DNA of 64,000 nucleotides from Asaia bogorensis (GTDB lineage: Bacteria > Pseudomonadota > Alphaproteobacteria > Acetobacterales > Acetobacteraceae), in NCBI GenBank assembly GCA_945868845.1, contig CAMBMS010000013.1:1-64000 (forward strand), read 5' to 3'. The position numbers were made by a program, and so were the translations under genes. The notes beneath the pieces were generated by a model. It did no database searches, was not told the origin of the DNA, and saw nothing but the letters and a program-made list of their open reading frames with translations. Below, one piece after another: positions 1 to 64,000 of the stretch (within the stretch, counting starts at the first letter, position 1; each line of letters starts with the position of its first letter).

Positions 1-44
1 GAGATGGGGTAGAGGAGAGGGCCGATGCCGGACTGCGTGCAATT

Positions 45-1136
45 CTAAACCCGATAACTCTTGAGCGCCGTTTCATTGAACGCCAGCCCGAAGCCAGGCC
101 GATCGGTGAGAACGATCTCGCCATTCTCGATTGCCGGCGTGTCCTGAAATAATTTCAGCATCCAGGGCATATACTCCACCGTCAGCCCGTTCGGGATCGC
201 GGCGATCAGATGGGCATGGAATTCCGGCACTACATGGCTGACCACGGGTAGGTTAAAGCTATGCGCCATGCCGGCGACCTTCATCCATGGCGTAACGCCG
301 CCCACGCGCAGGATATCGATCATGATGATATCCACCGACCGTGCCTCGATCATATGCCGGAACGGTACCGTGCCCCACAGATACTCACCGCCCGCGATTG
401 GCGTTGACAGGGCCGCGGTGACGCGCGCTAGGCCGGCGTAATCGTCGCACGCCGTCACGTCTTCCAGCCAGGCAAGGCGCACATCCTCGATGCGCCGGCC
501 GATATCGATAGCCTGTTCCGGTCGCCAGCCCTGGTTGATGTCGCACATCAGGGTGATTTCCGGCCCCACCGCCTCGCGCACTACGCGCGCGCGGTGTTCT
601 TCCTTCGCCGGGCTGGTATCGCCCGGCAAGGCGAGTTGCATTTTCATTTCCTTGAAACCCTTGGCCTTCAGGCGGTCAGCGGCAACCGCTGCCTGATCAT
701 CCGACAGCCCGCGCCGAAGCGCACCAGAGGCATAGGTCGCTACCCGATTGCGCGCCCCACCCAGCAATTTCCACATCGGCTGGCCGAGTGTTTTGCCCCT
801 AATGTCCCACACCGCCATGTCGATGGCCGCTTGCGCCAGGGTGAAAATTCCCGCCGGCCCGCAACTGCCCGCCGCCGCATGCAGCTTGCGTAGGATCGCT
901 TCCGGGCGCTGCGGATCCTCGCCGATCAATAGGTTACCGAAAGCCGACACGGCTTCATGCAATGCCTTGGTCAGCGCCTCGGCATAGAAGGTGACCGCGA
1001 TGCCTTCGATGCCGCTCTCGGTGCGCAGGCGCAGCATAACGGTCGGGCGGAACTGGTTCGGCTTTTCAGGTGAATCCGCCAGTGGCTCATCGATCGGAAT
1101 ATTCAGGATAGCGCTTTCGTAGCTGGTGATTTTCAT
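45..1136 (-). CDS. Mandelate racemase/muconate lactonizing enzyme family protein (enolase superfamily)
   Basis: 363 aa, full length for the family. N-terminal capping domain (about 1-130) followed by the barrel. Metal ligands are visible as D199 (motif CDIN), E225 (WLED) and E251 (GGEY); D274 and H301 would form the Asp-His dyad typical of the mandelate racemase subgroup. The usual Lys-x-Lys on the second strand reads K165-M-Q167, so the second lysine is a glutamine. Such enzymes abstract a proton alpha to a carboxylate, usually dehydrating sugar acids. The substrate cannot be read from sequence. It is transcribed in the same direction as the small downstream-strand neighbour at 1164-1622, 27 bp away. 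Confidence 0.9.
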   Translation of the reverse strand: MKITSYESAILNIPIDEPLADSPEKPNQFRPTVMLRLRTESGIEGIAVTFYAEALTKALHEAVSAFGNLLIGEDPQRPEAILRKLHAAAGSCGPAGIFTLAQAAIDMAVWDIRGKTLGQPMWKLLGGARNRVATYASGALRRGLSDDQAAVAADRLKAKGFKEMKMQLALPGDTSPAKEEHRARVVREAVGPEITLMCDINQGWRPEQAIDIGRRIEDVRLAWLEDVTACDDYAGLARVTAALSTPIAGGEYLWGTVPFRHMIEARSVDIIMIDILRVGGVTPWMKVAGMAHSFNLPVVSHVVPEFHAHLIAAIPNGLTVEYMPWMLKLFQDTPAIENGEIVLTDRPGFGLAFNETALKSYRV

Positions 1137-1163
1137 GACGCGAACCCCCTATTGGAAGAGCGA

Positions 1164-1622
1164 TCATGGCACGCGTTGGGCGGTGCGGACCAGAGTGTCC
1201 AGCTCGCTGAGAAAGCGCGATCGATCCGCCTGTGTGAGGGATGATGGCCCGCCCGTGCGCAACCCGATCTCGCGCATATGTTGCGAGACCTGCCGCCCGG
1301 CCAGCGCGTTGCCGATATTATTCTGGGTCCAGAGTTTACCATTGGGAGAAACTGTCCGCGCGCCCTTCTCCAGGCAGCGCGCGGCCAGCGGAATATCCGA
1401 TGTCACGCAGACATCACGCGCCGAAATCCGCTCGGCGATCCAATCATCGGCGACATCGGCGCCCTCGCCCACCACCACCATCGCGACATTGGGTAATCCC
1501 GGCGGACGAATGGGGCGCGATCCGTTGGAGACCATATGCACCCGCACTCCGATGCGGTTCGCTACCCGATAGATTTCCTCCCGCACCGGGCAGGCATCGG
1601 CATCGACGTAGATGTCGGTCAA
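1164..1622 (-). CDS. YaiI/YqxD family protein (DUF188)
   Basis: 152 aa, the usual length of the YaiI/YqxD (DUF188) family. The N-terminus has the characteristic V-D-A-D-A-C-P-V stretch at about 6-13, followed by the conserved N-G-S near 33, T-S-D-I-P-L-A near 74-80 and the segment around N-G-K-L-W-T-Q-N at 94-101. The fold is PIN-like with clustered acidic residues, so a nuclease-type activity is often suspected, but no function is established for the family. It lies between the enolase-superfamily gene and a divergent hypothetical membrane gene. Confidence 0.92.
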   Translation of the reverse strand: MTDIYVDADACPVREEIYRVANRIGVRVHMVSNGSRPIRPPGLPNVAMVVVGEGADVADDWIAERISARDVCVTSDIPLAARCLEKGARTVSPNGKLWTQNNIGNALAGRQVSQHMREIGLRTGGPSSLTQADRSRFLSELDTLVRTAQRVP

Positions 1623-1648
1623 AGTGAAATCTCCAAAAGCGTGCCAAA

Positions 1649-2212
1649 ATGGTTGCTGTCACAAACCATGATGCGCGCGACCATGAAGGGCGTCTGCGCC
1701 GACATCCCATCCATGCCGACCGCCGGCAGGCCATCGTAACATTGGACACCGCCGTGACACCTCTGGGCGCACTGCGTAGGCTGGAAATTCGCGACCTCCC
1801 AAAAATCTGTGACTGGCCCACGGTCGATGGCCCCGATCTCAGCGTGGATGTGGGGGAATTCTACATGCTGCTGGGCTCCAAGACCGAAGATGTGTTGAGC
1901 GGCACGGTCATGGTGTTTGGCCCGCTCCTGCTGGCGTTGGCGTCGCGCGCAGCATTGGTGGCGGCGATTAATATTCTCGTCGTAGGCGCGGCGGCAGTAG
2001 CCATTGCCATTCAGTTCTGGGGCCGCCTGGCCATCTTTATCGATACATTTTTCTCCATTGGCTGGGCCACCACCGCGGCCTTTGCCGTGGTCAGTTTGTG
2101 GGTCGCCTGGATCTTGGGGGGCGATCACGGTTGGCATCATTCTCACGGCAAGGATGATAAGCCCCGCGCGGAGCGCGAGACGGCGCTGATATCAGGCATG
2201 CGCCAAGCCTGA
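1649..2212 (+). CDS. Hypothetical membrane protein
   Basis: 187 aa if translated from the first ATG; a GTG at 1753 is an alternative and neither has a strong ribosome site. I do not recognise the family. Residues about 85-150 form three closely spaced hydrophobic segments, and the tail is histidine- and charge-rich (G-D-H-G-W-H-H-S-H then Lys/Arg/Glu). Third codon positions are G/C-rich in this frame from about 1750 onwards, which favours the plus strand over the long opposite frame. Its 3' end overlaps the convergent MFS gene by 21 bp, so either the stop region or the gene itself needs caution. Confidence 0.45.
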   Translation: MVAVTNHDARDHEGRLRRHPIHADRRQAIVTLDTAVTPLGALRRLEIRDLPKICDWPTVDGPDLSVDVGEFYMLLGSKTEDVLSGTVMVFGPLLLALASRAALVAAINILVVGAAAVAIAIQFWGRLAIFIDTFFSIGWATTAAFAVVSLWVAWILGGDHGWHHSHGKDDKPRAERETALISGMRQA

Positions 2213-3430
2213 CGGGGAAATCGGGCGTGGCCGTTTCCAGCGATAGACCAAGAATAACACAATCGCCAGATTGGCGATGTTGAACATCACGCCACTGCTG
2301 AACGCCGGTGCATAGGTCGCGAACCGGTCATACAGGGTGCCGGCGAACCAGCCGCCGAATGCCATACCGCCCATGCCCAAAAATAGTACCACCGGCACCC
2401 GCCAGCCCACCTCGCCCACGGGAAAGATCTGCCGCACGGTCAGCACATAGGCCGGAATGATGCCAGAGAAACCGAAACCATAGGCGATGGCGACGCTGAA
2501 GAGCCCCATCTCGTCCTGCGTTGATAGAAATAGCAGGATCGATACAGCCTGCCAGGTGGAGCCAAACAGTACGGTGGGCAGGCCGCCATATTTATCCGAC
2601 AGCCAGCCCCAGAATTGCCGCGCGACAAACGCCGCCGCCAACAGGGTGGACAGCATCATTGCCCCGCGCCCGGTCGGTAGGCCGATATCGGAACAAAATG
2701 CCACCAGATGCTGCTGCGGCAACGCCATCGGCACGCAGCACAGAAAGGCCGCAACGGCTAGCAGCATCATCGTTAAGTGCGGATGCAGTCCTAGCACTTT
2801 TTCCCCCGTACGTGGCGCATTGGCGCTGGCATGCGCCCCGTCGTGACGTGGCGGGACGCGCAAAGTAAAGAGCGCAATCGGCACGGCAAGCGCTGCCACC
2901 AGAATCCCGAAGACCAGCATCGTCTGCCGCCAGCCAATGACCGCATTGCCATATTCGAACACGACCGGCCAGATCATCCCGGCGATATATTGCCCGGACG
3001 AAATCAACGCCAATGCCGTGCCGCGCCGCCGGTCGAACCAGTGCGTCACATAGGTCATCAGCGGCGCGAACAACCCGGCATTGCCGAGCAAACCCATGAA
3101 CAGTCCCTGGCCGACATACAGCGCCCAGGGCGTGCCGATGGAGGAAATGGCCAGCCCGATACAAATATTGGTAGCGCCGAACATCACCACCCAGCGCACG
3201 CCGATCCGTTCCGCCACCCAGCCCATCATAATGCCGCCGAGGCCGGCACCCAGCCAGCCCAGCGACGCTGCCAGTGCGGGCACCGCACGCGGCGTATCGA
3301 GGTCGGCGGCGATAGATTTCATCGCCACGATCACCATGAGGGGCGAGCCATAGGTGATGGAGAGAATACCAAGAGCGGTAAAAGCGGCGATCCAGGAAAA
3401 CCGGTTCTCGATGCTGGATAGGCTACTCAT
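2192..3430 (-). CDS. MFS transporter (OxlT/monocarboxylate-like)
   Basis: 412 aa with about twelve hydrophobic segments and the MFS loop motif between helices 2 and 3 (G-W-V-A-E-R-I-G-V-R near 70-80), and its half-repeat W-L-S-D-K-Y-G-G in the second half. The second half resembles oxalate/formate and monocarboxylate carriers. I chose the ATG at 3430 because AGGA lies 7 bases upstream; an in-frame ATG at 3448 would add six residues. It is divergent from the Ldh-type dehydrogenase at 3541 with a 110-bp shared promoter region, so uptake of a hydroxy-acid and its oxidation may be linked (inference). Confidence 0.88.
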   Translation of the reverse strand: MSSLSSIENRFSWIAAFTALGILSITYGSPLMVIVAMKSIAADLDTPRAVPALAASLGWLGAGLGGIMMGWVAERIGVRWVVMFGATNICIGLAISSIGTPWALYVGQGLFMGLLGNAGLFAPLMTYVTHWFDRRRGTALALISSGQYIAGMIWPVVFEYGNAVIGWRQTMLVFGILVAALAVPIALFTLRVPPRHDGAHASANAPRTGEKVLGLHPHLTMMLLAVAAFLCCVPMALPQQHLVAFCSDIGLPTGRGAMMLSTLLAAAFVARQFWGWLSDKYGGLPTVLFGSTWQAVSILLFLSTQDEMGLFSVAIAYGFGFSGIIPAYVLTVRQIFPVGEVGWRVPVVLFLGMGGMAFGGWFAGTLYDRFATYAPAFSSGVMFNIANLAIVLFLVYRWKRPRPISPSGLAHA

Positions 3431-3540
3431 ACGGTCGTCCTTTGCCATCGTCGCCAGTCTTGCCGTCGGCGTTTCCGCGTGGGACGCTAGGGAGTGCGGT
3501 GAAACATTGTCAAACGCGCCGTCAGTAGGGGAGGGACATC

Positions 3541-4590
3541 ATGCCGAAAATCGCAGCCGATCGCCTGAAAGCCATCGGGGAAGCCTTGCTCGTCGCCACC
3601 GGCACGCCGGCCGACGAGGCCGAGATCGTGATGCGCCACAGCATCGAGGCCAATCTTGCCGGCCATGATTCGCACGGTATCATCCAGATTCCCACTTATA
3701 TTGACCGGGTGAAGGCCGGCCATATCGTGCCAGGCGCGCCGTGGAAGATCGTGCAGGAAAGTGCCACCACCACCGTTGTCGACGGCCATTGGGGCTTTGG
3801 TTACGTGGTGAATGAACGGGCGATGAAATACACGATCGAGAAGGCGAAAAAAAGTAACGTCGCCGCTGCCACCGTGTTTCGCCAGGGCCATATCGGCCGG
3901 TTGGCCAGCTACCCGCTAATGGCCGCGGCTGAGGGCATGATCGGCATCTGCACCGCTGACAGCGGGCGCTCGCCGAAGCATGTCACCCCCTATGGTGGGC
4001 GGGAGCCGCGCCTCGGCACGAATCCGATCTCCATCGCCATCCCGTCCGACCTGGAAGGCCCGCTGTTTCTCGATATGGCAACGTCCGCCGTGGCAGCAGG
4101 CAAGATTGGCCTGGCCGTGGCCCGCAATGAGAAAATCCCGGAAGGCTGGATCGTCGATAAGGACGGCAATGCGTCCACCGATCCGAACGACTGGAAGAAA
4201 GGTGGGGCGCTGCTGCCGCTGGGTGGCTCGGAAGGTTACAAAGGCACCGGGCTTTCCGTCATGGTGGAGATCCTCTGCGGCCTGCTGACAGGGCTGGGTT
4301 TCGGGGTCGACCCGGCTGGGCGGCACAATGACGGCTGCTTCATCGCAGTGTTCAAGGTGGATGCGTTCCGCCCGCTAGCGGGCTTTAAGGCCGAGGTCGC
4401 CGAATTCGCCCGCTACTTAAAATCCACCGCGCCGTCGAAGGGTTCGCCTGGTGTCTATTACCCCGGCGAAGTGGAACACATGAAGGAATTGATCCGGGCC
4501 AAAGAGGGCATTGAGGTGGAGGATTCTACCTGGAAGAAACTAGCGGAACTCGCGGCGGCCAATGGATTGACGCAGAAGCTAGGGTTCTGA
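3541..4590 (+). CDS. Ldh family oxidoreductase (malate/L-lactate dehydrogenase type)
   Basis: 349 aa, normal for the Ldh_2 superfamily of NAD(P)H-dependent 2-oxoacid reductases (malate, L-lactate, ureidoglycolate, dehydrogenases of this fold). Family signatures: H-D-S-H-G near 42-46, the N-x-P-I-S/L-G-T-N-P block near 160, and the G-Y-K-G-x-G-L segment near 233-239. A GGGAGGGAC ribosome site sits a few bases before the ATG. It shares a divergent promoter region with the MFS carrier. The exact substrate is not evident; malate, lactate, ureidoglycolate and sulfolactate are all handled by relatives. Confidence 0.9.
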   Translation: MPKIAADRLKAIGEALLVATGTPADEAEIVMRHSIEANLAGHDSHGIIQIPTYIDRVKAGHIVPGAPWKIVQESATTTVVDGHWGFGYVVNERAMKYTIEKAKKSNVAAATVFRQGHIGRLASYPLMAAAEGMIGICTADSGRSPKHVTPYGGREPRLGTNPISIAIPSDLEGPLFLDMATSAVAAGKIGLAVARNEKIPEGWIVDKDGNASTDPNDWKKGGALLPLGGSEGYKGTGLSVMVEILCGLLTGLGFGVDPAGRHNDGCFIAVFKVDAFRPLAGFKAEVAEFARYLKSTAPSKGSPGVYYPGEVEHMKELIRAKEGIEVEDSTWKKLAELAAANGLTQKLGF

Positions 4591-4852
4591 CGGCGGGCCT
4601 CCTGCACGCCGTGCCCCAGTGGCGCGGCGCGCCGGAGGGCGTGAGGTTAATCTGATTGTCGAGACCTTTCGGTGATTCTTTCGACCAAGAAATCTTTAGA
4701 TACGCCAAAACGACACCAAAGATGCAAAGCAGCGAGACCAAAGCGAGCAAGATCCAGTTCGCAGTTTGCTGACGATTGTAAGCGGTCAGAACTTCTCTCG
4801 ATAAGCCGGAAAGGTATTCTCCGTAATAGAATTTCTCCCATTGTTCGTTCAT
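4526..4852 (-). CDS. Hypothetical small single-pass membrane protein
   Basis: I do not recognise this gene. From the ATG at 4852 it encodes 108 aa: a polar, Tyr/Glu-rich N-terminus (M-N-E-Q-W-E-K-F-Y-Y), one clear hydrophobic helix at about 35-56 and a charged K-E-S-P-K stretch. The last 40 or so residues run antisense through the 3' end of the Ldh gene and look like read-through of a lost stop, so the functional part is probably about 70 aa. Base composition here is noticeably more AT-rich than in the flanking genes, consistent with foreign origin. No good ribosome site is visible. Confidence 0.4.
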   Translation of the reverse strand: MNEQWEKFYYGEYLSGLSREVLTAYNRQQTANWILLALVSLLCIFGVVLAYLKISWSKESPKGLDNQINLTPSGAPRHWGTACRRPAVRTLASASIHWPPRVPLVSSR

Positions 4853-5269
4853 CGCGAGGCACCCGGTGGATTTTTCGCCGAGCGCTGCCTGTTGGTAGAC
4901 CTGAGCTAAACAAAATCTATATTTTCGTCGATGGGCGTGTCGATCCCGGGCATAGAGCTTGTATCTCCCCGATCTCATCACCGGTGATGGTTCATTGCAG
5001 TTCGTTTTCCTGGCTGCTGGGAGTATCGGGGATGGAATGCCCGGGAGTCATGATGGAGGTGGAACGTTCGGGGTGTTGAAGTGGCGGATATATAGATTTA
5101 GATCACGGTATCGCCGGCAGGGAAGGAATTTAAATTCGTGCCAATGTCGCTTGATTGGCGCCGAATATATCGGAGACCATGACGTAAACGGAGAATAATC
5201 GGCCTAAACGTTCTCGGATTAGCGGTATGCCAGTCCTCACCCCCCGGGAGCGCGGTAGTTGCGACAGTG
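4853..5269. other. AT-richer intergenic region, no supportable gene
   Basis: About 420 bases upstream of the small membrane protein and downstream of the hydrolase at 5270. It is more AT-rich than its surroundings. All open frames are short and show no recognisable family signature. It may include the promoter of the minus-strand small membrane gene. Confidence 0.5.
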
Positions 5270-6067
5270 CTACCCAGCTGGCAGCGCCGCCAGAAATCCA
5301 TCGATCAATTCATTCGTCCGCGTCGATTCATCGATCTGTGGAAAATGCCCGGTGTCGGGAATAACTTCGATCCGTGCCGCCGGTACCTGCGCGCGCACCA
5401 TGTCCAGAAACGGCGTGCTTTCCCCCGCGCGCATCGTCTGGCGCTCACGCCGTTCGTTGCTGTAGGTCGTTTGGATCGCCATCAACGACATGGGTAGGCT
5501 GCTGAGCGAAGCGGACAGTCGCGTGGTGTCATAGCGTTGCTGATCGAGTAGCAGATATTCACCGATTTCGCGCGGCATGGATCGGGCCCGGTTCAGCGCG
5601 GCAGTGACTATGGCGGGACTGCTCTTGGCGGTGAACATGTCCCGGAACCATTTGCCGGTAATTGTCGAAAAACCATGTGGGGCGGCGAAAAACGCGCGCA
5701 ACCCCGCCGCCATTTCGGGCGCGAACTGGCTGCCGTCCACCCAGATCACGCCGGCGGTGCGGGCGGGTGCCTGCAAGGCGGCCTCGATCGCTACACGGCA
5801 CCCCATCGAATGGCCGACTAATACCGCGGGCGGCAGTTCTAGCGCGTGCAGCAATTCCGCCACATCCGCGCCCATGCGCTCTATCGTCGCCTCCGCCGGC
5901 GTGCCCGGGGTCGCGCCATGACCGCGCAGATCGACGCTAATGCACAGATGTCGCGGCGACAGATGCGCCACCTGAGCGTCCCAGTCTGTATGCGAGCACG
6001 CGAAGCCATGCACGAATAGTATCGACGGCCCGCCCTGGCCCGTGACGACGTGTTGGATCAGCGACAT
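5270..6067 (-). CDS. Alpha/beta hydrolase
   Basis: 265 aa, standard alpha/beta hydrolase size. The oxyanion-hole H-G-F-A is at about 20-23, the nucleophile elbow G-H-S-M-G near 86-90 (serine nucleophile), and the catalytic His is in D-T-G-H-F-P near the C-terminus. The sequence between resembles carboxylesterase/lactonase and haloperoxidase-type members, so the substrate is open. Downstream of a decayed GFA-family gene on the same strand, which may once have belonged to the same transcription unit. Confidence 0.9.
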   Translation of the reverse strand: MSLIQHVVTGQGGPSILFVHGFACSHTDWDAQVAHLSPRHLCISVDLRGHGATPGTPAEATIERMGADVAELLHALELPPAVLVGHSMGCRVAIEAALQAPARTAGVIWVDGSQFAPEMAAGLRAFFAAPHGFSTITGKWFRDMFTAKSSPAIVTAALNRARSMPREIGEYLLLDQQRYDTTRLSASLSSLPMSLMAIQTTYSNERRERQTMRAGESTPFLDMVRAQVPAARIEVIPDTGHFPQIDESTRTNELIDGFLAALPAG

Positions 6068-6070
6068 GAC

Positions 6071-6427
6071 GTTTCCTAACCTGGTGTCGGCATCTTCGGG
6101 AAGCCTGCGATATTCTTGCTAAAATTAACCCAGAACTGGTGGTCAGAATAACGACGTCCGAAATGATCGCCGCTGTGCTCATGAACAGGCCGCCGTAGTC
6201 GTAACAGAAGCTGCGCCTGATATTCTTTCGGGAGCCACCCAGGCTGACATAAGCATTCGGCGACCCCTGTAAGGTGATGGAGGACCCCAGCACTGCTACC
6301 ACGACATTGAATGCCGAGCCGGTGGCACGCGAGCAATCCCGTCATTGATAGATACCCATGAAGATCGGCTCTGCATTCGCGCTGTAGCTAATCTTGGTAC
6401 ACGGGTAGTGGCCGGCGATTTAGGTCA
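6071..6427 (-). pseudogene. Degenerate GFA (glutathione-dependent formaldehyde-activating enzyme) family gene
   Basis: Read on the minus strand, fragments in two frames line up with the GFA/DUF636 family: Y-S-A-N-A-E-P near the start, then R-D-C-S-R-A-T-G-S-A-F, a central S-L-G-G-S-R-K-N-I-R-R-S-F-C-Y-D-Y-G-G block, and a typical C-terminal G-F-P-K-M-P ending. The frame is broken by at least two stops (after the start and where the zinc-binding C-H-C motif should be) and a frameshift after about codon 85. Cysteines expected in the C-x-x-C-G-G motif have become tyrosine. This is seen directly; the family match is from memory of the motif pattern. Confidence 0.7.
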
Positions 6428-6449
6428 TGATATTCTCCCGCCTCAAAAT

Positions 6450-7607
6450 TTAGGAGCGTCGGCGTTCCCCGTTCTTGCGGAGTAAAAATTCGCGCCCAAT
6501 CTTTACCATGGGCACGTCATCATACGCCACGATATCGGCGGTAGCGTACGTTTCGGTCCAGACTTCAGGGATAAAGCTGCCGGTTCCCACAATGTCGATC
6601 GGCGCCTTTGCGTCCGCCATTACGCGACACTTGTCGACGCTGAAGCCCGAGGAGGCGACGATGCGGGTGTTGGGATAGCCGGCCGAGTTGAGTGCGTCGC
6701 GCGTGTGCCAGATGGCGGCGGCGGAAACCCCAGTGCCGACAAGGTAGCGCAGTTCCGTCTCGCTGCGATGGCGGCGGATGGCGCCGGGCGCGCGTCGTTC
6801 CAGCACTGCGTAGCTTTCCGCCGGATCCAGCCCTTCCAGAAATCGCCCGCCATGCGTGTCCAGTCGAAACGCCAGTTTCCCCTGAGCGGCCAGCTCGGGA
6901 AAGCGCGCGCAGACGGCCAGAGCATCGGTGATTTCGCGGCCAAAGTAATCGACCAGGACGGTCATTGGTTCGTTGGGAAATGTCGCGTGGAACATTTCGG
7001 CGGCGCGCACGGTGGAGCCGGCATAGCCGATCAGCGAATGCGGCATCGTGCCCATCCCGTGCGCATTGCCGAACCAGTGGGCAGTGAAATCGTTGGCGTT
7101 GCCGAAGAAGCCCTTCGCGCCTTCTGCCTTCGCCGCGTTCGACCCGATGGCGGCGGCATAGCCCATCATGTCCTGCATCTCGCGCCCGGCGCAGTGGCGC
7201 GCCTCCATCGCCAGGAACATTGCCTCGGGCAGTGCCAGGCTCATCTGGTAGGCATTATGGGCGGCGACGCAGGTGGCGCCAATTTTTTGGAGTAAAATGG
7301 TTTCCAGATCGGATAATGCTGCCATAGAGCCGCTGATATAGACCAAGGGTTCTCCGGCGCCGACCCAGGCGCCTTCAGGATACATCAGCTCGACATCAAA
7401 TTTTTCCGCCCGTGCCCGCGCCACCTCTGCCAGCCAGTCCAGCATTAGCCGCGGCGCGGAAATCACCGGCCGGCGCAGAAATACCGCATAGGTGACGCGC
7501 TTGTCGCCAAAGTGCGCCACCACCGCGCGGGTACGGTTGAAATAGGCGTCCGTGCGCGCACTGATCTCAGCGGCGAACGCCGATTTATCCGGCCCGTCCG
7601 CGCTCAT
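6450..7607 (-). CDS. Nicotinate phosphoribosyltransferase family protein
   Basis: 385 aa from the ATG at 7607, which avoids running back into the preceding gene. The chain shows the type II phosphoribosyltransferase features of nicotinate phosphoribosyltransferases: T-D-A-Y-F-N-R-T near 20-27, the active-site region with M-E-A-R-H and G-x-S-N-A-A-K, a conserved L-V-D-Y-F near the middle, and the S-S-G-F-S-V segment near 335. The normal reaction makes nicotinate mononucleotide from nicotinate and PRPP for NAD salvage. It lies 31 bp downstream of the DAHP synthase gene in the same direction, probably co-transcribed. It could be a paralogue with another base as substrate. Confidence 0.85.
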   Translation of the reverse strand: MSADGPDKSAFAAEISARTDAYFNRTRAVVAHFGDKRVTYAVFLRRPVISAPRLMLDWLAEVARARAEKFDVELMYPEGAWVGAGEPLVYISGSMAALSDLETILLQKIGATCVAAHNAYQMSLALPEAMFLAMEARHCAGREMQDMMGYAAAIGSNAAKAEGAKGFFGNANDFTAHWFGNAHGMGTMPHSLIGYAGSTVRAAEMFHATFPNEPMTVLVDYFGREITDALAVCARFPELAAQGKLAFRLDTHGGRFLEGLDPAESYAVLERRAPGAIRRHRSETELRYLVGTGVSAAAIWHTRDALNSAGYPNTRIVASSGFSVDKCRVMADAKAPIDIVGTGSFIPEVWTETYATADIVAYDDVPMVKIGREFLLRKNGERRRS

Positions 7608-7638
7608 GTTCCTGCCGTTCCCCCGCCGCGCGCAGTGT

Positions 7639-9024
7639 TTACTTCGCGGCGACCGCAAAATGCCCCACGGGCAGGCGGCGACGCTTCAGTTCCTCAGCGA
7701 TCAGGAAAGACAGTTCCAGAGATTGCTCGGCGTTCAGGCGCGGATCGCAGAAGGTTTCATAACGGTCCGTTAGGTTGGCCTCGGTCAGCATTTGCGCACC
7801 GCCGATGCATTCCGTCACGTTCTGCCCGGTCATTTCCACATGTACGCCGCCAGCCCAAGAGCCTTCAGCAGTATGGATATCGAAGAAGCCGCGCACCTCG
7901 CTGACGATGGCGTCAAAATTGCGGGTTTTCATCTTGTTAGCAGCCGAAATCGTGTTGCCATGCATCGGGTCCGACAGCCACACCACCTTCCGCCCGGCCT
8001 TCCGCACTGCGCGCACCAGGGGCGGCAATTTGTCACGCACTTTGTCGGCGCCCATGCGGCTGATTAGCGTGACGCGGCCAGGTTCGTTGGCGGGGTTCAA
8101 GGTGTCGAGGATGCGCAGTAGATCGTCTACTGCCGTGGTCGGTCCCACCTTCATGCCTAGCGGGTTCTTCACACCCCGAAGGAATTCGACATGCGCGCCA
8201 TCGGGCTGGCGGGTGCGATCGCCGATCCAGAGGAAATGCGCCGAGCACGCGTAGTGATCGCCGGTGGTGGAATCGACGCGGGTCAGCGCCTGTTCATAGG
8301 GCAGGAGCAACGCTTCGTGGGAGACATAAAAATCGGTCTCGCGCATGTCGCGCGTGGTTTCGCTGGTCATGCCGCAGGCAGCCATGAAGGAGAGCGTCTC
8401 GTCGATCCGGTGCGCCAGATCCTGGTAGCGTTCGGCGAGCGGGGAGCGGCCGACGAAGTCGAGGTTCCAGCGATGCACCTCATGCAAATCCGCATAGCCG
8501 CCGGAGGCGAAGGCGCGCAGCAGGTTGAGCGTGGCGGCGGACTGGAAATAGGCGAATTCCATGCGCGACGGGTCGGGGATACGGGCGGCCTCGGAGAAAT
8601 CCGGGCCATTGATGATGTCACCGCGATAGGAGGGCAAGGTGACGCCATCCACCGTTTCTGTGTCGGACGAGCGCGGCTTGGCGAACTGCCCGGCCATGCG
8701 GCCCAGCTTCACTACTGGCATGGCAGCGCCAAAGGTGAGGGTGACGGCCATTTGCAGCAGCACGCGGAAGCTGTCGCGGATGATATTGGCGGTGAAATCG
8801 GAAAAGCTTTCCGCGCAATCGCCGCCTTGCAGCACGAACGCCTTACCTTCCGCCGCCTGCGCCAGTGCCGCCTTCAGCCGGCGGGCCTCGCCGGCAAAGA
8901 CGAGGGGGGGGTAGCGGTGCAGCCGCGCCTCCATCTCCGCCAGTTTCGCCAGGTCGGGATAGGTGGGGACTTGCCTAATGGGGGCATTGCGCCAGGAGTT
9001 GGGGGTCCAGGGTCGCGTGGGCAT
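7639..9024 (-). CDS. Class II 3-deoxy-7-phosphoheptulonate synthase (DAHP synthase)
   Basis: 461 aa, typical for the plant/mycobacterial class II enzyme. Characteristic blocks are visible: W-T-P-N-S-W-R near 5-11, Q-G-G-D-C-A-E-S-F near 66-74 (the metal-binding cysteine), K-P-R-S near 116, S-D-P-M-H-G-N-T near 355-362 and [11 protein letters not shown] near the C-terminus. It condenses PEP and erythrose 4-phosphate in the first step of the shikimate pathway, in the cytoplasm. No class I paralogue is seen in this window. The gene is followed closely by the nicotinate phosphoribosyltransferase homologue. Confidence 0.95.
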
Positions 9025-9141
9025 GGGGCTCTCGCTCGGTTCTGTCTCAGGCGCGAGCCGTTTCTGGTCCGCTGGGGGGCATATAGGCCGCGCGCGAGTA
9101 CTTATCCACCGAAAAAGGGGGAAAAGCTACACGCCGCTCGC

Positions 9142-10038
9142 TCATCCCCCCGGCACCACCCCCGACGGTAGGTTTTCGATGTGGGCGCAGATGTCGCGTG
9201 GGCGGGTGAGCCAGACTTGCTCGCGCTGGTTCAGGATGTGCTGCAGGGCGCGACGCAAATGGCGGATGCGGTAGGGGCGCCCGATGGCGAAGGGATGCAG
9301 GGAAATCGGGCAGACCAAAGGCTGGCCGGCGGATTGTTTCTTCATTTCCTCAAACTGGTCCACCAGCATGTCGGCGAATTCTTCCGAGGTGTAGTGGAAC
9401 CAGACTAGCCCGCGATTGTCGTTGGCTTCGATCGGATAGGGCATCGCCAGGATGCGCCCCTTCCGGGTCTTTAGCCACACCGGCTGGTCGTCCATCGTCC
9501 AGTCCATGATGTAGCGGTAGCCGGCTTCCTGCAGCAGGTCCGGGGTGACGGCGGAGTTTGATAGCCAGGGCGACATCCAGCCCACTGGCGGGGCGCCTTC
9601 TCGGCGCGTGATGGTGTCCGTCACGCGCTGGATCAGTGCGCGTTCCTCGGCCTCGCGCAGATGGCCCTGTTCCTCGGAATTGGTCTCGCCATGGCCGAGG
9701 ATTTCGTCGCCGCGGGCCCGCAGTTTTTCTGGGATGTCCGGGCACATGTCGTAGATGGCGGTGTTCATCTGAGCCTCAATTGGGATGTCGAGTTCGTCGA
9801 ACAGATCGAACAGGCGCCACATGCCGACGCGGTTGCCGTAGTCGCGCCAGGAGAACACCGAATGGCTAAGCGCCTGATCCGGCGGGGCGATGGCGGCACC
9901 CTTGCCCATGCCGAAGCTGAATGCCTCGATATTCAACGCCACATAGACGGCGAGCCGCTTGCCGGCGGGCCAGGAGTAGTCTGGGCGGCGCTTGATGTTG
10001 GAATAGTCGTAGCGGCCGTGCGTGGGCAGGATGGGCAT
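9142..10038 (-). CDS. Polysaccharide deacetylase family protein (PuuE/allantoinase-like subgroup)
   Basis: 298 aa. The N-terminus (Y-D-Y-S-N-I then R-P-D-Y-S-W-P-x-G-K-R-L-A-V-Y-V) and the G-H-G-E-T-N-S block near 116-122 are typical of the NodB-fold subgroup that includes cofactor-independent allantoinase PuuE and cyclic-imide hydrolases, not of cell-wall chitin deacetylases. There is no signal peptide, consistent with a cytoplasmic amidohydrolase role. The start ATG at 10038 is followed by a conserved N-terminal motif. Substrate is uncertain; a purine or pyrimidine-breakdown role would match the hydantoinase and carbamoylase genes elsewhere in the window. Confidence 0.87.
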   Translation of the reverse strand: MPILPTHGRYDYSNIKRRPDYSWPAGKRLAVYVALNIEAFSFGMGKGAAIAPPDQALSHSVFSWRDYGNRVGMWRLFDLFDELDIPIEAQMNTAIYDMCPDIPEKLRARGDEILGHGETNSEEQGHLREAEERALIQRVTDTITRREGAPPVGWMSPWLSNSAVTPDLLQEAGYRYIMDWTMDDQPVWLKTRKGRILAMPYPIEANDNRGLVWFHYTSEEFADMLVDQFEEMKKQSAGQPLVCPISLHPFAIGRPYRIRHLRRALQHILNQREQVWLTRPRDICAHIENLPSGVVPGG

Positions 10039-10202
10039 GGGGCGTTCTCACTCTAGGTTTGTATCGGCGCGGCAGTGGGCGCTGATCTCTCTTAATGACA
10101 TCAGCGCCGTTCCACGCGATACGCAAGGCCAGTTTGTACCTTCGGCCTAGTTATCCGCGCGCGGGACTACCAGCTCGAAGGGCATATCCCATGCAACATC
10201 CC

Positions 10203-10651
10203 ATGCAGGAGTTGCGCAAGCGGGCTGTCCAGGTCAGACATTTTTGCGATCCCAATGGGGGCTGGATGCAGTAGACGTGCCGATGCCGATGGCCGGACCG
10301 GGTAAAGTGCGGGCGTGTGTGCTCGCTTCGGGTGAGAAATATACCGACGCGACGATCCGGCAGCGCCTCGACGCCTAGACGATGTTCCACCAGCCGGCCT
10401 TCGTGACGGTTATGACGTGGTCGGGAAAATCGACTTTGGCTTATGTCCACCCGTCTGTCCCGGAGCCATCCGGCCTGGTTCCAGGGAGATCTGGAGTATT
10501 TGTTTGGCCTACTGGCGCGCGGTGCCATCCACCCACGCGTGGCCGAAAAAAATTCCCTCAAGGATGTTGCCGAGGCGCATCGCCGCTTTGAGGCGGGGAG
10601 GTCTGGAGGTCACGCCTTTGGTCTGTCCGGACCTTCCCGCGCAGAGCGGGT
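10203..10651 (+). pseudogene. Remnant of a medium-chain dehydrogenase/reductase (quinone-oxidoreductase-like)
   Basis: The plus strand carries pieces of one MDR protein in three frames. N-terminal pieces read M-Q-E-L-R-K-R-A-V-Q-V, then V-L-A-S-G-E-K-Y-T-D-A-T-I-R-Q, then G-Y-D-V-V-G-K-I. These join directly to a C-terminal piece, H-P-A-W-F-Q-G-D-L-E-Y-L-F-G-L-L-A-R-G-A, and V-A-E-A-H-R-R, ending in L-V-C-P-D-L. The nucleotide-binding middle (roughly 200 residues in relatives) is missing and there are stops and frameshifts, so this is a deletion relic. It is convergent with the SDR gene. Confidence 0.7.
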
Positions 10652-10660
10652 TGGCCTCGG

Positions 10661-11581
10661 TTACACCGGATCCCAGCTGAACACCTCCCCAGACCGATCC
10701 AGAGGCATGAAGGAATTCCGCATTGCCGGCAGCGCGATCTCGGCGATGCGCTCTGGGGTCCAGCCGGTTTCCTGGTGGATGGAGCGCACCGGGCGCGGCG
10801 AGGAGAATAGGAAAATCTCGTTATGTCGGGTACCAAACACCTGGCCCGATACATCCTTCGCCGCGTCGGAGGCGAGGAACACCGCCATCGGCGCGTTCTT
10901 CTCGGGCCCCATCTGCATGATCTTTTCGACGCGCGCCTTTTGCTCTGGCGTCTCGGCGGGGATCGAACTCGTCATCCGGCTCCAGGCAAACGGGGCGATG
11001 CAGTTGGAGCGGACATTGTAGCGCTTCATATCCAGCGCGATGGATTTGGAGAGCGCGGTGATCGCGAGCTTAGCGGCGGCGTAGTTCGCCTGACCGAAAT
11101 TACCGATCAGGCCGGAGGTGGAGGTGATGTGCACATAGGCCCCACTTTCCTGCTGGCGGAAATGCGTCGCCGCGGCGCGGGAGACAAAAAAGCTACCGTT
11201 CAGATGCACGTTGATGACAGAGGTCCAATCATCCGCCGTCATGCGATGAAAGATGGTATCGCGCAGGATGCCTGCATTGTTCACCACGATATCGATGCGC
11301 CCGAAATGGTCCATCGCCGCCTGCACGATCTTCTGCGCCGAATCCCAGCTGGCGACGGAGTCCGTGTTGATCTGCGCCTGCCCGCCGCGTTGCTCAATGA
11401 TACCCTTGGTCTGCTGCGCCGGGGTTTCCGATGCACCCTCGCCCGATAGCGAGGCGCCAATATCGTTGATGATTACCTTCGCGCCCGCATCCGCCATCAT
11501 GATAGCGATCTCGCGCCCGATGCCGCCGCCCGATCCGGACACAACGGCGACTTTATCTTCCAACATGCGGGGCTGGGTCAT
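10661..11581 (-). CDS. SDR family oxidoreductase
   Basis: 306 aa from the ATG at 11581, chosen because GGAG lies 8 bases upstream; another in-frame ATG at 11593 has no such site. The cofactor loop G-S-G-G-G-I-G is near 14-20, N-N-A-G near 100, the catalytic Ser in the I-T-S-T-S-G block and Y-A-A-A-K (Tyr-x-x-x-Lys) follow. The chain is about 50 residues longer than a minimal SDR, with a C-terminal extension like the dehydrogenase part of peroxisomal multifunctional enzyme-type or 3-hydroxyacyl-CoA dehydrogenases. A beta-oxidation-like role is a reasonable guess. Confidence 0.9.
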   Translation of the reverse strand: MTQPRMLEDKVAVVSGSGGGIGREIAIMMADAGAKVIINDIGASLSGEGASETPAQQTKGIIEQRGGQAQINTDSVASWDSAQKIVQAAMDHFGRIDIVVNNAGILRDTIFHRMTADDWTSVINVHLNGSFFVSRAAATHFRQQESGAYVHITSTSGLIGNFGQANYAAAKLAITALSKSIALDMKRYNVRSNCIAPFAWSRMTSSIPAETPEQKARVEKIMQMGPEKNAPMAVFLASDAAKDVSGQVFGTRHNEIFLFSSPRPVRSIHQETGWTPERIAEIALPAMRNSFMPLDRSGEVFSWDPV

Positions 11582-11624
11582 ACTCTTCTCCATACAAGGT
11601 CAAGCGATAGTAGCCAGCCGTGTC

Positions 11625-11924
11625 TTACGGCACGCCCTCGACGATGAACAGACGGGTATTCGCCGCCCGCTGGCGCATCTTGATGGCGGGACCATAGGAG
11701 GCGGAATGGTACCATTTCTGCGCGTCCTCCAAGCTGTCGAACGCGGCGATCACGATATTTCCGGCTGAACGTGCACCTTCCTTGCTGTCGGGCGGGTTGT
11801 TGGCAATGATGCGGCCGCCATAGGGGGCCAGGGTGGGAACGGCCTGGGTTATGTATTCCTGAAACGCGGCCGGATCGGTGATTTCCACTTCGGCGATCAC
11901 GTAAGCCAGTCTCTTGTCTGCCAT
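11625..11924 (-). CDS. DUF1330 domain-containing protein
   Basis: 99 aa, exactly the size of DUF1330 proteins, small ferredoxin-like dimeric alpha-beta barrel proteins. The start (A-Y-V-I-A-E-V-E-I-T-D), the central G-G-R-I-I-A-N-N and the F-D-S-L-E-D-A-Q-K-W-Y-H-S segment are family hallmarks. Function of the family is not established. It sits between the SDR gene and the HpcH aldolase on the same strand and may form a catabolic unit with them. Confidence 0.9.
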   Translation of the reverse strand: MADKRLAYVIAEVEITDPAAFQEYITQAVPTLAPYGGRIIANNPPDSKEGARSAGNIVIAAFDSLEDAQKWYHSASYGPAIKMRQRAANTRLFIVEGVP

Positions 11925-12010
11925 GGTCTTTCTCTTCCTAATCGAGGTCCTGGATGATTGCCTCGTGATTATTGTTTCAGCGTGTCGTGGTCCCGTGCGC
12001 TAGCACCCTC

Positions 12011-12820
12011 TCAGGGGGTTGGCACGCCAATAGATTTCAACGTTGCGTGCGCTCGATTGGCACGCGCCTTGAGCCCGTCGAGATAGGTGCTGACATCGGT
12101 GCCGGGCAGGTTCAGCACCTGGCAGCCGAGTTGCCAGTATTCCGCGATCTGCGCCTCCGTCTCCGCCGACCCACGCGCCAGCTTACCGTGCGCCTTGCAG
12201 GCCGTCACGATCCGGCGGATGGCGGTCTTAAAGGTCGGGTGTTCCAATTGGAGATGCACGCCAAGCCGCGCGCTGAGGTCCGAGTGGCCGTAGGCGATCA
12301 TGTCGATCCCCTCGACCGCGGCGATCGCCTCGACATTTTCGAGGCCTTCGAGGGTTTCGATCGCCGGGCAGACAATGATGTTGGCGTTAGCCCAGGGCGC
12401 ATACTCGCTCCCGTGCCGGGCGCCGTAGCTTTTATAGCCCGTGTGCATTCCCTGCCCGGAAATGCCACGATTGCCAATGGGGGGATATTTGGCCTCGCGC
12501 ACGATGGCGCGCGCCTCCTCGGCGTTGTCCACTTCCGAGACCTGGATACCCATGATGCCCTGGTCGAGGATGGCGGGGATGAGATGGGTGGACGATTTGT
12601 GGATCCGGACGATCGGCGATACGTCCGTGGCCTGAAACCAGCCGGCGAGATCGGCGATCGTCTCCAGATCGAAGGCGCCATGCTCGTGGTCGATCATGCA
12701 GTAGTTGAAACCGGATGCCTCGATGATCCACGGGACGCCGCGCGAGGTAAATTCCTTGAGACCGGTTCCGAGTGCCGCTCGGCCTTCGCGCACCGCGCGC
12801 CGGATGCTGTTTTCTTTCAT
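12011..12820 (-). CDS. HpcH/HpaI aldolase family protein
   Basis: 269 aa. I start at the ATG at 12820; a TTG at 12832 is in frame but sits almost on the AGGAG. The class II metal-dependent HpcH/HpaI fold is shown by D-H-E-H-G-A-F-D near 47-54 (catalytic His), the metal-site Glu in Q-V-S-E-V near 103, P-A-I-E-T-L-E-G-L near 160 and the Y-G-H-S-D-L-S motif near 185. Such enzymes split 4-hydroxy-2-oxoacids to pyruvate and an aldehyde. It is co-directional with DUF1330 and SDR genes. Confidence 0.9.
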   Translation of the reverse strand: MKENSIRRAVREGRAALGTGLKEFTSRGVPWIIEASGFNYCMIDHEHGAFDLETIADLAGWFQATDVSPIVRIHKSSTHLIPAILDQGIMGIQVSEVDNAEEARAIVREAKYPPIGNRGISGQGMHTGYKSYGARHGSEYAPWANANIIVCPAIETLEGLENVEAIAAVEGIDMIAYGHSDLSARLGVHLQLEHPTFKTAIRRIVTACKAHGKLARGSAETEAQIAEYWQLGCQVLNLPGTDVSTYLDGLKARANRAHATLKSIGVPTP

Positions 12821-13002
12821 GGACCGTTCCAAGCTCCTATCGGACGACGGCGTCTTTCAAGATCGCCTTGCCGTCCTTCCCCAATACAGACCGAAGCACT
12901 CTGGCATAATCACGCATGCGACATTGAGAAATTTGGAAGTCGGGGGCGGATTTTCCCGACAGTAGGGTTTATTGTTACCAACATGAGCCGGCCGAACTCG
13001 CT

Positions 13003-14097
13003 TCATCCAGATGCCGCTAGCAATGCCTGTGTGTCATTCCATAGCCGACGAACAAGACCCGCCGCAGGTTCCGAGGAAGCGAGCCGCGCGGATTGCCCGG
13101 CCCATGCCTGCATGCGGTCAATATCTCCGGACTTTATCGCTGCGTCGCGGATGGCCTGCGTCAGTGCCCGCTGTACTGGATAAGGGGCCGGCGTCGGCGC
13201 GGTCGGCGCATGCGCCGCCTTTACATAGGCCGTGGCGATTGAGCGCGCGAGCCGGCCGGAGAACGCCCGCGTCGGCACCGTATCCTCGGGTTGCGCTGCG
13301 CCGATTGCTGCCGCCAGGGCAGGCGCGAGTCTGGCTTCTGGTGTGCGCAGCAGGCCGGTGCCGATCTGCACCGCAGAAGCCCCGAGTAGTAACGCCGCCG
13401 CGATGGTGCGCCCATCTGCTATGCCACCAGTGGCTATAACTGGCACCCGATCCCCAACGGCGTCGACCACGGCCGGCAGTAAGGCAAACAGCCCGATCAG
13501 CGCCGTATCCGACCGGTCCGCCTCGAACGATCCCCGATGGCCGCCCGCCTCCATTCCCTGCGCGACCACGCAATCGGCGCCGGCCGCCACCGCGGCGCGC
13601 GCCTCGGCCACTGTCGTGACCGTGGCCAGCCAACGAATGCCCTTGATCTTCATCCGTGCGACGAACGCCGGCGGATAAACACCCATAATCGATGAAATCG
13701 TTGCTGGCCCAATATCGAGCATGGCTTCGCATTGCGCCGTAAAATCGATGGGCGCCACGTCCGCTACCTCCGGTGTGACAGCTGGCCCCCATTGCTCCAG
13801 AAACGCCCGCACCTTCCCTTCGTGATCAATATCACGAACTGGTGGCGGGTCCGGGATCCACAGATTGAATTGAAACGCTCCATTGGTCTGCGCACGCACT
13901 TCCGCAGCCCAGGCAAACATCGCTTGGGGTTGCATCAGCAGTGCGCCACAGCCGCCCAGGCCACCCCCATTGGCTACCGCAATCGCAAGCGAGGCCGGGC
14001 AAGCTCCCGCCATCGGAGCCATCAAAATCGGTGCGCGAATCTCGAAGTAATCACAGAATGCGCGGGCCCGCATCAACGGGGACATTACATTGGTCAT
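13003..14097 (-). CDS. Nitronate monooxygenase / 2-nitropropane dioxygenase family protein
   Basis: 364 aa. The N-terminal P-I-L-M-A-P-M-A-G and G-G-G-L-G-G-C-G blocks, the central C-V-V-A-Q-G-M-E-A-G-G-H-R-G-S flavin-phosphate/catalytic-His segment, and P-V-I-A-T-G-G-I-A-D-G plus G-A-S-A-V-Q-I-G-T are the signatures of FMN-dependent NMO-family enzymes. The reaction may be nitronate oxidation or an unrelated flavin oxidation; paralogues often have unknown substrates. It is upstream of the HpcH aldolase in the same direction with a 180-bp gap. Confidence 0.9.
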   Translation of the reverse strand: MTNVMSPLMRARAFCDYFEIRAPILMAPMAGACPASLAIAVANGGGLGGCGALLMQPQAMFAWAAEVRAQTNGAFQFNLWIPDPPPVRDIDHEGKVRAFLEQWGPAVTPEVADVAPIDFTAQCEAMLDIGPATISSIMGVYPPAFVARMKIKGIRWLATVTTVAEARAAVAAGADCVVAQGMEAGGHRGSFEADRSDTALIGLFALLPAVVDAVGDRVPVIATGGIADGRTIAAALLLGASAVQIGTGLLRTPEARLAPALAAAIGAAQPEDTVPTRAFSGRLARSIATAYVKAAHAPTAPTPAPYPVQRALTQAIRDAAIKSGDIDRMQAWAGQSARLASSEPAAGLVRRLWNDTQALLAASG

Positions 14098-14409
14098 TGT
14101 CCGTGCCTCTTATCGGCGCATGAGAGCGGCCAACCGCTATTTCGTCCGGGATTTCTCGGAAAAACGACCAATTCGGTTACCCTGAAGGCAGGATAGGCAT
14201 CGCATTGGCCGTTCTTCAAGGGTTGCCCCACCGGGAATGCGGCTGGTGCCTTGCCAACTGGTCGACAGTTGCTGTGTGAATGGAAATCTCGCCTCGCACG
14301 CCTGCATCGGGACCCACGTTTCCTTTCGGAGGTTATGCAGGGCAGAAGTTACGATTTCGTTCCTCAGCATCGGACTGGCGGCAACGGGGCCAATCTGACA
14401 ACGGGTTAA
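14098..14409. other. Intergenic region, no supportable gene
   Basis: About 310 bases between the tctC-like gene and the nitronate monooxygenase homologue, both on the minus strand. One open minus frame of 77 codons shows no family features. It probably contains the 3' end of one transcript and the promoter of none that I can define. Confidence 0.5.
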
Positions 14410-15396
14410 TCACTGGTATTTTTTCGCCCATTCCACATATTTAATCGCCTTCGTGTGCTGCACGGCAAAATAATCGGCGAAGGCCTTGCCGGTCATGATG
14501 CGCACCTCGAGTCCCACCTCCTCCATCTTGCGCATATGTTCGGAGTTCTCCATCGCTTTTTTCAGCGCGGCTTCCAAATAGGACAGGATCTCTGGCGGCA
14601 CCCCCTTCGGTGCGGCGATCCCCCGCGTCGAGTTGGAGTTGACGGTCGGGAAGCCAAGCTCCGTCGTCGTCGGAGAATTCGGCATCAGCTTCGAACGCTG
14701 CGGGTCCATAACTGCCAACACGCGCACTTCCCCGGACATTGCTCGCTTGCGCACGCTGCCGACATTGTCAAACGCTACATCGACATGCCCACCCAGGATG
14801 GCAGTGAATTGTTGGGCGGCACCATCGAAATGCACGACCCGGAACTTAACATTGGCAGCTTCTTCCAGCATCATGATCGCCAGATGATCGTCGCTGAGAA
14901 TGCCGGTGGTGCAGGCTGAGAGCTTATTCGGTTCTTTCTTCGCCGCCGCGACCAGATCGGCCAGCGTTTTGAACGGGCTGTCGGCTCGCACCCAGATCGC
15001 GCCGGGATCCAGAACCTGATTAATGACCAGCGCGAAACTATCGAGAGTAAAGGCGGCCTTACGTTCGGTATCGAGGACCATAGTGTTAAGGCCGGGCATC
15101 GTGATATAGCCGATAGTGTAGCCATCGGGCCGCGCGCGCGCGAGTTCCGTGGTCCCCAGCTGTGCCCCAGCACCCGGCTTATTGACCACGACAACCGGTT
15201 GGCCGATGTCCTTTTCCATGATCGACGCTAGGATGCGTGCACCAATATCCGTGGGACCACCGGCATTTGCGGGGACGATCAATTGGATGGAGCGGCGCGG
15301 GTAAGCTTGTGCCTGGGCTGGGGCTGGCGCGCTACCGGCAAACACGACGGGGCCAGCAGCGAGACCGGTGCCAATAAGGGTACGGCGGGATATCAT
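14410..15396 (-). CDS. tctC: Tripartite tricarboxylate transporter substrate-binding protein (Bug/TctC family)
   Basis: 328 aa from the ATG at 15396, which has GGAGG eight bases upstream and begins with a Tat-like signal (I-S-R-R-T-L-I-G-T-G) ending near A-Q-A-Q. Mature domain features of Bug proteins: Y-P-x-R-x-I-x-L-I-V-P near 35, G-G-P-T-D near 49, N-K-P-G-A-G near 72 and G-Y-T-I-G-Y near 90. It is the periplasmic receptor of a TTT system that imports carboxylates. The membrane subunits tctB and tctA lie on the opposite strand starting 220 bp away, so receptor and permease are divergently transcribed. Confidence 0.93.
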   Translation of the reverse strand: MISRRTLIGTGLAAGPVVFAGSAPAPAQAQAYPRRSIQLIVPANAGGPTDIGARILASIMEKDIGQPVVVVNKPGAGAQLGTTELARARPDGYTIGYITMPGLNTMVLDTERKAAFTLDSFALVINQVLDPGAIWVRADSPFKTLADLVAAAKKEPNKLSACTTGILSDDHLAIMMLEEAANVKFRVVHFDGAAQQFTAILGGHVDVAFDNVGSVRKRAMSGEVRVLAVMDPQRSKLMPNSPTTTELGFPTVNSNSTRGIAAPKGVPPEILSYLEAALKKAMENSEHMRKMEEVGLEVRIMTGKAFADYFAVQHTKAIKYVEWAKKYQ

Positions 15397-15617
15397 CGAC
15401 GGTCCTCCAAGTTTGTTGTTGGCCGACGTTATCGCAACCATCGCCAATAGGCCATATCTTCTTGCATCCGCAACCGGCGACACCCCTGTCGGACTAGCTA
15501 TGCCCAGCCATTGGCAGGTCTACTCACACGTCGCTATGCTTCCGAACTCAAGAACAGCTGCGGGACAAGCCGCGCTCCGGCAACCAGCACGTTGGCTGAA
15601 CAAAAGGTGGAATCCAA

Positions 15618-16091
15618 ATGCAATCTGGCATGCGCCGTGGCTGGCAGCTCACCGGGCTTGTTATGTTCCTGATCTGCCTCGTAACCTTGTGGGAATCGCT
15701 CAGCCTCTCCCTGTTCGACCGACTGGGACCGGGGTCCGGCTTTTTTCCATTTTATCTTTCCCTCATCGGAGCAGTGTTGTGCGGACTGATCATGCTTCAG
15801 GTCACCCGCGCGCCCACGGAGCCGACATCGACAGAAACTATCTTTCCACGGGGCCCCACCGCATGGCGCGCCATCGCCATCATGGGGTGCTCCATACTGG
15901 TGACCCTCCTGCTGGACTGGCTTGGCTTTCGCCTTGCCGTCATGATTTTTAGCGCCAGTCTGCTTCCTTGCCTGGGGGAAACCCGCTGGTGGGCTATCGG
16001 CCTGTTCGCCGTCGTGACGGGGTTTGGTTTGTTCCATTTATTTAACGATTGGCTGAATGTTCTGCTGCCAGTCGGCATTTTTGGGATTTAG
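15618..16091 (+). CDS. tctB: Tripartite tricarboxylate transporter TctB family small membrane subunit
   Basis: 157 aa with four hydrophobic segments (about 10-28, 44-62, 86-105, 115-150), matching TctB size and topology. The R-L-G-P-G-S-G-F-F-P stretch near 34-43 is a familiar TctB signature. It is followed by tctA after only four bases, so they form an operon. The pair needs a periplasmic TctC protein, here the divergent neighbour. Start chosen at the first Met; the Met five codons later is an alternative. Confidence 0.9.
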   Translation: MQSGMRRGWQLTGLVMFLICLVTLWESLSLSLFDRLGPGSGFFPFYLSLIGAVLCGLIMLQVTRAPTEPTSTETIFPRGPTAWRAIAIMGCSILVTLLLDWLGFRLAVMIFSASLLPCLGETRWWAIGLFAVVTGFGLFHLFNDWLNVLLPVGIFGI

Positions 16092-16095
16092 TAAT

Positions 16096-17595
16096 ATGGA
16101 CGGTTTGGAGCATTTGTTGGCCGGCTTCATTGGCGCCGCCACGGTGAGTAACCTTCTTTACTGCCTGATCGGCTGTATTCTCGGTACCTTGATCGGCGTT
16201 CTCCCCGGCCTTGGCCCGGCGGCTGGCACGGCAATCCTGATTCCCATTACTTTTAACCTCGACGCGACCGGGGCGATCATCATGCTTTGCGCCATTTATT
16301 ATGGCGCAATGTATGGCGGAACCATCACCTCAGTGCTCATCAACGTCCCGGGCGAAGCAGCATCGGTCATCACCTGTATCGACGGCCATCAGATGGCGCG
16401 GCAGGGGCGCGCGGGTGCAGCACTTGCCATTGCCGCGGTTGGCTCATTTATCGGTGGTTGTGTCGCCACCTTGGCTCTGGCATTTGTGGCTATTCCCCTG
16501 GCCAAGCTCGCGCTTGGCTTCGGCCCCGCAGAATTCTTTGCACTGATGACGGTCGGGCTTTGCCTGGTCATCGGGCTGGCTGGTAAGAATCTGGCAGCGG
16601 CCTTGCTGATGACGGTGTTTGGCTTGCTGCTGGCCATGATCGGGATCGATCCCGTGCGCGGCGCGCCGCGATTTACCGCTGGCATCCCCGATTTATTCGA
16701 CGGTATCGGCTTCGTGCCCATGGCGATGGGTCTATTTGGTATCGCTGAATTGCTGATCGCTGTAGAGCAGTACAAAGCTCAGGCTATCAAGGCCAGAATG
16801 ACGGATTTGTTCCCCCGGCGGGGTGAATGGGTGCGGTGTATCAAAGCTATCGTGCGTGGCAGCGGCATCGGCTTTGTTATGGGTTTGATTCCCGGCGTTG
16901 GCGCTGTGATTCCTACCTTCATGTCCTATGTGGTTGAAAAGCGTTTTTCCAAGAATCCGGAACGCTTCGGCAATGGGGCGATCGAGGGTGTCGCCGCGCC
17001 CGAAACCGCCAACAATGCCTATGCCAATGCATCCATGATCCCGCTCTTTGCCCTGGGTGTGCCGAGCTCCCCCACCATCGCCGTGCTCATGGGTGCGTTC
17101 ATCATCAACGGGCTGACCCCTGGGCCGTTCTTGTTCCAGGAACGGCCCGATCTTGTATGGGCGGTGATCGCGAGCTTCTTTATCGGCAATGCAATGCTGC
17201 TGGTGCTGAACCTACCTCTAGTTGGCCTGTGGGCGAAGCTACTGAGGATGCCGTTTAGCTACCTCAGCGTCGGCGTGATAATCTTCTGCATCATCGGCGC
17301 CTACAGCCTGAAGCAGACGGTATTTGATGTATGGGTCATGCTGGGCTTCGGCGCCATTGGCTATGTGCTGCGCAAGCTGGAGTTCCCGCTGGCACCTGCC
17401 ATTCTCGCCATGATTCTCGGCCCGATGATGGAAAAATCCCTACGCACAACGCTGGAGATATCGGGGGGTAGTTTCGCGATCTTCCTGGAACGCCCCGTCG
17501 CGCTGGCGTTGCTGGCGGTGCCTATCATCTTGTTTGCAGTGATTCTGCTACGACCCAAAACCTTCGAGCCGCTACGAAAAGCCGATGCTGATTAA
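16096..17595 (+). CDS. tctA: Tripartite tricarboxylate transporter permease (TctA)
   Basis: 499 aa from the ATG at 16096; the longer frame would overlap tctB for no reason. About twelve membrane segments. Conserved TctA blocks are visible: G-V-L-P-G-L-G-P-A-A-G near 35-45, Y-Y-G-A-M-Y-G-G-T-I-T-S near 75-86, the symmetry-related G-L-I-P-G-V-G-A-V-I-P near 265, and A-P-E-T-A-N-N-A near 305. It is the large proton- or sodium-coupled permease subunit of the TTT system with tctB and the divergent tctC. The cargo is probably a di- or tricarboxylate, but cannot be told from sequence. Confidence 0.95.
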   Translation: MDGLEHLLAGFIGAATVSNLLYCLIGCILGTLIGVLPGLGPAAGTAILIPITFNLDATGAIIMLCAIYYGAMYGGTITSVLINVPGEAASVITCIDGHQMARQGRAGAALAIAAVGSFIGGCVATLALAFVAIPLAKLALGFGPAEFFALMTVGLCLVIGLAGKNLAAALLMTVFGLLLAMIGIDPVRGAPRFTAGIPDLFDGIGFVPMAMGLFGIAELLIAVEQYKAQAIKARMTDLFPRRGEWVRCIKAIVRGSGIGFVMGLIPGVGAVIPTFMSYVVEKRFSKNPERFGNGAIEGVAAPETANNAYANASMIPLFALGVPSSPTIAVLMGAFIINGLTPGPFLFQERPDLVWAVIASFFIGNAMLLVLNLPLVGLWAKLLRMPFSYLSVGVIIFCIIGAYSLKQTVFDVWVMLGFGAIGYVLRKLEFPLAPAILAMILGPMMEKSLRTTLEISGGSFAIFLERPVALALLAVPIILFAVILLRPKTFEPLRKADAD

Positions 17596-17986
17596 GGAGG
17601 AAGGACCGAAGGTCGACCGTGAGGCTGGTCTTTGGCAAAGGTGGCTCCGTGAATTTGAACAGGACGATAAGGGGAGCTTCTGGTCTACAGCGAGCAAGTA
17701 TGCTGTTGAATAGGAGCGACGATGAATAAACGATCGTGCCGAAATCACGCTCCGGCTTTCAGGGCGTAAGTGGTATTCGCCGTCATTGTCGGCCGTCAGA
17801 AACTTCGAGAGAGCTTGGGTGGTTCGAGGCAGGGGGAGGCGGATGATCGTAACTCCTGAGGGGAGCGACCATGAGACGGATCTGCTCTTGTTGAGCAATT
17901 TTTGCTGTCTCAATAATTTTAATTACGGACAGGTGTGAGGGACATCTAAGTGTTAGAACCGCCTTCCGACTGACTCGCTCTCATGT
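17596..17986. other. Intergenic region, no supportable gene
   Basis: About 390 bases between the convergent tctA and amidase genes. A minus-strand open frame of 113 codons is Ser/Arg-rich and shows no family signature, which I take as chance. No strong hairpin with a T run was seen. Confidence 0.5.
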
Positions 17987-19357
17987 TCACGACGGGCATG
18001 TCGGCGAGTGCTCGTGATGTCTGGTCAGTTTCTGATAGGCATGACCGAGGCGAAGCGCGGTCGATTCATCGAACCACGGGGTCGCAATCTGCATGCCGAG
18101 TGGAAGTCCCTTGGCGTCAAAGCCACAAGGCACCGAGAGCGCCGGGGTTCCGGCAAATGACCAGCAATATGTGAAACGCGTGATTCCTCGGATGGCAACG
18201 AACCATGCCTCTCCCTGCAAACCGGCCTCGGCTGCGGGCGCACCAAATGGCAGGGTTGGCGTTAAGATCGCATCGACCGTTCCGAACACGTGTCTCAGGC
18301 GCTGTTTGAAGACTTCGTTCCAGCGAAGCGCCGCAGCGTACTCGTGGCCCTTTACATCCTTGCCGAGCATTGCCCGCGAATACACGTCAGGCCCGAAATC
18401 TTCGGGCCTCGTCTCCAGCCGCTCCTTATGCACGTTATAGGCATCGGCCAGCAGCACCTTAAACGCTAGAAATTCGTGACTTCGTTCGACGTCCCCGAGG
18501 TCGATCTCGACAATTTTTACACCCAGTGAGCGGTAGAGGGCGATGGCGTGGTCTAGCGCTGCTGTGAGCTCGGGGGCGAGACCGTCGAAGAACCATCGAC
18601 GTTGAATCCCGATCCGGAGCCCGGCGACAGTCCGGTCAAGGTCAGCCACGACGTTGGGCACCGGGCGATCCTCGGAAATGGGATCCTCTGGGTCGTGGCC
18701 GGCAATCACCGCGAATATGCGAGCCACGTCCGACACACGCTTCGCCATCGGTCCGACGGTATCGTATAACGCCGATACAGGGACAGATCCCCGGCACGAG
18801 ATCCGCCCAATCGACGGGCGCAACCCAGCAACCCCGCAAAGCGCAGCTGGAATTCTTATTGAGCCGCCTGTATCCGAGCCGATCGAGCCGACACACATTC
18901 CGGCAGCGAGCGAGGCGCCGGACCCCCCACTCGATCCACCTGGAATACGTGAGGTATCCCACGGGTTTCGAACCGGTCCATAGTGTGTGCTCTGGCTTGT
19001 TGGTCCGAACACCCACTCATGCAAGTTGGCCTTTCCCACGATCACCGCACCCGCACGCTTCAACCTCTCGACAATAAACGCGTCACGATTTGAGACGTTC
19101 CCGGCGAGTATTTTCGAGCCGGCCGTCGTTACCACGCCACCAACATCGACGCAGTCCTTGATTGACATCGTCATACCAGCAAGGAGACCGCTCCAGTCTC
19201 CATTTGCTTGCCGCTGATCAACGGCTGCAGCCGCGGCCAACGCAGCGTCAGCCGTCACAGTCAACATGGCCTTAGTCGATGGATTCCATGCGTCTATCGC
19301 AGCAAGCGCGAGCCGCGTGTTATGGCTCGCGGTTCGGCCGTCATCATGATCAGTCAT
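17987..19357 (-). CDS. Amidase (amidase-signature family)
   Basis: 456 aa, typical amidase-signature enzyme. The Ser-cisSer-Lys triad is present: K67 in S-I-K-D, the cis-Ser in G-G-S-S-G-G-S near 141-147 and the nucleophile S166 in S-D-T-G-G-S-I-R. The family includes GatA, acylamidases and allophanate hydrolase; no GatB or GatC is nearby, so a catabolic amidase is more likely than tRNA amidation. It is divergent from the enoyl-CoA hydratase homologue with a 262-bp shared upstream region. Confidence 0.93.
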   Translation of the reverse strand: MTDHDDGRTASHNTRLALAAIDAWNPSTKAMLTVTADAALAAAAAVDQRQANGDWSGLLAGMTMSIKDCVDVGGVVTTAGSKILAGNVSNRDAFIVERLKRAGAVIVGKANLHEWVFGPTSQSTHYGPVRNPWDTSRIPGGSSGGSGASLAAGMCVGSIGSDTGGSIRIPAALCGVAGLRPSIGRISCRGSVPVSALYDTVGPMAKRVSDVARIFAVIAGHDPEDPISEDRPVPNVVADLDRTVAGLRIGIQRRWFFDGLAPELTAALDHAIALYRSLGVKIVEIDLGDVERSHEFLAFKVLLADAYNVHKERLETRPEDFGPDVYSRAMLGKDVKGHEYAAALRWNEVFKQRLRHVFGTVDAILTPTLPFGAPAAEAGLQGEAWFVAIRGITRFTYCWSFAGTPALSVPCGFDAKGLPLGMQIATPWFDESTALRLGHAYQKLTRHHEHSPTCPS

Positions 19358-19619
19358 ATTGCACCCAATTTAAAATGGCAGATGACGTCATTATGACTGA
19401 CACATCCGCTCCCCGGCGAGACCTCAGGGATTTTTTCTGGATGCGGGAGGAGATATCGATTTCCTCCGCTTCGGCAACCCAACGCGGGCGAGAATATGCC
19501 AGCAGCGGCGCCTCGCACGGAAGAAATTCGCCAGACGGATTGGTCGGGCGGCGGGATTTGACACCGCCTCCGCGCGCGGCAACCCTTCGCTGCAACGCAG
19601 TCCAGGAAGGGATCGGACC

Positions 19620-20537
19620 TTGGGTATCAAATACGAAAAGCGGAATGGGGTCGCGTACATCACGCTAAATAACCCGGAAAAAGCCAATATCTTAGATAAG
19701 AAAACCTCGGACGAGATTTCCCAGGCGTGGATCGACATGTGGGAGGACCGCGAAATCCGCTGCGCGATTCTGACCGGGGAAGGTAACCGGCATTTCTGCG
19801 GGGGCCATAACCTGGCACCGCGGCCGGACGTGACGGAGGAGGAGCGGGAATACCTGCGGACACAACGGATTTTTTGGCCGTTGGCCGGGACGGTGCACGG
19901 GCAAAAGACTGGTGTAGATGGGCGCTTTGGGGATCACTACCCCCGCGTGTGGAAGCCGGTGATCGCGGCGGTCAACGGTTGGGCGGCCGGGGCGGGTTTG
20001 TATATCCTGCTCTCGACGACGGATATCCGAATCGCCAGCGCCGAGCATGCGAAATTCAAATTCTCCTTGACGTCGCAAGGCTGGGTCGGGAATGGGCCGG
20101 GGGCGAGCCTGCTGATCAAGCAGCTTCGCTATATTGACGCGATGAAGATGCTGCTGACCGACGAACCGATGGATGCGGCCGAGGCGCTGCGCATCGGGTT
20201 GATCAATGAGGTCGTGCCGCATGACCAGTTGCTGGAGCGTGCCGAACGCTATGCCCGCCACATTTGCACAATGCCCCCGGTCGCGGTGCGGATGATGAAG
20301 GAGTTCATGGTCCGCTTCGGCGACCTACCGACGGATCAGGCTTGGCATGTGCAGAACCTGATGAACAGCCTTCTCATCCAGGTCACGGCGGATGGTGAGG
20401 AAGGCCGCCGTGCCTTCAACGCGAAGGAAAAGCCGAACTTCAACGGCGCCCTGCGGCAGCGTGGCGAGCCTTGGCCGGACCTGTCCGAGGCGGACGCCGA
20501 GCGGTTGGATGAGGTGTATCGCAGCGGGGAGTTCTGA
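19620..20537 (+). CDS. Enoyl-CoA hydratase/isomerase family protein
   Basis: 305 aa beginning at a TTG codon, with an AGGAAGGG stretch about 12 bases upstream; no ATG or GTG fits the conserved N-terminus (Y-E-K-R-N-G-V-A-Y-I-T-L-N-N-P). The crotonase oxyanion motifs H-F-C-G-G-H-N-L near 58-65 and N-G-W-A-A-G-A-G near 119-126 are present. The usual P-E-x-x-x-G glutamate segment reads S-L-T-S-Q-G, so the common catalytic Glu is absent. Length is about 40 residues above a minimal hydratase. Convergent with the CoA-transferase gene, so the two may handle the same acyl-CoA. Confidence 0.9.
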   Translation: MGIKYEKRNGVAYITLNNPEKANILDKKTSDEISQAWIDMWEDREIRCAILTGEGNRHFCGGHNLAPRPDVTEEEREYLRTQRIFWPLAGTVHGQKTGVDGRFGDHYPRVWKPVIAAVNGWAAGAGLYILLSTTDIRIASAEHAKFKFSLTSQGWVGNGPGASLLIKQLRYIDAMKMLLTDEPMDAAEALRIGLINEVVPHDQLLERAERYARHICTMPPVAVRMMKEFMVRFGDLPTDQAWHVQNLMNSLLIQVTADGEEGRRAFNAKEKPNFNGALRQRGEPWPDLSEADAERLDEVYRSGEF

Positions 20538-20552
20538 GGACGAGTCTTGGTC

Positions 20553-20577
20553 TTCCCTCCCTTGACAGGGGAGGGAG
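20553..20577. terminator. Hairpin between convergent genes
   Basis: Perfect 7-bp stem CCCTCCC/GGGAGGG (20555-20561 with 20569-20575) around the loop TTGACAG, extended by a T-A pair. It sits between the stops of two convergent genes, as a bidirectional terminator would. There is no T run. A related motif, CCTGTCAAGGGAGAGGG, lies at 33669-33685. Confidence 0.5.
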
Positions 20578-20590
20578 TGTGGCTCCCTTC

Positions 20591-22690
20591 CTACCCCAAC
20601 GCCCCCGCCGTCCGCAGCGCGGTGATCCTGTTCGCGTCCAGCCCGAGCACCTCGGCCAGCACAGCGTCCGTGTGCTCCCCCAACCCAGGCGCCGGACCGG
20701 TCACACGTCCGAAGCTTGCCCGCCACGGCAGCCCCGGCAGCACGCCCGGACCAAATCCATCCCAGAACCCCCGTTCGGCCAGATGTGCGCTGCGCAGCAA
20801 TTCAGCCGAGCCGGCCACCGGCTCCGCCGCCACGCCCACTGCGCGCAGGGCCGCCGCCGCATCCTCGGCCGTCAGTCCACGGGTCCAGGCTTCGATCACC
20901 TCGCCAACTTCACGCCGAACCTCCCGCGCCAAACTCACCATTCCAACCAGCCCGGGCACAACGTTGCACATCCCGGCCCAAGCGGCATCGGACGGCACCG
21001 CCACAGCCACCCACTGGTCATCCCCGCCGCACGGATAAACCCCATGCGGCGCGAACCGAGGATCTCCCGCCCCCGCCGGCTCCGGCGGACCGTCGATCTG
21101 CGCTGATAGCACCGGCTCGGCCATCGTCCACAGCATCGCCTCGATCATCGAGAAATCGACCCGCGCCGATCCCCCCACCTTGGCCTGCCGCCAGACCGAA
21201 GCCGCCGTGATGAAGGCCAGCATCAGCGCACACATCGGATCCGCCCAGGCGAATCCGATCCGTGGCGGGCGACCGGGATGGCGGTTCAACCCGGCAAAAC
21301 CGGCATAGGATTGCAGCAGCGTGCCATAGGCCACCGCATGTGCCTCCGGCCCCGTCCGTCCCAGGCCCGAGGCGGACACATAGGTCAAATTCGGGTTCAG
21401 CGCCCGCAGGTTCTCCGCCCCCAACCCGAGCCGATCCATCACCCCGGTTGCGAAATTCTCGATCAGCACATCGCAGCGTGCCGCCAGGGCGCGGGCGAGT
21501 TCCACCGCCTCGGGCTTCTTCAAATCCAGCACGATCGCCCGTTTGGCCTGGCCCAGCACCGTGTGCAGTTCCGACGCCCGCCCCGGATCGCCCCGCCCCG
21601 GCGCCTCCACCTTAATCACGTCCGCACCCATCGCCGCCAGGTAGCGTGTGGTTGTTGGCCCGGCGATCACCCAACTGAAATCCAGCACCCGCACGCCCGA
21701 CAGCGGCATCAGCCCCGCCGGACGTGGCACCGGCGCGCCCTCCGACAGCGTAAGGCCGAACGGCGTCCCCGGCGCCTTCACCACCCGGCCACCGACCGTT
21801 CGGTCACGGAAATACCCCCGGTGTGCCAACTGCCTCGACCCCAAATGCTCCATCACCTCCATCAAAGGGAAGCTCGGCACATGCGCATCCTGCGCCAGGT
21901 CGGCGATCGCCTGCTTGTCGAAGTCCCTGCTCCACTCTGACATCAACGCATGCAGCGCGTCCCAGTTCGCTGCCCGGTCGGCCTTGGTGCGGAACCGAGG
22001 CTCCTCCCGCCAGGCCGGCGAGCCCATCGCCTTGAGCCAGGCGGCCCATTGCCGATCCTCCCGCGGGGAAATCGCGGCATATCCGTCCCGCGCCGGCAGG
22101 ATGCAGACGGTGGAACCGTTGCCGTCGCCCTCCCGCTTGCGGCGCCAGCTCTTGCCGGTTTGTCCGGCACGGGTCAGTTCGGTCATCGCAAGCGTAGCCA
22201 AGGCCTCCTGGATCGAGACATCCACCACCGCACTAGGGCCGGCTTGGACCGCGTGAATGGCCGCGCAGGCGGCAGCGAGACCGGCGATGAAGGCGGATTG
22301 TTGGCCGACCGGGCGAATCGGTGGTTCGGAGGCGTCGTCCACCTGGCCGGTCAGCAGGCGGGACATGCCGCTGGCGGCGAACAGGGTTAGGTCGGTGGCG
22401 GGGTGGCCCGCATCTGGTCCTGTCAGGCCGAAGGGGGAAATCACCACGATCGCGGCCGAGGCATTCGCGGCCCGCAACGCCGCCACGCTCGGCCCATCCT
22501 GGGTGACGATCAGATCGGCGGTCGCAATGGTGTCGGCGTCAGGCTTGCCGTCGTTTAGCCCCTCACCCAGCACCGAAAGCCGATCAGCTCCGAGGCAGGC
22601 AACCGAGGCCCCCACATCCGCCAGCACCCGCCCACACACAGCGGCCGCCATGCCCGCGCCAACTTGAGCCACCCGCAATCCCGCCAACAA
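20591..22690 (-). CDS. Two-domain CaiB/BaiF family CoA-transferase
   Basis: 699 aa, about twice the usual 380-430, because two family III CoA-transferase domains are fused. Domain 1 (about 1-325) starts L-A-G-L-R-V-A-Q-V-G and has the V-D-V-S-I-Q-E-A block; domain 2 (about 333-699) starts with L-S-G-V-R-V-L-D-F-S and has V-D-F-S-M-I-E-A, where the Asp of such blocks is the position that carries the acyl/CoA intermediate. Domain 2 looks canonical, while domain 1 is shorter and more divergent. The reaction moves CoA between carboxylic acids; the acids are unknown. Convergent with the hydratase homologue. Confidence 0.9.
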   Translation of the reverse strand: MLAGLRVAQVGAGMAAAVCGRVLADVGASVACLGADRLSVLGEGLNDGKPDADTIATADLIVTQDGPSVAALRAANASAAIVVISPFGLTGPDAGHPATDLTLFAASGMSRLLTGQVDDASEPPIRPVGQQSAFIAGLAAACAAIHAVQAGPSAVVDVSIQEALATLAMTELTRAGQTGKSWRRKREGDGNGSTVCILPARDGYAAISPREDRQWAAWLKAMGSPAWREEPRFRTKADRAANWDALHALMSEWSRDFDKQAIADLAQDAHVPSFPLMEVMEHLGSRQLAHRGYFRDRTVGGRVVKAPGTPFGLTLSEGAPVPRPAGLMPLSGVRVLDFSWVIAGPTTTRYLAAMGADVIKVEAPGRGDPGRASELHTVLGQAKRAIVLDLKKPEAVELARALAARCDVLIENFATGVMDRLGLGAENLRALNPNLTYVSASGLGRTGPEAHAVAYGTLLQSYAGFAGLNRHPGRPPRIGFAWADPMCALMLAFITAASVWRQAKVGGSARVDFSMIEAMLWTMAEPVLSAQIDGPPEPAGAGDPRFAPHGVYPCGGDDQWVAVAVPSDAAWAGMCNVVPGLVGMVSLAREVRREVGEVIEAWTRGLTAEDAAAALRAVGVAAEPVAGSAELLRSAHLAERGFWDGFGPGVLPGLPWRASFGRVTGPAPGLGEHTDAVLAEVLGLDANRITALRTAGALG

Positions 22691-23026
22691 TGCCTTGTCC
22701 CGTCCCCATCCCCTAGGGCCGGAACGATAGGTCGGGCGGACGGTGGGTCAAGGGATAGGGCGCCTGTGGGGTGAGCGGGTGAAGGCTAGGGTTCCACCCC
22801 AGACCCCACCGTGGACGTTGTCCCTGGACCTGCCAAAGGCCCGGCCTTTGGAAACCATTGGCTGGCGGGCTGACCGGAGCGGCCGAGGTGCTGGTTGCAA
22901 CATCACGTTAGCCCCTCCGACCATCCCCGCAGGTATCGGTTTCAATCGCTGTGCCCTCGGTAGGAGGCGAGGAGGCAACACCTCTCGCGAGGTATAGGGC
23001 GGAGCCCAAATCTCTACCCCCGACAA
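22691..23026. other. Intergenic region, no supportable gene
   Basis: About 335 bases between the CoA-transferase start and a threonine-aldolase fragment. Open frames in both directions (84-92 codons) lack any family feature. It should contain the CoA-transferase promoter's upstream region, but no clear boxes were identified. Confidence 0.45.
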
Positions 23027-23242
23027 TTACCGCATCACGCTCAGCACCTCATCCACCATGGCCGCCGTCACATCCAGATTTAGGGACGCCCGGTCGCGAT
23101 ACGTTTCTGAGACCGACACCATCACGTCCTTTGCGCACAGTTTCCACGCCAACTCGGGCATCGTCATGCCCATGCCGCTTGTGTCGAAGAACGCCAAGTT
23201 AGTTTCCGGCGTTTCCACCGTGATCCCAGGGATTTGCGCCAT
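23027..23242 (-). pseudogene. C-terminal fragment of a low-specificity L-threonine aldolase
   Basis: The 71 codons match only the last fifth of threonine aldolases: A-Q-I-P-G-I-T-V-E, then T-N-L-A-F-F-D near 14-20, and the C-terminal L-N-L-D-V-T-A-A-M-V-D-E ending. The PLP-binding lysine domain and everything upstream are absent, and a stop lies just before the Met. A transposase remnant begins about 65 bp upstream on the same strand, which suggests that an insertion removed the 5' part. Confidence in the family rests on the C-terminal pattern. Confidence 0.65.
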
Positions 23243-23307
23243 CCGGCTTTGTCAGCTTAATAGCCTACTGGAGCAGGAGGAGACATCGGACGCGGGGATG
23301 GTCGGCT

Positions 23308-23530
23308 TTAGGCCATAAGAGCCTGCTACCCGGCCATGGTGGCGGAGCCATTTATTTTATCGGTCTGTCAGCTGATCAGTTGACGCTGTTGGTTGAAATG
23401 ATGATGGATTGAGCCGTGCACTGTGATAAATTTCTGCAGCATCCCCATGCGCCGGAAGCACAGCATCGTCCGCGCGCGTCGCCGGAATAGCTGGTGGGAG
23501 CGTTCCGCTCAGTTGTTCACCTTCGGGCTG
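23308..23530 (-). mobile_element. IS6-family transposase remnant (C-terminal part)
   Basis: In one minus-strand frame, interrupted by three stops, the translation gives A-E-R-S-H-Q-L-F-R-R-R-A-R-T-M, then R-M-G-M-L-Q-K-F, H-H-H-F-N-Q-Q-R-Q-L-I-S and a terminal Q-A-L-M-A. This is the end of IS6-family (IS26-like) DDE transposases, where E-x-S-H-Q-x-x-R-R-R-E-R carries the catalytic Glu. No inverted repeats could be placed. The rest of the element is missing, so it is inactive debris beside the truncated threonine aldolase. Confidence 0.65.
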
Positions 23531-23771
23531 ATCCTGCATGGAAGACGGTGGGCAGATTCTCGAACTCGCGCGCAATGCCCAATGGCTGTTCGAACAGCAG
23601 CAGCCATGCCAAAACGCTGCTTGCTCAATTTCGTAATATCGAACTGCTCATGGGATGATAGAGAGGTGGTTACTACCTTATCGCCTACCGTTTGATTTAT
23701 TAGCAGAGACGACCAACAACGCGGCTCATCAAAAGGCCGAAGATTCAGGTAATTTGGCTAAATCTGAGATT

Positions 23772-23845
23772 TGGCTGGGGGACCTGGATTCGAACCAAGG
23801 ATGCCCGGGTCAGAGCCGGGAGTTTTACCGCTAAACTATCCCCCA
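23772..23845 (-). tRNA. tRNA-Gln (anticodon CTG)
   Basis: The minus strand folds into a complete 74-base cloverleaf with encoded CCA. Acceptor stem TGGGGGA/TCCCCCA with discriminator G; D arm GTTT/AAAC; anticodon stem CCCGG/CCGGG around loop CTCTGAC, giving anticodon CTG; T arm CTTGG/CCAGG around TTCGAAT. The U1-A72 pair and the loop sequence fit glutamine tRNAs. Confidence 0.95.
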
Positions 23846-23966
23846 CCGGAAAATTCGATAGCATACCCGCGCACGGGCAAATATGAACGCGAGGCGGCGC
23901 AGTTAGCATGTCCTCCTTGCCTGGGCAACGGCGAGCGCACATCTTCCTTGTTCCGGCGTCGCTCAA

Positions 23967-25078
23967 GTGCCGACACTGTATCAACCGCCCCCAACCGTAG
24001 GACAACAACATTCGGTGGACGACGCGACCACCCCCAACCCGGCTCTCATTCCTGCGATGGAGGCGAGGCGGCGTGTCCCCGAGCCAGCGTTCGCGGCGCT
24101 GGACCTGGGCACCAATAATTGCCGCCTGCTGGTGGGTACGCCCACCGGCGAAGGCTTTCGCGTGGTCGACAGCTTCTCACGAATCGTCCGATTGGGTGAG
24201 GGGCTGCACCAGACGGGGCGGCTGTCGAAGCCGGCGATGGAACGTGCGCTGGGCGCCTTGCAAGCTTGTGCTTTGCGGCTGGAATGCCGCCCTGTGCGCG
24301 CGCTGCGCGCCATCGCCACCGAAGCCTGCCGCCGTGCCGCCAACGGGGGCGAATTTCTGTCGCGCGTGCGCGCCGAGACAGGACTGCCGATCGACGTCAT
24401 CTCCACTCGGGAGGAAGCCGAGCTGGCGCTGGAAAGCTGCGCCCCACTTTTAGAAAGGGCGGCTGGCGGCGGGCGGCGTGCCCTCCTGTTCGATATTGGC
24501 GGCGGCTCCACGGAGCTTGTCTGGGTGCGCCTTTCGGCGCAGGAAGCGCCGCGGGTGATCGGCTATGCCTCCCTCCCGGTCGGCGTCGTCACCATGGCGG
24601 AGCGCTTCGGCGCGCGTGGCTTCGATGAGGACGGGTTCGATGCCATGGTCCATGACGTGACGGAACGGTTGACGGCGTTTGAAGCAGTACACCGCATCAC
24701 CCAGGAAATCTGCCAGGGGGGCGTGCACCTGCTCGGGACATCCGGCACCGTCACTACCCTGGCCGGCATGGTGCTGCGGCTGGAACGGTACAACCGCTCG
24801 CTCATCGATGGCATGATTCTGGGCCGCGCTGCGGCCGAACAGGCGCTGGCGGATCTGCGCGAACTCGGGCGTGAGGGGCTGCTCCACCATCCCTGCGTCG
24901 GGCCGGAACGGGTGGATTTTGTATTGCCCGGCTGCGCCATTTATACTGCCATTCACCGGCTCTGGCAGACTCCGGACGTGGTCGTGGCCGATCGCGGCCT
25001 GCGGGAAGGGATCCTGCTGCGCATGATGCGCGCTGACCGTGCCCGTAGGGGACCGCAGGTGGGGATGCGCGCATCCTG

Positions 25079-25079
<1 letters not shown>
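23967..25079 (+). CDS. ppx: Ppx/GppA family phosphatase (exopolyphosphatase / pppGpp phosphohydrolase)
   Basis: 370 aa from a GTG at 23967; GTG at 24015 or ATG at 24057 are equally possible since the first 40 residues are not conserved. The actin-like ATPase-fold signatures are A-A-L-D-L-G-T-N-N-C-R-L-L near 43-55, the catalytic-Glu block A-T-E-A-C-R-R-A near 115, and F-D-I-G-G-G-S-T-E-L near 176-185. It hydrolyses polyphosphate and/or pppGpp. It overlaps the rlmE start by one base (TGATG), an order seen in many alphaproteobacteria, so the two are surely co-transcribed. Confidence 0.92.
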
Positions 25080-27377
<2,298 letters not shown>

Positions 27378-27687
27378 GAACCGTCATTGTGAGGAATCCA
27401 GCGACCCCGGCCTACGCCGGTGTAGGCTACGGTAATCCCACACCCACCCAACCCAACCCCGCCATGGTGAGGGTAGCGTGGCTATCCCCACGGAGCTGTA
27501 GGTGCTCCGGCAACGGCCGGATTGGCCCCTCCGCGACTCCTGGCAACGGCCGCCACCGCATTTGCTTCGCAAGACTTGCCAATACCAGGAGGAATCTCCA
27601 CTCTCCGCCCCCGCCCGACCACCCCCAGTCAGGCCCCCCCAGAGTCGCGGCGATTACCCCCGCCCGCAGCGGAGCTGCCTGCCCACC
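27378..27687. other. Intergenic region between guaB and secD
   Basis: About 310 bases. A small hairpin, GCCTAC/GTAGGC at 27410-27415 and 27422-27427, lies 30 bases after the guaB stop but has no T run, so termination there is doubtful. The C-rich stretch before secD has an open frame continuous with secD, but its Pro/Arg-rich translation is not conserved SecD sequence. No yajC gene is present here. Confidence 0.5.
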
Positions 27688-29256
27688 ATGATGTATTTCA
27701 CCCGCCTCAAGACCGCCGTTATTGTGGGTGTCTGCCTGCTGGGTGCGATCCTCTGCATTCCCAATATCGCTGTCGCTCCGGCCGCCTGGATGCCTTGGCG
27801 CCATGTCCATCTCGGCCTGGATTTGCGCGGCGGCTCCTACCTCCTGCTGGAAGTTGACACCCGTGCGGTGACGAAGGACCGCCTGGAAGGCATAGTGGAC
27901 GGCGTTCGCCAGATTCTGGTCGGCAAATTCCAGTACACCGACCTCGCCGCTCGTGTGGACCAGAACCAGGTCCGCGTCCGCCTGCGTGACCCCACCCGTC
28001 TGAACGATGCCCTGAACGCGCTACGCCCCATAGCAGCCACCGACGGTCTCGGCGCCACCCCCGAGATCGAACTTACTGGCACTCCCGACGGACAAATCAC
28101 CCTCACGTTGCTTCCGCTGGGTTTGCGGAACCGCGCCACCCAGGCAATCCAGCAATCCATTGAGATCGTCCGCCGCCGCATCGATGCCTCCGGCGTGGTC
28201 GATCCGCAGATTGCCCGCCAGGGCGACAGCCGCATTGTCGTTCAGCTTCCCGGAATCGAGGATCCGAACCGCATCAAGGAACTGCTCGGCAAGACTGCTC
28301 GCATGACGTTCCGGCTCGTAGATCTCACCGCCAACCCCGCCGGCATCGCGCCGCCCGGAGTCGAATTCCTGCCGATGGACGGCAACCCCTCCGAACGCGT
28401 TGCCGTTCGCCGCAGAATCGAGGTCGATGGTGGCGACCTGAAACGCGCCGGCGCCGGGATGGACAATCAGAACGGCCAGTGGGTGGTGAATTTCGAATTC
28501 AACCAGGTCGGCGCCCGTCGCTTCGCCGAAGTCACCCGCGCCAATGTCGGCCGTCCTTTCGCAATTGTTCTGGACGATAAGGTGATCAGTGCGCCACGGA
28601 TCAACGAACCGATCACGGGCGGGCGCGGCCAGATCAGCGGCAGCTTCAATGCGCAATCCGCGACGGATCTGGCGGTTCTGCTTCAAGCCGGTGCTCTGCC
28701 CGCCCCGTTGACAGTGGTGGAGGAACGCAGCGTGGGACCGGAGTTGGGAGCAGACGCCATCCGCGCCGGTGCCATTTCCCTTTTTGTCGGGTTTCTTCTC
28801 GTCTGTGCCTATATGGGTATCTTCTATGGCCTGTTCGGCTGGATCGCCTGCGGCGTGCTGGTGGTCAATCTCTGGCTGATGCTGGCCATCCTCTCGATGC
28901 TCGAAGCCACTATGACCTTGCCCGGCATGGCTGGCATTCTCCTTACGCTCGGTGTCGCGGTGGACAGCAACATCCTGATCAACGAGCGCATCCGCGAGGA
29001 AGCCCGCAACGGCCGCGCTCCCTTGCAAGCGCTGGAGGCCGGCTTCTCGCGCGCCTTCAACACCATCTTCGATTCCAACGCCACGGGTTTCCTCTCGCAC
29101 GTCATGCTATTTGCCTTTGGTGCCGGCCCGGTGCGTGGCTTCGCCATCACAATCACGGTCGGCATTGCCACCACCTTGTTCACCAACTGGCTACTCACCC
29201 GTCTCATCATCTCGCGCTGGTACGTGGCAACACGCCCCCGCGCCTTGCCGGTTTAA
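27688..29256 (+). CDS. secD: Protein translocase subunit SecD
   Basis: 522 aa from the first of two adjacent ATGs at 27688. One N-terminal membrane helix, then L-G-L-D-L-R-G-G-S-Y-L-L near 47-58, the large periplasmic P1 domain, and five C-terminal helices beginning near 370. The RND-type signature G-V-A-V-D-S-N-I-L-I-N-E-R near 425-437 is clear. SecD with SecF uses the proton gradient to help SecYEG release proteins on the periplasmic side. SecF follows after 6 bp. YajC is not adjacent. Confidence 0.95.
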   Translation: MMYFTRLKTAVIVGVCLLGAILCIPNIAVAPAAWMPWRHVHLGLDLRGGSYLLLEVDTRAVTKDRLEGIVDGVRQILVGKFQYTDLAARVDQNQVRVRLRDPTRLNDALNALRPIAATDGLGATPEIELTGTPDGQITLTLLPLGLRNRATQAIQQSIEIVRRRIDASGVVDPQIARQGDSRIVVQLPGIEDPNRIKELLGKTARMTFRLVDLTANPAGIAPPGVEFLPMDGNPSERVAVRRRIEVDGGDLKRAGAGMDNQNGQWVVNFEFNQVGARRFAEVTRANVGRPFAIVLDDKVISAPRINEPITGGRGQISGSFNAQSATDLAVLLQAGALPAPLTVVEERSVGPELGADAIRAGAISLFVGFLLVCAYMGIFYGLFGWIACGVLVVNLWLMLAILSMLEATMTLPGMAGILLTLGVAVDSNILINERIREEARNGRAPLQALEAGFSRAFNTIFDSNATGFLSHVMLFAFGAGPVRGFAITITVGIATTLFTNWLLTRLIISRWYVATRPRALPV

Positions 29257-29262
29257 CCCTCC

Positions 29263-30222
29263 ATGAACCGCCACCCCCTATTTCGCATCGTTCCCGATGA
29301 CACAAAAATCCAGTTCATGCGCGGTCGCATCATGGGGTTGGTGGTCTCCGCCTTCCTTTCCGCCATTTCCGTGGTGCTGTTCTTCTATCCCGGCTTGCAT
29401 CTCGGCATTGATTTTTCCGGTGGCATTGTCATGGAGGTTCGTACCCCGGGCCTCGCCGATTTTGGAAAAATTCGCGCCAGCTTGGCGGAGGACAAGATTG
29501 ATGTCCAAGGCGTGCAACGCTTTGGGGATAACAACCAGGTTGCCATTCGCCTGCCCACCCAGCCCACCGAGGCCGCCACCCAGCAAACCGTCACTCGCGT
29601 GCGCGCCGCGTTGGAAAAAGCCGCCCCCGGCACGCGCATCATGCGCACCGATGCGGTCGGCGCCTCCGTCTCGGCGGAATTATTCCATGACGGCCTAATG
29701 GCCCTGGGCATCAGTCTGCTAATGATCCTGGTCTATATCTGGTTCCGGTTCGAATGGCAGTTCGCGGTCGGCGCCGTCGCCACCCTGGTGCTCGACGTCA
29801 CCAAAACGATCGGCTTTCTCGCCGTCACGCGCCTGGAATTTGATCTGGTAATGGTAGCTGCGATCCTGACGATCCTCGGTTTCTCGACCAACGACAAGGT
29901 AGTGGTCTATGACCGCATGCGGGAAAATCTACGCAAATACAAAACTATGCCTCTGCGTCAATTGATCGACCTGTCGATCAACGAAACCCTGAATCGCACG
30001 CTCGGCACGTCGATGACCATCTTTCTGGCCAGCTTGCCCTTGGCTCTGTTCGGCGGCGCCTCGATCGCGCATTTCGCCTGGATGATGTTATTTGGCATTA
30101 TTGTCGGAACTTCATCTTCCATCTTCATTGCTGCTCCTATTTTATTGTTTTTAGGAGAAAATCGTCTACGCCGAGATGCTGGAACCCCGGCCAAATCGGC
30201 GGATACGCTCGCCCTGCCATAA
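29263..30222 (+). CDS. secF: Protein translocase subunit SecF
   Basis: 319 aa, normal SecF length. N-terminal helix near 25-42, then G-I-D-F-S-G-G-I-V near 47-55, a short periplasmic domain and five helices. The conserved G-F-S-T-N-D-K-V-V-V-Y-D-R segment near 206-218 is the SecF counterpart of the SecD motif. Partner of SecD in the Sec translocon; the two genes form one transcript. Downstream is only a decayed monooxygenase. Confidence 0.95.
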   Translation: MNRHPLFRIVPDDTKIQFMRGRIMGLVVSAFLSAISVVLFFYPGLHLGIDFSGGIVMEVRTPGLADFGKIRASLAEDKIDVQGVQRFGDNNQVAIRLPTQPTEAATQQTVTRVRAALEKAAPGTRIMRTDAVGASVSAELFHDGLMALGISLLMILVYIWFRFEWQFAVGAVATLVLDVTKTIGFLAVTRLEFDLVMVAAILTILGFSTNDKVVVYDRMRENLRKYKTMPLRQLIDLSINETLNRTLGTSMTIFLASLPLALFGGASIAHFAWMMLFGIIVGTSSSIFIAAPILLFLGENRLRRDAGTPAKSADTLALP

Positions 30223-30252
30223 CACTGGCCCGACGCCATCCTGACAGCGTGC

Positions 30253-30768
30253 CCGTGAACCCCATCCTCGATCCTGTTGTCGCCGGAACCCACGCGGAAG
30301 CGGAAGACAAGAAAACGGCTATCGATCGGCAATACCGGTAAACCTACGGTCTTTCGCTCCTCTCCGAAGCGCTCAATTTGGACTTTGCCAAAAAGGCTAT
30401 GGGCGAATGTTTGCCGACGAAAAATTGGGCGGCAGGTCCGGCATGCAGGCTTTGCGCGATCGTGTCATGCAGGCCACCGGGCGCAACCCGACCGTGCGCG
30501 ACTTCCTAAACGTGACCCATCGCGGCCGCCCGCGCGCGGCCGCAATCGGCACCCCGAAGGACGTCGCGGACCGCATGGAGGACTGGTGTACCAGCCGCGC
30601 CTGCGACGGCTTCGTGATTTCCGTCACGCATGGTCCTGGCGACCATTAGGATTTCATCCGCTTCGTCATCCCCGAACTGCAACGCCGCAGCATCTTTCAC
30701 CAGGACTATGCCGTCCCCATCTTGGGCGGCAGTCTGGGCTTGCCCCGCCCTGCCATCGGGAGTTGGTG
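30253..30768 (+). pseudogene. C-terminal remnant of an LLM-class FMN-dependent monooxygenase (nitrilotriacetate monooxygenase type)
   Basis: Frames broken by stops give, in order, P-V-V-A-G-T-H-A-E-A-E-D-K, L-S-L-L-S-E-A-L-N-L-D, R-D-F-L-N-V-T-H-R-G-R, I-G-T-P-K-D-V-A-D-R-M-E-D-W, C-D-G-F-V-I-S and, after a stop, F-I-R-F-V-I-P-E-L-Q-R-R. This is the last third of the NtaA/SnaA/DszA-type monooxygenases. The N-terminal two-thirds are missing. The 3' end overlaps the convergent class II aldolase gene by about 60 bp. Confidence 0.7.
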
Positions 30769-31404
30769 CCGGTCCGCATAAACGCGAAACCGCGCCTTTG
30801 CGGCGCGCATTTCCTCGGGTGACAAAATCCGTACCACCCCTGCAGACCGCGCTAGCAAATATTGCCGGCACAACGTTTCCAGCAGAATCGCCTGGCTGAG
30901 CGCATGGCCTGCGTCGCGCCCGAACACCGCCATGCCATGATTGGCGAGCAGACACGCGCTGCGTTCCGCCATCGCCGACACCGCCGCATCCGCCAAGCTC
31001 GAAGTGCCAAACGTCACATAAGGCGCGCAGCGTATCGCCCCACCAAACCCTGCGATCATGTAATGAAACGCCGGCAGCCCCTCGTTCAAACAGGAAAGCG
31101 CCGTCGCCGCATCGGCGTGCGTATGCACTACGCACCCCGCCGCCGGAAACTTTCGGTAGATCGCCGCATGCAAATGCCACTCGCTGGAAGGGCGCGAATC
31201 ACCCTGCACCTTCCCATCCAGGGACATCGCCGCCACCTTATCGGCGGTTACATCCTCTGCCGCCACGCCTGACGCCGTAATCAGCATCGCTGAGGAAGCA
31301 CGCACGCTCACATTGCCGGAACTGGCGGAACACATCCCAAGCCGCCCAAGATCCTGATAAAGGGCGGCGACCTGTTCCCGAGCCACCGCCATATCGTTCC
31401 TCAC
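30706..31404 (-). CDS. Class II aldolase/adducin family protein
   Basis: 232 aa from a GTG that overlaps the stop of the upstream dehydrogenase (GTGA); an ATG at 31392 is an alternative. The fold is like fuculose- and ribulose-phosphate aldolases: S-S-G-N-V-S-V near 28-34, T-A-S-G-V near 43, S-S-E-W-H-L-H near 72-78 (acid/base Glu and region near zinc), V-V-H-T-H-A-D near 91-97 (zinc His pair) and a further A-N-H-G-M near 150. It should cleave or epimerise a sugar phosphate or decarboxylate a related acid. Last gene of a four-gene minus-strand set. Confidence 0.9.
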   Translation of the reverse strand: MRNDMAVAREQVAALYQDLGRLGMCSASSGNVSVRASSAMLITASGVAAEDVTADKVAAMSLDGKVQGDSRPSSEWHLHAAIYRKFPAAGCVVHTHADAATALSCLNEGLPAFHYMIAGFGGAIRCAPYVTFGTSSLADAAVSAMAERSACLLANHGMAVFGRDAGHALSQAILLETLCRQYLLARSAGVVRILSPEEMRAAKARFRVYADRHQLPMAGRGKPRLPPKMGTA

Positions 31405-32453
31405 ATCAGGAACACGCCCTTGCCCGTGCTCTGCTTGTCGAACAGCTCATAGGCTTCCTTCGCCTGATCGAGCTTCCAAGTATGCGTGAATAATTTATCC
31501 ACATCCACTTTGCGGTCGATGCAGAACTGCGCGCAATCCGCCTGCCCCTGCTGGGAGAAGGTCCAGGACGCCAGCACGGTTAGCTGCTTGCGCAGCATGT
31601 CCGGGCTGACCTCGATCGTCACGTCATTGCCTTCGCCGACGAACGCCACCGTCCCCCAAACCTTCGCGGAGCGGATCGCCTGGATGCGCGCTTGTGGCGA
31701 GGCCGAGGTATCCAATGCCGCCGGCACGCCATAGCCATGTGTCAGATCCTTGATTGCCTGCACCGGATCGTTAGAGCCCGGGTCGACCACCTCATCCGCG
31801 CCGAATTCCTTCGCCCGCTCCAGTCGGTCGGTGGAGATGTCTAGCGCGATCACCCGCGCCCCCATCGCCTTCGCCAATTGCGTGGCGGACAGTCCCACGG
31901 GCCCCTGGCCGAAAATGGCGATGGTGTCGTTGCCCGAAAGGTTCAACCGCCGCAGCGCGCCATATGCCGTGCCCGTACCGCAGGAAATCGCCGCCCCGGC
32001 GGTGAAGCTCAGCTCATCGCGCAGCGGCACCAGAGTAAAATGCGGCACCTTTATATATTTGGCATGCGCGCCATGCGCATTATTGCCAAACACCTTCACC
32101 GGCGCATCCTGGCAGAGCTGCGACCAGCCGCCCCGGCAATGGTTGCAGGTGTGGCAGCCCTCGTAGTGATGTACCATCACTCGGTCGCCGATTTTGCCCC
32201 ACTCCTTTCCCACACCAGGCCCAATTGCGGCAATTACGCCGCACGGCTCGTGACCCATGATCGTCGGTCCCTGCGGCTCTGCCCGAAAGCCGAGGCTCGT
32301 CGGTGCCCCCTTGGCCCGGCGGTAAGATTTCAGATCGGACCCGCACATGCCTGATGCCTTGATCTCGACCACCACCTCGCCCATGCCCGGCGTAGGATCG
32401 GGAAACTCCACGAACTCCACCATCCGGTCGCCAGGAAATGTCACGCCTTTCAT
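31401..32453 (-). CDS. Zinc-dependent alcohol/polyol dehydrogenase (MDR)
   Basis: 350 aa from the ATG at 32453, preceded by a TGGAGG site; a longer frame is unsupported. Catalytic zinc ligands: Cys in S-G-M-C-G-S-D-L near 36 and the G-H-E-P-C-G block near 65. The structural zinc loop C-H-T-C-N-H-C-x7-C is largely kept near 96-110. Rossmann G-Q-G-P-V-G near 175. Resembles threonine/sorbitol dehydrogenase-type enzymes. Overlaps the class II aldolase start by four bases and follows the FMN hydroxyacid oxidase by 16 bp, so the three are an operon. Confidence 0.93.
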   Translation of the reverse strand: MKGVTFPGDRMVEFVEFPDPTPGMGEVVVEIKASGMCGSDLKSYRRAKGAPTSLGFRAEPQGPTIMGHEPCGVIAAIGPGVGKEWGKIGDRVMVHHYEGCHTCNHCRGGWSQLCQDAPVKVFGNNAHGAHAKYIKVPHFTLVPLRDELSFTAGAAISCGTGTAYGALRRLNLSGNDTIAIFGQGPVGLSATQLAKAMGARVIALDISTDRLERAKEFGADEVVDPGSNDPVQAIKDLTHGYGVPAALDTSASPQARIQAIRSAKVWGTVAFVGEGNDVTIEVSPDMLRKQLTVLASWTFSQQGQADCAQFCIDRKVDVDKLFTHTWKLDQAKEAYELFDKQSTGKGVFLM

Positions 32454-32469
32454 TAGATATCCTCCAGTT

Positions 32470-33609
32470 TCACTTGCGGTGGGGAGTATACACATCCATC
32501 AGCGGAAACGCGCCATGGACATGAGGATTGAACACTGGCGGCGCCGCATGCAGATGCGCTCGGTTCAACTGGCTCAATGCCGTGCAACCGATCAGCGCCA
32601 GATCGACGCCCATTTCATGCTCCAGCAATTCCATCAGCTGTACCAAAGCCTTCGCCCCGCCGGCCGCCAACCCATAACAATAGAGTCTCCCGATCGCCAC
32701 CGAATCGGCCCCCAGCGCGATCGCCTTCAGTACATCGGTGCCGCGCGAGAAACTACCATCCACGATTGTTCGCGCCCGCCCCTGAATGGCGTCCAGGACT
32801 TCAGGCAGTACATCCATCGCGCCCCGCCCATGATCCAGTTGCCGTCCGCCATGGTTGGACACCCACACCACGTCGACACCATGTTCACACGCGATCGCCG
32901 CATCCTCGGCGGTCGCGATCCCCTTTAGAATCAGGGGCACAGAATGCTTGTCCTTGAACCGCCTGATCTTATCCCAGTTGAACCCTGCCTGATCTGCATG
33001 CCCAGTTGCCGCCGCACGCCAGGGTTTGACGAAACGCCGGGAAATATCGCGCTCCCGCCGGCTATAGGCCTGCGTATCGACGGTAATGCAGAAGGCCTCA
33101 TACCCGCTATCCACCGCGCGCGCGACGTGATCATCGACGAACTCATCACCGCCCCGGACATATAATTGAAAGATCCGCCGCCCGTCCCCAGATGCCCGGG
33201 CCACATCCTCCAGACCAGGTTTGGTGACGGAGCTCACCACAATTGGTACGCCGAACGTGGTCGCCGCCCGAGCGGCCTCCGCGCCGCCTTCCGGATGAAA
33301 CGACTCCAATGATCCCACCGGCGCGAACATTACTGGCAGGCGCATTTTCTTGCCGAGGAAGGAATGGCTGACATCCACCTTAGACACATCGCGCAGCACG
33401 CGGGGACGAAACGCCAAACTGTCCAGCGCCAACCGGTTGCGACGCATCGTCGTCTCGGTCTCGGTTGCGCCCACCAGATAGTCCCATATATTGCCGGTTA
33501 GATTGGCGCGTGCGGCCTCGACGAATTCGTGCAAAACTTGAAAATCACCTTCTGGCTCGGCCAGATGGCCTCCGGGCTGAGATATGGTGGGTTTGGTATT
33601 AGCGGACAT
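32470..33609 (-). CDS. FMN-dependent alpha-hydroxy-acid oxidizing protein (LldD/glycolate-oxidase family)
   Basis: 379 aa. FMN-binding barrel with P-V-M-F-A-P-V-G near 90-97, Q-L-Y-V-R-G near 143, the T-V-D-T-Q near 175, L-I-L-K-G-I near 225 (phosphate-site Lys) and the catalytic V-S-N-H-G-G-R-Q-L-D near 250-259 containing the active-site His and Arg. It oxidises a 2-hydroxyacid to the oxoacid; whether electrons go to oxygen or a quinone is unclear. First gene upstream of the dehydrogenase and aldolase in a likely operon; a ketopantoate-reductase-like gene precedes it. Confidence 0.92.
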   Translation of the reverse strand: MSANTKPTISQPGGHLAEPEGDFQVLHEFVEAARANLTGNIWDYLVGATETETTMRRNRLALDSLAFRPRVLRDVSKVDVSHSFLGKKMRLPVMFAPVGSLESFHPEGGAEAARAATTFGVPIVVSSVTKPGLEDVARASGDGRRIFQLYVRGGDEFVDDHVARAVDSGYEAFCITVDTQAYSRRERDISRRFVKPWRAAATGHADQAGFNWDKIRRFKDKHSVPLILKGIATAEDAAIACEHGVDVVWVSNHGGRQLDHGRGAMDVLPEVLDAIQGRARTIVDGSFSRGTDVLKAIALGADSVAIGRLYCYGLAAGGAKALVQLMELLEHEMGVDLALIGCTALSQLNRAHLHAAPPVFNPHVHGAFPLMDVYTPHRK

Positions 33610-33698
33610 GTTGTTTCAGCCTCTCACGATAAAGCTTTCAATCATGATGGCGCATCCTTCCCGTCCGTCCTGTCAAGGGAGAGGGTAGGGGCGCAATC

Positions 33699-34625
33699 CT
33701 ACGTGGGCGCCCCGTTCGCGTACGGCTTCAGCACCGCGTAGAGTACGTTATGCGTCGGCGTCGGTACCCCCAACTCGCGCCCCAGCGCCACCACCTTACC
33801 GGACAGCCAGGGTAGCTCCAGCCGATTACCACGTAACAGATCCACAGCCATGGATGGCATCATCTCCGCCGGAAAATTTTTCGCTGCCCGTAGCAATTCG
33901 GCTTCTAGGGTCGGGACTAAATCCACCCCGCTGGCTCGCCCTAGAGCCGCGATTTCCGCGACGCTCGATTCCAACAAGGCAAAACCCTCCGGATCGTCGC
34001 GCAACTTACCCAATGGAAGCCGGACCGCCGCGATGACCGCCGCCATCGTGCCCAGAAAAATGAATTTCGTCCATAATGCTGCCTTAATATTGTTGGTATT
34101 CGCCGCGTCGAACCCGGCTACCTTGCACGCCGTCAGAAACGCCGCGCCACGTTGGCTGGGCTGTCCATCCAACTCTCCGAACTCGAGTTTCATAAATGTA
34201 CCGGTCTGGCGAATTACCCCGGGGGCATCGATCGTCGCGCTGATTTGCGCCACGCCGCCCATCACCGCATCCTTGCCAAGGATCGGGATCAGGCGATCTG
34301 CGGCATCGATACCGTTCTGCAGCGGAATCACCGCTGTATTCGGCCCGATCAATGGCTTGATCGCGGCCCCCGCGCTTTCCAGGTCCCACAGCTTTACGCA
34401 GAACAAGACAACATCCACCACGCCAATACTGGCGGGATCGTCGCTCGCCTGCACGGGATTGATGTGAATATCGCCGCGCGGACCATTCACCTGCAGCCCA
34501 TTCGTCTTCATTGCCGCCAGATGCGCCCCGCGCGCGACAAATGTCACATCCGCCCCTGCCTTTGCTAAAGCCGCCCCGAATGCGCCGCCCACGCCACCGG
34601 TTCCAATCACCGCGATCCGCATCAT
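33699..34625 (-). CDS. Ketopantoate reductase family protein (PanE/ApbA-like)
   Basis: 308 aa. N-terminal NADP-binding G-T-G-G-V-G-G-A-F-G near 8-17, then V-K-L-W-D near 77 and P-L-Q-N-G-I near 101-106; the C-terminal domain has the A-L-W-T-K-F block near 185 with the catalytic Lys. These mark the PanE/ApbA family. Because it sits in a catabolic cluster and genomes often have several paralogues, it may reduce another 2-oxoacid rather than ketopantoate. It heads the minus-strand set, with 89 bp before the hydroxyacid oxidase. Confidence 0.88.
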   Translation of the reverse strand: MMRIAVIGTGGVGGAFGAALAKAGADVTFVARGAHLAAMKTNGLQVNGPRGDIHINPVQASDDPASIGVVDVVLFCVKLWDLESAGAAIKPLIGPNTAVIPLQNGIDAADRLIPILGKDAVMGGVAQISATIDAPGVIRQTGTFMKLEFGELDGQPSQRGAAFLTACKVAGFDAANTNNIKAALWTKFIFLGTMAAVIAAVRLPLGKLRDDPEGFALLESSVAEIAALGRASGVDLVPTLEAELLRAAKNFPAEMMPSMAVDLLRGNRLELPWLSGKVVALGRELGVPTPTHNVLYAVLKPYANGAPT

Positions 34626-34750
34626 TTTTACTCCCTATGCTAAGCTCCATCCTGCGTACCGCCCCCGCCCCCGTCCAGCCCCAATTGCACTCGACAAGAA
34701 CCCAGGGCACCCTGTCCCTAACACGACAAACGACGTGGCGGAGGAAGAGA

Positions 34751-36460
34751 ATGGAATTCGATTACATCATCGTGGGCGGCGGCTCCGCCGGATCCACCCT
34801 GGCCAACCGGCTATCCGCGCGCAGTACCAATAAGGTCCTGGTCTGCGAAGCTGGTATCGACACTCCGCCCGGCAAGGAACCCAGCGAGATTCTCGATTCC
34901 TACCCTGGTACCGCGTATCTGAACGAACGCTTCATCTGGTCAAAGTTGCAGGTCACCACCGAGGTGATTTCCCACAACAATCCCGACGCACCGAAACCGA
35001 AACTGCGCCGCTACGAACAGGCCCGCGTCCTCGGCGGTGGCTCGTCCATCAACGGCCAGATGGCCAATCGCGGCGCCCCCACCGATTACGAGGAATGGGC
35101 CGCGCGCGGCGCCCTCGGCTGGAAGTGGCAGGATTGCCTGCCCTATTTCAGAAAGATCGAAAAAGACCTGGATTTCAACGACGAATGGCACGGCCAGGAT
35201 GGACACATCCCCGTCCGTCGCGTCCCCGAGCAGCAATGGTCCGGCCATGCCAAAGCCGTTGCGCAAGCCTTCAAGGATAACGGCTATAAATACCTGCCTG
35301 ACCAGAACGGGCATTTCGAGGACGGCTATTTCCCCGTCACCATTTCCAATGCCGAGGAAAAACGCGTCTCCGCCTCCATCGGCTATCTGAATGCCGAGGT
35401 GCGCAAACGCGAAAACCTCACCATCTCCACCAACACCCAGGTCACCGAACTTCTGTTCGACGGCCTCCAGTGCGTCGGCGTCAGGGCACTGGTGAACGGA
35501 CAGCAGACTGAATTCCGCGCCAAGGAAATCATCCTCTGCTCCGGTGCCATCCATTCTCCCGCGCATCTCATGCGGGCCGGCATCGGCCCTGCGGGGCATC
35601 TGCGCGATCTCGGCATCCCCATCCGCCACGCGCTAGGCGGCGTCGGCCAGCGACTAATGGATCATCCCTCCATCGCGCTGGCATCGTTCCTAAAGCCGCA
35701 AGCACGCGTGACGAACAAGGAAACACGCCGGCATATTTTTGTCGCCGCACGCTACTCCTCCCAGATGGGCGGCGCCGCACCGGGGGACATGTTTATCGTC
35801 GGTGCATCAAAGACATCGTGGCACTCGGTGGGCGAGCAGATCGCCAGCTTCATCCTGTTCGTCAACAAGACCTTCTCCGAAACCGGCCAGGTCAAACTCA
35901 TTAGCCGCAACTGGTCCGACGAACCCGAAGTCGAATTTAATCTTTTGTCTGATAAACGCGATCTCGACCGCATCGCCGATGGCATCCGCCGTATCGCCCC
36001 GCTCTTCAATCATCCTTCCATGCAAGCGATGATGAGTGACCCGTTCCCCGCCAGCTATTCTGACAAGGTGCGCCAGGTCGGTAAGATCAACACAAAAAAC
36101 AAAATCCTCACCGGCGTCATGTCCAAGCTGCTGGACGGCCCCGGCTTCCTCCGCCGCGTGCTGATCGAAAAACTCATCATGGAGGGCTTCACCCTGGATG
36201 GCGTCTGCAACGACGAGGACCAGGCCGAAGCCTTCATCCGTCGCGCCGCCGTCGGGGTCTGGCACGCCTCCTGCACATGCCGAATGGGATCGGAGGATGA
36301 TCCGATGTCGGTCACCAACAATGCCGGACGCGTGCATGGCATTGGTGGGCTGCGCGTGGTGGATGCCTCTATTTTCCCTGTGGTGCCCTGCGCCAACACC
36401 AATTTCCCGACCATCATGACGGCGGAGAAAATTTCCGACGCCATCCTTGCTGGGTACTGA
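34751..36460 (+). CDS. GMC family oxidoreductase (choline/alcohol dehydrogenase type)
   Basis: 569 aa from the ATG at 34751, preceded by GAGGAAGAG; the in-frame upstream extension is antisense to the neighbour. FAD-binding G-G-G-S-A-G-S-T-L-A near 9-18, GMC signature 1 around R-V-L-G-G-G-S-S-I-N-G near 93-103, signature 2 C-S-G-A-I-H-S-P near 262, catalytic His in W-H-A-S-C-T-C-R-M-G near 505 and the N-x-N-F-P-T-I-M-T segment near 550. It oxidises an alcohol, passing electrons to an unknown acceptor. Divergent from the ketopantoate-reductase-like gene. Confidence 0.93.
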   Translation: MEFDYIIVGGGSAGSTLANRLSARSTNKVLVCEAGIDTPPGKEPSEILDSYPGTAYLNERFIWSKLQVTTEVISHNNPDAPKPKLRRYEQARVLGGGSSINGQMANRGAPTDYEEWAARGALGWKWQDCLPYFRKIEKDLDFNDEWHGQDGHIPVRRVPEQQWSGHAKAVAQAFKDNGYKYLPDQNGHFEDGYFPVTISNAEEKRVSASIGYLNAEVRKRENLTISTNTQVTELLFDGLQCVGVRALVNGQQTEFRAKEIILCSGAIHSPAHLMRAGIGPAGHLRDLGIPIRHALGGVGQRLMDHPSIALASFLKPQARVTNKETRRHIFVAARYSSQMGGAAPGDMFIVGASKTSWHSVGEQIASFILFVNKTFSETGQVKLISRNWSDEPEVEFNLLSDKRDLDRIADGIRRIAPLFNHPSMQAMMSDPFPASYSDKVRQVGKINTKNKILTGVMSKLLDGPGFLRRVLIEKLIMEGFTLDGVCNDEDQAEAFIRRAAVGVWHASCTCRMGSEDDPMSVTNNAGRVHGIGGLRVVDASIFPVVPCANTNFPTIMTAEKISDAILAGY

Positions 36461-36478
36461 AAGGTGGAAGGCGGCGCG

Positions 36479-37474
36479 CTACTCCGCCGCCTTCCTCGTC
36501 CAAACCGGCGGCTCAACCGCCCCCACCTGATCGGTAATCCGCCGGTATGCCTCCGGCCGGCGGTGCTTGTCGAACGCGAAGATCGTCGTCCGCCCCAGGG
36601 TGCACATATCTAAGTTGCAATCGGCGGTGATTAGTTCGTCGTCCCAGGTGCCGGCCTGGGCGATGATCTCGCCCTGCGGGTTGACGATGATGGAGTGGCC
36701 AAACAACTCGCACCCATCCTCCGTTCCCGCCTTCGCCGTCGCCACCGCGAAGCAGGCGTTCTGATAGGCCCCCGCCTGGATCGAAAGATGCGAATGGAAC
36801 ACGCGCAGGTGATGCGCCTCGAACCCACCCGCCTCCTGATTGATCGACGGCGTGTTGTAGCCCAGCATCACCAGCTCCACCGATTGCAACCCCAACACTC
36901 GCCACGCCTCCGGCCAACGCCGGTCATTGCAGATCATCATGCCCATGTTGAGGCCCGACAGCCCGCCCATCGGGGCCCGGATCACCGGGAAGCCGAGATT
37001 ACCGACCTCGAAATACCGCTTCTCTAGATGCTGCACGTTGCGCCGTGAATCGAACTCCGCATGCCCCGGTAGATGTACCTTGCGGTATTTTAGTAAAACG
37101 TCGCCACCCGGGTTCACCAGGATCGCGGTATTGAAGTGCCGCTTGTGCACCAACCCATCCGCATCAGCCTCGTGCGCGATCTCCGCATAACCCAGATGAA
37201 ATCCGATCCCATATTTCCGTGCCGCCACGAATAACGGAGCTGTTTCGTTGGATGGCATGCTGGCCTCGAACCAATGATCCGCCTCGCCGACATTCTCGTG
37301 ATAGTGGCGCGGAAAGAACGTGGTCAGGGCTAGTTCCGGAAACACCACCAATTCCACGCCACGCTGGTCCGCGCGCTCCATCAGCCGCACCATACGTTCG
37401 ACGGCAACCGAACGTGGCTCGGCCTTCTGGATCGGTCCAAGTTGCGCCGCCGCGACAGTGATGCTCCGAGACAC
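36479..37474 (-). CDS. N-carbamoyl-D-amino-acid amidohydrolase-like nitrilase-superfamily protein
   Basis: 331 aa. The nitrilase triad is visible: E47 in F-P-E-L-A, K132 in Y-R-K-V-H-L-P-G and C182 in [11 protein letters not shown]. The last motif, and the downstream L-G-Y-N-T-P, are those of D-carbamoylases. It would hydrolyse an N-carbamoyl amino acid to the amino acid, ammonia and CO2. It is 10 bp downstream of a hydantoinase-like gene in the same direction, the classic pairing that converts cyclic ureides to amino acids. Confidence 0.9.
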
Positions 37475-37484
37475 GATATCCTCC

Positions 37485-38858
37485 CTATGCTGAAGCGCGT
37501 TTCACAAACTGCCCCGTCCCTGGTTTCGCCAGCACCTGCGTCCCATCCCAGATGCACGTCCCGCGCAAATAGCTCGCCGCCACCCGCGCCCGCATTGTGC
37601 GCCCATGATAGGGTGACCAACGAAGTTCCGGCCGATCTACGATCACCGCCTCGTCGAATTGGTATTCGGTGCGTTCCAGCACCACGAAATCGGCATCCGA
37701 CCCCACTCGGATCGCCCCTTTCTTTGGCCAGATACCATGCAGCTTCGCGGATCGCTCGGCGCAGTAGCGTGCCATCATCGTCGGCGGCAGCCCGCGTTCG
37801 TCCAGCAAGGTGAACATCAGCGGCGCGAAACTCTGCAACCCGGTCAGGCCAGCCCCGCAGGCAAAGATATCCGGCAATAATTTCCGCTCGATCGGCCACG
37901 GCGCATGGTCAGTGGAGACATAGGCTACCTTGTCTTCGATTAGAGATTGCCACATGAGCTCCACCTCAGCCTTGGTGCGAAACGGCGGATTGCATTTCCC
38001 CTTACCACCCAGCCGCACGACGTCTTCTTCGGTCATGCACAGATACTGAATGCAGGCCTCGCCGGTTGCATTGAACCCGCCCGCGCCGCCTGCCTTGCGA
38101 AACATTTCTGCTAACTCAAACCCGCGTGCGATGGAGGAATGCGCGATATGCACATGCGCACCGGTTTGTCGGCCGATCTCGAAAATTTCTAGATCAGCCA
38201 TACTCTCGGCTAAGGCCGGACGGGTGCGGCAATGCATGATTGGATCGGTCCGCCCGGCCGCCTTCGCTTCCGCCGTCAGCCGCTCCACCAGTTCCTGGTC
38301 TTCGTTGTGGATCGCCACCGGCAACCCTGTCTTGGCGATTTCGGCGAACGCTTCCACCATCGTCGGATGATCGATGCGGGGAAACCGCACCGGGTCATAT
38401 TCATAGGTGGACAGCTTGAACGCCGAAATCCCCGACGCCGCTAGATCGGGAATGGCATGCACCCCGCCGGTCTTCAAAATCGTCCCGTACAACGCCATGT
38501 CGACATGCGACGAGCGGTTCACCACCGTGATTTTCTGCTCCAGTAGCCGCGCATTCGTCACCGGCGCTGGTACGTCGTACGGCATGTCGCAGCAGGTCGT
38601 CACACCCCCCGCTGCCGCGCTGCGTGATGCATTCTCGATCCCCGCCCATCCTAGCGCGGAGGAGGTGTGCATATGCCCATCCACCAACCCCGGTAGCACC
38701 AGTTTGCCGCGATGATCGATCGTATCCGAGGCCGGTGGCGGCTCGCCCTGCCCGATGGCGGTAATCACCTCCCCGCGCAACGCCACGTAGCCGCGCGGCA
38801 ACACACGATCGGTTGTCACGATATCGCCCAGGATTACCCGGTCGAAAGGTTCCGCCAT
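37485..38858 (-). CDS. Dihydropyrimidinase/allantoinase-like cyclic amidohydrolase
   Basis: 457 aa. Metal-dependent amidohydrolase barrel: H62-x-H64 in G-H-M-H, the likely carbamylated K148 in A-F-K-L-S, H184 in A-I-H-N-E, H240 in I-A-H-S and the Asp of S-T-D-H-A-P-W near 330. The first motif is G-H-M-H rather than the more usual D-x-H-x-H, so the residue before is Gly. It opens a cyclic ureide such as a hydantoin, dihydropyrimidine or allantoin. The product would be the substrate of the carbamoylase encoded just downstream. Confidence 0.9.
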
Positions 38859-38989
38859 GTCGCCCCACTCCCCGCTTGCCGTCCCGTCGCCCCGACCTTA
38901 CGAATGAACCTGACTGAGGCTAGACCCGCTCCAGCCATAACGCCAACCTGTCCCCAAGGGCACTGACCATCCAAAGAGAGAGCAAGCGC

Positions 38990-40501
38990 ATGAAACTGCA
39001 CGACGTGAAGGTCTACCCCTCCAAGGCTCCCTTGAAACGGGAAGATCAGTTGGCTTGGAAAATCGCCGGCGTCGCCGCCGACAAGGTGGCGGTGGAAAAA
39101 CCAGTCACCGACATGATCATCAACCGCATCATCGACAACGCCTCAGTCGCTATCGCCGCTATCAACCGCCGCCCCGTTACCTCGGCGCGTGGCATGGCGC
39201 TCGGGCATCCGCGTGCTGGCAAGATCGGCAACGGCGCCACCGTCTTCGGCGCCCCGGCCAGGCAAACGGTCAGCCCCGAATGGGCCGCCTGGGCCAACGG
39301 TACCGCGGTGCGTGAGCTCGACATGCATGACACCTTCCTAGCCGCCGATTACTCGCATCCTGGTGATAACATCCCGCCGATCCTGGCGGTGGCGCAGACC
39401 CTGGAAAAATCTGGCCGCGACTTGATCCGCGGTCTTGCCACCGGCTATGAAATCCATATCGACCTGGTGCGCGCCATCTGCCTGCATGAGCACAAGATCG
39501 ACCATATCGCCCATCTCTGTCCCGCCCAGGCCGCTGGCATCGGCACGCTCGTCAACCTGAAACAGGACGTCATCTACCAGGCCGTTCAGCAGGCTGTGCA
39601 TACCAGCTTCACCACCCGCCAGTCGCGCAAGGGTGAAATCTCGTCGTGGAAAGCCTACGCCCCGGCGCACGCAGGAAAACTTGCCGTGGAAGCGGTGGAC
39701 CGCGTGATGCGCGGCGAAGGTGCCCCCAGCCCGATTTATGAAGGCGAGGATTCCGTCATCGCCTGGATGCTGAACGGTCCGAAGGCGCATTATCAGGTGC
39801 CGCTGCCGGCGCCGGGCGAGCCCAAGCGCAGCATCCTGGACAGCTACACCAAGGAACACTCCGCCGAATACCAGTCGCAGGCGCTGATCGACCTCGCCTT
39901 CCGCATGCGTGAGAAGGTCAAGAATTTTGAGGCGATCCAGAAGATCGTCATCCACACCTCCCATCACACCCACTATGTGATCGGCACCGGCGCCAACGAC
40001 CCCCAGAAGATGGACCCAAAGGCGAGCCGGGAAACACTGGATCACTCCATCATGTATATCTTCGCCGTCGCCCTGCAGGACGGGTGCTGGCACCATGTCG
40101 ACAGCTACGCCCCCAAACGTGCCGGCCGCGCCGACACCGTGCGCCTCTGGCACAAGGTTGAGACCAAGGAAGACAAGGAATGGACGCGCCGCTATCGCGC
40201 CACCAATCCCAACGAACTCGCCTTCGGCGCGCGTATCGAGATTTTCATGAAGGACGGTTCCAGGATCGTCGATGAAATGGCGGTGGCGAATGCCCACCCG
40301 CTCGGCGCCCGACCTTTCACCTACCCCGACTACGTGAAGAAATTTCAAATACTCACCGATGGCATCATCACTGCGCGAGAATCGAACCGCTTTCTCGATG
40401 TGGTACAAAGCCTGCCTAGCCTGAAAGCCGGTGAACTCAGCCAGATCCATGTCGCGCTGCCGGAGGGCAAGCTCGCCGTTGCTAAGCCCGGCATCTTTTA
40501 A
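38990..40501 (+). CDS. prpD: 2-methylcitrate dehydratase (MmgE/PrpD family)
   Basis: 503 aa, full length for PrpD. Conserved blocks include the N-terminal N-R-I-I-D-N-A-S-V near 46, E-L-D-M-H-D-T-F near 110-117, Y-S-H-P-G-D-N near 121, and a histidine-rich T-S-H-H-T-H near 325. Ribosome site GAGAG sits before the ATG. PrpD dehydrates 2-methylcitrate to methylaconitate/2-methylisocitrate in the methylcitrate cycle of propionate breakdown. prpC follows after 17 bp, which supports this over a generic MmgE role. prpB is not in the window. Confidence 0.92.
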
Positions 40502-40518
40502 GAAAAGGGAAACCCACC

Positions 40519-41676
40519 ATGAACGAGTCGCAGACCGCCCTGCCCAACCGTGCCAAGAAAGGCGTCGGCCTCTCCGGCGTCACCGCAGGCAACACCGCCC
40601 TCTGCACCGTCGGGCGCAGCGGCAATGACCTCAACTACCGTGGCTACGACATCCTCGACATCGCCGAGGTGTGCGAGTTCGAGGAGCTGGCGCATCTGCT
40701 GGTGCATGGTACCCTGCCCAATATCGCTGAGCTGAAAGCCTACAAGGCGAAGCTGAAGTCCCTGCGCGGCCTACCGCTGGCCGTGCGCGGTGCGTTGGAA
40801 GCGCTGCCGGCTGCCTCGCACCCGATGGATGTTATGCGCACCGGCGTCTCCGCGCTGGGCTGCGCGTTGCCCGAAGCGCATGACCAGAACCGCCCCGGCG
40901 CACGCGACATCATCGACCGGCTGATGGCGAACCAGGGCTCTATGCTCCTCTACTGGTATCACTACGCCCATAATGGAAAACGCATCGAGGTGGAGACCGA
41001 CGACGATACCATCGGTGGGCATTTTCTGCATCTCCTGCATGGCAAAAAGCCCAGCGCCAGCCATGAACGCGCCATGCACACGTCGTTAAATCTCTATGCA
41101 GAACATGAGTTTAACGCCTCCACCTTCACCTGCCGCGTGGTGGCGGGGACAGGCGCCGATATGCATTCCGCCATCGTCGCCGGCATCGGCGCCCTGCGTG
41201 GACCGAAGCATGGCGGCGCCAACGAAGTCTCCTTCGAAATCCAGAAACGCTACGAGACGCCGGACGAAGCGGAGGAGGATATCCGCAAGCGTGTGGCGAA
41301 CCGGGAAGTGGTGATCGGCTTCGGCCACGCCGTCTACACTATCGCCGACCCGCGCAACCGCATCATCAAGGAAGTGGCGCGCCGGCTCTCGGCCGAAGCC
41401 GGCTCGATGAAGATGTTCGACATCGCCGACCGCATCGAGGCGACGATGATGGACGCGAAGAAGATGTTCGCCAACCTCGATTGGTTCAGCGCCATCTCCT
41501 ACCACATGATGGGCGTGCCGACTGCGATGTTCACCCCGCTGTTTGTGATCTCGCGGACCTCCGGCTGGGGCGCGCATGTAATGGAACAGCGCATCGACAA
41601 CAAGCTGATCCGTCCGACGGCAAACTATATAGGCCCGGAAGATCAGAAATTTGTCTCACTCGCGGATCGCAAATAG
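40519..41676 (+). CDS. prpC: 2-methylcitrate synthase / citrate synthase
   Basis: 385 aa, the size of methylcitrate synthases and shorter than alphaproteobacterial GltA. Citrate-synthase signature G-P-K-H-G-G-A-N-E near 230-238, G-F-G-H-A-V-Y near 272-278 (catalytic His) and a downstream D-x-x-x-x-N-L-D-W-F region with the third acidic residue. It condenses propionyl-CoA with oxaloacetate. Operon with prpD, ended by a strong terminator at 41702-41732. Confidence 0.93.
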
Positions 41677-41701
41677 CCATAGCGACGGTCAGAGACTCCA
41701 C

Positions 41702-41732
41702 TGCCGCGGCTGCAACGCCGCGGCATTTTTTT
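41702..41732 (+). terminator. Rho-independent terminator after prpC
   Basis: Perfect 8-bp stem TGCCGCGG/CCGCGGCA (41702-41709 with 41718-41725) around an 8-base loop, followed by seven T residues. It begins 26 bases after the prpC stop. Confidence 0.92.
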
Positions 41733-42234
41733 ATGCGCGTACGTCGATGATTGCCCGATAACTGTGGCATCTCTGCATCAATGCGGCATTTTTTTCGGAG
41801 ATTCGTATTTTTTGAATCGCTTTTTGTTGACACGTGTATGCCCGACACGGAATAGCGGAATTGTCATACATCCATCGATTCGCGGCATCGAGTTGTTCGT
41901 CGCTGTATGTGTGCGCCAAACATGGAGGATGATCCATGGACCGCAGCCTTGATCTGGTAAGGTCCATCCGCTTATGCCGTGTGGCGGACAGCGGGTCGGA
42001 CCAGATGAAAGTCGCGACATGGCCAAGCAAGCCCGTCGCAGCCATCCATCGCTTGCCTGAGCCGACGCGGACGCGGCGTGTGGAGACATTGCGCCTCCAT
42101 GGCAGACCTTATGGCGAGTTGACCCCAATCCAGGCCATGTCAGCAGGATGGGACCGGTGCGGAAAGCTACTCGTGTCGGGCAACGCGTTATCCACGTTTT
42201 CTACTCACAGACAGACAAACAGGAGTTGTTAAAC
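41733..42234. other. Long upstream region of the H1-like gene, no supportable protein gene
   Basis: 500 bases between two strong terminators' transcription units. Several short frames lack family features. A TTGACA hexamer at about 41828-41833 followed by the inverted arms CGTGT/ACACG could be part of a promoter with an overlapping operator, but the -10 is poor. The stretch may hold a long 5' leader. Confidence 0.4.
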
Positions 42235-42420
42235 ATGACTGACGAAACCAAGGTCGACACGACCACCGAAGAACAGCGCGCCCAGCCGATGGCGATGCGT
42301 GCGGGTGGCCGCAAGGCCGCCAAGAAGGCTCCGGCCAAGAAAGCCGCCAAGAAGGCAGCTCCGAAGAAGGCCGCTAAGAAAGCCGCCAAGAAGGCAGCTC
42401 CGAAGAAGGCCGCCAAGTAG
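42235..42420 (+). CDS. Small Lys/Ala-rich histone H1-like protein
   Basis: 61 aa from the ATG at 42235, with AGGAG nine bases upstream. The first 24 residues are acidic and polar (M-T-D-E-T-K-V-D-T-T-T-E-E); the rest is made of K-K-A-A and A-P-K-K-A-A-K repeats, the composition of eukaryotic H1 tails and of bacterial H1-like nucleoid proteins such as HctB. Expected to bind DNA non-specifically in the nucleoid. At nucleotide level the repeats are near-identical (AAGAAGGC units), so length may vary between strains. A strong terminator follows. Confidence 0.85.
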   Translation: MTDETKVDTTTEEQRAQPMAMRAGGRKAAKKAPAKKAAKKAAPKKAAKKAAKKAAPKKAAK

Positions 42421-42452
42421 GCCGGGCTGTAAGGCACGGGCTTCGGCCCAGC

Positions 42453-42482
42453 AAAAAGGGCGCCTCCGGGCGCCCTTTTTTT
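42453..42482 (+). terminator. Rho-independent terminator after the H1-like gene
   Basis: Stem GGGCGCC/GGCGCCC (42458-42464 with 42469-42475), loop TCCG, flanked by five A residues before and seven T residues after, so it could work in both directions. It also lies at the 3' end of the convergent otnC. Confidence 0.95.
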
Positions 42483-42517
42483 GGAACGCGTTGAGGGATT
42501 GACCCTGGTAACGTCCG

Positions 42518-43150
42518 CTACCCAAACGTAGCCAACAGATCATCGACCTGCCGACCAGTTAGCAGGCGTGGCGCGGTGCCTCGCAGCAGTAAAAATAGCT
42601 TAGCCGCCTCCTCCAGCTCCTCGGCCGCATACACGGCATCCGTCAGCGTCTTGCCCGATACCACCGGCCCATGGTTAGCCAGCAATACGGCTCGGGCATC
42701 GCGTGCCGCTAAATGGATAGCTGGCTCCATCGCTGGATCGCCCGGCCGGTAATACGGCACGATTGGCATGCGCCGTCCCACCCGCATGACAAAATAGGGC
42801 GTTAGAGGCGGAATCGGATTCTCGACATCGACGTCTGGCAGGCAGGACACCGCCACTGCCATCGTCGAATGCAGATGCACCACGGCTCCTGCCTCCTCCC
42901 GTGCCTGATAAAACGCCCGGTGCATGAACACCTCCTTCGACGGCGCATCTCCCCCAACATGGCGAAACGCCGGGTCGAGTTTGGAAATACGCGCCGGATC
43001 CAATCTCCCAAGGGACGAATTGGTCGGCGTCATCAAATACCCATCCGCCAACCGTGCTGAAATATTGCCCGCGCTACCTACGGAAAATCCGCGGGCAAAC
43101 AACCCGCTAGCCAACTCGCTCAATAGAATCCTCAGCTCGCTCTCACCCAT
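42518..43150 (-). CDS. otnC: 3-oxo-tetronate 4-phosphate decarboxylase (OtnC-like class II aldolase)
   Basis: 210 aa from the ATG at 43150, which overlaps the stop of otnK (TGATG); a GTG one codon earlier is possible. Class II aldolase features: S-A-G-N-I-S-A near 26-32, T-P-T-N-S-S-L-G near 41-48, the K-E-V-F-M-H block near 72, V-V-H-L-H-S-T near 90-96 with the zinc His pair, and A-N-H-G-P near 155. Next to a DUF1537 kinase this is the OtnC arrangement: decarboxylation of 3-dehydrotetronate 4-phosphate to DHAP in threonate/erythronate use. Confidence 0.88.
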   Translation of the reverse strand: MGESELRILLSELASGLFARGFSVGSAGNISARLADGYLMTPTNSSLGRLDPARISKLDPAFRHVGGDAPSKEVFMHRAFYQAREEAGAVVHLHSTMAVAVSCLPDVDVENPIPPLTPYFVMRVGRRMPIVPYYRPGDPAMEPAIHLAARDARAVLLANHGPVVSGKTLTDAVYAAEELEEAAKLFLLLRGTAPRLLTGRQVDDLLATFG

Positions 43151-44406
43151 CACGCAAATGCCTTCAGAAAGAAATCCGGGGCGCCGAAGTTACCGGATTT
43201 CAACGCCAGATGCATGGCTGTGCTACCACCCTCAGCATAGGTCCAGGGCACCCCGGGGTCGATTTCTCGCCCGATCCACAACCGTTTCAGTCCCAGCCGA
43301 GACACCACGGCGCCGGAGGTTTCCCCTCCTGCGACCACCAGGCGGCGCACGCCGCTCGCGACCAACGCTTCCGCGATCGCCGCCAAGGCGTCCTCCACCA
43401 ACACCCCCGCCGCATCGCGGCCCAGCTTGGCTTGCAACGCGGCTACTTTCTCGGGCGGTGCCGAACCCGCGATCACCACCGGTACTTTTCCCAACTTCCC
43501 AGCCATCCACGCCTGAGCCCGTGCTGCTAATGCCGCCGCATCCGGCATTGCCAACACGTCCAATTCTAAGGTCGGCACACGTTCCCGTGCCGTGGCAATC
43601 TGAAACAACGTCGCGCGAGAGCAAGAGCCGGCGAGAACCGCCGCCGCGCCTGTCATCGGCGGCAGTAAGGCTGAATCTTGCCGCGCCGCCAACAGCCCGG
43701 CCCGGCGGAAGTTCTCGGGCAATCCCATTGCCACTCCTGATCCGCCCGTGATCAACGCATGGCCTGACGCTGCTTCCCCGATCGCCACCAAATGCTGGTC
43801 GGAGACCGCGTCGACGATGGCATAACGCCGTCCCTGCTCCTTCAAACCTGTCATTGCCTTGCGGATCGCCTGCGCGCCCTGCTCGACGGCGGCGAAATTC
43901 ACGAGCCCCACCGTGCCGTCGGTCTGCCGCGACAGCACGCGCACCAAATTTGCATCTGTCATCGGCGTCAGCGGATGGTTCTCCATCCCGCTTTCGTTCA
44001 GCAGTACTGATCCGGCAAACAAATAGCCCTGGTAGACACTACGCCCATTCGCCGGAAATGCGGGACAGGCCAGGGCAAATCCGCACCCCAGCGCCCGCAC
44101 CAGCGCGTCCGCCACCGGCCCGATATTGCCTGCGTCGGTACTGTCAAACGTCGAACAGTACTTAAAAAAGAACTGCCGGCATCCCGCCGCGGACAACCAC
44201 TGCAACGCCGCAAGGCTCTCCGCCACCGCCTGGCTCACGGGGGCGGTGCGCGATTTCAGCGCCACCACCACCGCATCGACGTCCGGCACCGGATCGCCGG
44301 CACCCGGCACTCCGATTAACTGTACCGTCCGCATGCCATTCTTCACCAGCATGGAAGCCAGATCGGTCGCCCCGGTGAAATCGTCTGCGATGCAACCCAA
44401 CAGCAT
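43150..44406 (-). CDS. otnK: 3-oxo-tetronate kinase (OtnK, DUF1537 family)
   Basis: 418 aa from the ATG at 44406, where the family N-terminus L-L-G-C-I-A-D-D-F-T-G-A-T-D starts. Other hallmarks: K-Y-C-S-T-F-D-S-T near 82-90, C-P-A-F-P-A-N-G-R near 112-120, the second-domain V-L-A-G-S-C-S near 255 and the C-terminal V-A-G-G-E-T-S-G-A-V. Phosphorylates 3-oxotetronates with ATP before OtnC. The dehydrogenase and the isomerase OtnI of the pathway are not adjacent, so the cluster is incomplete here. Confidence 0.92.
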   Translation of the reverse strand: MLLGCIADDFTGATDLASMLVKNGMRTVQLIGVPGAGDPVPDVDAVVVALKSRTAPVSQAVAESLAALQWLSAAGCRQFFFKYCSTFDSTDAGNIGPVADALVRALGCGFALACPAFPANGRSVYQGYLFAGSVLLNESGMENHPLTPMTDANLVRVLSRQTDGTVGLVNFAAVEQGAQAIRKAMTGLKEQGRRYAIVDAVSDQHLVAIGEAASGHALITGGSGVAMGLPENFRRAGLLAARQDSALLPPMTGAAAVLAGSCSRATLFQIATARERVPTLELDVLAMPDAAALAARAQAWMAGKLGKVPVVIAGSAPPEKVAALQAKLGRDAAGVLVEDALAAIAEALVASGVRRLVVAGGETSGAVVSRLGLKRLWIGREIDPGVPWTYAEGGSTAMHLALKSGNFGAPDFFLKAFA

Positions 44407-44477
44407 GACACCCACTTTCCTTGCATGTGATCGGTAGAGGCCGAATCGTCGGAACTCTGGATCACCCGAGCAAATGA

Positions 44478-45332
44478 TTATCCCGGCAGCGCGAGAATAT
44501 CGCGATGCCCAATCCGCACAGCCAGCCGCAAATCCATTGCCTGTGCATGCCGCGCCTCGCGCCAATCTGCCAATATACGCCGCTTGGCCGGCAGCGCCGC
44601 GCCCGCCGCGCTCTCCGCACCTGAAATCAGCGCATCGAGCATCGTCAGGGCCGTGCGCGGCACCACCCAGTCGGACGGTGCCGAAGCCACGTGAAATCCA
44701 ACGGCGGAGAACGTGCGTACCGCTGCCGCGGCCGCCCCCGGTCCCAATGCCCGCCCGAACCCCTTGTCTCGCCCCTGATCGCGATGAAATCCCACCCGCA
44801 TCACGGCGTCCAGCGGATGAAACGGCAACCAGCCGTCCCGTCCATCCACGCTCAACGCCGCATAGAACGGCACGCGCAACGCAGCCGCCAAGCGTTCGAT
44901 CCACCCGCCTGAGACCAGATCCAGCAACGCCGAGCACACCACCGCATCAACGTCGCGAAGCGGCAATTCGCCGGGCATGGCAGACAGGTCGTGCAGTTCC
45001 CCATCCAGCCCCCAATCGCCGTCCGGTGAATGAATGGTTAGCGTGCTATTATTGCTACTGATGCGATACCCTAGAGCATCCGCCCAGGAAGCCGTCACAT
45101 TGAACGCCTCGTCCAGCAACGCCGGATCCGCGTCGATGAATGTCCAGGACTGCGCGCCGCCGATGATCGGCGCCAAATAACGAAACAGGCTACCCGTTCC
45201 CGCCCCCAGATCGATTAGCCAGGGTTTTACTGGCAACGTCCCCACGAACCGCATCGCCAGGGCGCGGTTGCGCGCCGCATGGTCGAACGGTTCACGCATT
45301 GCCAACCACGCGGTATCGAAATTTTCGCTCAC
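44478..45332 (-). CDS. Class I SAM-dependent methyltransferase (pterin-type operon)
   Basis: 284 aa. SAM-binding motif I as I-D-L-G-A-G-T-G-S near 40-48, an acidic F-I-D-A-D-P near 65-70 at the end of strand two, and a V-D-A-V-V-C-S-A-L-L-D-L block near 127-138 in place of motif IV. The C-terminal third is not familiar. It is the last gene of a tight five-gene operon (overlap of four bases with the upstream glycosyltransferase). Position suggests late tailoring of whatever the operon makes; O-, N- or C-methylation cannot be told apart. Confidence 0.85.
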   Translation of the reverse strand: MSENFDTAWLAMREPFDHAARNRALAMRFVGTLPVKPWLIDLGAGTGSLFRYLAPIIGGAQSWTFIDADPALLDEAFNVTASWADALGYRISSNNSTLTIHSPDGDWGLDGELHDLSAMPGELPLRDVDAVVCSALLDLVSGGWIERLAAALRVPFYAALSVDGRDGWLPFHPLDAVMRVGFHRDQGRDKGFGRALGPGAAAAAVRTFSAVGFHVASAPSDWVVPRTALTMLDALISGAESAAGAALPAKRRILADWREARHAQAMDLRLAVRIGHRDILALPG

Positions 45333-46357
45333 GTCAGTGCCGCCGCGAAGCCTTTCACCTGGTCATCCCAGGACGGCAGGGCCTGCCCCGCCTGCCAAGC
45401 ATTCTCCGCCAGATATTCGCGGAGCTCGCGCCCGAAAATGAGCCGCCGCAACGCCTTGGACAATTGCTCGACATCACCCACCGGGCAAATTACCCCGGCT
45501 TCGGCCGGCACCAAAGACCCGACCGCGCCACCTGCCGTCACCGCCACCGTAACGCCTCGCTTCAGCGCCTCCGCGATCGCCATGCCATAGCCTTCATACT
45601 GTGTTGCTAGGGCAAAGATATCTGTCTCCCGCCACAAAGCTTCCAACGCCTCATCCACCATTTCGCCGGCAAAGCGTACGCGACCGGAAATGCCTAACGC
45701 CTCGGCCAACGTTGCCAATCTGTGCGCATGCATGGGATCACGCTCTGCCGAACCCACGATAGTCAACCGCCACTCCATATCCGCCAGCCGCGCCAGCGCA
45801 CTTAGCAGCACGTCATGGCCCTTACGCGGCACCAAGGTGCCGATGCTCAGCAGCCGGCACATGCCATCGGTCGAGCCATGATAGCGCGGGGCATCCTCGG
45901 TCCCCGGCACGACCACGGCAATCCGGTGATGACGCACGTCAAACTGCGCCACCAGCCGTTCGGCGGTGGATTCGGACGTGACGACCACGCGCGTCAGCAG
46001 TGGCATCAGCCGGCGTTCAACGGCTTGCAGCCATAAGCGTGCATCCTCGGTAAAGCCGGTTTCCAGTGCCGTCGGGTGATGGATCAGGCCAATGCTCGCC
46101 CGCGCGTTCAACGCCACATCGTCAAACGCCGGTAACGCCAACCCATCGATGATCGGTATTTCGTCGACTGCCAATCTGGCCCAGGCGGACGCTGCCGCGC
46201 CTCGCGCCACATCATCGGCCAGCGGATATTGCCCGGCCAGAGCGACCACACGCACCGCATGCCCCGCCGCGCGCAACCCTGACACCATCCGCCGGTCATA
46301 CGCGTAACCGCCAGAGACCGCATCGAACGGTCCTGGCACCATAAATGCCAGCCGCAC
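45329..46357 (-). CDS. Glycosyltransferase family 4 protein
   Basis: 342 aa, GT-B fold. The N-terminal G-G-Y-A-Y-D-R-R near 17-24 is the acceptor-side glycine loop, the linker holds V-P-G-T-E-D near 145-150, L-L-S-I-G-T-L-V-P-R-K-G-H near 165-177 and the donor-site acidic pair within Y-E-G-Y-G-M-A-I-A-E-A near 255-265 (E-x7-E). No signal or membrane segment. It overlaps both neighbours by 1-4 bases. Unlike most GT4 genes it is not in a polysaccharide locus but between a PTPS homologue and a methyltransferase, so a small-molecule acceptor is likely (inference). Confidence 0.9.
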   Translation of the reverse strand: MRLAFMVPGPFDAVSGGYAYDRRMVSGLRAAGHAVRVVALAGQYPLADDVARGAAASAWARLAVDEIPIIDGLALPAFDDVALNARASIGLIHHPTALETGFTEDARLWLQAVERRLMPLLTRVVVTSESTAERLVAQFDVRHHRIAVVVPGTEDAPRYHGSTDGMCRLLSIGTLVPRKGHDVLLSALARLADMEWRLTIVGSAERDPMHAHRLATLAEALGISGRVRFAGEMVDEALEALWRETDIFALATQYEGYGMAIAEALKRGVTVAVTAGGAVGSLVPAEAGVICPVGDVEQLSKALRRLIFGRELREYLAENAWQAGQALPSWDDQVKGFAAALT

Positions 46358-46764
46358 TAACCGAGCGGCCCTTCAAACGCCGCCCACGCCGTCGGTGCCT
46401 CGCGCATCACGATCTTGATCGCCGCGAGCTTTCGGCCCGCCTCGCCCAACCGCCCCGCGTGGCAGGCGGCGGCGAGCAGAGAGTGCACATGGAAAGCCAT
46501 GAACTCGGTCGTCGTATTGGTCCCTTTGAATAGCGGGTTCTCGTCCAGGTTGGAATAATCGACGCTGCCCAGCAATTCCCGCAACACGGTCTTTGCTAGG
46601 CCGATATCGATCAGCAGTTGCAGGTGGTCCAACGTCGCGGCACGAAACTCCGCCTCCACCGCATAGGTCGCGCCATGCATGCGCTGCGCCAGGCCGAATT
46701 CTTTCCCGTGAAAACTATGAGCGATCATGATGTGGTCGCAGACGGTGAGGCTGTACATTTTCAT
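46357..46764 (-). CDS. Divergent 6-pyruvoyl-tetrahydropterin synthase/QueD family protein
   Basis: 135 aa, T-fold size. The alignment to QueD/PTPS is clear at H16 (A-H-S-F), H30 (M-H-G-A-T-Y), D53 in L-I-D-I-G-L-A, L-D-E-N-P near 73-77, T-T-T-E-F near 84-88 and R-E-A-P-T-A-W near 121-127. But the zinc ligand of the usual H-G-H motif is alanine (A32) and the catalytic Cys four residues before the first His is also alanine (A26). It therefore probably does not run the standard QueD or PTPS chemistry. It keeps the late Glu residues that anchor the pterin ring. Third gene of the operon. Confidence 0.87.
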   Translation of the reverse strand: MKMYSLTVCDHIMIAHSFHGKEFGLAQRMHGATYAVEAEFRAATLDHLQLLIDIGLAKTVLRELLGSVDYSNLDENPLFKGTNTTTEFMAFHVHSLLAAACHAGRLGEAGRKLAAIKIVMREAPTAWAAFEGPLG

Positions 46765-47709
46765 TCAGCTTCCATAGGTGATGACATGGCAGAGCCCGCC
46801 GGCAAGCAAGCGCGGCATCTCCGCCGGCATATCTTTGAACGCCACCCGCGTATCCAGCAACAGATCGAACACAGGATCGCCCAGTAGTTCCAGCGCCGTT
46901 GCCAGCCGATCCGCATAGGCCCGCCGCCCGCGCATGGCCGGGGAGATTGCGCCCACTTGTGTTGCCACGATCCGCAACCGCCGGGCATGAAACGTTTCGC
47001 CCAGGGGCAGGGTAGGGGCCTGGTCCCCGAACCAGCTCGCCTCCACGATCCGCGCCTCGAAGGCGGCCTGCGCCAGCGCCAACCGCAATCCGCCTTCGGA
47101 CGCGGAGGCATGCACGATCAGTTCCTGTTCCGCCGGCGCCGCATCCGGCAAGGCAAACGCACAGCCCAGCCGCAGCGCCAGAGCCTCCCGCGCGGGATTG
47201 ATATCCACCAATGTGACTTTCGTCGCAGGAATGCGCGCGCACAACGCCGCGGTCAGCACTCCTACCACCCCCGCGCCAATGATAAGAATTCGTTCGCCGG
47301 CGAGTGGGGCGGCATCCCATAAAATATTCAGCGCCGTCTCCATATTCGCCGTCAGCACTGCCCGCTCCGTCGACACCGCGTCGGGAACCGGTATGCACAT
47401 CGCTTCCGGCGCATCGAAAACATCCTGATGTGGGTGCAGCGCAAACACACGCTGCAATTCCGCCGTTAGCCCCACGGCGCTGTAGCCATACTTAACGGGA
47501 AAGGGGAATTCCCCCCCCATCAACGGCGCCCGCATGACTGCGAACTGGCTCTTTGGCACCCGCCCGGCAAACACCAGCGATTCGGTTCCGCGTGAGATCC
47601 CCGTCGCCAAAGTTCGAACGCGCACTTGCCCCGGCTGCGGCCACAGGATTTCCGTACGGATTTCCCCGCGCCCCGCGCCCACCGTCCAAAAAGCGTGCGC
47701 GTTGCTCAT
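46765..47709 (-). CDS. MDR-family dehydrogenase lacking zinc ligands
   Basis: 314 aa, short for an MDR enzyme because the structural zinc loop is absent. The usual catalytic Cys position reads G-I-S-R-G-T-E near 38-42 (S39) and the G-H-E motif reads G-Y-S near 75-77, so no zinc site remains. The Rossmann motif G-A-G-V-V-G is near 147-152 and an acidic V-D-I-N-P follows. NAD(P)-dependent reduction or oxidation without zinc, as in quinone reductase-like and BchC-like proteins, is likely. Sits between the RibD-type reductase and the PTPS homologue with no gap. Confidence 0.85.
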   Translation of the reverse strand: MSNAHAFWTVGAGRGEIRTEILWPQPGQVRVRTLATGISRGTESLVFAGRVPKSQFAVMRAPLMGGEFPFPVKYGYSAVGLTAELQRVFALHPHQDVFDAPEAMCIPVPDAVSTERAVLTANMETALNILWDAAPLAGERILIIGAGVVGVLTAALCARIPATKVTLVDINPAREALALRLGCAFALPDAAPAEQELIVHASASEGGLRLALAQAAFEARIVEASWFGDQAPTLPLGETFHARRLRIVATQVGAISPAMRGRRAYADRLATALELLGDPVFDLLLDTRVAFKDMPAEMPRLLAGGLCHVITYGS

Positions 47710-48467
47710 CAGTTAGCAATCGGCGCGACGCGACGGAGCGGGATATCGAGCAGGATATCCGGTGCCATCGGATGCACGGTCCAATCGAACCGCAAACCAT
47801 CTGCCGGCACCAAGGCGGGCCGCAACGTAAACGCCGGCACTCCGCCGCCCAGCAGCAAAGGCGCCACCGTCACATGCAGCCGGTCCAGCATCTCCGCCAC
47901 CAGGAATCGCGATATCGTGACGCCACCTCCCTCGATAAGTATCCGTCGCAGCCCGCGCGCCGCCAGCGCCGTCAGCAATGCCGCAGGGTCCAGTCCTTCG
48001 CCGGACCGTGGCAATCGCACCACCTGGGCCGCGCCTAAATAATCCGGCCCCTCGCTGTCGGCGGCCGTGCACAACAAGGCCGGCGGCCCAACCTGGAAAA
48101 CCTTGTAGCGCTCGCCCAGTCGCCGGTTCGTATCGATGACCACCCGTACCGGCGACGGTCCCACCACTAGCCGCGTGTTCAATTGTGGGTCGTCGGCCCG
48201 CACCGTACCCGCGCCCACGACAATCGCATCGAACAGCGCGCGCAGCCGATGCGTATGCTCAAGTTCTGCCTGCCCCGAAATCCAGCGTGAGGCCCCGGAC
48301 TCGGTAGCGATTCGTCCGTCCAGCGATTGCGCCAGCCGTCCCAGCACTAGGCAGCCATCTGCCACGGCTGAAGCCCGCAATAATGGCCCGTAGAGTGGGC
48401 AAGCTTCCCCATCCGCCGCTTCGCGGCGTAGCAGGCGCTGCCATAAAATCTCGTCCAACTGCACCAT
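47709..48467 (-). CDS. RibD C-terminal-domain reductase (dihydrofolate-reductase-like)
   Basis: 252 aa. Only the reductase half of RibD is present: L-A-Q-S-L-D-G-R-I-A near 45-54, G-A-G-T-V-R-A-D-D-P-Q-L near 86-97, and the glycine-rich I-L-I-E-G-G-G near 175-181 that binds NADPH phosphates. The zinc deaminase domain of RibD is missing; the first 40 residues are a different short leader. Members reduce riboflavin- or pterin-like intermediates. It is the first gene of the five-gene operon, and its stop overlaps the next start by one base. Confidence 0.88.
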   Translation of the reverse strand: MVQLDEILWQRLLRREAADGEACPLYGPLLRASAVADGCLVLGRLAQSLDGRIATESGASRWISGQAELEHTHRLRALFDAIVVGAGTVRADDPQLNTRLVVGPSPVRVVIDTNRRLGERYKVFQVGPPALLCTAADSEGPDYLGAAQVVRLPRSGEGLDPAALLTALAARGLRRILIEGGGVTISRFLVAEMLDRLHVTVAPLLLGGGVPAFTLRPALVPADGLRFDWTVHPMAPDILLDIPLRRVAPIAN

Positions 48468-48512
48468 CCCCCGCCAGTATCACACTGGCCTGGGCAGGAG
48501 ATAGCGTGCTCA

Positions 48513-48652
48513 GAGCCTGTTTGAAAACGCGCCCAATAGCCGCGCTCTGGAGTTCGGCACCGGCCCTCACTCCCATCTGGCCACCAACAAGTATCATTCC
48601 GTGGGTGGCTGGATTGAGGGTGAGGGCCGGTAGCAGGCTCGAAAACAGGCTC
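48513..48652. repeat. MITE-like 140-bp palindromic element
   Basis: Terminal inverted repeats GAGCCTGTTT (48513-48522) and AAACAGGCTC (48643-48652) are flanked on both sides by TCA. Inside, ACCGGCCCTCAC (48559-48570) pairs perfectly with GTGAGGGCCGGT (48620-48631), and the central arms near 48577-48589 and 48602-48614 pair imperfectly. The GAGCCTG ends and a T-N-A target duplication recall the IS1031 group of IS5-type elements known from acetic acid bacteria; there is no transposase. It could also act as a long hairpin in RNA. Confidence 0.6.
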
Positions 48653-48729
48653 TCAGGCCGCGCCGCCACCGCCCCGCTCGCGCCGTAACGGGACGCCTGG
48701 CGTTCAACCTCCCGCGCCGCCGGGCGTGC

Positions 48730-49070
48730 GATGACGGAGATCCCCGCCCGGACCGGCAACCCGGACCACCGCCGCGCCGGACTTGAACCGGTCCGTCTCG
48801 GCGGCCTACTCAACCTGCAGGAGGCAGGCCCAGATACGCTGGGCAATCGAGCCGCACGCCACCACGGCTAGAAAATGCTGAACCTCCTGCGCGCCTTGCA
48901 ACTCGCCACCCTGGGCGCGTTGACTGCTCCGGACGGCCGGCTCTAGCTCGCCCACCTGCAGATAGGTTGCCCCCCGCCAACCCCCGTCTTACCGAGGTTT
49001 TGCACGCCATCACCCTGCGCGCCGCCGTCGACTGGCCCAATTCGACATCACTATCCCGAGCCAGACATAA
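48730..49070 (+). pseudogene. fliX: Decayed fliX (flagellar assembly regulator)
   Basis: Fragments in more than one plus frame match the C-terminal half of FliX: L-G-G-L-L-N-L-Q-E-A, then L-N-L-L-R-A-L-Q-L-A-T-L-G-A, P-R-L-T-E-V-L-H-A-I-T-L-R-A-A-V and a final L-A-Q-F-D-I. Stops and frameshifts interrupt it and the N-terminal half is not seen. FliX neighbours dksA in other alphaproteobacteria with flagella, which supports the call. No other flagellar gene is present nearby. Confidence 0.55.
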
Positions 49071-49236
49071 CCCAGCCTCACCTGTTTTATATCAGTTAGT
49101 TGGTATTCTTCTCTAACCCCTTGGCGAGGCCACCGGTCACCGCTATAAGCCCGCGCGTCTCACCCGAAGAACGGCGATGCCAGCCGAAACTAGGGGGCGG
49201 CCGCTCTTTCGGCCACGAAGTGCAGGAACGTTTTAT

Positions 49237-49653
49237 ATGGTGGTGACCCTCCCCCCGGACTATCGCCCTTCCGAGGGTGAGGACTTCATGGACGCTAGGC
49301 AGGTGGAATATTTCCGCCAAAAACTTCTTCGCTGGCGCACGGACCTGATCCGCGAAGCCGATGGAACTCTGGCGAGCCTGTCGGAAGGTGGCATCTTGGA
49401 AGCAGACATCACTGACCGCGCCAGCGTGGAAACCGACCGGGCGCTGGAACTGCGTACCCGGGATCGTTCTCGCAAGTTGATCAATAAGATCGATCAGGCG
49501 CTGCAACGCGTCGAAATCGGCACCTATGGCTATTGCGAGGATAGCGGCGAGCCAATCGGCCTTCGCCGGCTGGAGGCACGCCCTATCGCCTTCCTCTCGA
49601 TCGAGGCGCAGGAACGCCACGAACGTATGGAACGCGTTCACCGCGACGATTAA
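49237..49653 (+). CDS. dksA: RNA polymerase-binding transcription factor DksA
   Basis: 138 aa from the ATG at 49237, where the alphaproteobacterial N-terminus L-P-P-D-Y-R begins; a longer frame to 49177 is not conserved. Coiled coil at about 25-90 with the tip motif D57-I-T-D60-R-A62 (D-x-x-D-x-A) that enters the RNA polymerase secondary channel. The C-terminal globule has just one cysteine, C100 (Y-G-Y-C-E-D-S-G-E-P-I), of the four that bind zinc in E. coli DksA, as in other alphaproteobacterial DksA proteins. Mediates ppGpp-dependent control of transcription. Confidence 0.95.
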   Translation: MVVTLPPDYRPSEGEDFMDARQVEYFRQKLLRWRTDLIREADGTLASLSEGGILEADITDRASVETDRALELRTRDRSRKLINKIDQALQRVEIGTYGYCEDSGEPIGLRRLEARPIAFLSIEAQERHERMERVHRDD

Positions 49654-50196
49654 TTTTTTATTTGCGTAATTACGGGCACTTGCTTGCCCCCCGATTACTC
49701 AGAACGGTAGCAGCGTATCCAGGAATTGCCGGGAGAACCGTGGCGATTGTGAATAGTCTATTTGCCCCATTGTCCTCCAGGTAGGCGCGCTCAGCGATTC
49801 GCACTAGCGCAGCCTCCTGCGCCAGCCACCAAAGCGGCGAAGCGGGAGATTCGGCAGCACTGGCGTAACTGGGTGACAAGGATTTGCCGCGCCTCTCTCT
49901 CGGTGCGGTCGCAGATCTGTGCCGCCTGCTCACCGCTGATAGCATCCAGAATGTAGGGAATCTGCCACGATTGGGACGCGAACTGGCCCAGGCACGGGCG
50001 CTTTCGACGGAACCGGAGCGACGCTGATCCGGCTGCCAGCCTTGCGTGAACCCGTCATGCAGAAAATTTTCCGCTGCATCCCATATTTTCACTTGCCATG
50101 ACGGGCGGCTTTCCCCATTTTCCGCCGCCGTGGCCGGAGGGCAGCCCGCATGGTGTGTGCTGTCTCGTGGGCTGCCTTCTGGTCGGAGGGTACGCA
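49654..50196. other. Region between dksA and speD, no intact gene
   Basis: 540 bases. One plus frame gives an isolated ordered-looking stretch near 49870-50020 (L-P-R-L-S-L-G-A-V-A-D-L-C-R-L-L) ending in stops; it may be a relic of another gene but I cannot name it. The long opposite frame is compositionally implausible. The 3' 15 bases hold the speD ribosome site GGAGG at 50185-50189. Confidence 0.4.
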
Positions 50197-50658
50197 GTGA
50201 ACGCACTCAACCAACTGGGGACGGTCTCGGAACTTCCGAGCGAAAGCCGGATACAGGATCGCCCAACAGGGTACTCGGAAGAGCAAAAGGACTATTTCGT
50301 CGAAAAAGACGGCACGCGCTTTGCCGGCACGCATCTGCTGATCGATCTGTGGGGCGCCACCAATCTGACTGACCCGGGCCTGATTGACCGTGTCTTGCGT
50401 GAGGGCTCCGAGATCGCCGGCGCGACGGTTCTGCACAGCCATTTCCATCATTTCTCGCCAAACGGCGGTGTTTCCGGCGTGGTGGTGCTGGCGGAGAGCC
50501 ATATCTCCATCCACACTTGGCCGGAGCGTGATTTCGCGGCCGTGGATATTTTTATGTGCGGTGCCTGCGATCCCTACAAGGCGATCCCGTTGTTGAAGGA
50601 AGCCTTCAAACCCAATTTCATCAATCTGAACGAACAGCGGCGCGGCCTGAGCGTTTAG
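50197..50658 (+). CDS. speD: S-adenosylmethionine decarboxylase proenzyme
   Basis: 153 aa from the GTG at 50197, which has GGAGG seven bases upstream and starts the conserved N-A-L-N-Q-L-G; an upstream in-frame ATG at 50098 would add 33 unlike residues. Self-cleavage occurs in L-A-E-S101-H-I-S-I-H-T-W-P-E, Ser101 becoming the pyruvoyl group. H-F-S-P-N-G-G near 85-91 and the M-C-G-A-C active-site Cys near 121 follow. It makes decarboxylated SAM, the aminopropyl donor for SpeE, whose gene follows after 71 bp. Confidence 0.95.
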   Translation: MNALNQLGTVSELPSESRIQDRPTGYSEEQKDYFVEKDGTRFAGTHLLIDLWGATNLTDPGLIDRVLREGSEIAGATVLHSHFHHFSPNGGVSGVVVLAESHISIHTWPERDFAAVDIFMCGACDPYKAIPLLKEAFKPNFINLNEQRRGLSV

Positions 50659-50729
50659 TTCCCGCGCTGCCGGCGTGCATCACGGCCCGGGGCACTTTCC
50701 CGGGTCGTTCTGATTTCTGGAGTACGGCG

Positions 50730-51590
50730 ATGACCACCGAAAGCTGGATCAATGAGGGCCTGTATCCGGACTGGGGCCAGCGCTTCCTGGTGAAGCGTGA
50801 ATTGTCCCGGGTTAAAAGTGAGTTTCAGGACATCGTTATCTTCGAGAGTTACTCGCACGGCCGCGTCATGGTGCTCGATGACGTGATCCAGATCACCGAG
50901 GGCGATGAGTTCGTCTATCAGGAAATGCTGACGCATGTGCCGTTGCTGGCGCATGGCCGGGCGGCCAACGTGCTGATCATCGGCGCCGGCGATGGCGGCG
51001 TGCTGCGCCGGGTGTTGCAGCATAATTGCGTGCGGCGCGCGGTGATGGTGGAGATCGACGGCGAGGTGATTCGCCTGGCGAAGGAATTCCTGCCCAATAT
51101 CGCGGGGGATGCCTGGAACGATCCGCGCGCGCAGGTGATCGTGGGTGATGGGATCGATTACGTGCGCAAGGGGGCCGATGCGTCGTTCGACGTAATTATT
51201 GTCGATTCCACCGATCCGATCGGCGTCGGCGAGGTGCTGTTCACCGATGAATTTTATGCCAATTGCGCGCGCATCCTGACGCCGCGCGGGTTGATCGTGA
51301 ACCAGTGCGGCGTGCCCTTCATGCAGGCTGACGAGTTGCGCGACACGAGCGCGCGGCGCCGGAAATTCTTTCCGCATGTCAGCGCTTATGTCGCGGCGGT
51401 GCCCACATATGTTGGCGGGTTCATGACCTTGGGCTGGGCGGCGAAGGCAGACGACCTAGAAACAAGAGATGCCGAGGCGATCCGGGCGCGGGCCGGCGAT
51501 ATCCTAGGCAGCACGCGCTACTGGACGCCTGAAATCCATGTGGGCGCCTTCAACCTGCCACCTTATATCGCGCAGCATTTACCGAAGTAG
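50730..51590 (+). CDS. speE: Spermidine synthase
   Basis: 286 aa from the ATG at 50730, with TGGAG a few bases before it. Aminopropyltransferase features: V-M-V-L-D-D-V-I-Q near 46-54, Y-Q-E-M-L-T-H-V-P near 63-71, I-G-A-G-D-G-G-V near 85-92 (SAM-type loop), V-E-I-D near 106-109 and D-S-T-D-P-I-G near 159-165 with the catalytic Asp. Transfers aminopropyl from decarboxylated SAM to putrescine. The short hairpin around CCCGGG in the speD-speE gap does not look like a terminator, so an operon is likely. Confidence 0.95.
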   Translation: MTTESWINEGLYPDWGQRFLVKRELSRVKSEFQDIVIFESYSHGRVMVLDDVIQITEGDEFVYQEMLTHVPLLAHGRAANVLIIGAGDGGVLRRVLQHNCVRRAVMVEIDGEVIRLAKEFLPNIAGDAWNDPRAQVIVGDGIDYVRKGADASFDVIIVDSTDPIGVGEVLFTDEFYANCARILTPRGLIVNQCGVPFMQADELRDTSARRRKFFPHVSAYVAAVPTYVGGFMTLGWAAKADDLETRDAEAIRARAGDILGSTRYWTPEIHVGAFNLPPYIAQHLPK

Positions 51591-51641
51591 CGCCGCCGGC
51601 GCCTTTGTCCTAGCCTACCCGAGAGACAACGGGAGGGCAGC

Positions 51642-52604
51642 ATGCAGATCGGCTTCAACGTCCCCACCTCCGGTCCGCTGATCGGGCCGGATAGCCTTTC
51701 GCGGATCGTCACCGAGGGCGAGGCGTTGGGTTTCGACTACGTGACGGTCAGCGATCACATCATGGTGCCGCGCAACCTGGATTCGAAATATCCGTACACG
51801 GATTCAGGTGAATTTCCTGCCGGCGTGCATGCGGCCTGGCTGGAGCAGCTGACTACCACCGCCTATATCGCTGCGTTGACCCGGAAGCTGCGTTTCGTTC
51901 TCTCGGTGATGGTGGTGCCACACCGCCCGGCGGTGCTGACGGCGAAAATCCTTGCCACGATCGATTTCCTTTCCAAGGGTCGTCTTACGCTCGGCATCGG
52001 CGTCGGCTGGTGTCGGGAGGAGTTCGAGGCCATTGGTGCCGCTCCCTTCGAGGACCGTGGCCATGTGACGGATGAATGGATGGATGCTTGTCGTGAGCTC
52101 TGGACGGCGCAGGAGCCGAAATTCGCCGGTAAATACGTGGCATTCGATGACGTGATGTTCACACCCAAGCCGGCGCAGAATCCAATCCCGATCTGGGTCG
52201 GCGGCGAGAGTGCCCCGGCGCTGCGACGGACGGTGAAGTATGCTCATGGCTGGTATCCGGTGGGCACCAATTCGCAGCATCCGATGAATACAATCTCGCG
52301 CTTCAAGGCGGGATTGGTGCGCTTCAAGGGTTTCTGCGACAGGGCTGGGCGCGATCCGGCGGAGATCGCCATCGCGCTGCGCGTGCTCTCCGGCCCCGGG
52401 GTGAAGCCGCGCGGGACGATCGAGGGCGAGGCGGAGATGTTCACCGGCACTGACGCGGACTGGATCTCCGATCTCAACGCGCTGAAGGAGTTGGGTGTGG
52501 CCGCCGTAGATGTTCGACTGTTTGGCTACGGCGCCGCGCAAAGCCTGGATGGCACCATCGAGAATATGCGCCGTTTCCGCGCCGGTGTTTTGGATCTGTT
52601 GTAA
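51642..52604 (+). CDS. LLM-class F420/FMN-dependent oxidoreductase
   Basis: 320 aa. Luciferase-like barrel: N-V-P-T-S-G near 5-10, Y-V-T-V-S-D-H near 34-40, the G-R-L-T-L-G-I-G-V-G-W near 110-120 and P-K-P-A-Q-N-P-I-P-I-W-V-G-G near 175-188. The pattern is the F420-dependent subgroup often found in actinobacteria and some proteobacteria, but whether it uses F420 or FMN cannot be read here. Start has GGGAGGG upstream. Follows speE, separated by 51 bp. Confidence 0.9.
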   Translation: MQIGFNVPTSGPLIGPDSLSRIVTEGEALGFDYVTVSDHIMVPRNLDSKYPYTDSGEFPAGVHAAWLEQLTTTAYIAALTRKLRFVLSVMVVPHRPAVLTAKILATIDFLSKGRLTLGIGVGWCREEFEAIGAAPFEDRGHVTDEWMDACRELWTAQEPKFAGKYVAFDDVMFTPKPAQNPIPIWVGGESAPALRRTVKYAHGWYPVGTNSQHPMNTISRFKAGLVRFKGFCDRAGRDPAEIAIALRVLSGPGVKPRGTIEGEAEMFTGTDADWISDLNALKELGVAAVDVRLFGYGAAQSLDGTIENMRRFRAGVLDLL

Positions 52605-52657
52605 GCAAGGTGCTTGTCAGCGACGGAAAAGCTTGCCAAAAGGCCGCGAACAGCTAT

Positions 52658-52732
52658 GGCGGCGTAGCTCAGTGGTAGAGCAGGGGAATCATAATCCCTT
52701 GGTCGGTGGTTCAAATCCGCCCGCCGCTACCA
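52658..52732 (+). tRNA. tRNA-Met (anticodon CAT)
   Basis: 75 bases including encoded CCA. Acceptor GGCGGCG/CGCCGCT (first pair G-U), D arm GCTC/GAGC, anticodon stem GGGGA/TCCCT around loop ATCATAA giving CAT, T arm with TTCAAAT loop. It lacks the three G-C pairs of initiator tRNA, so it is elongator Met, or Ile2 if the C is lysidinylated. Mobile debris lies just downstream. Confidence 0.93.
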
Positions 52733-53088
52733 ATTAAACCAATATATTAGATGAAGTTTTTTCGCTTATCTTCTGCGAGTTGGTGGATTTGGTGCCTATA
52801 TGGTGCCCGCTGGTCTCTGGTGCCCCCCCCTATCTGGCGTGTTTTAACTACGAGGAAGAAGTCCCCGTATCAAAACTTCCATCTTACCCCCATCAGGGGT
52901 AGCCCCCTTCTTCCGCCCATTTCCTGAACTGACACTATGTGAAGATAGACCCCGCAATGCGCTCCCTGGTGGCGCTCTCGATGGGCAAAGGTCCGTCCGT
53001 CCGGTTGGCCCCATTCGTCACCCGCACGCACGCAAGCCTCGCGCGGTCGCGGCCGGCGATGTAGCGCGGGCGCCACGGACCGCGCTGA
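52733..53088. other. Accessory debris downstream of tRNA-Met
   Basis: About 355 bases, partly AT-rich then GC-rich. It has repeated GGTGCC words but no family-like translation in any frame. The tRNA 3' end is a common integration site; I could not find a second copy of it in the window, so an integrated element is only a suggestion. Confidence 0.35.
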
Positions 53089-53443
53089 TCAAAACCAAGC
53101 CCAGAGATCCTCTTTCCGCTGCAGCTCCTTACTGGGTCCGTCGAACACCAGCCGTCTGGACTTCAGCACCAAGGCCCGCGTCACAATCTTCAGCGTGGCG
53201 GGCAGGTTCTGCTCCACAATCACGACCGTCGTGCAGGTTTCCTTGTTGATCTTTGTCAGGCTGCTCATGACGTCACGAACGATGATCGGCGCCAGCCCTG
53301 TGGACGGCTCATCCAGTAACAGGATACTCGGTTGGGTCATCAACGCCATGCCGAGCGCGAGAATCTGCTGCTGCCCGCCGCTGAGCGAGCCCGCCATCTG
53401 CCCGCCTCGCTCCTGCAGGATCGGGAACAGCCGGGTAATATCT
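53089..53443 (-). pseudogene. 5'-truncated branched-chain amino acid ABC transporter ATPase (LivF-like)
   Basis: About 118 codons remain of a normal 235. The start of the preserved part reads R-L-F-P-I-L-Q-E-R, then the ABC signature L-S-G-G-Q-Q-Q near residue 21, Walker B I-L-L-L-D-E-P-S-T-G-L, and a V-I-V-E-Q-N near the end. Walker A is gone. Reading frame identity stops abruptly at about 53443, where IS3-type sequence begins, so the IS event removed the 5' half. Confidence 0.8.
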
Positions 53444-53446
53444 CAC

Positions 53447-53672
53447 CTGAACCGCCCTAAGCCTCACCCAAAGGCGGGACGCCTCGGCCCGCAGCTAGCT
53501 GCGCAAAACCGTCACGTGCACACCCAGATCTCGGGAGGCCTGTGTAACACTTGCCCCCCAATCCTGGAGCAGCTTCACAGCTTCAAGCTTGTATTTTCAC
53601 GTAAACTGCCGTCGTTCCATATCTATGCCTCCGGTTCCAGAAAAACACCTATCTCAGTGTCCTCGAAACCGG
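53447..53672 (-). mobile_element. IS3-family OrfA remnant
   Basis: From the ATG at 53620 the minus strand reads M-E-R-R-Q-F-T, stop, K-Y-K-L-E-A-V-K-L-L, then A-S-V-T-Q-A-S-R-D-L-G-V-H-V-T-V-L-R-S, stop: the helix-turn-helix of IS3/IS911-type OrfA with two nonsense mutations. TGAACCGCCC at one edge (53448-53457) resembles an IS3 terminal repeat. OrfB (the DDE part) is missing. It abuts the truncated livF. Confidence 0.72.
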
Positions 53673-53721
53673 CAGCAGGCCATACCGCTACGGGCGCGTC
53701 GTCGCAAATGGGACTTCGAAG

Positions 53722-55368
53722 CTACTCCGCGGCCATAGCCTGTTCGGCCTCGAAGCGAAAACCTTTGTAGCCCTTCGCCACCATTTCGTCGCAGATCTGA
53801 CGGTATCTACCAACGCCGGCGATATAGGGCATGAACAGGCGCGGCTTGCCCGGAATATTGGCACCCATGTACCAGGAGTTCGCCTGAGGAAACAGGGTTT
53901 TGTAGGCCACTTCCTGCACATGATCGCCCCACTCGACTTCAGCCGTGAGTTCCGGCTCGATGACTGCAAGGCCTTGATCCCGCATATGGATAATGGTGTC
54001 GGCAACCAGCTCCACGTGCTGCTCGATCGAGGTGATCATATTGCTTTTCACCGAAGGGCTGCCGGGGCCGGTGATCATGAACAGATTCGGAAAACTCTCA
54101 GTCATTAGGCCGAGATACGTGCGCGGACCTGCTGCCCATTTGGTCTTCAATTCTAGGCCAGCGCGACCGCGGATGTCCACATTGAACAGAGTGCCCGTCA
54201 TGGCGTCGAAACCGGTCGCGAAGACGATGGCATCAAATGCGAAGCTGCGCTGGTTTACCGTCAGCCCGCGTGGTGTCAGCCGTGTGATCGGCGTCTGACT
54301 GATGTCCACCAACTCGACGTTGTCGCGGTTATAGGTTTCGAAATAACCGCTATCGACGCAGAGCCGCTTTGTGCCGATGGGATGGGTTTTTGAGCAGAGT
54401 AATTCTGCCGTCACTGGATCTTTTACCGTCTGGCGGATTTTGTTGCGGACGAACTCCGCCATCGTGTCGTTGGCTTCGCGGTTCGTTAAAATATCGTTGA
54501 ATGCCCCGAGGAAGCCGGAGCCGCCGATCCTCCAACGCTCTTCATAGGTGGCAAGCCGCTCTTCTTCACTTACCGCCAACGCCGACTTGTCGTTGAGCTC
54601 GCGCAGGACACCATTTGGCATGTTGCGCATTTCTTTGCGCTTTTGCGCATAGTCCTTTTTCCATGTGTTCGCATAGTCCGCGGTCATCGGATGGTTGCGC
54701 GAGGGGATAGTGAAATTTGCCTGCCGCTGGAAAACGGTCAGATGTGCAGCCTCCACGGCAATCACCGGAATGGCCTGAATGGCGGAGGAACCCGTGCCGA
54801 TGACCGCCACCCGCAAACCGGCGAAACTTACCGGCTCATGCGGCCAACGGCCCGTATGATAGGTCCGACCAGTATAATCCGATAAGCCTTCGAAGCTAGG
54901 GATCTGCGCGGTCGAGATGCACCCACCGGCCATCACGAAATGCCTGCCGCAGAGCTTTTCCCCCGCACTGGTTTCAATTCTCCACAGTCTCAGGCCCTCG
55001 TCGTAGTGCGCGGCACGCACCTCGGTCTCAAAATCAATGTGCGGGCGTAGGCCAAAGCGATCCGTCACATGGTCGGCATAGGCGCGGATGTCAGCATGAC
55101 CAGAGAATTTCTCCGGCCAATTCCATGCCTGCTGCAAGGTATCGTCAAAGCCATAGGAATACTGCATGCTTTCGACATCACACCGCGCGCCGGGATAACG
55201 ATTCCAATACCAGGTGCCGCCCACGCCATCCCCGCGTTCGAAGCAGCGCGTGGAGAGGCCCTGTTTCCGCAAACGGTGCAGCAGATACAGACCCGAGAAA
55301 CCAGCTCCGATTATGACGACATCAACGGTATTATCAACGGATGAGACTTCGCTTGAGGCTATGGGCAT
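53722..55368 (-). CDS. Flavin-containing Baeyer-Villiger-type monooxygenase
   Basis: 548 aa, the size of cyclohexanone-monooxygenase-like BVMOs. First Rossmann motif G-A-G-F-S-G at 21-26, second G-T-G-S-S-A near 195, and the fingerprint Y-x-G-x-x-x-H-x-x-x-W-P near 164-175 (with Tyr in place of Phe), plus Y-P-G-A-R-C-D near 58-64. It inserts oxygen next to a ketone using NADPH and O2. Isolated between IS debris and a decayed hydrolase, so likely an acquired accessory gene. Confidence 0.92.
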   Translation of the reverse strand: MPIASSEVSSVDNTVDVVIIGAGFSGLYLLHRLRKQGLSTRCFERGDGVGGTWYWNRYPGARCDVESMQYSYGFDDTLQQAWNWPEKFSGHADIRAYADHVTDRFGLRPHIDFETEVRAAHYDEGLRLWRIETSAGEKLCGRHFVMAGGCISTAQIPSFEGLSDYTGRTYHTGRWPHEPVSFAGLRVAVIGTGSSAIQAIPVIAVEAAHLTVFQRQANFTIPSRNHPMTADYANTWKKDYAQKRKEMRNMPNGVLRELNDKSALAVSEEERLATYEERWRIGGSGFLGAFNDILTNREANDTMAEFVRNKIRQTVKDPVTAELLCSKTHPIGTKRLCVDSGYFETYNRDNVELVDISQTPITRLTPRGLTVNQRSFAFDAIVFATGFDAMTGTLFNVDIRGRAGLELKTKWAAGPRTYLGLMTESFPNLFMITGPGSPSVKSNMITSIEQHVELVADTIIHMRDQGLAVIEPELTAEVEWGDHVQEVAYKTLFPQANSWYMGANIPGKPRLFMPYIAGVGRYRQICDEMVAKGYKGFRFEAEQAMAAE

Positions 55369-55675
55369 GGTCAGTTCCTCGAATAATGGCCCGGATCTAC
55401 CGGTGTTGGTCGGTAGTTTAGAGCGATCTGTAGTCGAATTTTAGTGATAGTTTGAGGGATAAAGCGGCGGTAGATTTGGTTCGAGAATTGAGCGACTCAG
55501 CTTTTTCTCAGATGCCTCCCCCAAATTTCACACTATAGATTACGTTTGGCAAGAACGTGGCTCTATCCAGCCGTCGCCAGCTGCAAACGCTATCGGACCG
55601 TCGCAATCTTTCGTCGGGCACGTGACAGTTGCGTCGTCCCTGTGTCTGCGTTCGTCCGTTGGTGCGGAAGTCATC
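55369..55675. other. Intergenic region upstream of the monooxygenase
   Basis: About 300 bases, with an AT-rich part at 55430-55550. It should contain the promoter of the minus-strand monooxygenase. No open frame shows family features. Confidence 0.45.
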
Positions 55676-55880
55676 CGATTTGGGTGACGTTCGTCGGCTC
55701 GGCGACCCAGGAATAGCCATGGCTCTCGCGCTTCACATGGCCGAAGCCGGGCTAAGGGAAATGGTAGGACAGGGCCGCGTGTCGGTTGGTTGCCAGCCGG
55801 TCGAGCATGCGGTCGTGGTAGGCGGCGCGGTTCTTCTTCGCATCCCCGATGAAGCCGGTCATGAATTTCCGGCCGCTTCA
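55676..55880 (-). pseudogene. C-terminal fragment of an MBL-fold metallo-hydrolase
   Basis: The minus strand reads M-T-G-F-I-G-D-A-K-K-N-R, H-D-R-M-L-D-R-L-A-T-N-R, L-S-Y-H-F-P, stop, then P-G-F-G-H-V-K-R and Y-S-W-V-A. The H-x-H-F-P ... G-H-V ending is the tail of metallo-beta-lactamase-fold hydrolases. The metal-binding H-x-H-x-D-H part is absent. One stop falls inside the conserved P-x-P-G block. Confidence 0.6.
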
Positions 55881-56045
55881 GGGAGAGCAAGGGCACCGAG
55901 CAGACATCCTTTCACAGACGACCGGGTAGCAGTTTATTGCGTGTATTCCCTGACCCAACTGTGATTCACTCAGTGGGTCTAAAGAGAACGGGGCTAAACA
56001 AGTAAGCAGGAAGACACGGGATCGCCTGACAGGGAGAATTCCAAG

Positions 56046-57035
56046 ATGTCAAAAATCCGGCGCAGAACGATGTTGACTGGCGCAGGTGTGGCGTTGGCAA
56101 TGCCCAACGTGGCGCGCGCGCAATCAGATTACCCCAACAGGCCTGTGCGCTGCATCGTGCCCTATGCGGCCGGCGGGGGGACGGATTTCATCGCCCGCGG
56201 TACCGTGGAACGGCTCTCGCGCCAGCTTGGCCAGCAATTCGTGTTGGAACATCGCGGCGGGGCGGCCGCAGTGTTGGGCACGGAAGGCGTGGTGAAGGCC
56301 ACGCCGGACGGCTACACCCTGCTGCTGACCCCCCAGGGCCCGATCCAACTGCTGCCGCACTTACGCAAGCTGCCTTACGACCCGGTGGCGGACCTGATTC
56401 CGGTGGGTCGGATGGCCAAGCAGATTGCCGGCATGGCCGTGCACCCATCCGTCGGGGTGAAGACGCTAGCGGAATTCGTCGCGCTGCTGAAAAAAAATCC
56501 CGGCAAATACACTTACTGCACCTCCGGTGTCGGCAGCGTGAACCATCTGCGCGGCGAGACGTTCAAGATGATGGCCGGGGTAGACATGCTGCACGTACCC
56601 TACAAGGGCGTGGGCGAGGCGCTACCGGACCTGCTGGCCGGGGTGGTGCATTGCATGTTCGATTCGGTGATTTTCCCGCATGCCAAGGCCGGCAAGCTTA
56701 CGTTGCTGACCATGCTTGGGGCGGAGCGTTACTCCGAATTCCCGAACGTGCCGACCATGAGGGAACAGGGTCTCCCGGATTTCGACGTGCCGGTCTGGTT
56801 CGGGCTTTACGCACCATCCGGCGTGCCGCAGTCGATCATGGAAAAGCTGCACAAGACGGTCGGGACCATGGCGACGGACGAAGAGTTCCGCGCCCGGAAA
56901 TTCGCCGGCGGCATGGATGTGTACCGGGAAGTGCTGAGCCTGCCGGCGTTGCGGGAAAAAGTCGCAGCGCAGTCCCGCCAGTACGGGGATCTGATCCGGC
57001 GCGCCAATATCAAGCTGGATAATCGTAAAGTATAG
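56046..57035 (+). CDS. Bug/TctC family periplasmic substrate-binding protein (orphan)
   Basis: 329 aa. Tat-type signal with I-R-R-R-T-M-L near 4-10 and cleavage near A-R-A-Q (23-26). Mature features: Y-P-N-R-P-V-R near 29, A-A-G-G-G-T-D near 42-48, T-P-D-G-Y-T-L-L-L near 85, T-S-G-V-G-S-V-N-H near 155. No TctA or TctB follows; it would need to share another permease. Its 3' end is part of a 141-bp repeat found again at 61501. Confidence 0.92.
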   Translation: MSKIRRRTMLTGAGVALAMPNVARAQSDYPNRPVRCIVPYAAGGGTDFIARGTVERLSRQLGQQFVLEHRGGAAAVLGTEGVVKATPDGYTLLLTPQGPIQLLPHLRKLPYDPVADLIPVGRMAKQIAGMAVHPSVGVKTLAEFVALLKKNPGKYTYCTSGVGSVNHLRGETFKMMAGVDMLHVPYKGVGEALPDLLAGVVHCMFDSVIFPHAKAGKLTLLTMLGAERYSEFPNVPTMREQGLPDFDVPVWFGLYAPSGVPQSIMEKLHKTVGTMATDEEFRARKFAGGMDVYREVLSLPALREKVAAQSRQYGDLIRRANIKLDNRKV

Positions 57036-57161
57036 GGGGCAACGAAAATGCGGAAATACCGCTTGATAGCGGCCTCCCACATCACCCGAAACATCTCGAC
57101 CTAATCCCCGCATGCGATGATCGCGCGGGCTCAGTTTCCGCGCGCGTGCACCACGGCCTGC
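57021..57161. repeat. Direct repeat, copy A
   Basis: Starts in the last codons of the upstream Bug gene (AATCGTAAAGTATA) and runs to about 57161. It matches 61501-61642 along its length with scattered substitutions and a few single-base gaps. On the minus strand its far end reads H-A-R-G-N-stop, the last codons of the decayed response regulator seen next to copy B. Confidence 0.8.
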
Positions 57162-57347
57162 GCGCCGCACAGGTCAGAGGCGCGATCAAGATTGGTGCGG
57201 CGCAGGGCGGTCAGCAGCCACTCCACCAGGCGGTCCAGGATCCGGTCACCGTAGCGGGTCAGCAGATGGCGCAGGCCGACCGAGGCGGGTAGGCGGGCGA
57301 GTTTGGCGTTACGGGTGGATCGGATCCTGTGACTGAAAGGCTCGGAT

Positions 57348-57402
57348 GGTGCCGAACCCAGCGCTGTTTCTGGGATACGGGAACAACGCCGGGTTCGGCA
57401 CC
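57348..57402 (-). terminator. Long hairpin after the TRAP permease gene
   Basis: Perfect 12-bp arms GGTGCCGAACCC (57348-57359) and GGGTTCGGCACC (57391-57402); the loop side pairs further (GCG-TGTTTC with GAACA-CGC). It lies 12 bases beyond the stop of the minus-strand TRAP gene. No T run follows, so it may serve as an RNA 3' end stabiliser rather than an intrinsic terminator. Confidence 0.55.
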
Positions 57403-57413
57403 GGTCGTGCCTT

Positions 57414-59648
57414 CTATGTCATCACCGGACGGCGTCGCACCAGCATCAGCGCGACCGCCACGGTCGGGACCAGCACCGCCAGGGCGAGCAGTTCCATTGT
57501 GGTGTTGTCGAGGGGCATGATCCCGCCGCCGGGCGTGGCCAGCAGCAGGCCGCCCAGGCCCAGCATCACGCGCAACGGCCACTCGAAGGCTCCGGCGCGG
57601 CGGAGGTCGCCGATGAAGGCCTGGTAGCCCTGGATCGCGCCGCAGACGAACAGCGTGCCGATCAGGGCGGTGACGGTCAGGTAGATCGATTCCCAGCCAT
57701 CGCCCTGCATCACCAGGGCCGGGTTCAACACGAAGAAGAACGGGATGAAGTAGATGATCGAGCCCACCCACATCGACTCCCAGCCCGTGCGCATGGCGGG
57801 CGCCCCGGCGATGCCGGCGGCGGCGAAGGACGCGATGGCCACGGGCGGCGTGATCGATGACAGCATGCCCCAGTAGAAGATGAACATGTGTACGGCCATG
57901 CGGTTCAGCCCGGCTTTCTCCAGCGCCGGCCCGACCAGGATCGCCAGGAAGATGTAGCAGGCGGTCGTGGTCAGCCCGAGGCCCAGGATCAGGCTGGTGA
58001 TCGCGCACATCGCCAGCAGCAGTAGGATATTGCTTCCGGCGATCGTCAGCAGGTCGTTGGCCAGGCTGGACACGACCCCGGTCAGGGAGAACGCGCCGAT
58101 CAGCAACCCGCAACCGGCCAGAATGCCGACCAGCTCGACGAAGGTGCGGCCGTTGACCTCTAGGAATTTTAGATACCACGTCCCCGACAGGCGCTTCTTG
58201 CCCCAGATCTCGTTTAGGGCGACCAGCAGCAGCATCCCGCCCAGGACTGGCATCAGCACGACGTTCATCCAGGCGTCGAATGCGGCGCCCTCGGGAGCGG
58301 TGGCGGGCAGGGCCAGGGCCTTGCCGATATTCTCTCCGGCTAGGCACATAATGACGGTGGCGGCGACGGCGGCGGCCAGGTTGACTGTATTGGCCGTCGT
58401 CCATTTCGTCGCCTGTTCCCACTGCGCCAGCACCAGCAGCAGGGCGGTGGCGTAGAACGGCGCGTGGCTCTCGCGCTTGAAATACAACAGCAGTACGATC
58501 AGCACGACGATGACGAAGGCGTAGAACCAGCCTTCCTTGATCGTCTCGAGCAGACTGGGTAGCTCGCTGCGTGGCAGGCCCTGGAGGTTATGCCGAGCGG
58601 CGTAGGAGTCGACCTGCATGAAGAGGCCGGCGTAGTAGAGGAGGGCCGGAATGATCGCGGCCATCGCGACTTCGGCATAGGTGATGTTCATGAACTGCGC
58701 CATGACGAAGGCGGTGGCACCCATCACCGGCGGGGCGAGCACCGCGCCGGTTGAGGCGCAGGCCTCGATCGCGCCGGCGTAGGATGCGCGGAAGCCGGTG
58801 CGCTTCATCACCGGGATTGTCATGGTGCCGGCGGTCAGCACGTTCGACACGATCGATCCGGACATCATGCCCAGCAGGCCCGAGGCGAAGATGCAGACCT
58901 TGGCCGCGCCGCCGCGGAACGTGCCGCACAGGGAAAACGACAGGTTGATGAAGAACTTGCCCGCGCCGGTCATCATCAGCGCGGTGCCGAACACCAGGAA
59001 GCCGATCACCGTGTCGGCGAAGGCCTGGACAGGAATGCCCAGCAGGCTTTCGGTCGACAGCACGTGATAGGCGGTGGCGTCCTGGATCGATGATTCATGC
59101 CCGCGCAGCGGCCCGAGCCAAGATGCGTTGGCGAACAGCGGGTAGAAGGTGAAGGGGGCCACCGACAGCATCAGGCTCCATCCGCCGGTGCGGCGCAGCG
59201 CCTCCATTAGGATCGCCCACATGAAATAGCCGACCCAGATGATCTGGTCGGGCGCGCCGCCGAATTCCCAGCCCAGTTCGGCGGCCTTGCGGATCACGGT
59301 CATCAGGTACAAGGCCGCCCCGGCGGTCAGGACGAACAGGACGACGTCGTACCAGGCGATCCGCTCGACTGACGCGGTTTCGCTGCCCGGGAAGATCAGG
59401 AAGGTAAAGGGCAGCATGCACAGGATCAGCAGGTAGAAATACTCGGTGTTCAGCGGCGTGTAGCCGACGAAGAACCGCAGGGCGAATTGCTGGTTGATGC
59501 AGAGGAAGATGGTGAACCCGGTAAGGACGATCAGACCCCAGCGCCACGGGCCTCGCAACGTGCGCACGCGCATAGTTTCGGCCTCGGCCGGTCCGACCAT
59601 GGCGTGCGGGTCGTCGAAGACGACCTTGGCGGCTGGTGTGTCGCTCAT
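57414..59648 (-). CDS. TRAP transporter fused permease subunit (TAXI type)
   Basis: 744 aa, the size of DctQM fusions used with TAXI receptors. The first 170 residues hold four helices (small-subunit-like), the rest about 14, with G-L-L-G-M-M-S-G-S-I-V-S-N-V near 257-270 and its repeat S-S-I-T-P-P-V-A near 605, the two substrate-site hairpins of DctM. Works with TAXI binding proteins encoded just upstream on the same strand (59752 and 60212). Imports an organic anion with sodium or protons. The locus lies between two 141-bp direct repeats. Confidence 0.93.
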   Translation of the reverse strand: MSDTPAAKVVFDDPHAMVGPAEAETMRVRTLRGPWRWGLIVLTGFTIFLCINQQFALRFFVGYTPLNTEYFYLLILCMLPFTFLIFPGSETASVERIAWYDVVLFVLTAGAALYLMTVIRKAAELGWEFGGAPDQIIWVGYFMWAILMEALRRTGGWSLMLSVAPFTFYPLFANASWLGPLRGHESSIQDATAYHVLSTESLLGIPVQAFADTVIGFLVFGTALMMTGAGKFFINLSFSLCGTFRGGAAKVCIFASGLLGMMSGSIVSNVLTAGTMTIPVMKRTGFRASYAGAIEACASTGAVLAPPVMGATAFVMAQFMNITYAEVAMAAIIPALLYYAGLFMQVDSYAARHNLQGLPRSELPSLLETIKEGWFYAFVIVVLIVLLLYFKRESHAPFYATALLLVLAQWEQATKWTTANTVNLAAAVAATVIMCLAGENIGKALALPATAPEGAAFDAWMNVVLMPVLGGMLLLVALNEIWGKKRLSGTWYLKFLEVNGRTFVELVGILAGCGLLIGAFSLTGVVSSLANDLLTIAGSNILLLLAMCAITSLILGLGLTTTACYIFLAILVGPALEKAGLNRMAVHMFIFYWGMLSSITPPVAIASFAAAGIAGAPAMRTGWESMWVGSIIYFIPFFFVLNPALVMQGDGWESIYLTVTALIGTLFVCGAIQGYQAFIGDLRRAGAFEWPLRVMLGLGGLLLATPGGGIMPLDNTTMELLALAVLVPTVAVALMLVRRRPVMT

Positions 59649-59751
59649 GGTGTTTCCCTGAGATTTCTTGTTGCCTTCGTCTGGAGTCGTCGCGCTAGGG
59701 CGTTATCTGACACAGAATGCCGGATCACGCTGGTCATTCCAGGCCGGACGG

Positions 59752-60189
59752 TCAGCCTGCCTCGTCGTACCCGACCTCCAGACCCGCGCCCTTCAACGCC
59801 GCTCGTCTGGCCGCGCCCAGGGACTGGCCGTTGCAGGTCAGTGACGCCATCAGCAGTTGTATGGGTTGCGGCCCCCATTCCTTGGCGGCAAATTCCAGCA
59901 CCCCTTCCTGCGCGAAATACATACCGATCCCGGTGGAGGTCAGGTGCGCCCGTCCCGCCCGCGGTGGCTCAAGACGATCGACGTCACTGCCCGCCGTCAG
60001 CACGCGCAGATCGGTGCCGTGGCGGTTCTTCAGCATCTGCCCGACCGCGACCGCCTGGTTGAAGGCGTTCGAGCCGGTTTCATGCGCGGTCAACGTCAGC
60101 GTGTTCGGCAGCTTGATCTCCTGCGCCCGGGCTGGCGCGACGGCCAGCCCAAAACCCAGCACCGCGGCAAGGATCGCACGATACGTCAT
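59752..60189 (-). pseudogene. Truncated TAXI family solute-binding protein
   Basis: 145 codons with an intact start, signal peptide (cleavage near A-R-A-Q-E) and the N-terminal mature region of a TAXI receptor (L-P-N-T-L-T-L-T-A-H-E-T-G-S near 26-40, G-T-D-L-R-V-L near 57-63). It is closely related to the first 140 residues of the neighbouring full-length TAXI gene but ends after C-N-G-Q-S-L-G with an unrelated tail. The C-terminal 240 residues are missing, so it cannot form a two-lobed receptor. Confidence 0.75.
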
Positions 60190-60211
60190 GGCGGTTCTCC
60201 CGGATGTGTTC

Positions 60212-61378
60212 TTATTCGAAGATGGCGTCGAGCCCTGCCTTGGTCAGAGCGGCCGCGCGGAAGGCCATCCAGTCCTTGCGAAAACTGGCCTCCGGCGGGT
60301 TCGTCTTGATGAAGTCGGCCCAGGTTACGACCAGTAGGTTTTGACGCTTGATCAGCGCGTCATTATAGGCGTCATGCTCGGCCTTCCAGACACCAGCTTC
60401 CTTCAGCGCCTTCACCGCGCCAGGATGATACGGGATCACCCATTTCAGGTTCTGTTTGTCCAGCGCCATGCCCGCGGCACCTGGTACGTTGTCCTTGTAT
60501 AGCGGGTAGTTCACGATCATGGCCTTGGTGATGCCGTAGACCAGATCAGCGGGCTGGCTGTCGTAGACCATGAAGATTGGATACGGATAGGTCGCGCTTT
60601 CCAGCGGGTTCTGCGGGCTCAGCCCCGCCGCCCCGCAGGTTGCGATATGAGGAGCGAAGAAGCTCGCCTGCTTCAGCATCCGCGCCCAACCTTCCTTGTC
60701 GTTGTGCGGCATCGGCATCCATACCAGGCCGCGCGGCGAGGTCTCGGCTTCCCGCGCCTGGCCGGTGATGGTGGACGCCCAGGCACCGTCAACCTCGTTG
60801 TTGATGTATCCTTTCCAAGCCGCGCCGAAGCTGGAGAACTCCACCAGCCGCACATCGCTTGGCGTCAATCCACCGAAGGTGAGCGCCGCGAAGACGTTCT
60901 GATTGAGTGCGGGGGAACCGACGACGATCGGCAGGCGCTTTCCCTTCAGTTCCTTAAGCTGCTTCACCCCGGTGTCCTTGGCGACACCCAGGGCGGCGCC
61001 GTTGCAATCGGTCGAGGTGTACATCAGTTGCAGCTTCTGCGGTCCCCATTCCTTGACCGCAAACTCGAACACCGCTTCCTGCGCATAGAAGATGCCGATG
61101 CCCATGGAGGAGAACTGCGCCCGCCCGCCGCGCAGCGGCTGCAATCGCGCGACATCGTTGCCGGCGGGCAACACGCGCAGGTCGGTGCCCTGCTTGTCCT
61201 TGAACGTCTTGCCGACGGCGACGGCGATATTGAAGCCCGAAGTACCGGTGTCATAGGCGGTGACGGTCAGGCTGGGAGGCAGCTTGATGTCCTGCGCCCG
61301 CGGGGCGGCCAATGGGGTGATAGAAATGGCAGTCGCCACGAAACAGGCGGCGACTGCATCCAGACTGGATGAACGCAT
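60212..61378 (-). CDS. TAXI family TRAP transporter solute-binding subunit
   Basis: 388 aa from the ATG at 61378, with GGGGGGATC upstream; the longer frame runs into the repeat. Signal peptide ends near A-P-R-A-Q-D. Receptor features: T-A-Y-D-T-G-T-S-G near 37-45, G-T-D-L-R-V-L-P-A-G near 62-71, S-S-M-G-I-G near 85, and W-A-S-T-I-T near 200. It captures a substrate for the fused TRAP permease. It precedes a shortened paralogue in the same direction, so the receptor was duplicated in this locus. Confidence 0.9.
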   Translation of the reverse strand: MRSSSLDAVAACFVATAISITPLAAPRAQDIKLPPSLTVTAYDTGTSGFNIAVAVGKTFKDKQGTDLRVLPAGNDVARLQPLRGGRAQFSSMGIGIFYAQEAVFEFAVKEWGPQKLQLMYTSTDCNGAALGVAKDTGVKQLKELKGKRLPIVVGSPALNQNVFAALTFGGLTPSDVRLVEFSSFGAAWKGYINNEVDGAWASTITGQAREAETSPRGLVWMPMPHNDKEGWARMLKQASFFAPHIATCGAAGLSPQNPLESATYPYPIFMVYDSQPADLVYGITKAMIVNYPLYKDNVPGAAGMALDKQNLKWVIPYHPGAVKALKEAGVWKAEHDAYNDALIKRQNLLVVTWADFIKTNPPEASFRKDWMAFRAAALTKAGLDAIFE

Positions 61379-61500
61379 TATCTTGATCCCCCCTTTATTC
61401 TTGCCCGTCATAGGGCGCTGCGAGCGCACCACGACGTTCCCAAGCGTGGGACACCAAGTCCCCGGGGTCAATAGCTGCCGATCCCTCCGCAAGCTGCAAC

Positions 61501-61642
61501 AATCGTAAAGTATACGGAGCAGCAAAAATGCAAAAATACCGGTTGATAGTAGCCCCCCCACATCACCCAAAACATCTCGACCTGATCCCTGCCTGCGATG
61601 ATTGCGCGGGCTTAGTTTCCTCGCGCGTGCGCAACAGCCTGC
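61501..61642. repeat. Direct repeat, copy B
   Basis: Second copy of the repeat at 57021-57161, same orientation. Just upstream, the bases CAAGCTG also resemble the Bug gene end, so the repeat probably starts in a lost copy of that gene's tail. Downstream it merges into the response-regulator remnant at 61612. Confidence 0.8.
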
Positions 61643-61785
61643 AGGACACCCTGCTCCAGTTGCGAAAATTCCACGAGCTTGGTCAGAAACTTGCTGGCTC
61701 CGCGCGAGAGCGCGGTTTCGACGTTATTGCTGTCGCCATAGGCCGCGATCATAAACACCGACAGGTGCGGCTGCCGCGCTTTCAC
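61612..61785 (-). pseudogene. C-terminal remnant of a CheY-like response regulator
   Basis: The minus strand reads V-K-A-R-Q-P-H-L-S-V-F-M-I-A-A-Y-G-D, then T-A-L-S-R-G-A-S-K-F-L-T-K-L-V-E-F and A-V-A-H-A-R-G-N, stop. This is the second half of a receiver domain: the conserved Thr/Ala before A-Y-G-D and the K of F-L-T-K are in place. The phosphorylated Asp and first half are not found in frame. Confidence 0.65.
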
Positions 61786-61999
61786 CACGGCGCCGGCACG
61801 CCACCGAGAATGCCCGCATGTACACCCTCACGTCGGCGAACTGCAACGGTATCACGCTATCCAAGCGTCTCCGAATGAAACCACCGCGATAAGATTGGAC
61901 CGAGATCGCCGAAAGAGGATTGATTTGAGGCATGGATCACGCGCTCGGTACAAAAAAGGCCAGCGGTCGATCCCTGCAACTGTCGAAAGCAATATTGTG

Positions 62000-63025
62000 C
62001 TAAGCTGTTTCCGATAGACCACATTCGACTGCTGCGGCCTGTGCTTCCGCCCGGTCCAATCCCTGGGTGATAAACACCAAGCGCGAAGCGCGATCACCAT
62101 CCGGCCAATCCAGCAGGCGAACGGGTGGATGGAATACGTGATGCACGCCATGGATGGCCACCGGCGCGTCCTCTCCAACCAGCGTGACGATGCCCTTGAC
62201 ACGCAACAACGCCTCCCCTCGCGCCTGTCGCAAGGCGGTGAGCCAGCGTGACAGCGCGTCCCATTCCAACGGGTCCTCGAACCGAAAGTTGAACGATGCC
62301 ACGCCGTGCGCATGATCCGCGCCTTCATGCGCGTGGTCGTGCTCATGATCCTCGCTCAGCCAACGCCGAGCATTGACCGACTTCGTCTCAGGATCAAAAA
62401 GGGCGGCGCCGAACAGATCGCTAGGATCAACCACCCCATTCAGCACGGTCAGGATGGGCGCCGCCCGGTTCAGCGCCCGCAATTGGTTCAACAATACCAC
62501 CGCCTCGGCCAAATCGGTCTTGGTCAGCAGCAGCCTGTCGGCGAGCGCCACTTGCTTCACCGCTTGCGGCTGACGGTCCAGCTGGCGCAGCGCATGCACC
62601 GCATCCACCGTCGTTACCACCGCGTCCAGCCGGGCGAAGTGCGAGACCAGGGGATTGTTCAGCAGCATCTGCACGATCGGCGCCGGGTCCGCGAGGCCGG
62701 TGGTTTCGATCAGCACACGGGAAAACGGTGGCACCGTGCCCGCATCGCGGGCCGCGAGCAGGCCGCGTAGCGTCTCCTCCAGGTCGCTGCGCACCGTGCA
62801 GCAGACACAGCCATTGGCCATCACCGCGACCTCACCCGCCACCGGGGCCATGAGCAGGTGATCCAGCCCGATTTCTCCGAACTCGTTCACGATTACCGCA
62901 CTGTCGGCCATGCCGGGATGTCCCAGCAGATGGTTCAGCAACGTCGTCTTGCCGCTGCCCAGAAAGCCGGTGATCAGGGAAACCGGGGTACGTTCCGCTG
63001 AGCGATCGCGTTCGAACAATGACAT
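62000..63025 (-). CDS. CobW/G3E family GTPase (metal chaperone type)
   Basis: 341 aa. Walker A as G-F-L-G-S-G-K-T at 20-27, the metal-binding C-V-C-C (Cys 73, 75, 76) following N-G, E-T-T-G-L-A near 108, T-K-T-D near 170 for guanine recognition, and a histidine-rich stretch near 228-242. C-terminal CobW_C domain from about 245. Members use GTP to deliver zinc, cobalt or other metal to a client protein. It is divergent from the cyclase-family gene at 63105, a metal-dependent family, which might be its client (inference). Confidence 0.93.
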   Translation of the reverse strand: MSLFERDRSAERTPVSLITGFLGSGKTTLLNHLLGHPGMADSAVIVNEFGEIGLDHLLMAPVAGEVAVMANGCVCCTVRSDLEETLRGLLAARDAGTVPPFSRVLIETTGLADPAPIVQMLLNNPLVSHFARLDAVVTTVDAVHALRQLDRQPQAVKQVALADRLLLTKTDLAEAVVLLNQLRALNRAAPILTVLNGVVDPSDLFGAALFDPETKSVNARRWLSEDHEHDHAHEGADHAHGVASFNFRFEDPLEWDALSRWLTALRQARGEALLRVKGIVTLVGEDAPVAIHGVHHVFHPPVRLLDWPDGDRASRLVFITQGLDRAEAQAAAVECGLSETA

Positions 63026-63104
63026 TTCCGAAATCCCGTGGACGCGGTGCCCTACCTAGCCCACAGTACTAGCAAACAGGCCTGCGACAATGGGGGGGAC
63101 CGGG

Positions 63105-64000
63105 ATGAGCAAAACTGATAATGGCAACCCGCACGAGGATCGGCGCGGTTTCCTGAAGACCGCCGCGCTCGGTGCCGTTGGCGCCGTGGCTGGTGCCTCG
63201 CACGGTAAATACGGCATGGCGCCCATCGTGCCGGCGCAAGCGCAAACCGCGATAGCAGCACAAAACTGGTGGCCTTCTAAATGGGGCAAGGATGATGAGG
63301 CCGGCGCCACCAACCACATGACCCCGGCCAAGACGCTAGACGCCATCAAGCTGGTCAAGGACGGCAAGACCTACAAGCTCGGCCGCGTGTATGAAGTCGG
63401 CATGCCGATGTTCGGCCAACGCGCCTTTTCGCTGCGCATCCCGGGCGCACCGACCGGCGGGCCGTTTGGTGGCAACAAGCTGGTTTACAATGATGAATTC
63501 CTTGCCACGGAGATCGGCCAGGTCGGCACCCAGTTCGATGGGCTGGGCCATATCGGCATTCAGCTTGGTAAGGATGGCGACAAGACCCAGATGCATTTTT
63601 ACAATGGCTTTACCGCGGCTGAGATTAACGACGCCTACGGTCTGAAAAAACTGGGCGTGGAGAAGCTGAAGCCGTTCTTCACCCGCGGCCTTCTGCTGGA
63701 CATCGCGGGCGTGAAAGGCCGGATGATGGAGGCGGGCGAGGAGGTTAAGTTAACCGATATCCGTGCCGCGCTGACCCGGCAGGGCATGAACGAGGCCGAC
63801 TTTAAACCTGGCGACGCCGTGTTCTTCCAGACCGGCTGGGGTCAGCTGTGGATGAAGAACAACGATCGTTATAATGGCGGCGCACCTGGCATCGGCATGG
63901 AAGTGGCCGAATGGGTGGTGCAGAAGGATCTTGCTCTGGCCGGCGCCGATACTTGGCCGGTTGAGGTTGTCCCCAACCCTGACAAGAACCTCGCCTTTCC
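63105..64000 (+). CDS. Cyclase family protein (kynurenine-formamidase-like), partial
   Basis: Open to the window edge: 298 codons seen, the 3' end is missing. Tat signal with R13-R14-G-F-L-K and cleavage near P-A-Q-A. The mature part matches the metal-dependent cyclase/KynB-like fold: V-G-T-Q-F-D-G-L-G-H near 142-151, a variant of H-x-G-T-H-x-D-x-x-x-H, then F-T-R-G-L-L-L-D near 190 and F-F-Q-T-G-W-G near 240. Periplasmic hydrolase of unknown substrate. Start at 63105; an in-frame ATG at 63090 is possible. Confidence 0.88.
   Translation, partial: MSKTDNGNPHEDRRGFLKTAALGAVGAVAGASHGKYGMAPIVPAQAQTAIAAQNWWPSKWGKDDEAGATNHMTPAKTLDAIKLVKDGKTYKLGRVYEVGMPMFGQRAFSLRIPGAPTGGPFGGNKLVYNDEFLATEIGQVGTQFDGLGHIGIQLGKDGDKTQMHFYNGFTAAEINDAYGLKKLGVEKLKPFFTRGLLLDIAGVKGRMMEAGEEVKLTDIRAALTRQGMNEADFKPGDAVFFQTGWGQLWMKNNDRYNGGAPGIGMEVAEWVVQKDLALAGADTWPVEVVPNPDKNLAF

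Follow-up and report, generated by a model that had tools for sequence, protein, structure and literature searches.

Five closely packed genes in a 64,000-nucleotide stretch of Asaia bogorensis DNA (the window) raise the question of whether they form a single pathway and, if they do, what that pathway makes. Direct reading of coordinates and translations placed the five ORFs at 44478-48467 of the minus strand, in the order RibD-C reductase, MDR dehydrogenase, PTPS-like protein, GT4 glycosyltransferase and methyltransferase. Neighbours abut or overlap by up to 4 bases: the RibD-C and MDR genes overlap by 1 base, the gap between the MDR and PTPS-like genes is 0, the PTPS-like and GT4 genes overlap by 1 base and the GT4 and methyltransferase genes by 4. 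Such an operon had been described in a first-pass annotation, which was right as to place, strand, order and junctions.

Gene 1 (47709..48467, minus strand, 252 aa) encodes a stand-alone RibD-C reductase (PF01872, 4.6e-40) with substrate and NADPH motifs; SLDG, TxxxDxPxLxxR and EGG are common to B. subtilis RibG (2b3z), and the motif residues presumably bind the substrate. The Pfam search detected the RibD_C domain alone and no deaminase domain, in agreement with the first description of the gene. Bifunctional RibD was rejected as its identity (TIGR00326, 113.2 versus a cut-off of 156.35 bits; no N-terminal deaminase domain).

The product of gene 2 (46765..47709, minus strand, 314 aa) stays below the Pfam gathering score (ADH_zinc_N, 16.4 versus 31.8 bits) and was assigned from sub-cut-off NCBIfam matches, L-threonine dehydrogenase and BchC (1.7e-7), and from its fold. 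The predicted structure is confidently that of an MDR dehydrogenase (pLDDT 90.7). Its closest folds are polyol/alcohol dehydrogenases: GutB (Z 30.4), L-idonate (29.9) and xylitol dehydrogenase (29.7), with rmsd 2.1-2.3 over 285-288 aligned residues, and also sorbitol dehydrogenases and TarJ. BchC itself was rejected (30.7 bits versus a cut-off of 291.25). Residues SxGTE, PHQ and HxxR are invariant in the MDR proteins, and SRGTE occupies what we take to be the usual place of the catalytic zinc Cys. Most dehydrogenases with the closest folds use zinc and this one does not, a point against the pathway proposed below.

Gene 3 (46357..46764, minus strand, 135 aa) encodes a PTPS-like T-fold protein (PF01242, 7.1e-20). 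Its best PDB match is 3d7j, SCO6650 of S. coelicolor (9.3e-37; 49% identity over 130 residues), and it scores 1.3e-63 against the family profile, a value that is partly by construction because SCO6650 itself supplies a row of the 16-member alignment. The first-pass annotation had noted that the catalytic Cys (CxxxHGH or CxxxxxHGH) is replaced by A26 and one zinc His by A32; both replacements are invariant in the 16 aligned family members, and the zinc ligands H16 and H30 are retained. A third change in the canonical triad had been overlooked: Tyr70, also 16/16, replaces the triad His (DHxNLD), which is His in 2g64, 3i2b and 1b66. Ala26, Ala32 and Tyr70 together mark the protein as SCO6650-type. 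In ten divergent actinobacterial loci the HGH motif is kept, unlike the HGA of the window-type protein. T84, T86 and E87 (the TTE motif) and the C-terminal Glu, E122, are invariant in all 16 members. The TTE motif and the C-terminal Glu take part in pterin binding, and from the fold family and these residues we infer a pterin as the product class. Compared with the QueD and PTPS-I to III motifs (COG0720) given in part of PMC5041015, the protein shares the T-fold, the HG motif, the TTE motif and the C-terminal Glu, and differs in lacking the Cys of CxxxHGH and in having HGA for HGH and Tyr for the triad His. QueD was rejected as its identity (37.2 bits versus a cut-off of 89.25, with triad residues replaced), a result that argues against annotating the family routinely as '6-carboxytetrahydropterin synthase' (queuosine).

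Gene 4 (45329..46357, minus strand, 342 aa, GTG start) has GT4 domains (PF00534, Glycos_transf_1, 1.8e-28) and the E-x7-E motif, which 75 of the 77 GT4s scoring above 150 bits in a set of 80 loci carry in their final 200 residues. Gene 5 (44478..45332, minus strand, 284 aa, GTG start) yielded a sub-threshold Methyltransf_25 match, below the Pfam gathering score. Its AlphaFold model (pLDDT 95.3) has the Rossmann-like class I SAM fold, with 3mgg_B as the best structural match (Z 20.1, rmsd 3.0, 236 aligned).

Sampling 397 Pseudomonadota genomes, we found the PTPS-like gene in 32, the genome that holds the window among them. Near it, at 30 fetched Pseudomonadota loci, we detected MDR at 30, GT4 at 29, RibD-C at 27 and the methyltransferase at 22; in the 80-locus set the methyltransferase was detected at 64. 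Its incomplete presence in both sets counts against the pathway proposed below. The co-occurrence, repeated in four samples of loci, strongly favours a functional set as first supposed. The grouping is above chance, since the core families were absent from all 20 displaced stretches, one from each of 20 cassette-bearing genomes. That this is a QueD or folate PTPS of the usual kind, placed in the operon by chance, as the PF01242 family and the '6-carboxytetrahydropterin synthase' annotation at nine annotated plasmid loci would have it, is hardly credible given these controls, the three replaced residues, the QueD score and the partial QueC matches in the window genome (at most 119 of 210 positions).

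Homologues confined to single occurrence, which the first-pass annotation had named as a refutation, were not what we saw, although on two Streptomyces plasmids the PTPS-like gene, as annotated, is alone. The first-pass annotation mentioned similar sets in other alphaproteobacteria: the set does recur, and it is not theirs alone, being found also in Actinobacteria, with related (not identical) clusters in haloarchaea. The literature searched names no product for it. The patchy presence (the 32 of 397 genomes) and the location on plasmids in Streptomyces, Methylosinus, Agrobacterium and haloarchaea would suit a horizontally spread cluster for a specialised metabolite with a ribitylaminopyrimidine, lumazine or pterin skeleton, be it an antimetabolite, a pigment or a UV screen, as would the light-protective role linked to cyanobacterial pterin glycosides in a portion of PMC13259868. 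We consider this distinctly unlikely. The neighbourhood is conserved across the window's family and pairwise distances among MDR, PTPS, GT4 and RibD-C correlate (r 0.80-0.90 across 100 loci, where 200 permutations reached 0.22 at most), both of which fit long joint inheritance, although transfer of the whole set would likewise give correlated distances.

Where would the substrate come from? Wider clusters gain GTP cyclohydrolase II or IIa and a creatininase, which suggests that GTP enters by a riboflavin-type pyrimidine route and not through FolE. RibA is close to the cassette in 13/30, 11/80 and 7/8 loci of three samples; with one FolE query, FolE was near it in 1/80, 0/30, 0/8 and 0/12. GCH IIa (GCH_III family) adjoins MDR on two haloarchaeal plasmids, one of the two stretches having no annotated PTPS, GT4 or methyltransferase. 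The earlier proposal of a GTP-derived substrate is supported by the cyclohydrolases of relatives, with entry apparently by the GCH II route in place of a FolE-type one. A point on the other side is that in a haloarchaeon GCH IIa serves riboflavin too: deletion of arfA (HVO_1284) caused riboflavin auxotrophy (available part of PMC8305020).

The cluster RibAs come in two editions, split by the residue at E. coli position 105. Those with Tyr105 always accompany RibD-C (25/25, two being ordinary QueD loci); those with Met or His always accompany a creatininase and never RibD-C (9/9, plus L133). A residue other than Tyr at this position of GCH II is linked to FAPy production. Formylated pyrimidine (FAPy) is converted to the 2,5-diamino compound by BrbF, a creatininase-family protein of S. 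meliloti, according to a section of PMC9478397. RibD-C was absent from all ten Met/His loci, in stretches of about 18 kb each, so either an orphan RibD-C serves these genomes from elsewhere or the reduction-oxidation idea set out below is wrong there. Nor does FAPy logic account for ten loci, nine of them proteobacterial and one with an Acidobacteria title, in which a more distant creatininase goes with a Tyr-type RibA.

The window's own cluster lacks RibA, creatininase, CDP-alcohol phosphatidyltransferase and flippase-like genes, and RibA adjoins the cassette neither there nor in any of the 52 loci most like it (L052-L103), which weighs against the pathway proposed below. The other GTP_cyclohydro2, RibD_C, FolE, creatininase and partial QueC matches of the genome all lie off the window's contig (C13), so queuosine, folate and riboflavin genes are not adjacent, as the first reading had stated. 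The genome's RibBA has a RibA half without the zinc Cys; an intact RibA, with Tyr and hence not of the FAPy-linked type, is its sole intact GCH II and must also serve riboflavin. The defective RibA half, together with the kept RibD-C motifs, might suggest that the window RibD-C backs up RibD in riboflavin precursor supply. This is highly improbable, since a second RibD_C protein adjoins RibBA, the intact RibA is present, and MDR, PTPS-like protein, GT4 and methyltransferase would be left unexplained.

On balance we lean slightly towards a dedicated pathway, with these five genes at its core, that starts from GTP, takes the riboflavin-type pyrimidine route and ends in a pterin-like compound bearing a sugar and a methyl group. 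Gene content and order, conservation, partner genes, residue changes and predicted folds are observations; the substrate, the individual chemical steps, the product class and the lipid link are inferences. The steps are proposed to follow one another as the genes do in the window. The first enzyme, GTP cyclohydrolase II (here RibA on another contig, probably shared with riboflavin synthesis), would make 2,5-diamino-6-ribosylamino-4(3H)-pyrimidinone 5'-phosphate. The stand-alone RibD-C would reduce this ribosylaminopyrimidine phosphate to the ribityl form ahead of any deamination, and the zinc-less MDR would oxidise a side-chain hydroxyl (C2' is a guess). The ketone could then condense with the 5-amino group, and a dihydropterin ring would close with no need for FolE. 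The PTPS-like protein, its triad lost and its two zinc His, TTE and C-terminal Glu kept, may bind the pterin and shape its side chain; GT4 would attach a sugar, and the methyltransferase then a methyl. The product would be a small ring compound with sugar and methyl, possibly a new cofactor or a cell-envelope molecule.

The clusters of many other lineages also encode a CDP-alcohol phosphatidyltransferase and a flippase-like protein, which probably place the product on a lipid, so that it may become lipid-linked. Among 94 long loci (one genome twice) both occur in 32, one without the other in 2 and 1, and neither in 59. An envelope role proper, with the heterocycle as headgroup or substituent attached to a phospholipid or to a periplasmic glucan and with GT4, methyltransferase, CDP-alcohol transferase, flippase-like protein and MdoH building a glycoconjugate, would also accommodate MdoH (12/30 and 6/80 loci), MdoG (6/30 and 1/80) and the LPG_synthase_TM and weak PgsA-like assignments among cluster proteins. 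It is nevertheless quite unlikely: the CDP-alcohol and flippase-like genes are missing from the window's cluster and from 52/52 of the most window-like loci, where the five-gene core persists without them, and the window genome's three CDP-alcohol transferases score at most 34.3 bits against the cluster type.

An F420 or flavin-related role would make the PTPS-like protein a member of PTPS-IV, a branch reported, from unpublished work cited in the part of PMC5041015 concerned, to act in F420 synthesis. The pairing of MDR with GCH IIa in haloarchaeal stretches points the same way, as does CofD, which exceeds its cut-off in the genome of the window and in 13 of the 14 cassette-bearing actinobacterial genomes that were tested. 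CofD distribution weakens this reading and leaves it very unlikely: just 2 of 32 Pseudomonadota cassette genomes have CofD, the window's being one, and one of the two copies has an internal stop codon.

A bolder form of the preferred pathway is unlikely: bacteria and haloarchaea would share a pterin pathway independent of FolE. GCH II or GCH IIa would open GTP to a pyrimidine, RibD-C would reduce its ribosyl group and MDR would re-oxidise the ribityl chain, the two enzymes standing in for the Amadori rearrangement catalysed by GTP cyclohydrolase I and leaving the ring to close spontaneously. A repurposed PTPS fold would finish the pterin, and the glycosylated, methylated product, tied to phospholipid in many lineages, would be carried across the membrane and serve as a membrane-bound redox cofactor or signal of a new kind. 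A pathway conserved this widely would imply that a cofactor or envelope molecule is still missing from those described.

Among known systems, SCO6650, the nearest relative with a solved structure, has these Ala and Tyr replacements too. Spoonamore et al. reportedly found, in 2006 and 2008, that SCO6650 has neither zinc nor PTPS activity and that Met120 lets SCO6655 produce FAPy. The S. fungicidicus plasmid cluster has MDR, PTPS, GT4 and methyltransferase, plus CDP-alcohol transferase, creatininase and RibA. Streptomycete-type clusters in general add Met-type RibA, creatininase, CDP-alcohol transferase and a flippase-like protein and have no adjacent RibD-C; the window cluster, unlike them, has RibD-C and none of these additions. 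The archaeal/fungal riboflavin route (ArfA, ArfB, ArfC) shares a stand-alone RibD-C and, in relatives, GCH IIa/RibA entry and a creatininase-family protein, whereas the window-type set goes on to MDR, PTPS-like protein, GT4 and methyltransferase; the S. fungicidicus creatininase scores 37 versus 180 bits on the ArfB model. The MDR resembles BchC by its weak sequence match and TarJ by fold (6xh9, Z 27.8, rmsd 2.3, 278 aligned). BchC acts on a secondary alcohol on a large ring and TarJ on ribitol/ribulose 5-phosphate.

The mycofactocin pathway is peptide-derived and also has a glycosyltransferase and a methyltransferase. Its product is a glycosylated redox cofactor (as described in part of PMC7744413). 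It includes a creatininase-family member, MftE (NCBIfam name), from which the two cluster creatininases tested differ (141 and 147 versus a cut-off of 172 bits). Cyanopterin biosynthesis is FolE-derived. As a glycosylated pterin, cyanopterin belongs to the product class proposed here; excerpts of PMC13259868 name it and cite a UDP-glucose:tetrahydrobiopterin glucosyltransferase. Unlike the window's set, it is known from cyanobacteria. Comparison of the clusters yields candidate starting substrates, a step order and laboratory organisms for testing.

The five minus-strand genes of the set are packed as tightly as the first-pass annotation had claimed: the junctions, in gene order, are a 1-base overlap, a gap of 0, a 1-base overlap and a 4-base overlap. 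Pfam matches above the gathering score were obtained for the RibD-C gene (48467-47709; RibD_C, with the family motifs retained), the PTPS-like gene (46764-46357; PTPS) and the GT4 gene (46357-45329). The MDR dehydrogenase gene (47709-46765) and the methyltransferase gene (45332-44478) matched Pfam only below that score; their identities are settled by alignment-based AlphaFold models. The first is an MDR dehydrogenase fold (pLDDT 90.7; GutB, Z 30.4, rmsd 2.3 over 288) and the second a class I SAM fold (pLDDT 95.3; 3mgg_B, Z 20.1, rmsd 3.0, 236 aligned), whose matches indicate no substrate for the methyltransferase. Both Rfam matches in the window are tRNAs located outside the operon.

Directly downstream of the operon lies a minus-strand ORF (43150-44406, ATG at 44406), presumably a DUF1537/OtnK-like kinase, and beside it another (42518-43153, minus strand) that we take to be aldolase-like. 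A relative of the kinase is present in 14 of 20 related loci (15 counting the window). A short Lys/Ala-rich ORF with repeats at 42148-42420 presumably resembles bacterial histone H1-like proteins.

The genes of the set recur together in other genomes. In a sample of relatives the PTPS-like protein was matched in 32 of 100 genomes (own genome included); 20 of the 31 non-own matches were fetched, and these loci carry MDR (20), RibD-C (19), GT4 (19) and the methyltransferase (15). Among the best 80 of 585 relatives (named genomes), which are skewed towards the window's own family, MDR was found at 78 loci, GT4 at 76, RibD-C at 66 and the methyltransferase at 64, with the window's exact gene order at 35. 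An even draw of Pseudomonadota gave matches at E <= 1e-15 in 32 of 397 genomes, own included. The 30 loci fetched from the 31 non-own matches (the remaining one, genome G086, is locus L050) have MDR in all 30, GT4 in 29, RibD-C in 27 and the methyltransferase in 22. One genome is present in two of the pooled sets, as L111 and L187. In Methylosinus trichosporium OB3b the cluster lies on a plasmid.

A similar even draw of the actinobacterial phylum produced 30 matches in 296 genomes, ordinary QueDs among them; 20 were fetched, 8 strong and 12 weak. MDR and GT4 are present at all 8 strong loci and the methyltransferase at 7. The weak loci were intended as a QueD control, and at 10 of the 12 RibD-C, MDR, PTPS and GT4 are arranged as in the window. 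The remaining two (L265 and L266) are ordinary QueD loci, left out of the pooled co-occurrence counts and kept in the comparison of RibA residues. Because so many of the intended controls carried the cassette, displaced stretches were adopted as control: 20 stretches, matched in length and drawn from other parts of the same genomes, contained none of the queried core or partner families, except ABC transporters in four. Pairwise distances of the four core proteins across 100 loci are correlated at 0.80-0.90; the top value of 200 permutations was 0.22. There are counter-cases. Two of the 80 named loci (L075 and L089) have PTPS and GT4 with no MDR. On two Streptomyces plasmids (L135 and L140) a PTPS-like gene of the same family stands alone as annotated, its neighbours being a cupin, an MBL-fold protein, a sigma-70 factor and a BTAD regulator; these solitary genes may represent another use of the fold.

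Among solved structures the PTPS-like protein is closest to that of SCO6650 from Streptomyces coelicolor (3d7j; 9.3e-37), a protein that reportedly has neither zinc nor PTPS activity and keeps the pterin site. In 16 aligned members Ala26 at the place of the catalytic Cys, Ala32 at the third zinc His and Tyr70 at the triad His are all invariant, and H16, H30, the TTE motif and E122 are retained. The divergent actinobacterial cassettes at 10 loci (L255-L264) encode a form, perhaps closer to the ancestral state, with HGH retained and Ala at the Cys place, and two haloarchaeal members combine Glu at the Cys place with an HSHHY motif. Thus, among the aligned PTPS-like members the Cys has been lost throughout, the zinc site only in some. 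A role as QueD or in folate synthesis is rejected on the changed residues, on a score of 37.2 bits against the QueD model (cut-off 89.25) and on QueC matches that are only partial in the window's genome, where this is the single PTPS gene in total.

No cyclohydrolase lies beside the set in the window. RibA is located near the set at 13 of the 30 Pseudomonadota loci, 11 of the best 80 of 585 relatives and 7 of the 8 strong actinobacterial loci, as well as at the set on plasmids of Streptomyces, Palleronia and Agrobacterium. A pterin route fed by FolE is rejected: with one FolE query, FolE was adjacent in only 1 of 130 scanned loci (1 of the best 80 of 585, 0/30, 0/8 and 0/12). The window's genome (G000) has two FolE (GTP cyclohydrolase I) genes, at G000:C39:2301-2834 and G000:C27:19466-20002.

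A second RibA dedicated to the set is rejected for this genome. The RibA on contig C2 (L149) is its only intact GTP cyclohydrolase II, because the RibA half of the RibBA encoded on contig C3 (L150, 7002-8129) has lost its zinc Cys residues; the C2 enzyme is probably shared with riboflavin synthesis. A RibD_C protein adjoins the RibBA, an arrangement we take to be RibBX-like. That the RibD-C of the set is a riboflavin back-up only is rejected, a second RibD_C protein and an intact RibA being present.

Four plasmid stretches made up the haloarchaeal sample. In Haloarcula GH36 genes for a CDP-alcohol transferase, GTP cyclohydrolase IIa, MDR, PTPS and a methyltransferase are consecutive; GT4 is encoded on the opposite strand, a few kb upstream. 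The Natrarchaeobaculum stretch encodes GTP cyclohydrolase IIa and an MDR, and no PTPS is annotated there; in H. sinaiiensis a CDP-alcohol transferase and a creatininase lie upstream of MDR, PTPS, GT4 and a methyltransferase-like ORF. None of these three stretches has an annotated member of the RibD family. The fourth (L292), which had an MDR match, is an unrelated plain zinc dehydrogenase and not a cluster. Identity between haloarchaeal and bacterial cluster MDRs is 31-42%. With RibA in bacteria and GTP cyclohydrolase IIa in haloarchaea, riboflavin-type GTP-opening enzymes of different kinds recur at the set. GTP cyclohydrolase IIa, however, serves riboflavin too in Haloferax volcanii (PMC8305020).

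The cluster RibA occurs in two editions. Where it has Met or His at the position of E. coli Tyr105, a creatininase is present and RibD-C absent (9 of 9 loci, with S. fungicidicus, L133, as a tenth). Where it has Tyr, a RibD-C match lies alongside in 25 of 25, two of these being ordinary QueD loci with weak RibD-C matches; ten of the 25 also have a more distant creatininase. Since all ten loci of the Met/His edition are actinobacterial, judged by title or by the sample they came from, shared descent contributes to the pattern. No recurrent alternative reductase was seen across 14 actinobacterial loci. The Met-form RibA of S. coelicolor (SCO6655) is said to yield FAPy, the formylated pyrimidine. 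The creatininase-family protein BrbF from Sinorhizobium meliloti takes the formyl group off FAPy (PMC9478397), and S. coelicolor is described as having numerous PF01872 proteins (PMC1971073).

Among 94 long loci (one genome entered twice), 32 have both a CDP-alcohol phosphatidyltransferase and a flippase-like protein (LPG_synthase_TM), 3 have one only and 59 neither; we interpret the two as a membrane module that supplements a shared core. The pair is absent in the 52 loci most similar to the window (L052-L103). A transferase of the cluster type elsewhere in the window's genome is excluded, its three CDP-alcohol transferases scoring at most 34.3 bits. An MdoH-like glucan glucosyltransferase is found nearby at 6 of the best 80 of 585 relatives and 12 of the 30 Pseudomonadota loci (L190-L192, L195, L197, L202-L204 and L209-L212), only 3 of the 12 having MdoG. 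Cytochrome b561 is nearby at 7 of these 30 loci; at 10 there is a member of an ORF family in whose representative an FkbM methyltransferase domain was identified. A protein annotated as sulfatase (L139, 3205-4791) matched no model of Pfam or NCBIfam at the thresholds applied; relatives of it occur near cassettes at 8 of the best 80 of 585 and 3 of the 30 loci.

F420 is rejected as a general explanation, CofD being present in only 2 of 32 Pseudomonadota cassette genomes, the window's own among them, although 13 of 14 actinobacterial ones do have it. The window's genome may make F420, as it has CofD above the cut-off (G000:C3:121216-122118); 30 of the 31 other Pseudomonadota cassette genomes tested lack it. 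PMC5041015 distinguishes PTPS-I to VI, the role of PTPS-V being unclear there and PTPS-IV being related to F420 (unpublished). Cyanobacterial pterin glycosides are mentioned in a review from 2026 on pterin signalling in bacteria (PMC13259868), whose text nowhere uses the terms 'gene cluster', 'GTP cyclohydrolase II', 'Streptomyces' or '6-pyruvoyl'. The literature searched, with subscription papers mostly outside its coverage, names no product for the set and holds nothing on the cluster. The component enzymes are of known kinds, and the pathway and product appear to be without prior assignment.

The gene order suggests a sequence of steps in which reduction by RibD-C would be followed by oxidation by the MDR dehydrogenase, pterin formation by the PTPS-like protein, glycosylation by GT4 and methylation by the methyltransferase. 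A side-chain ketone made by the MDR dehydrogenase would close the ring, so that two enzymes would stand in for the Amadori step of FolE. In sequence the MDR protein bears a weak likeness to BchC; in fold it is like polyol dehydrogenases and TarJ, the matches after GutB being L-idonate, xylitol and sorbitol dehydrogenases and TarJ (Z 27.8, rmsd 2.3, 278 aligned). The fold common to the modelled protein and these enzymes is no proof of function. The polyol-type dehydrogenases closest in fold are mostly zinc enzymes, whereas the cluster MDR is not.
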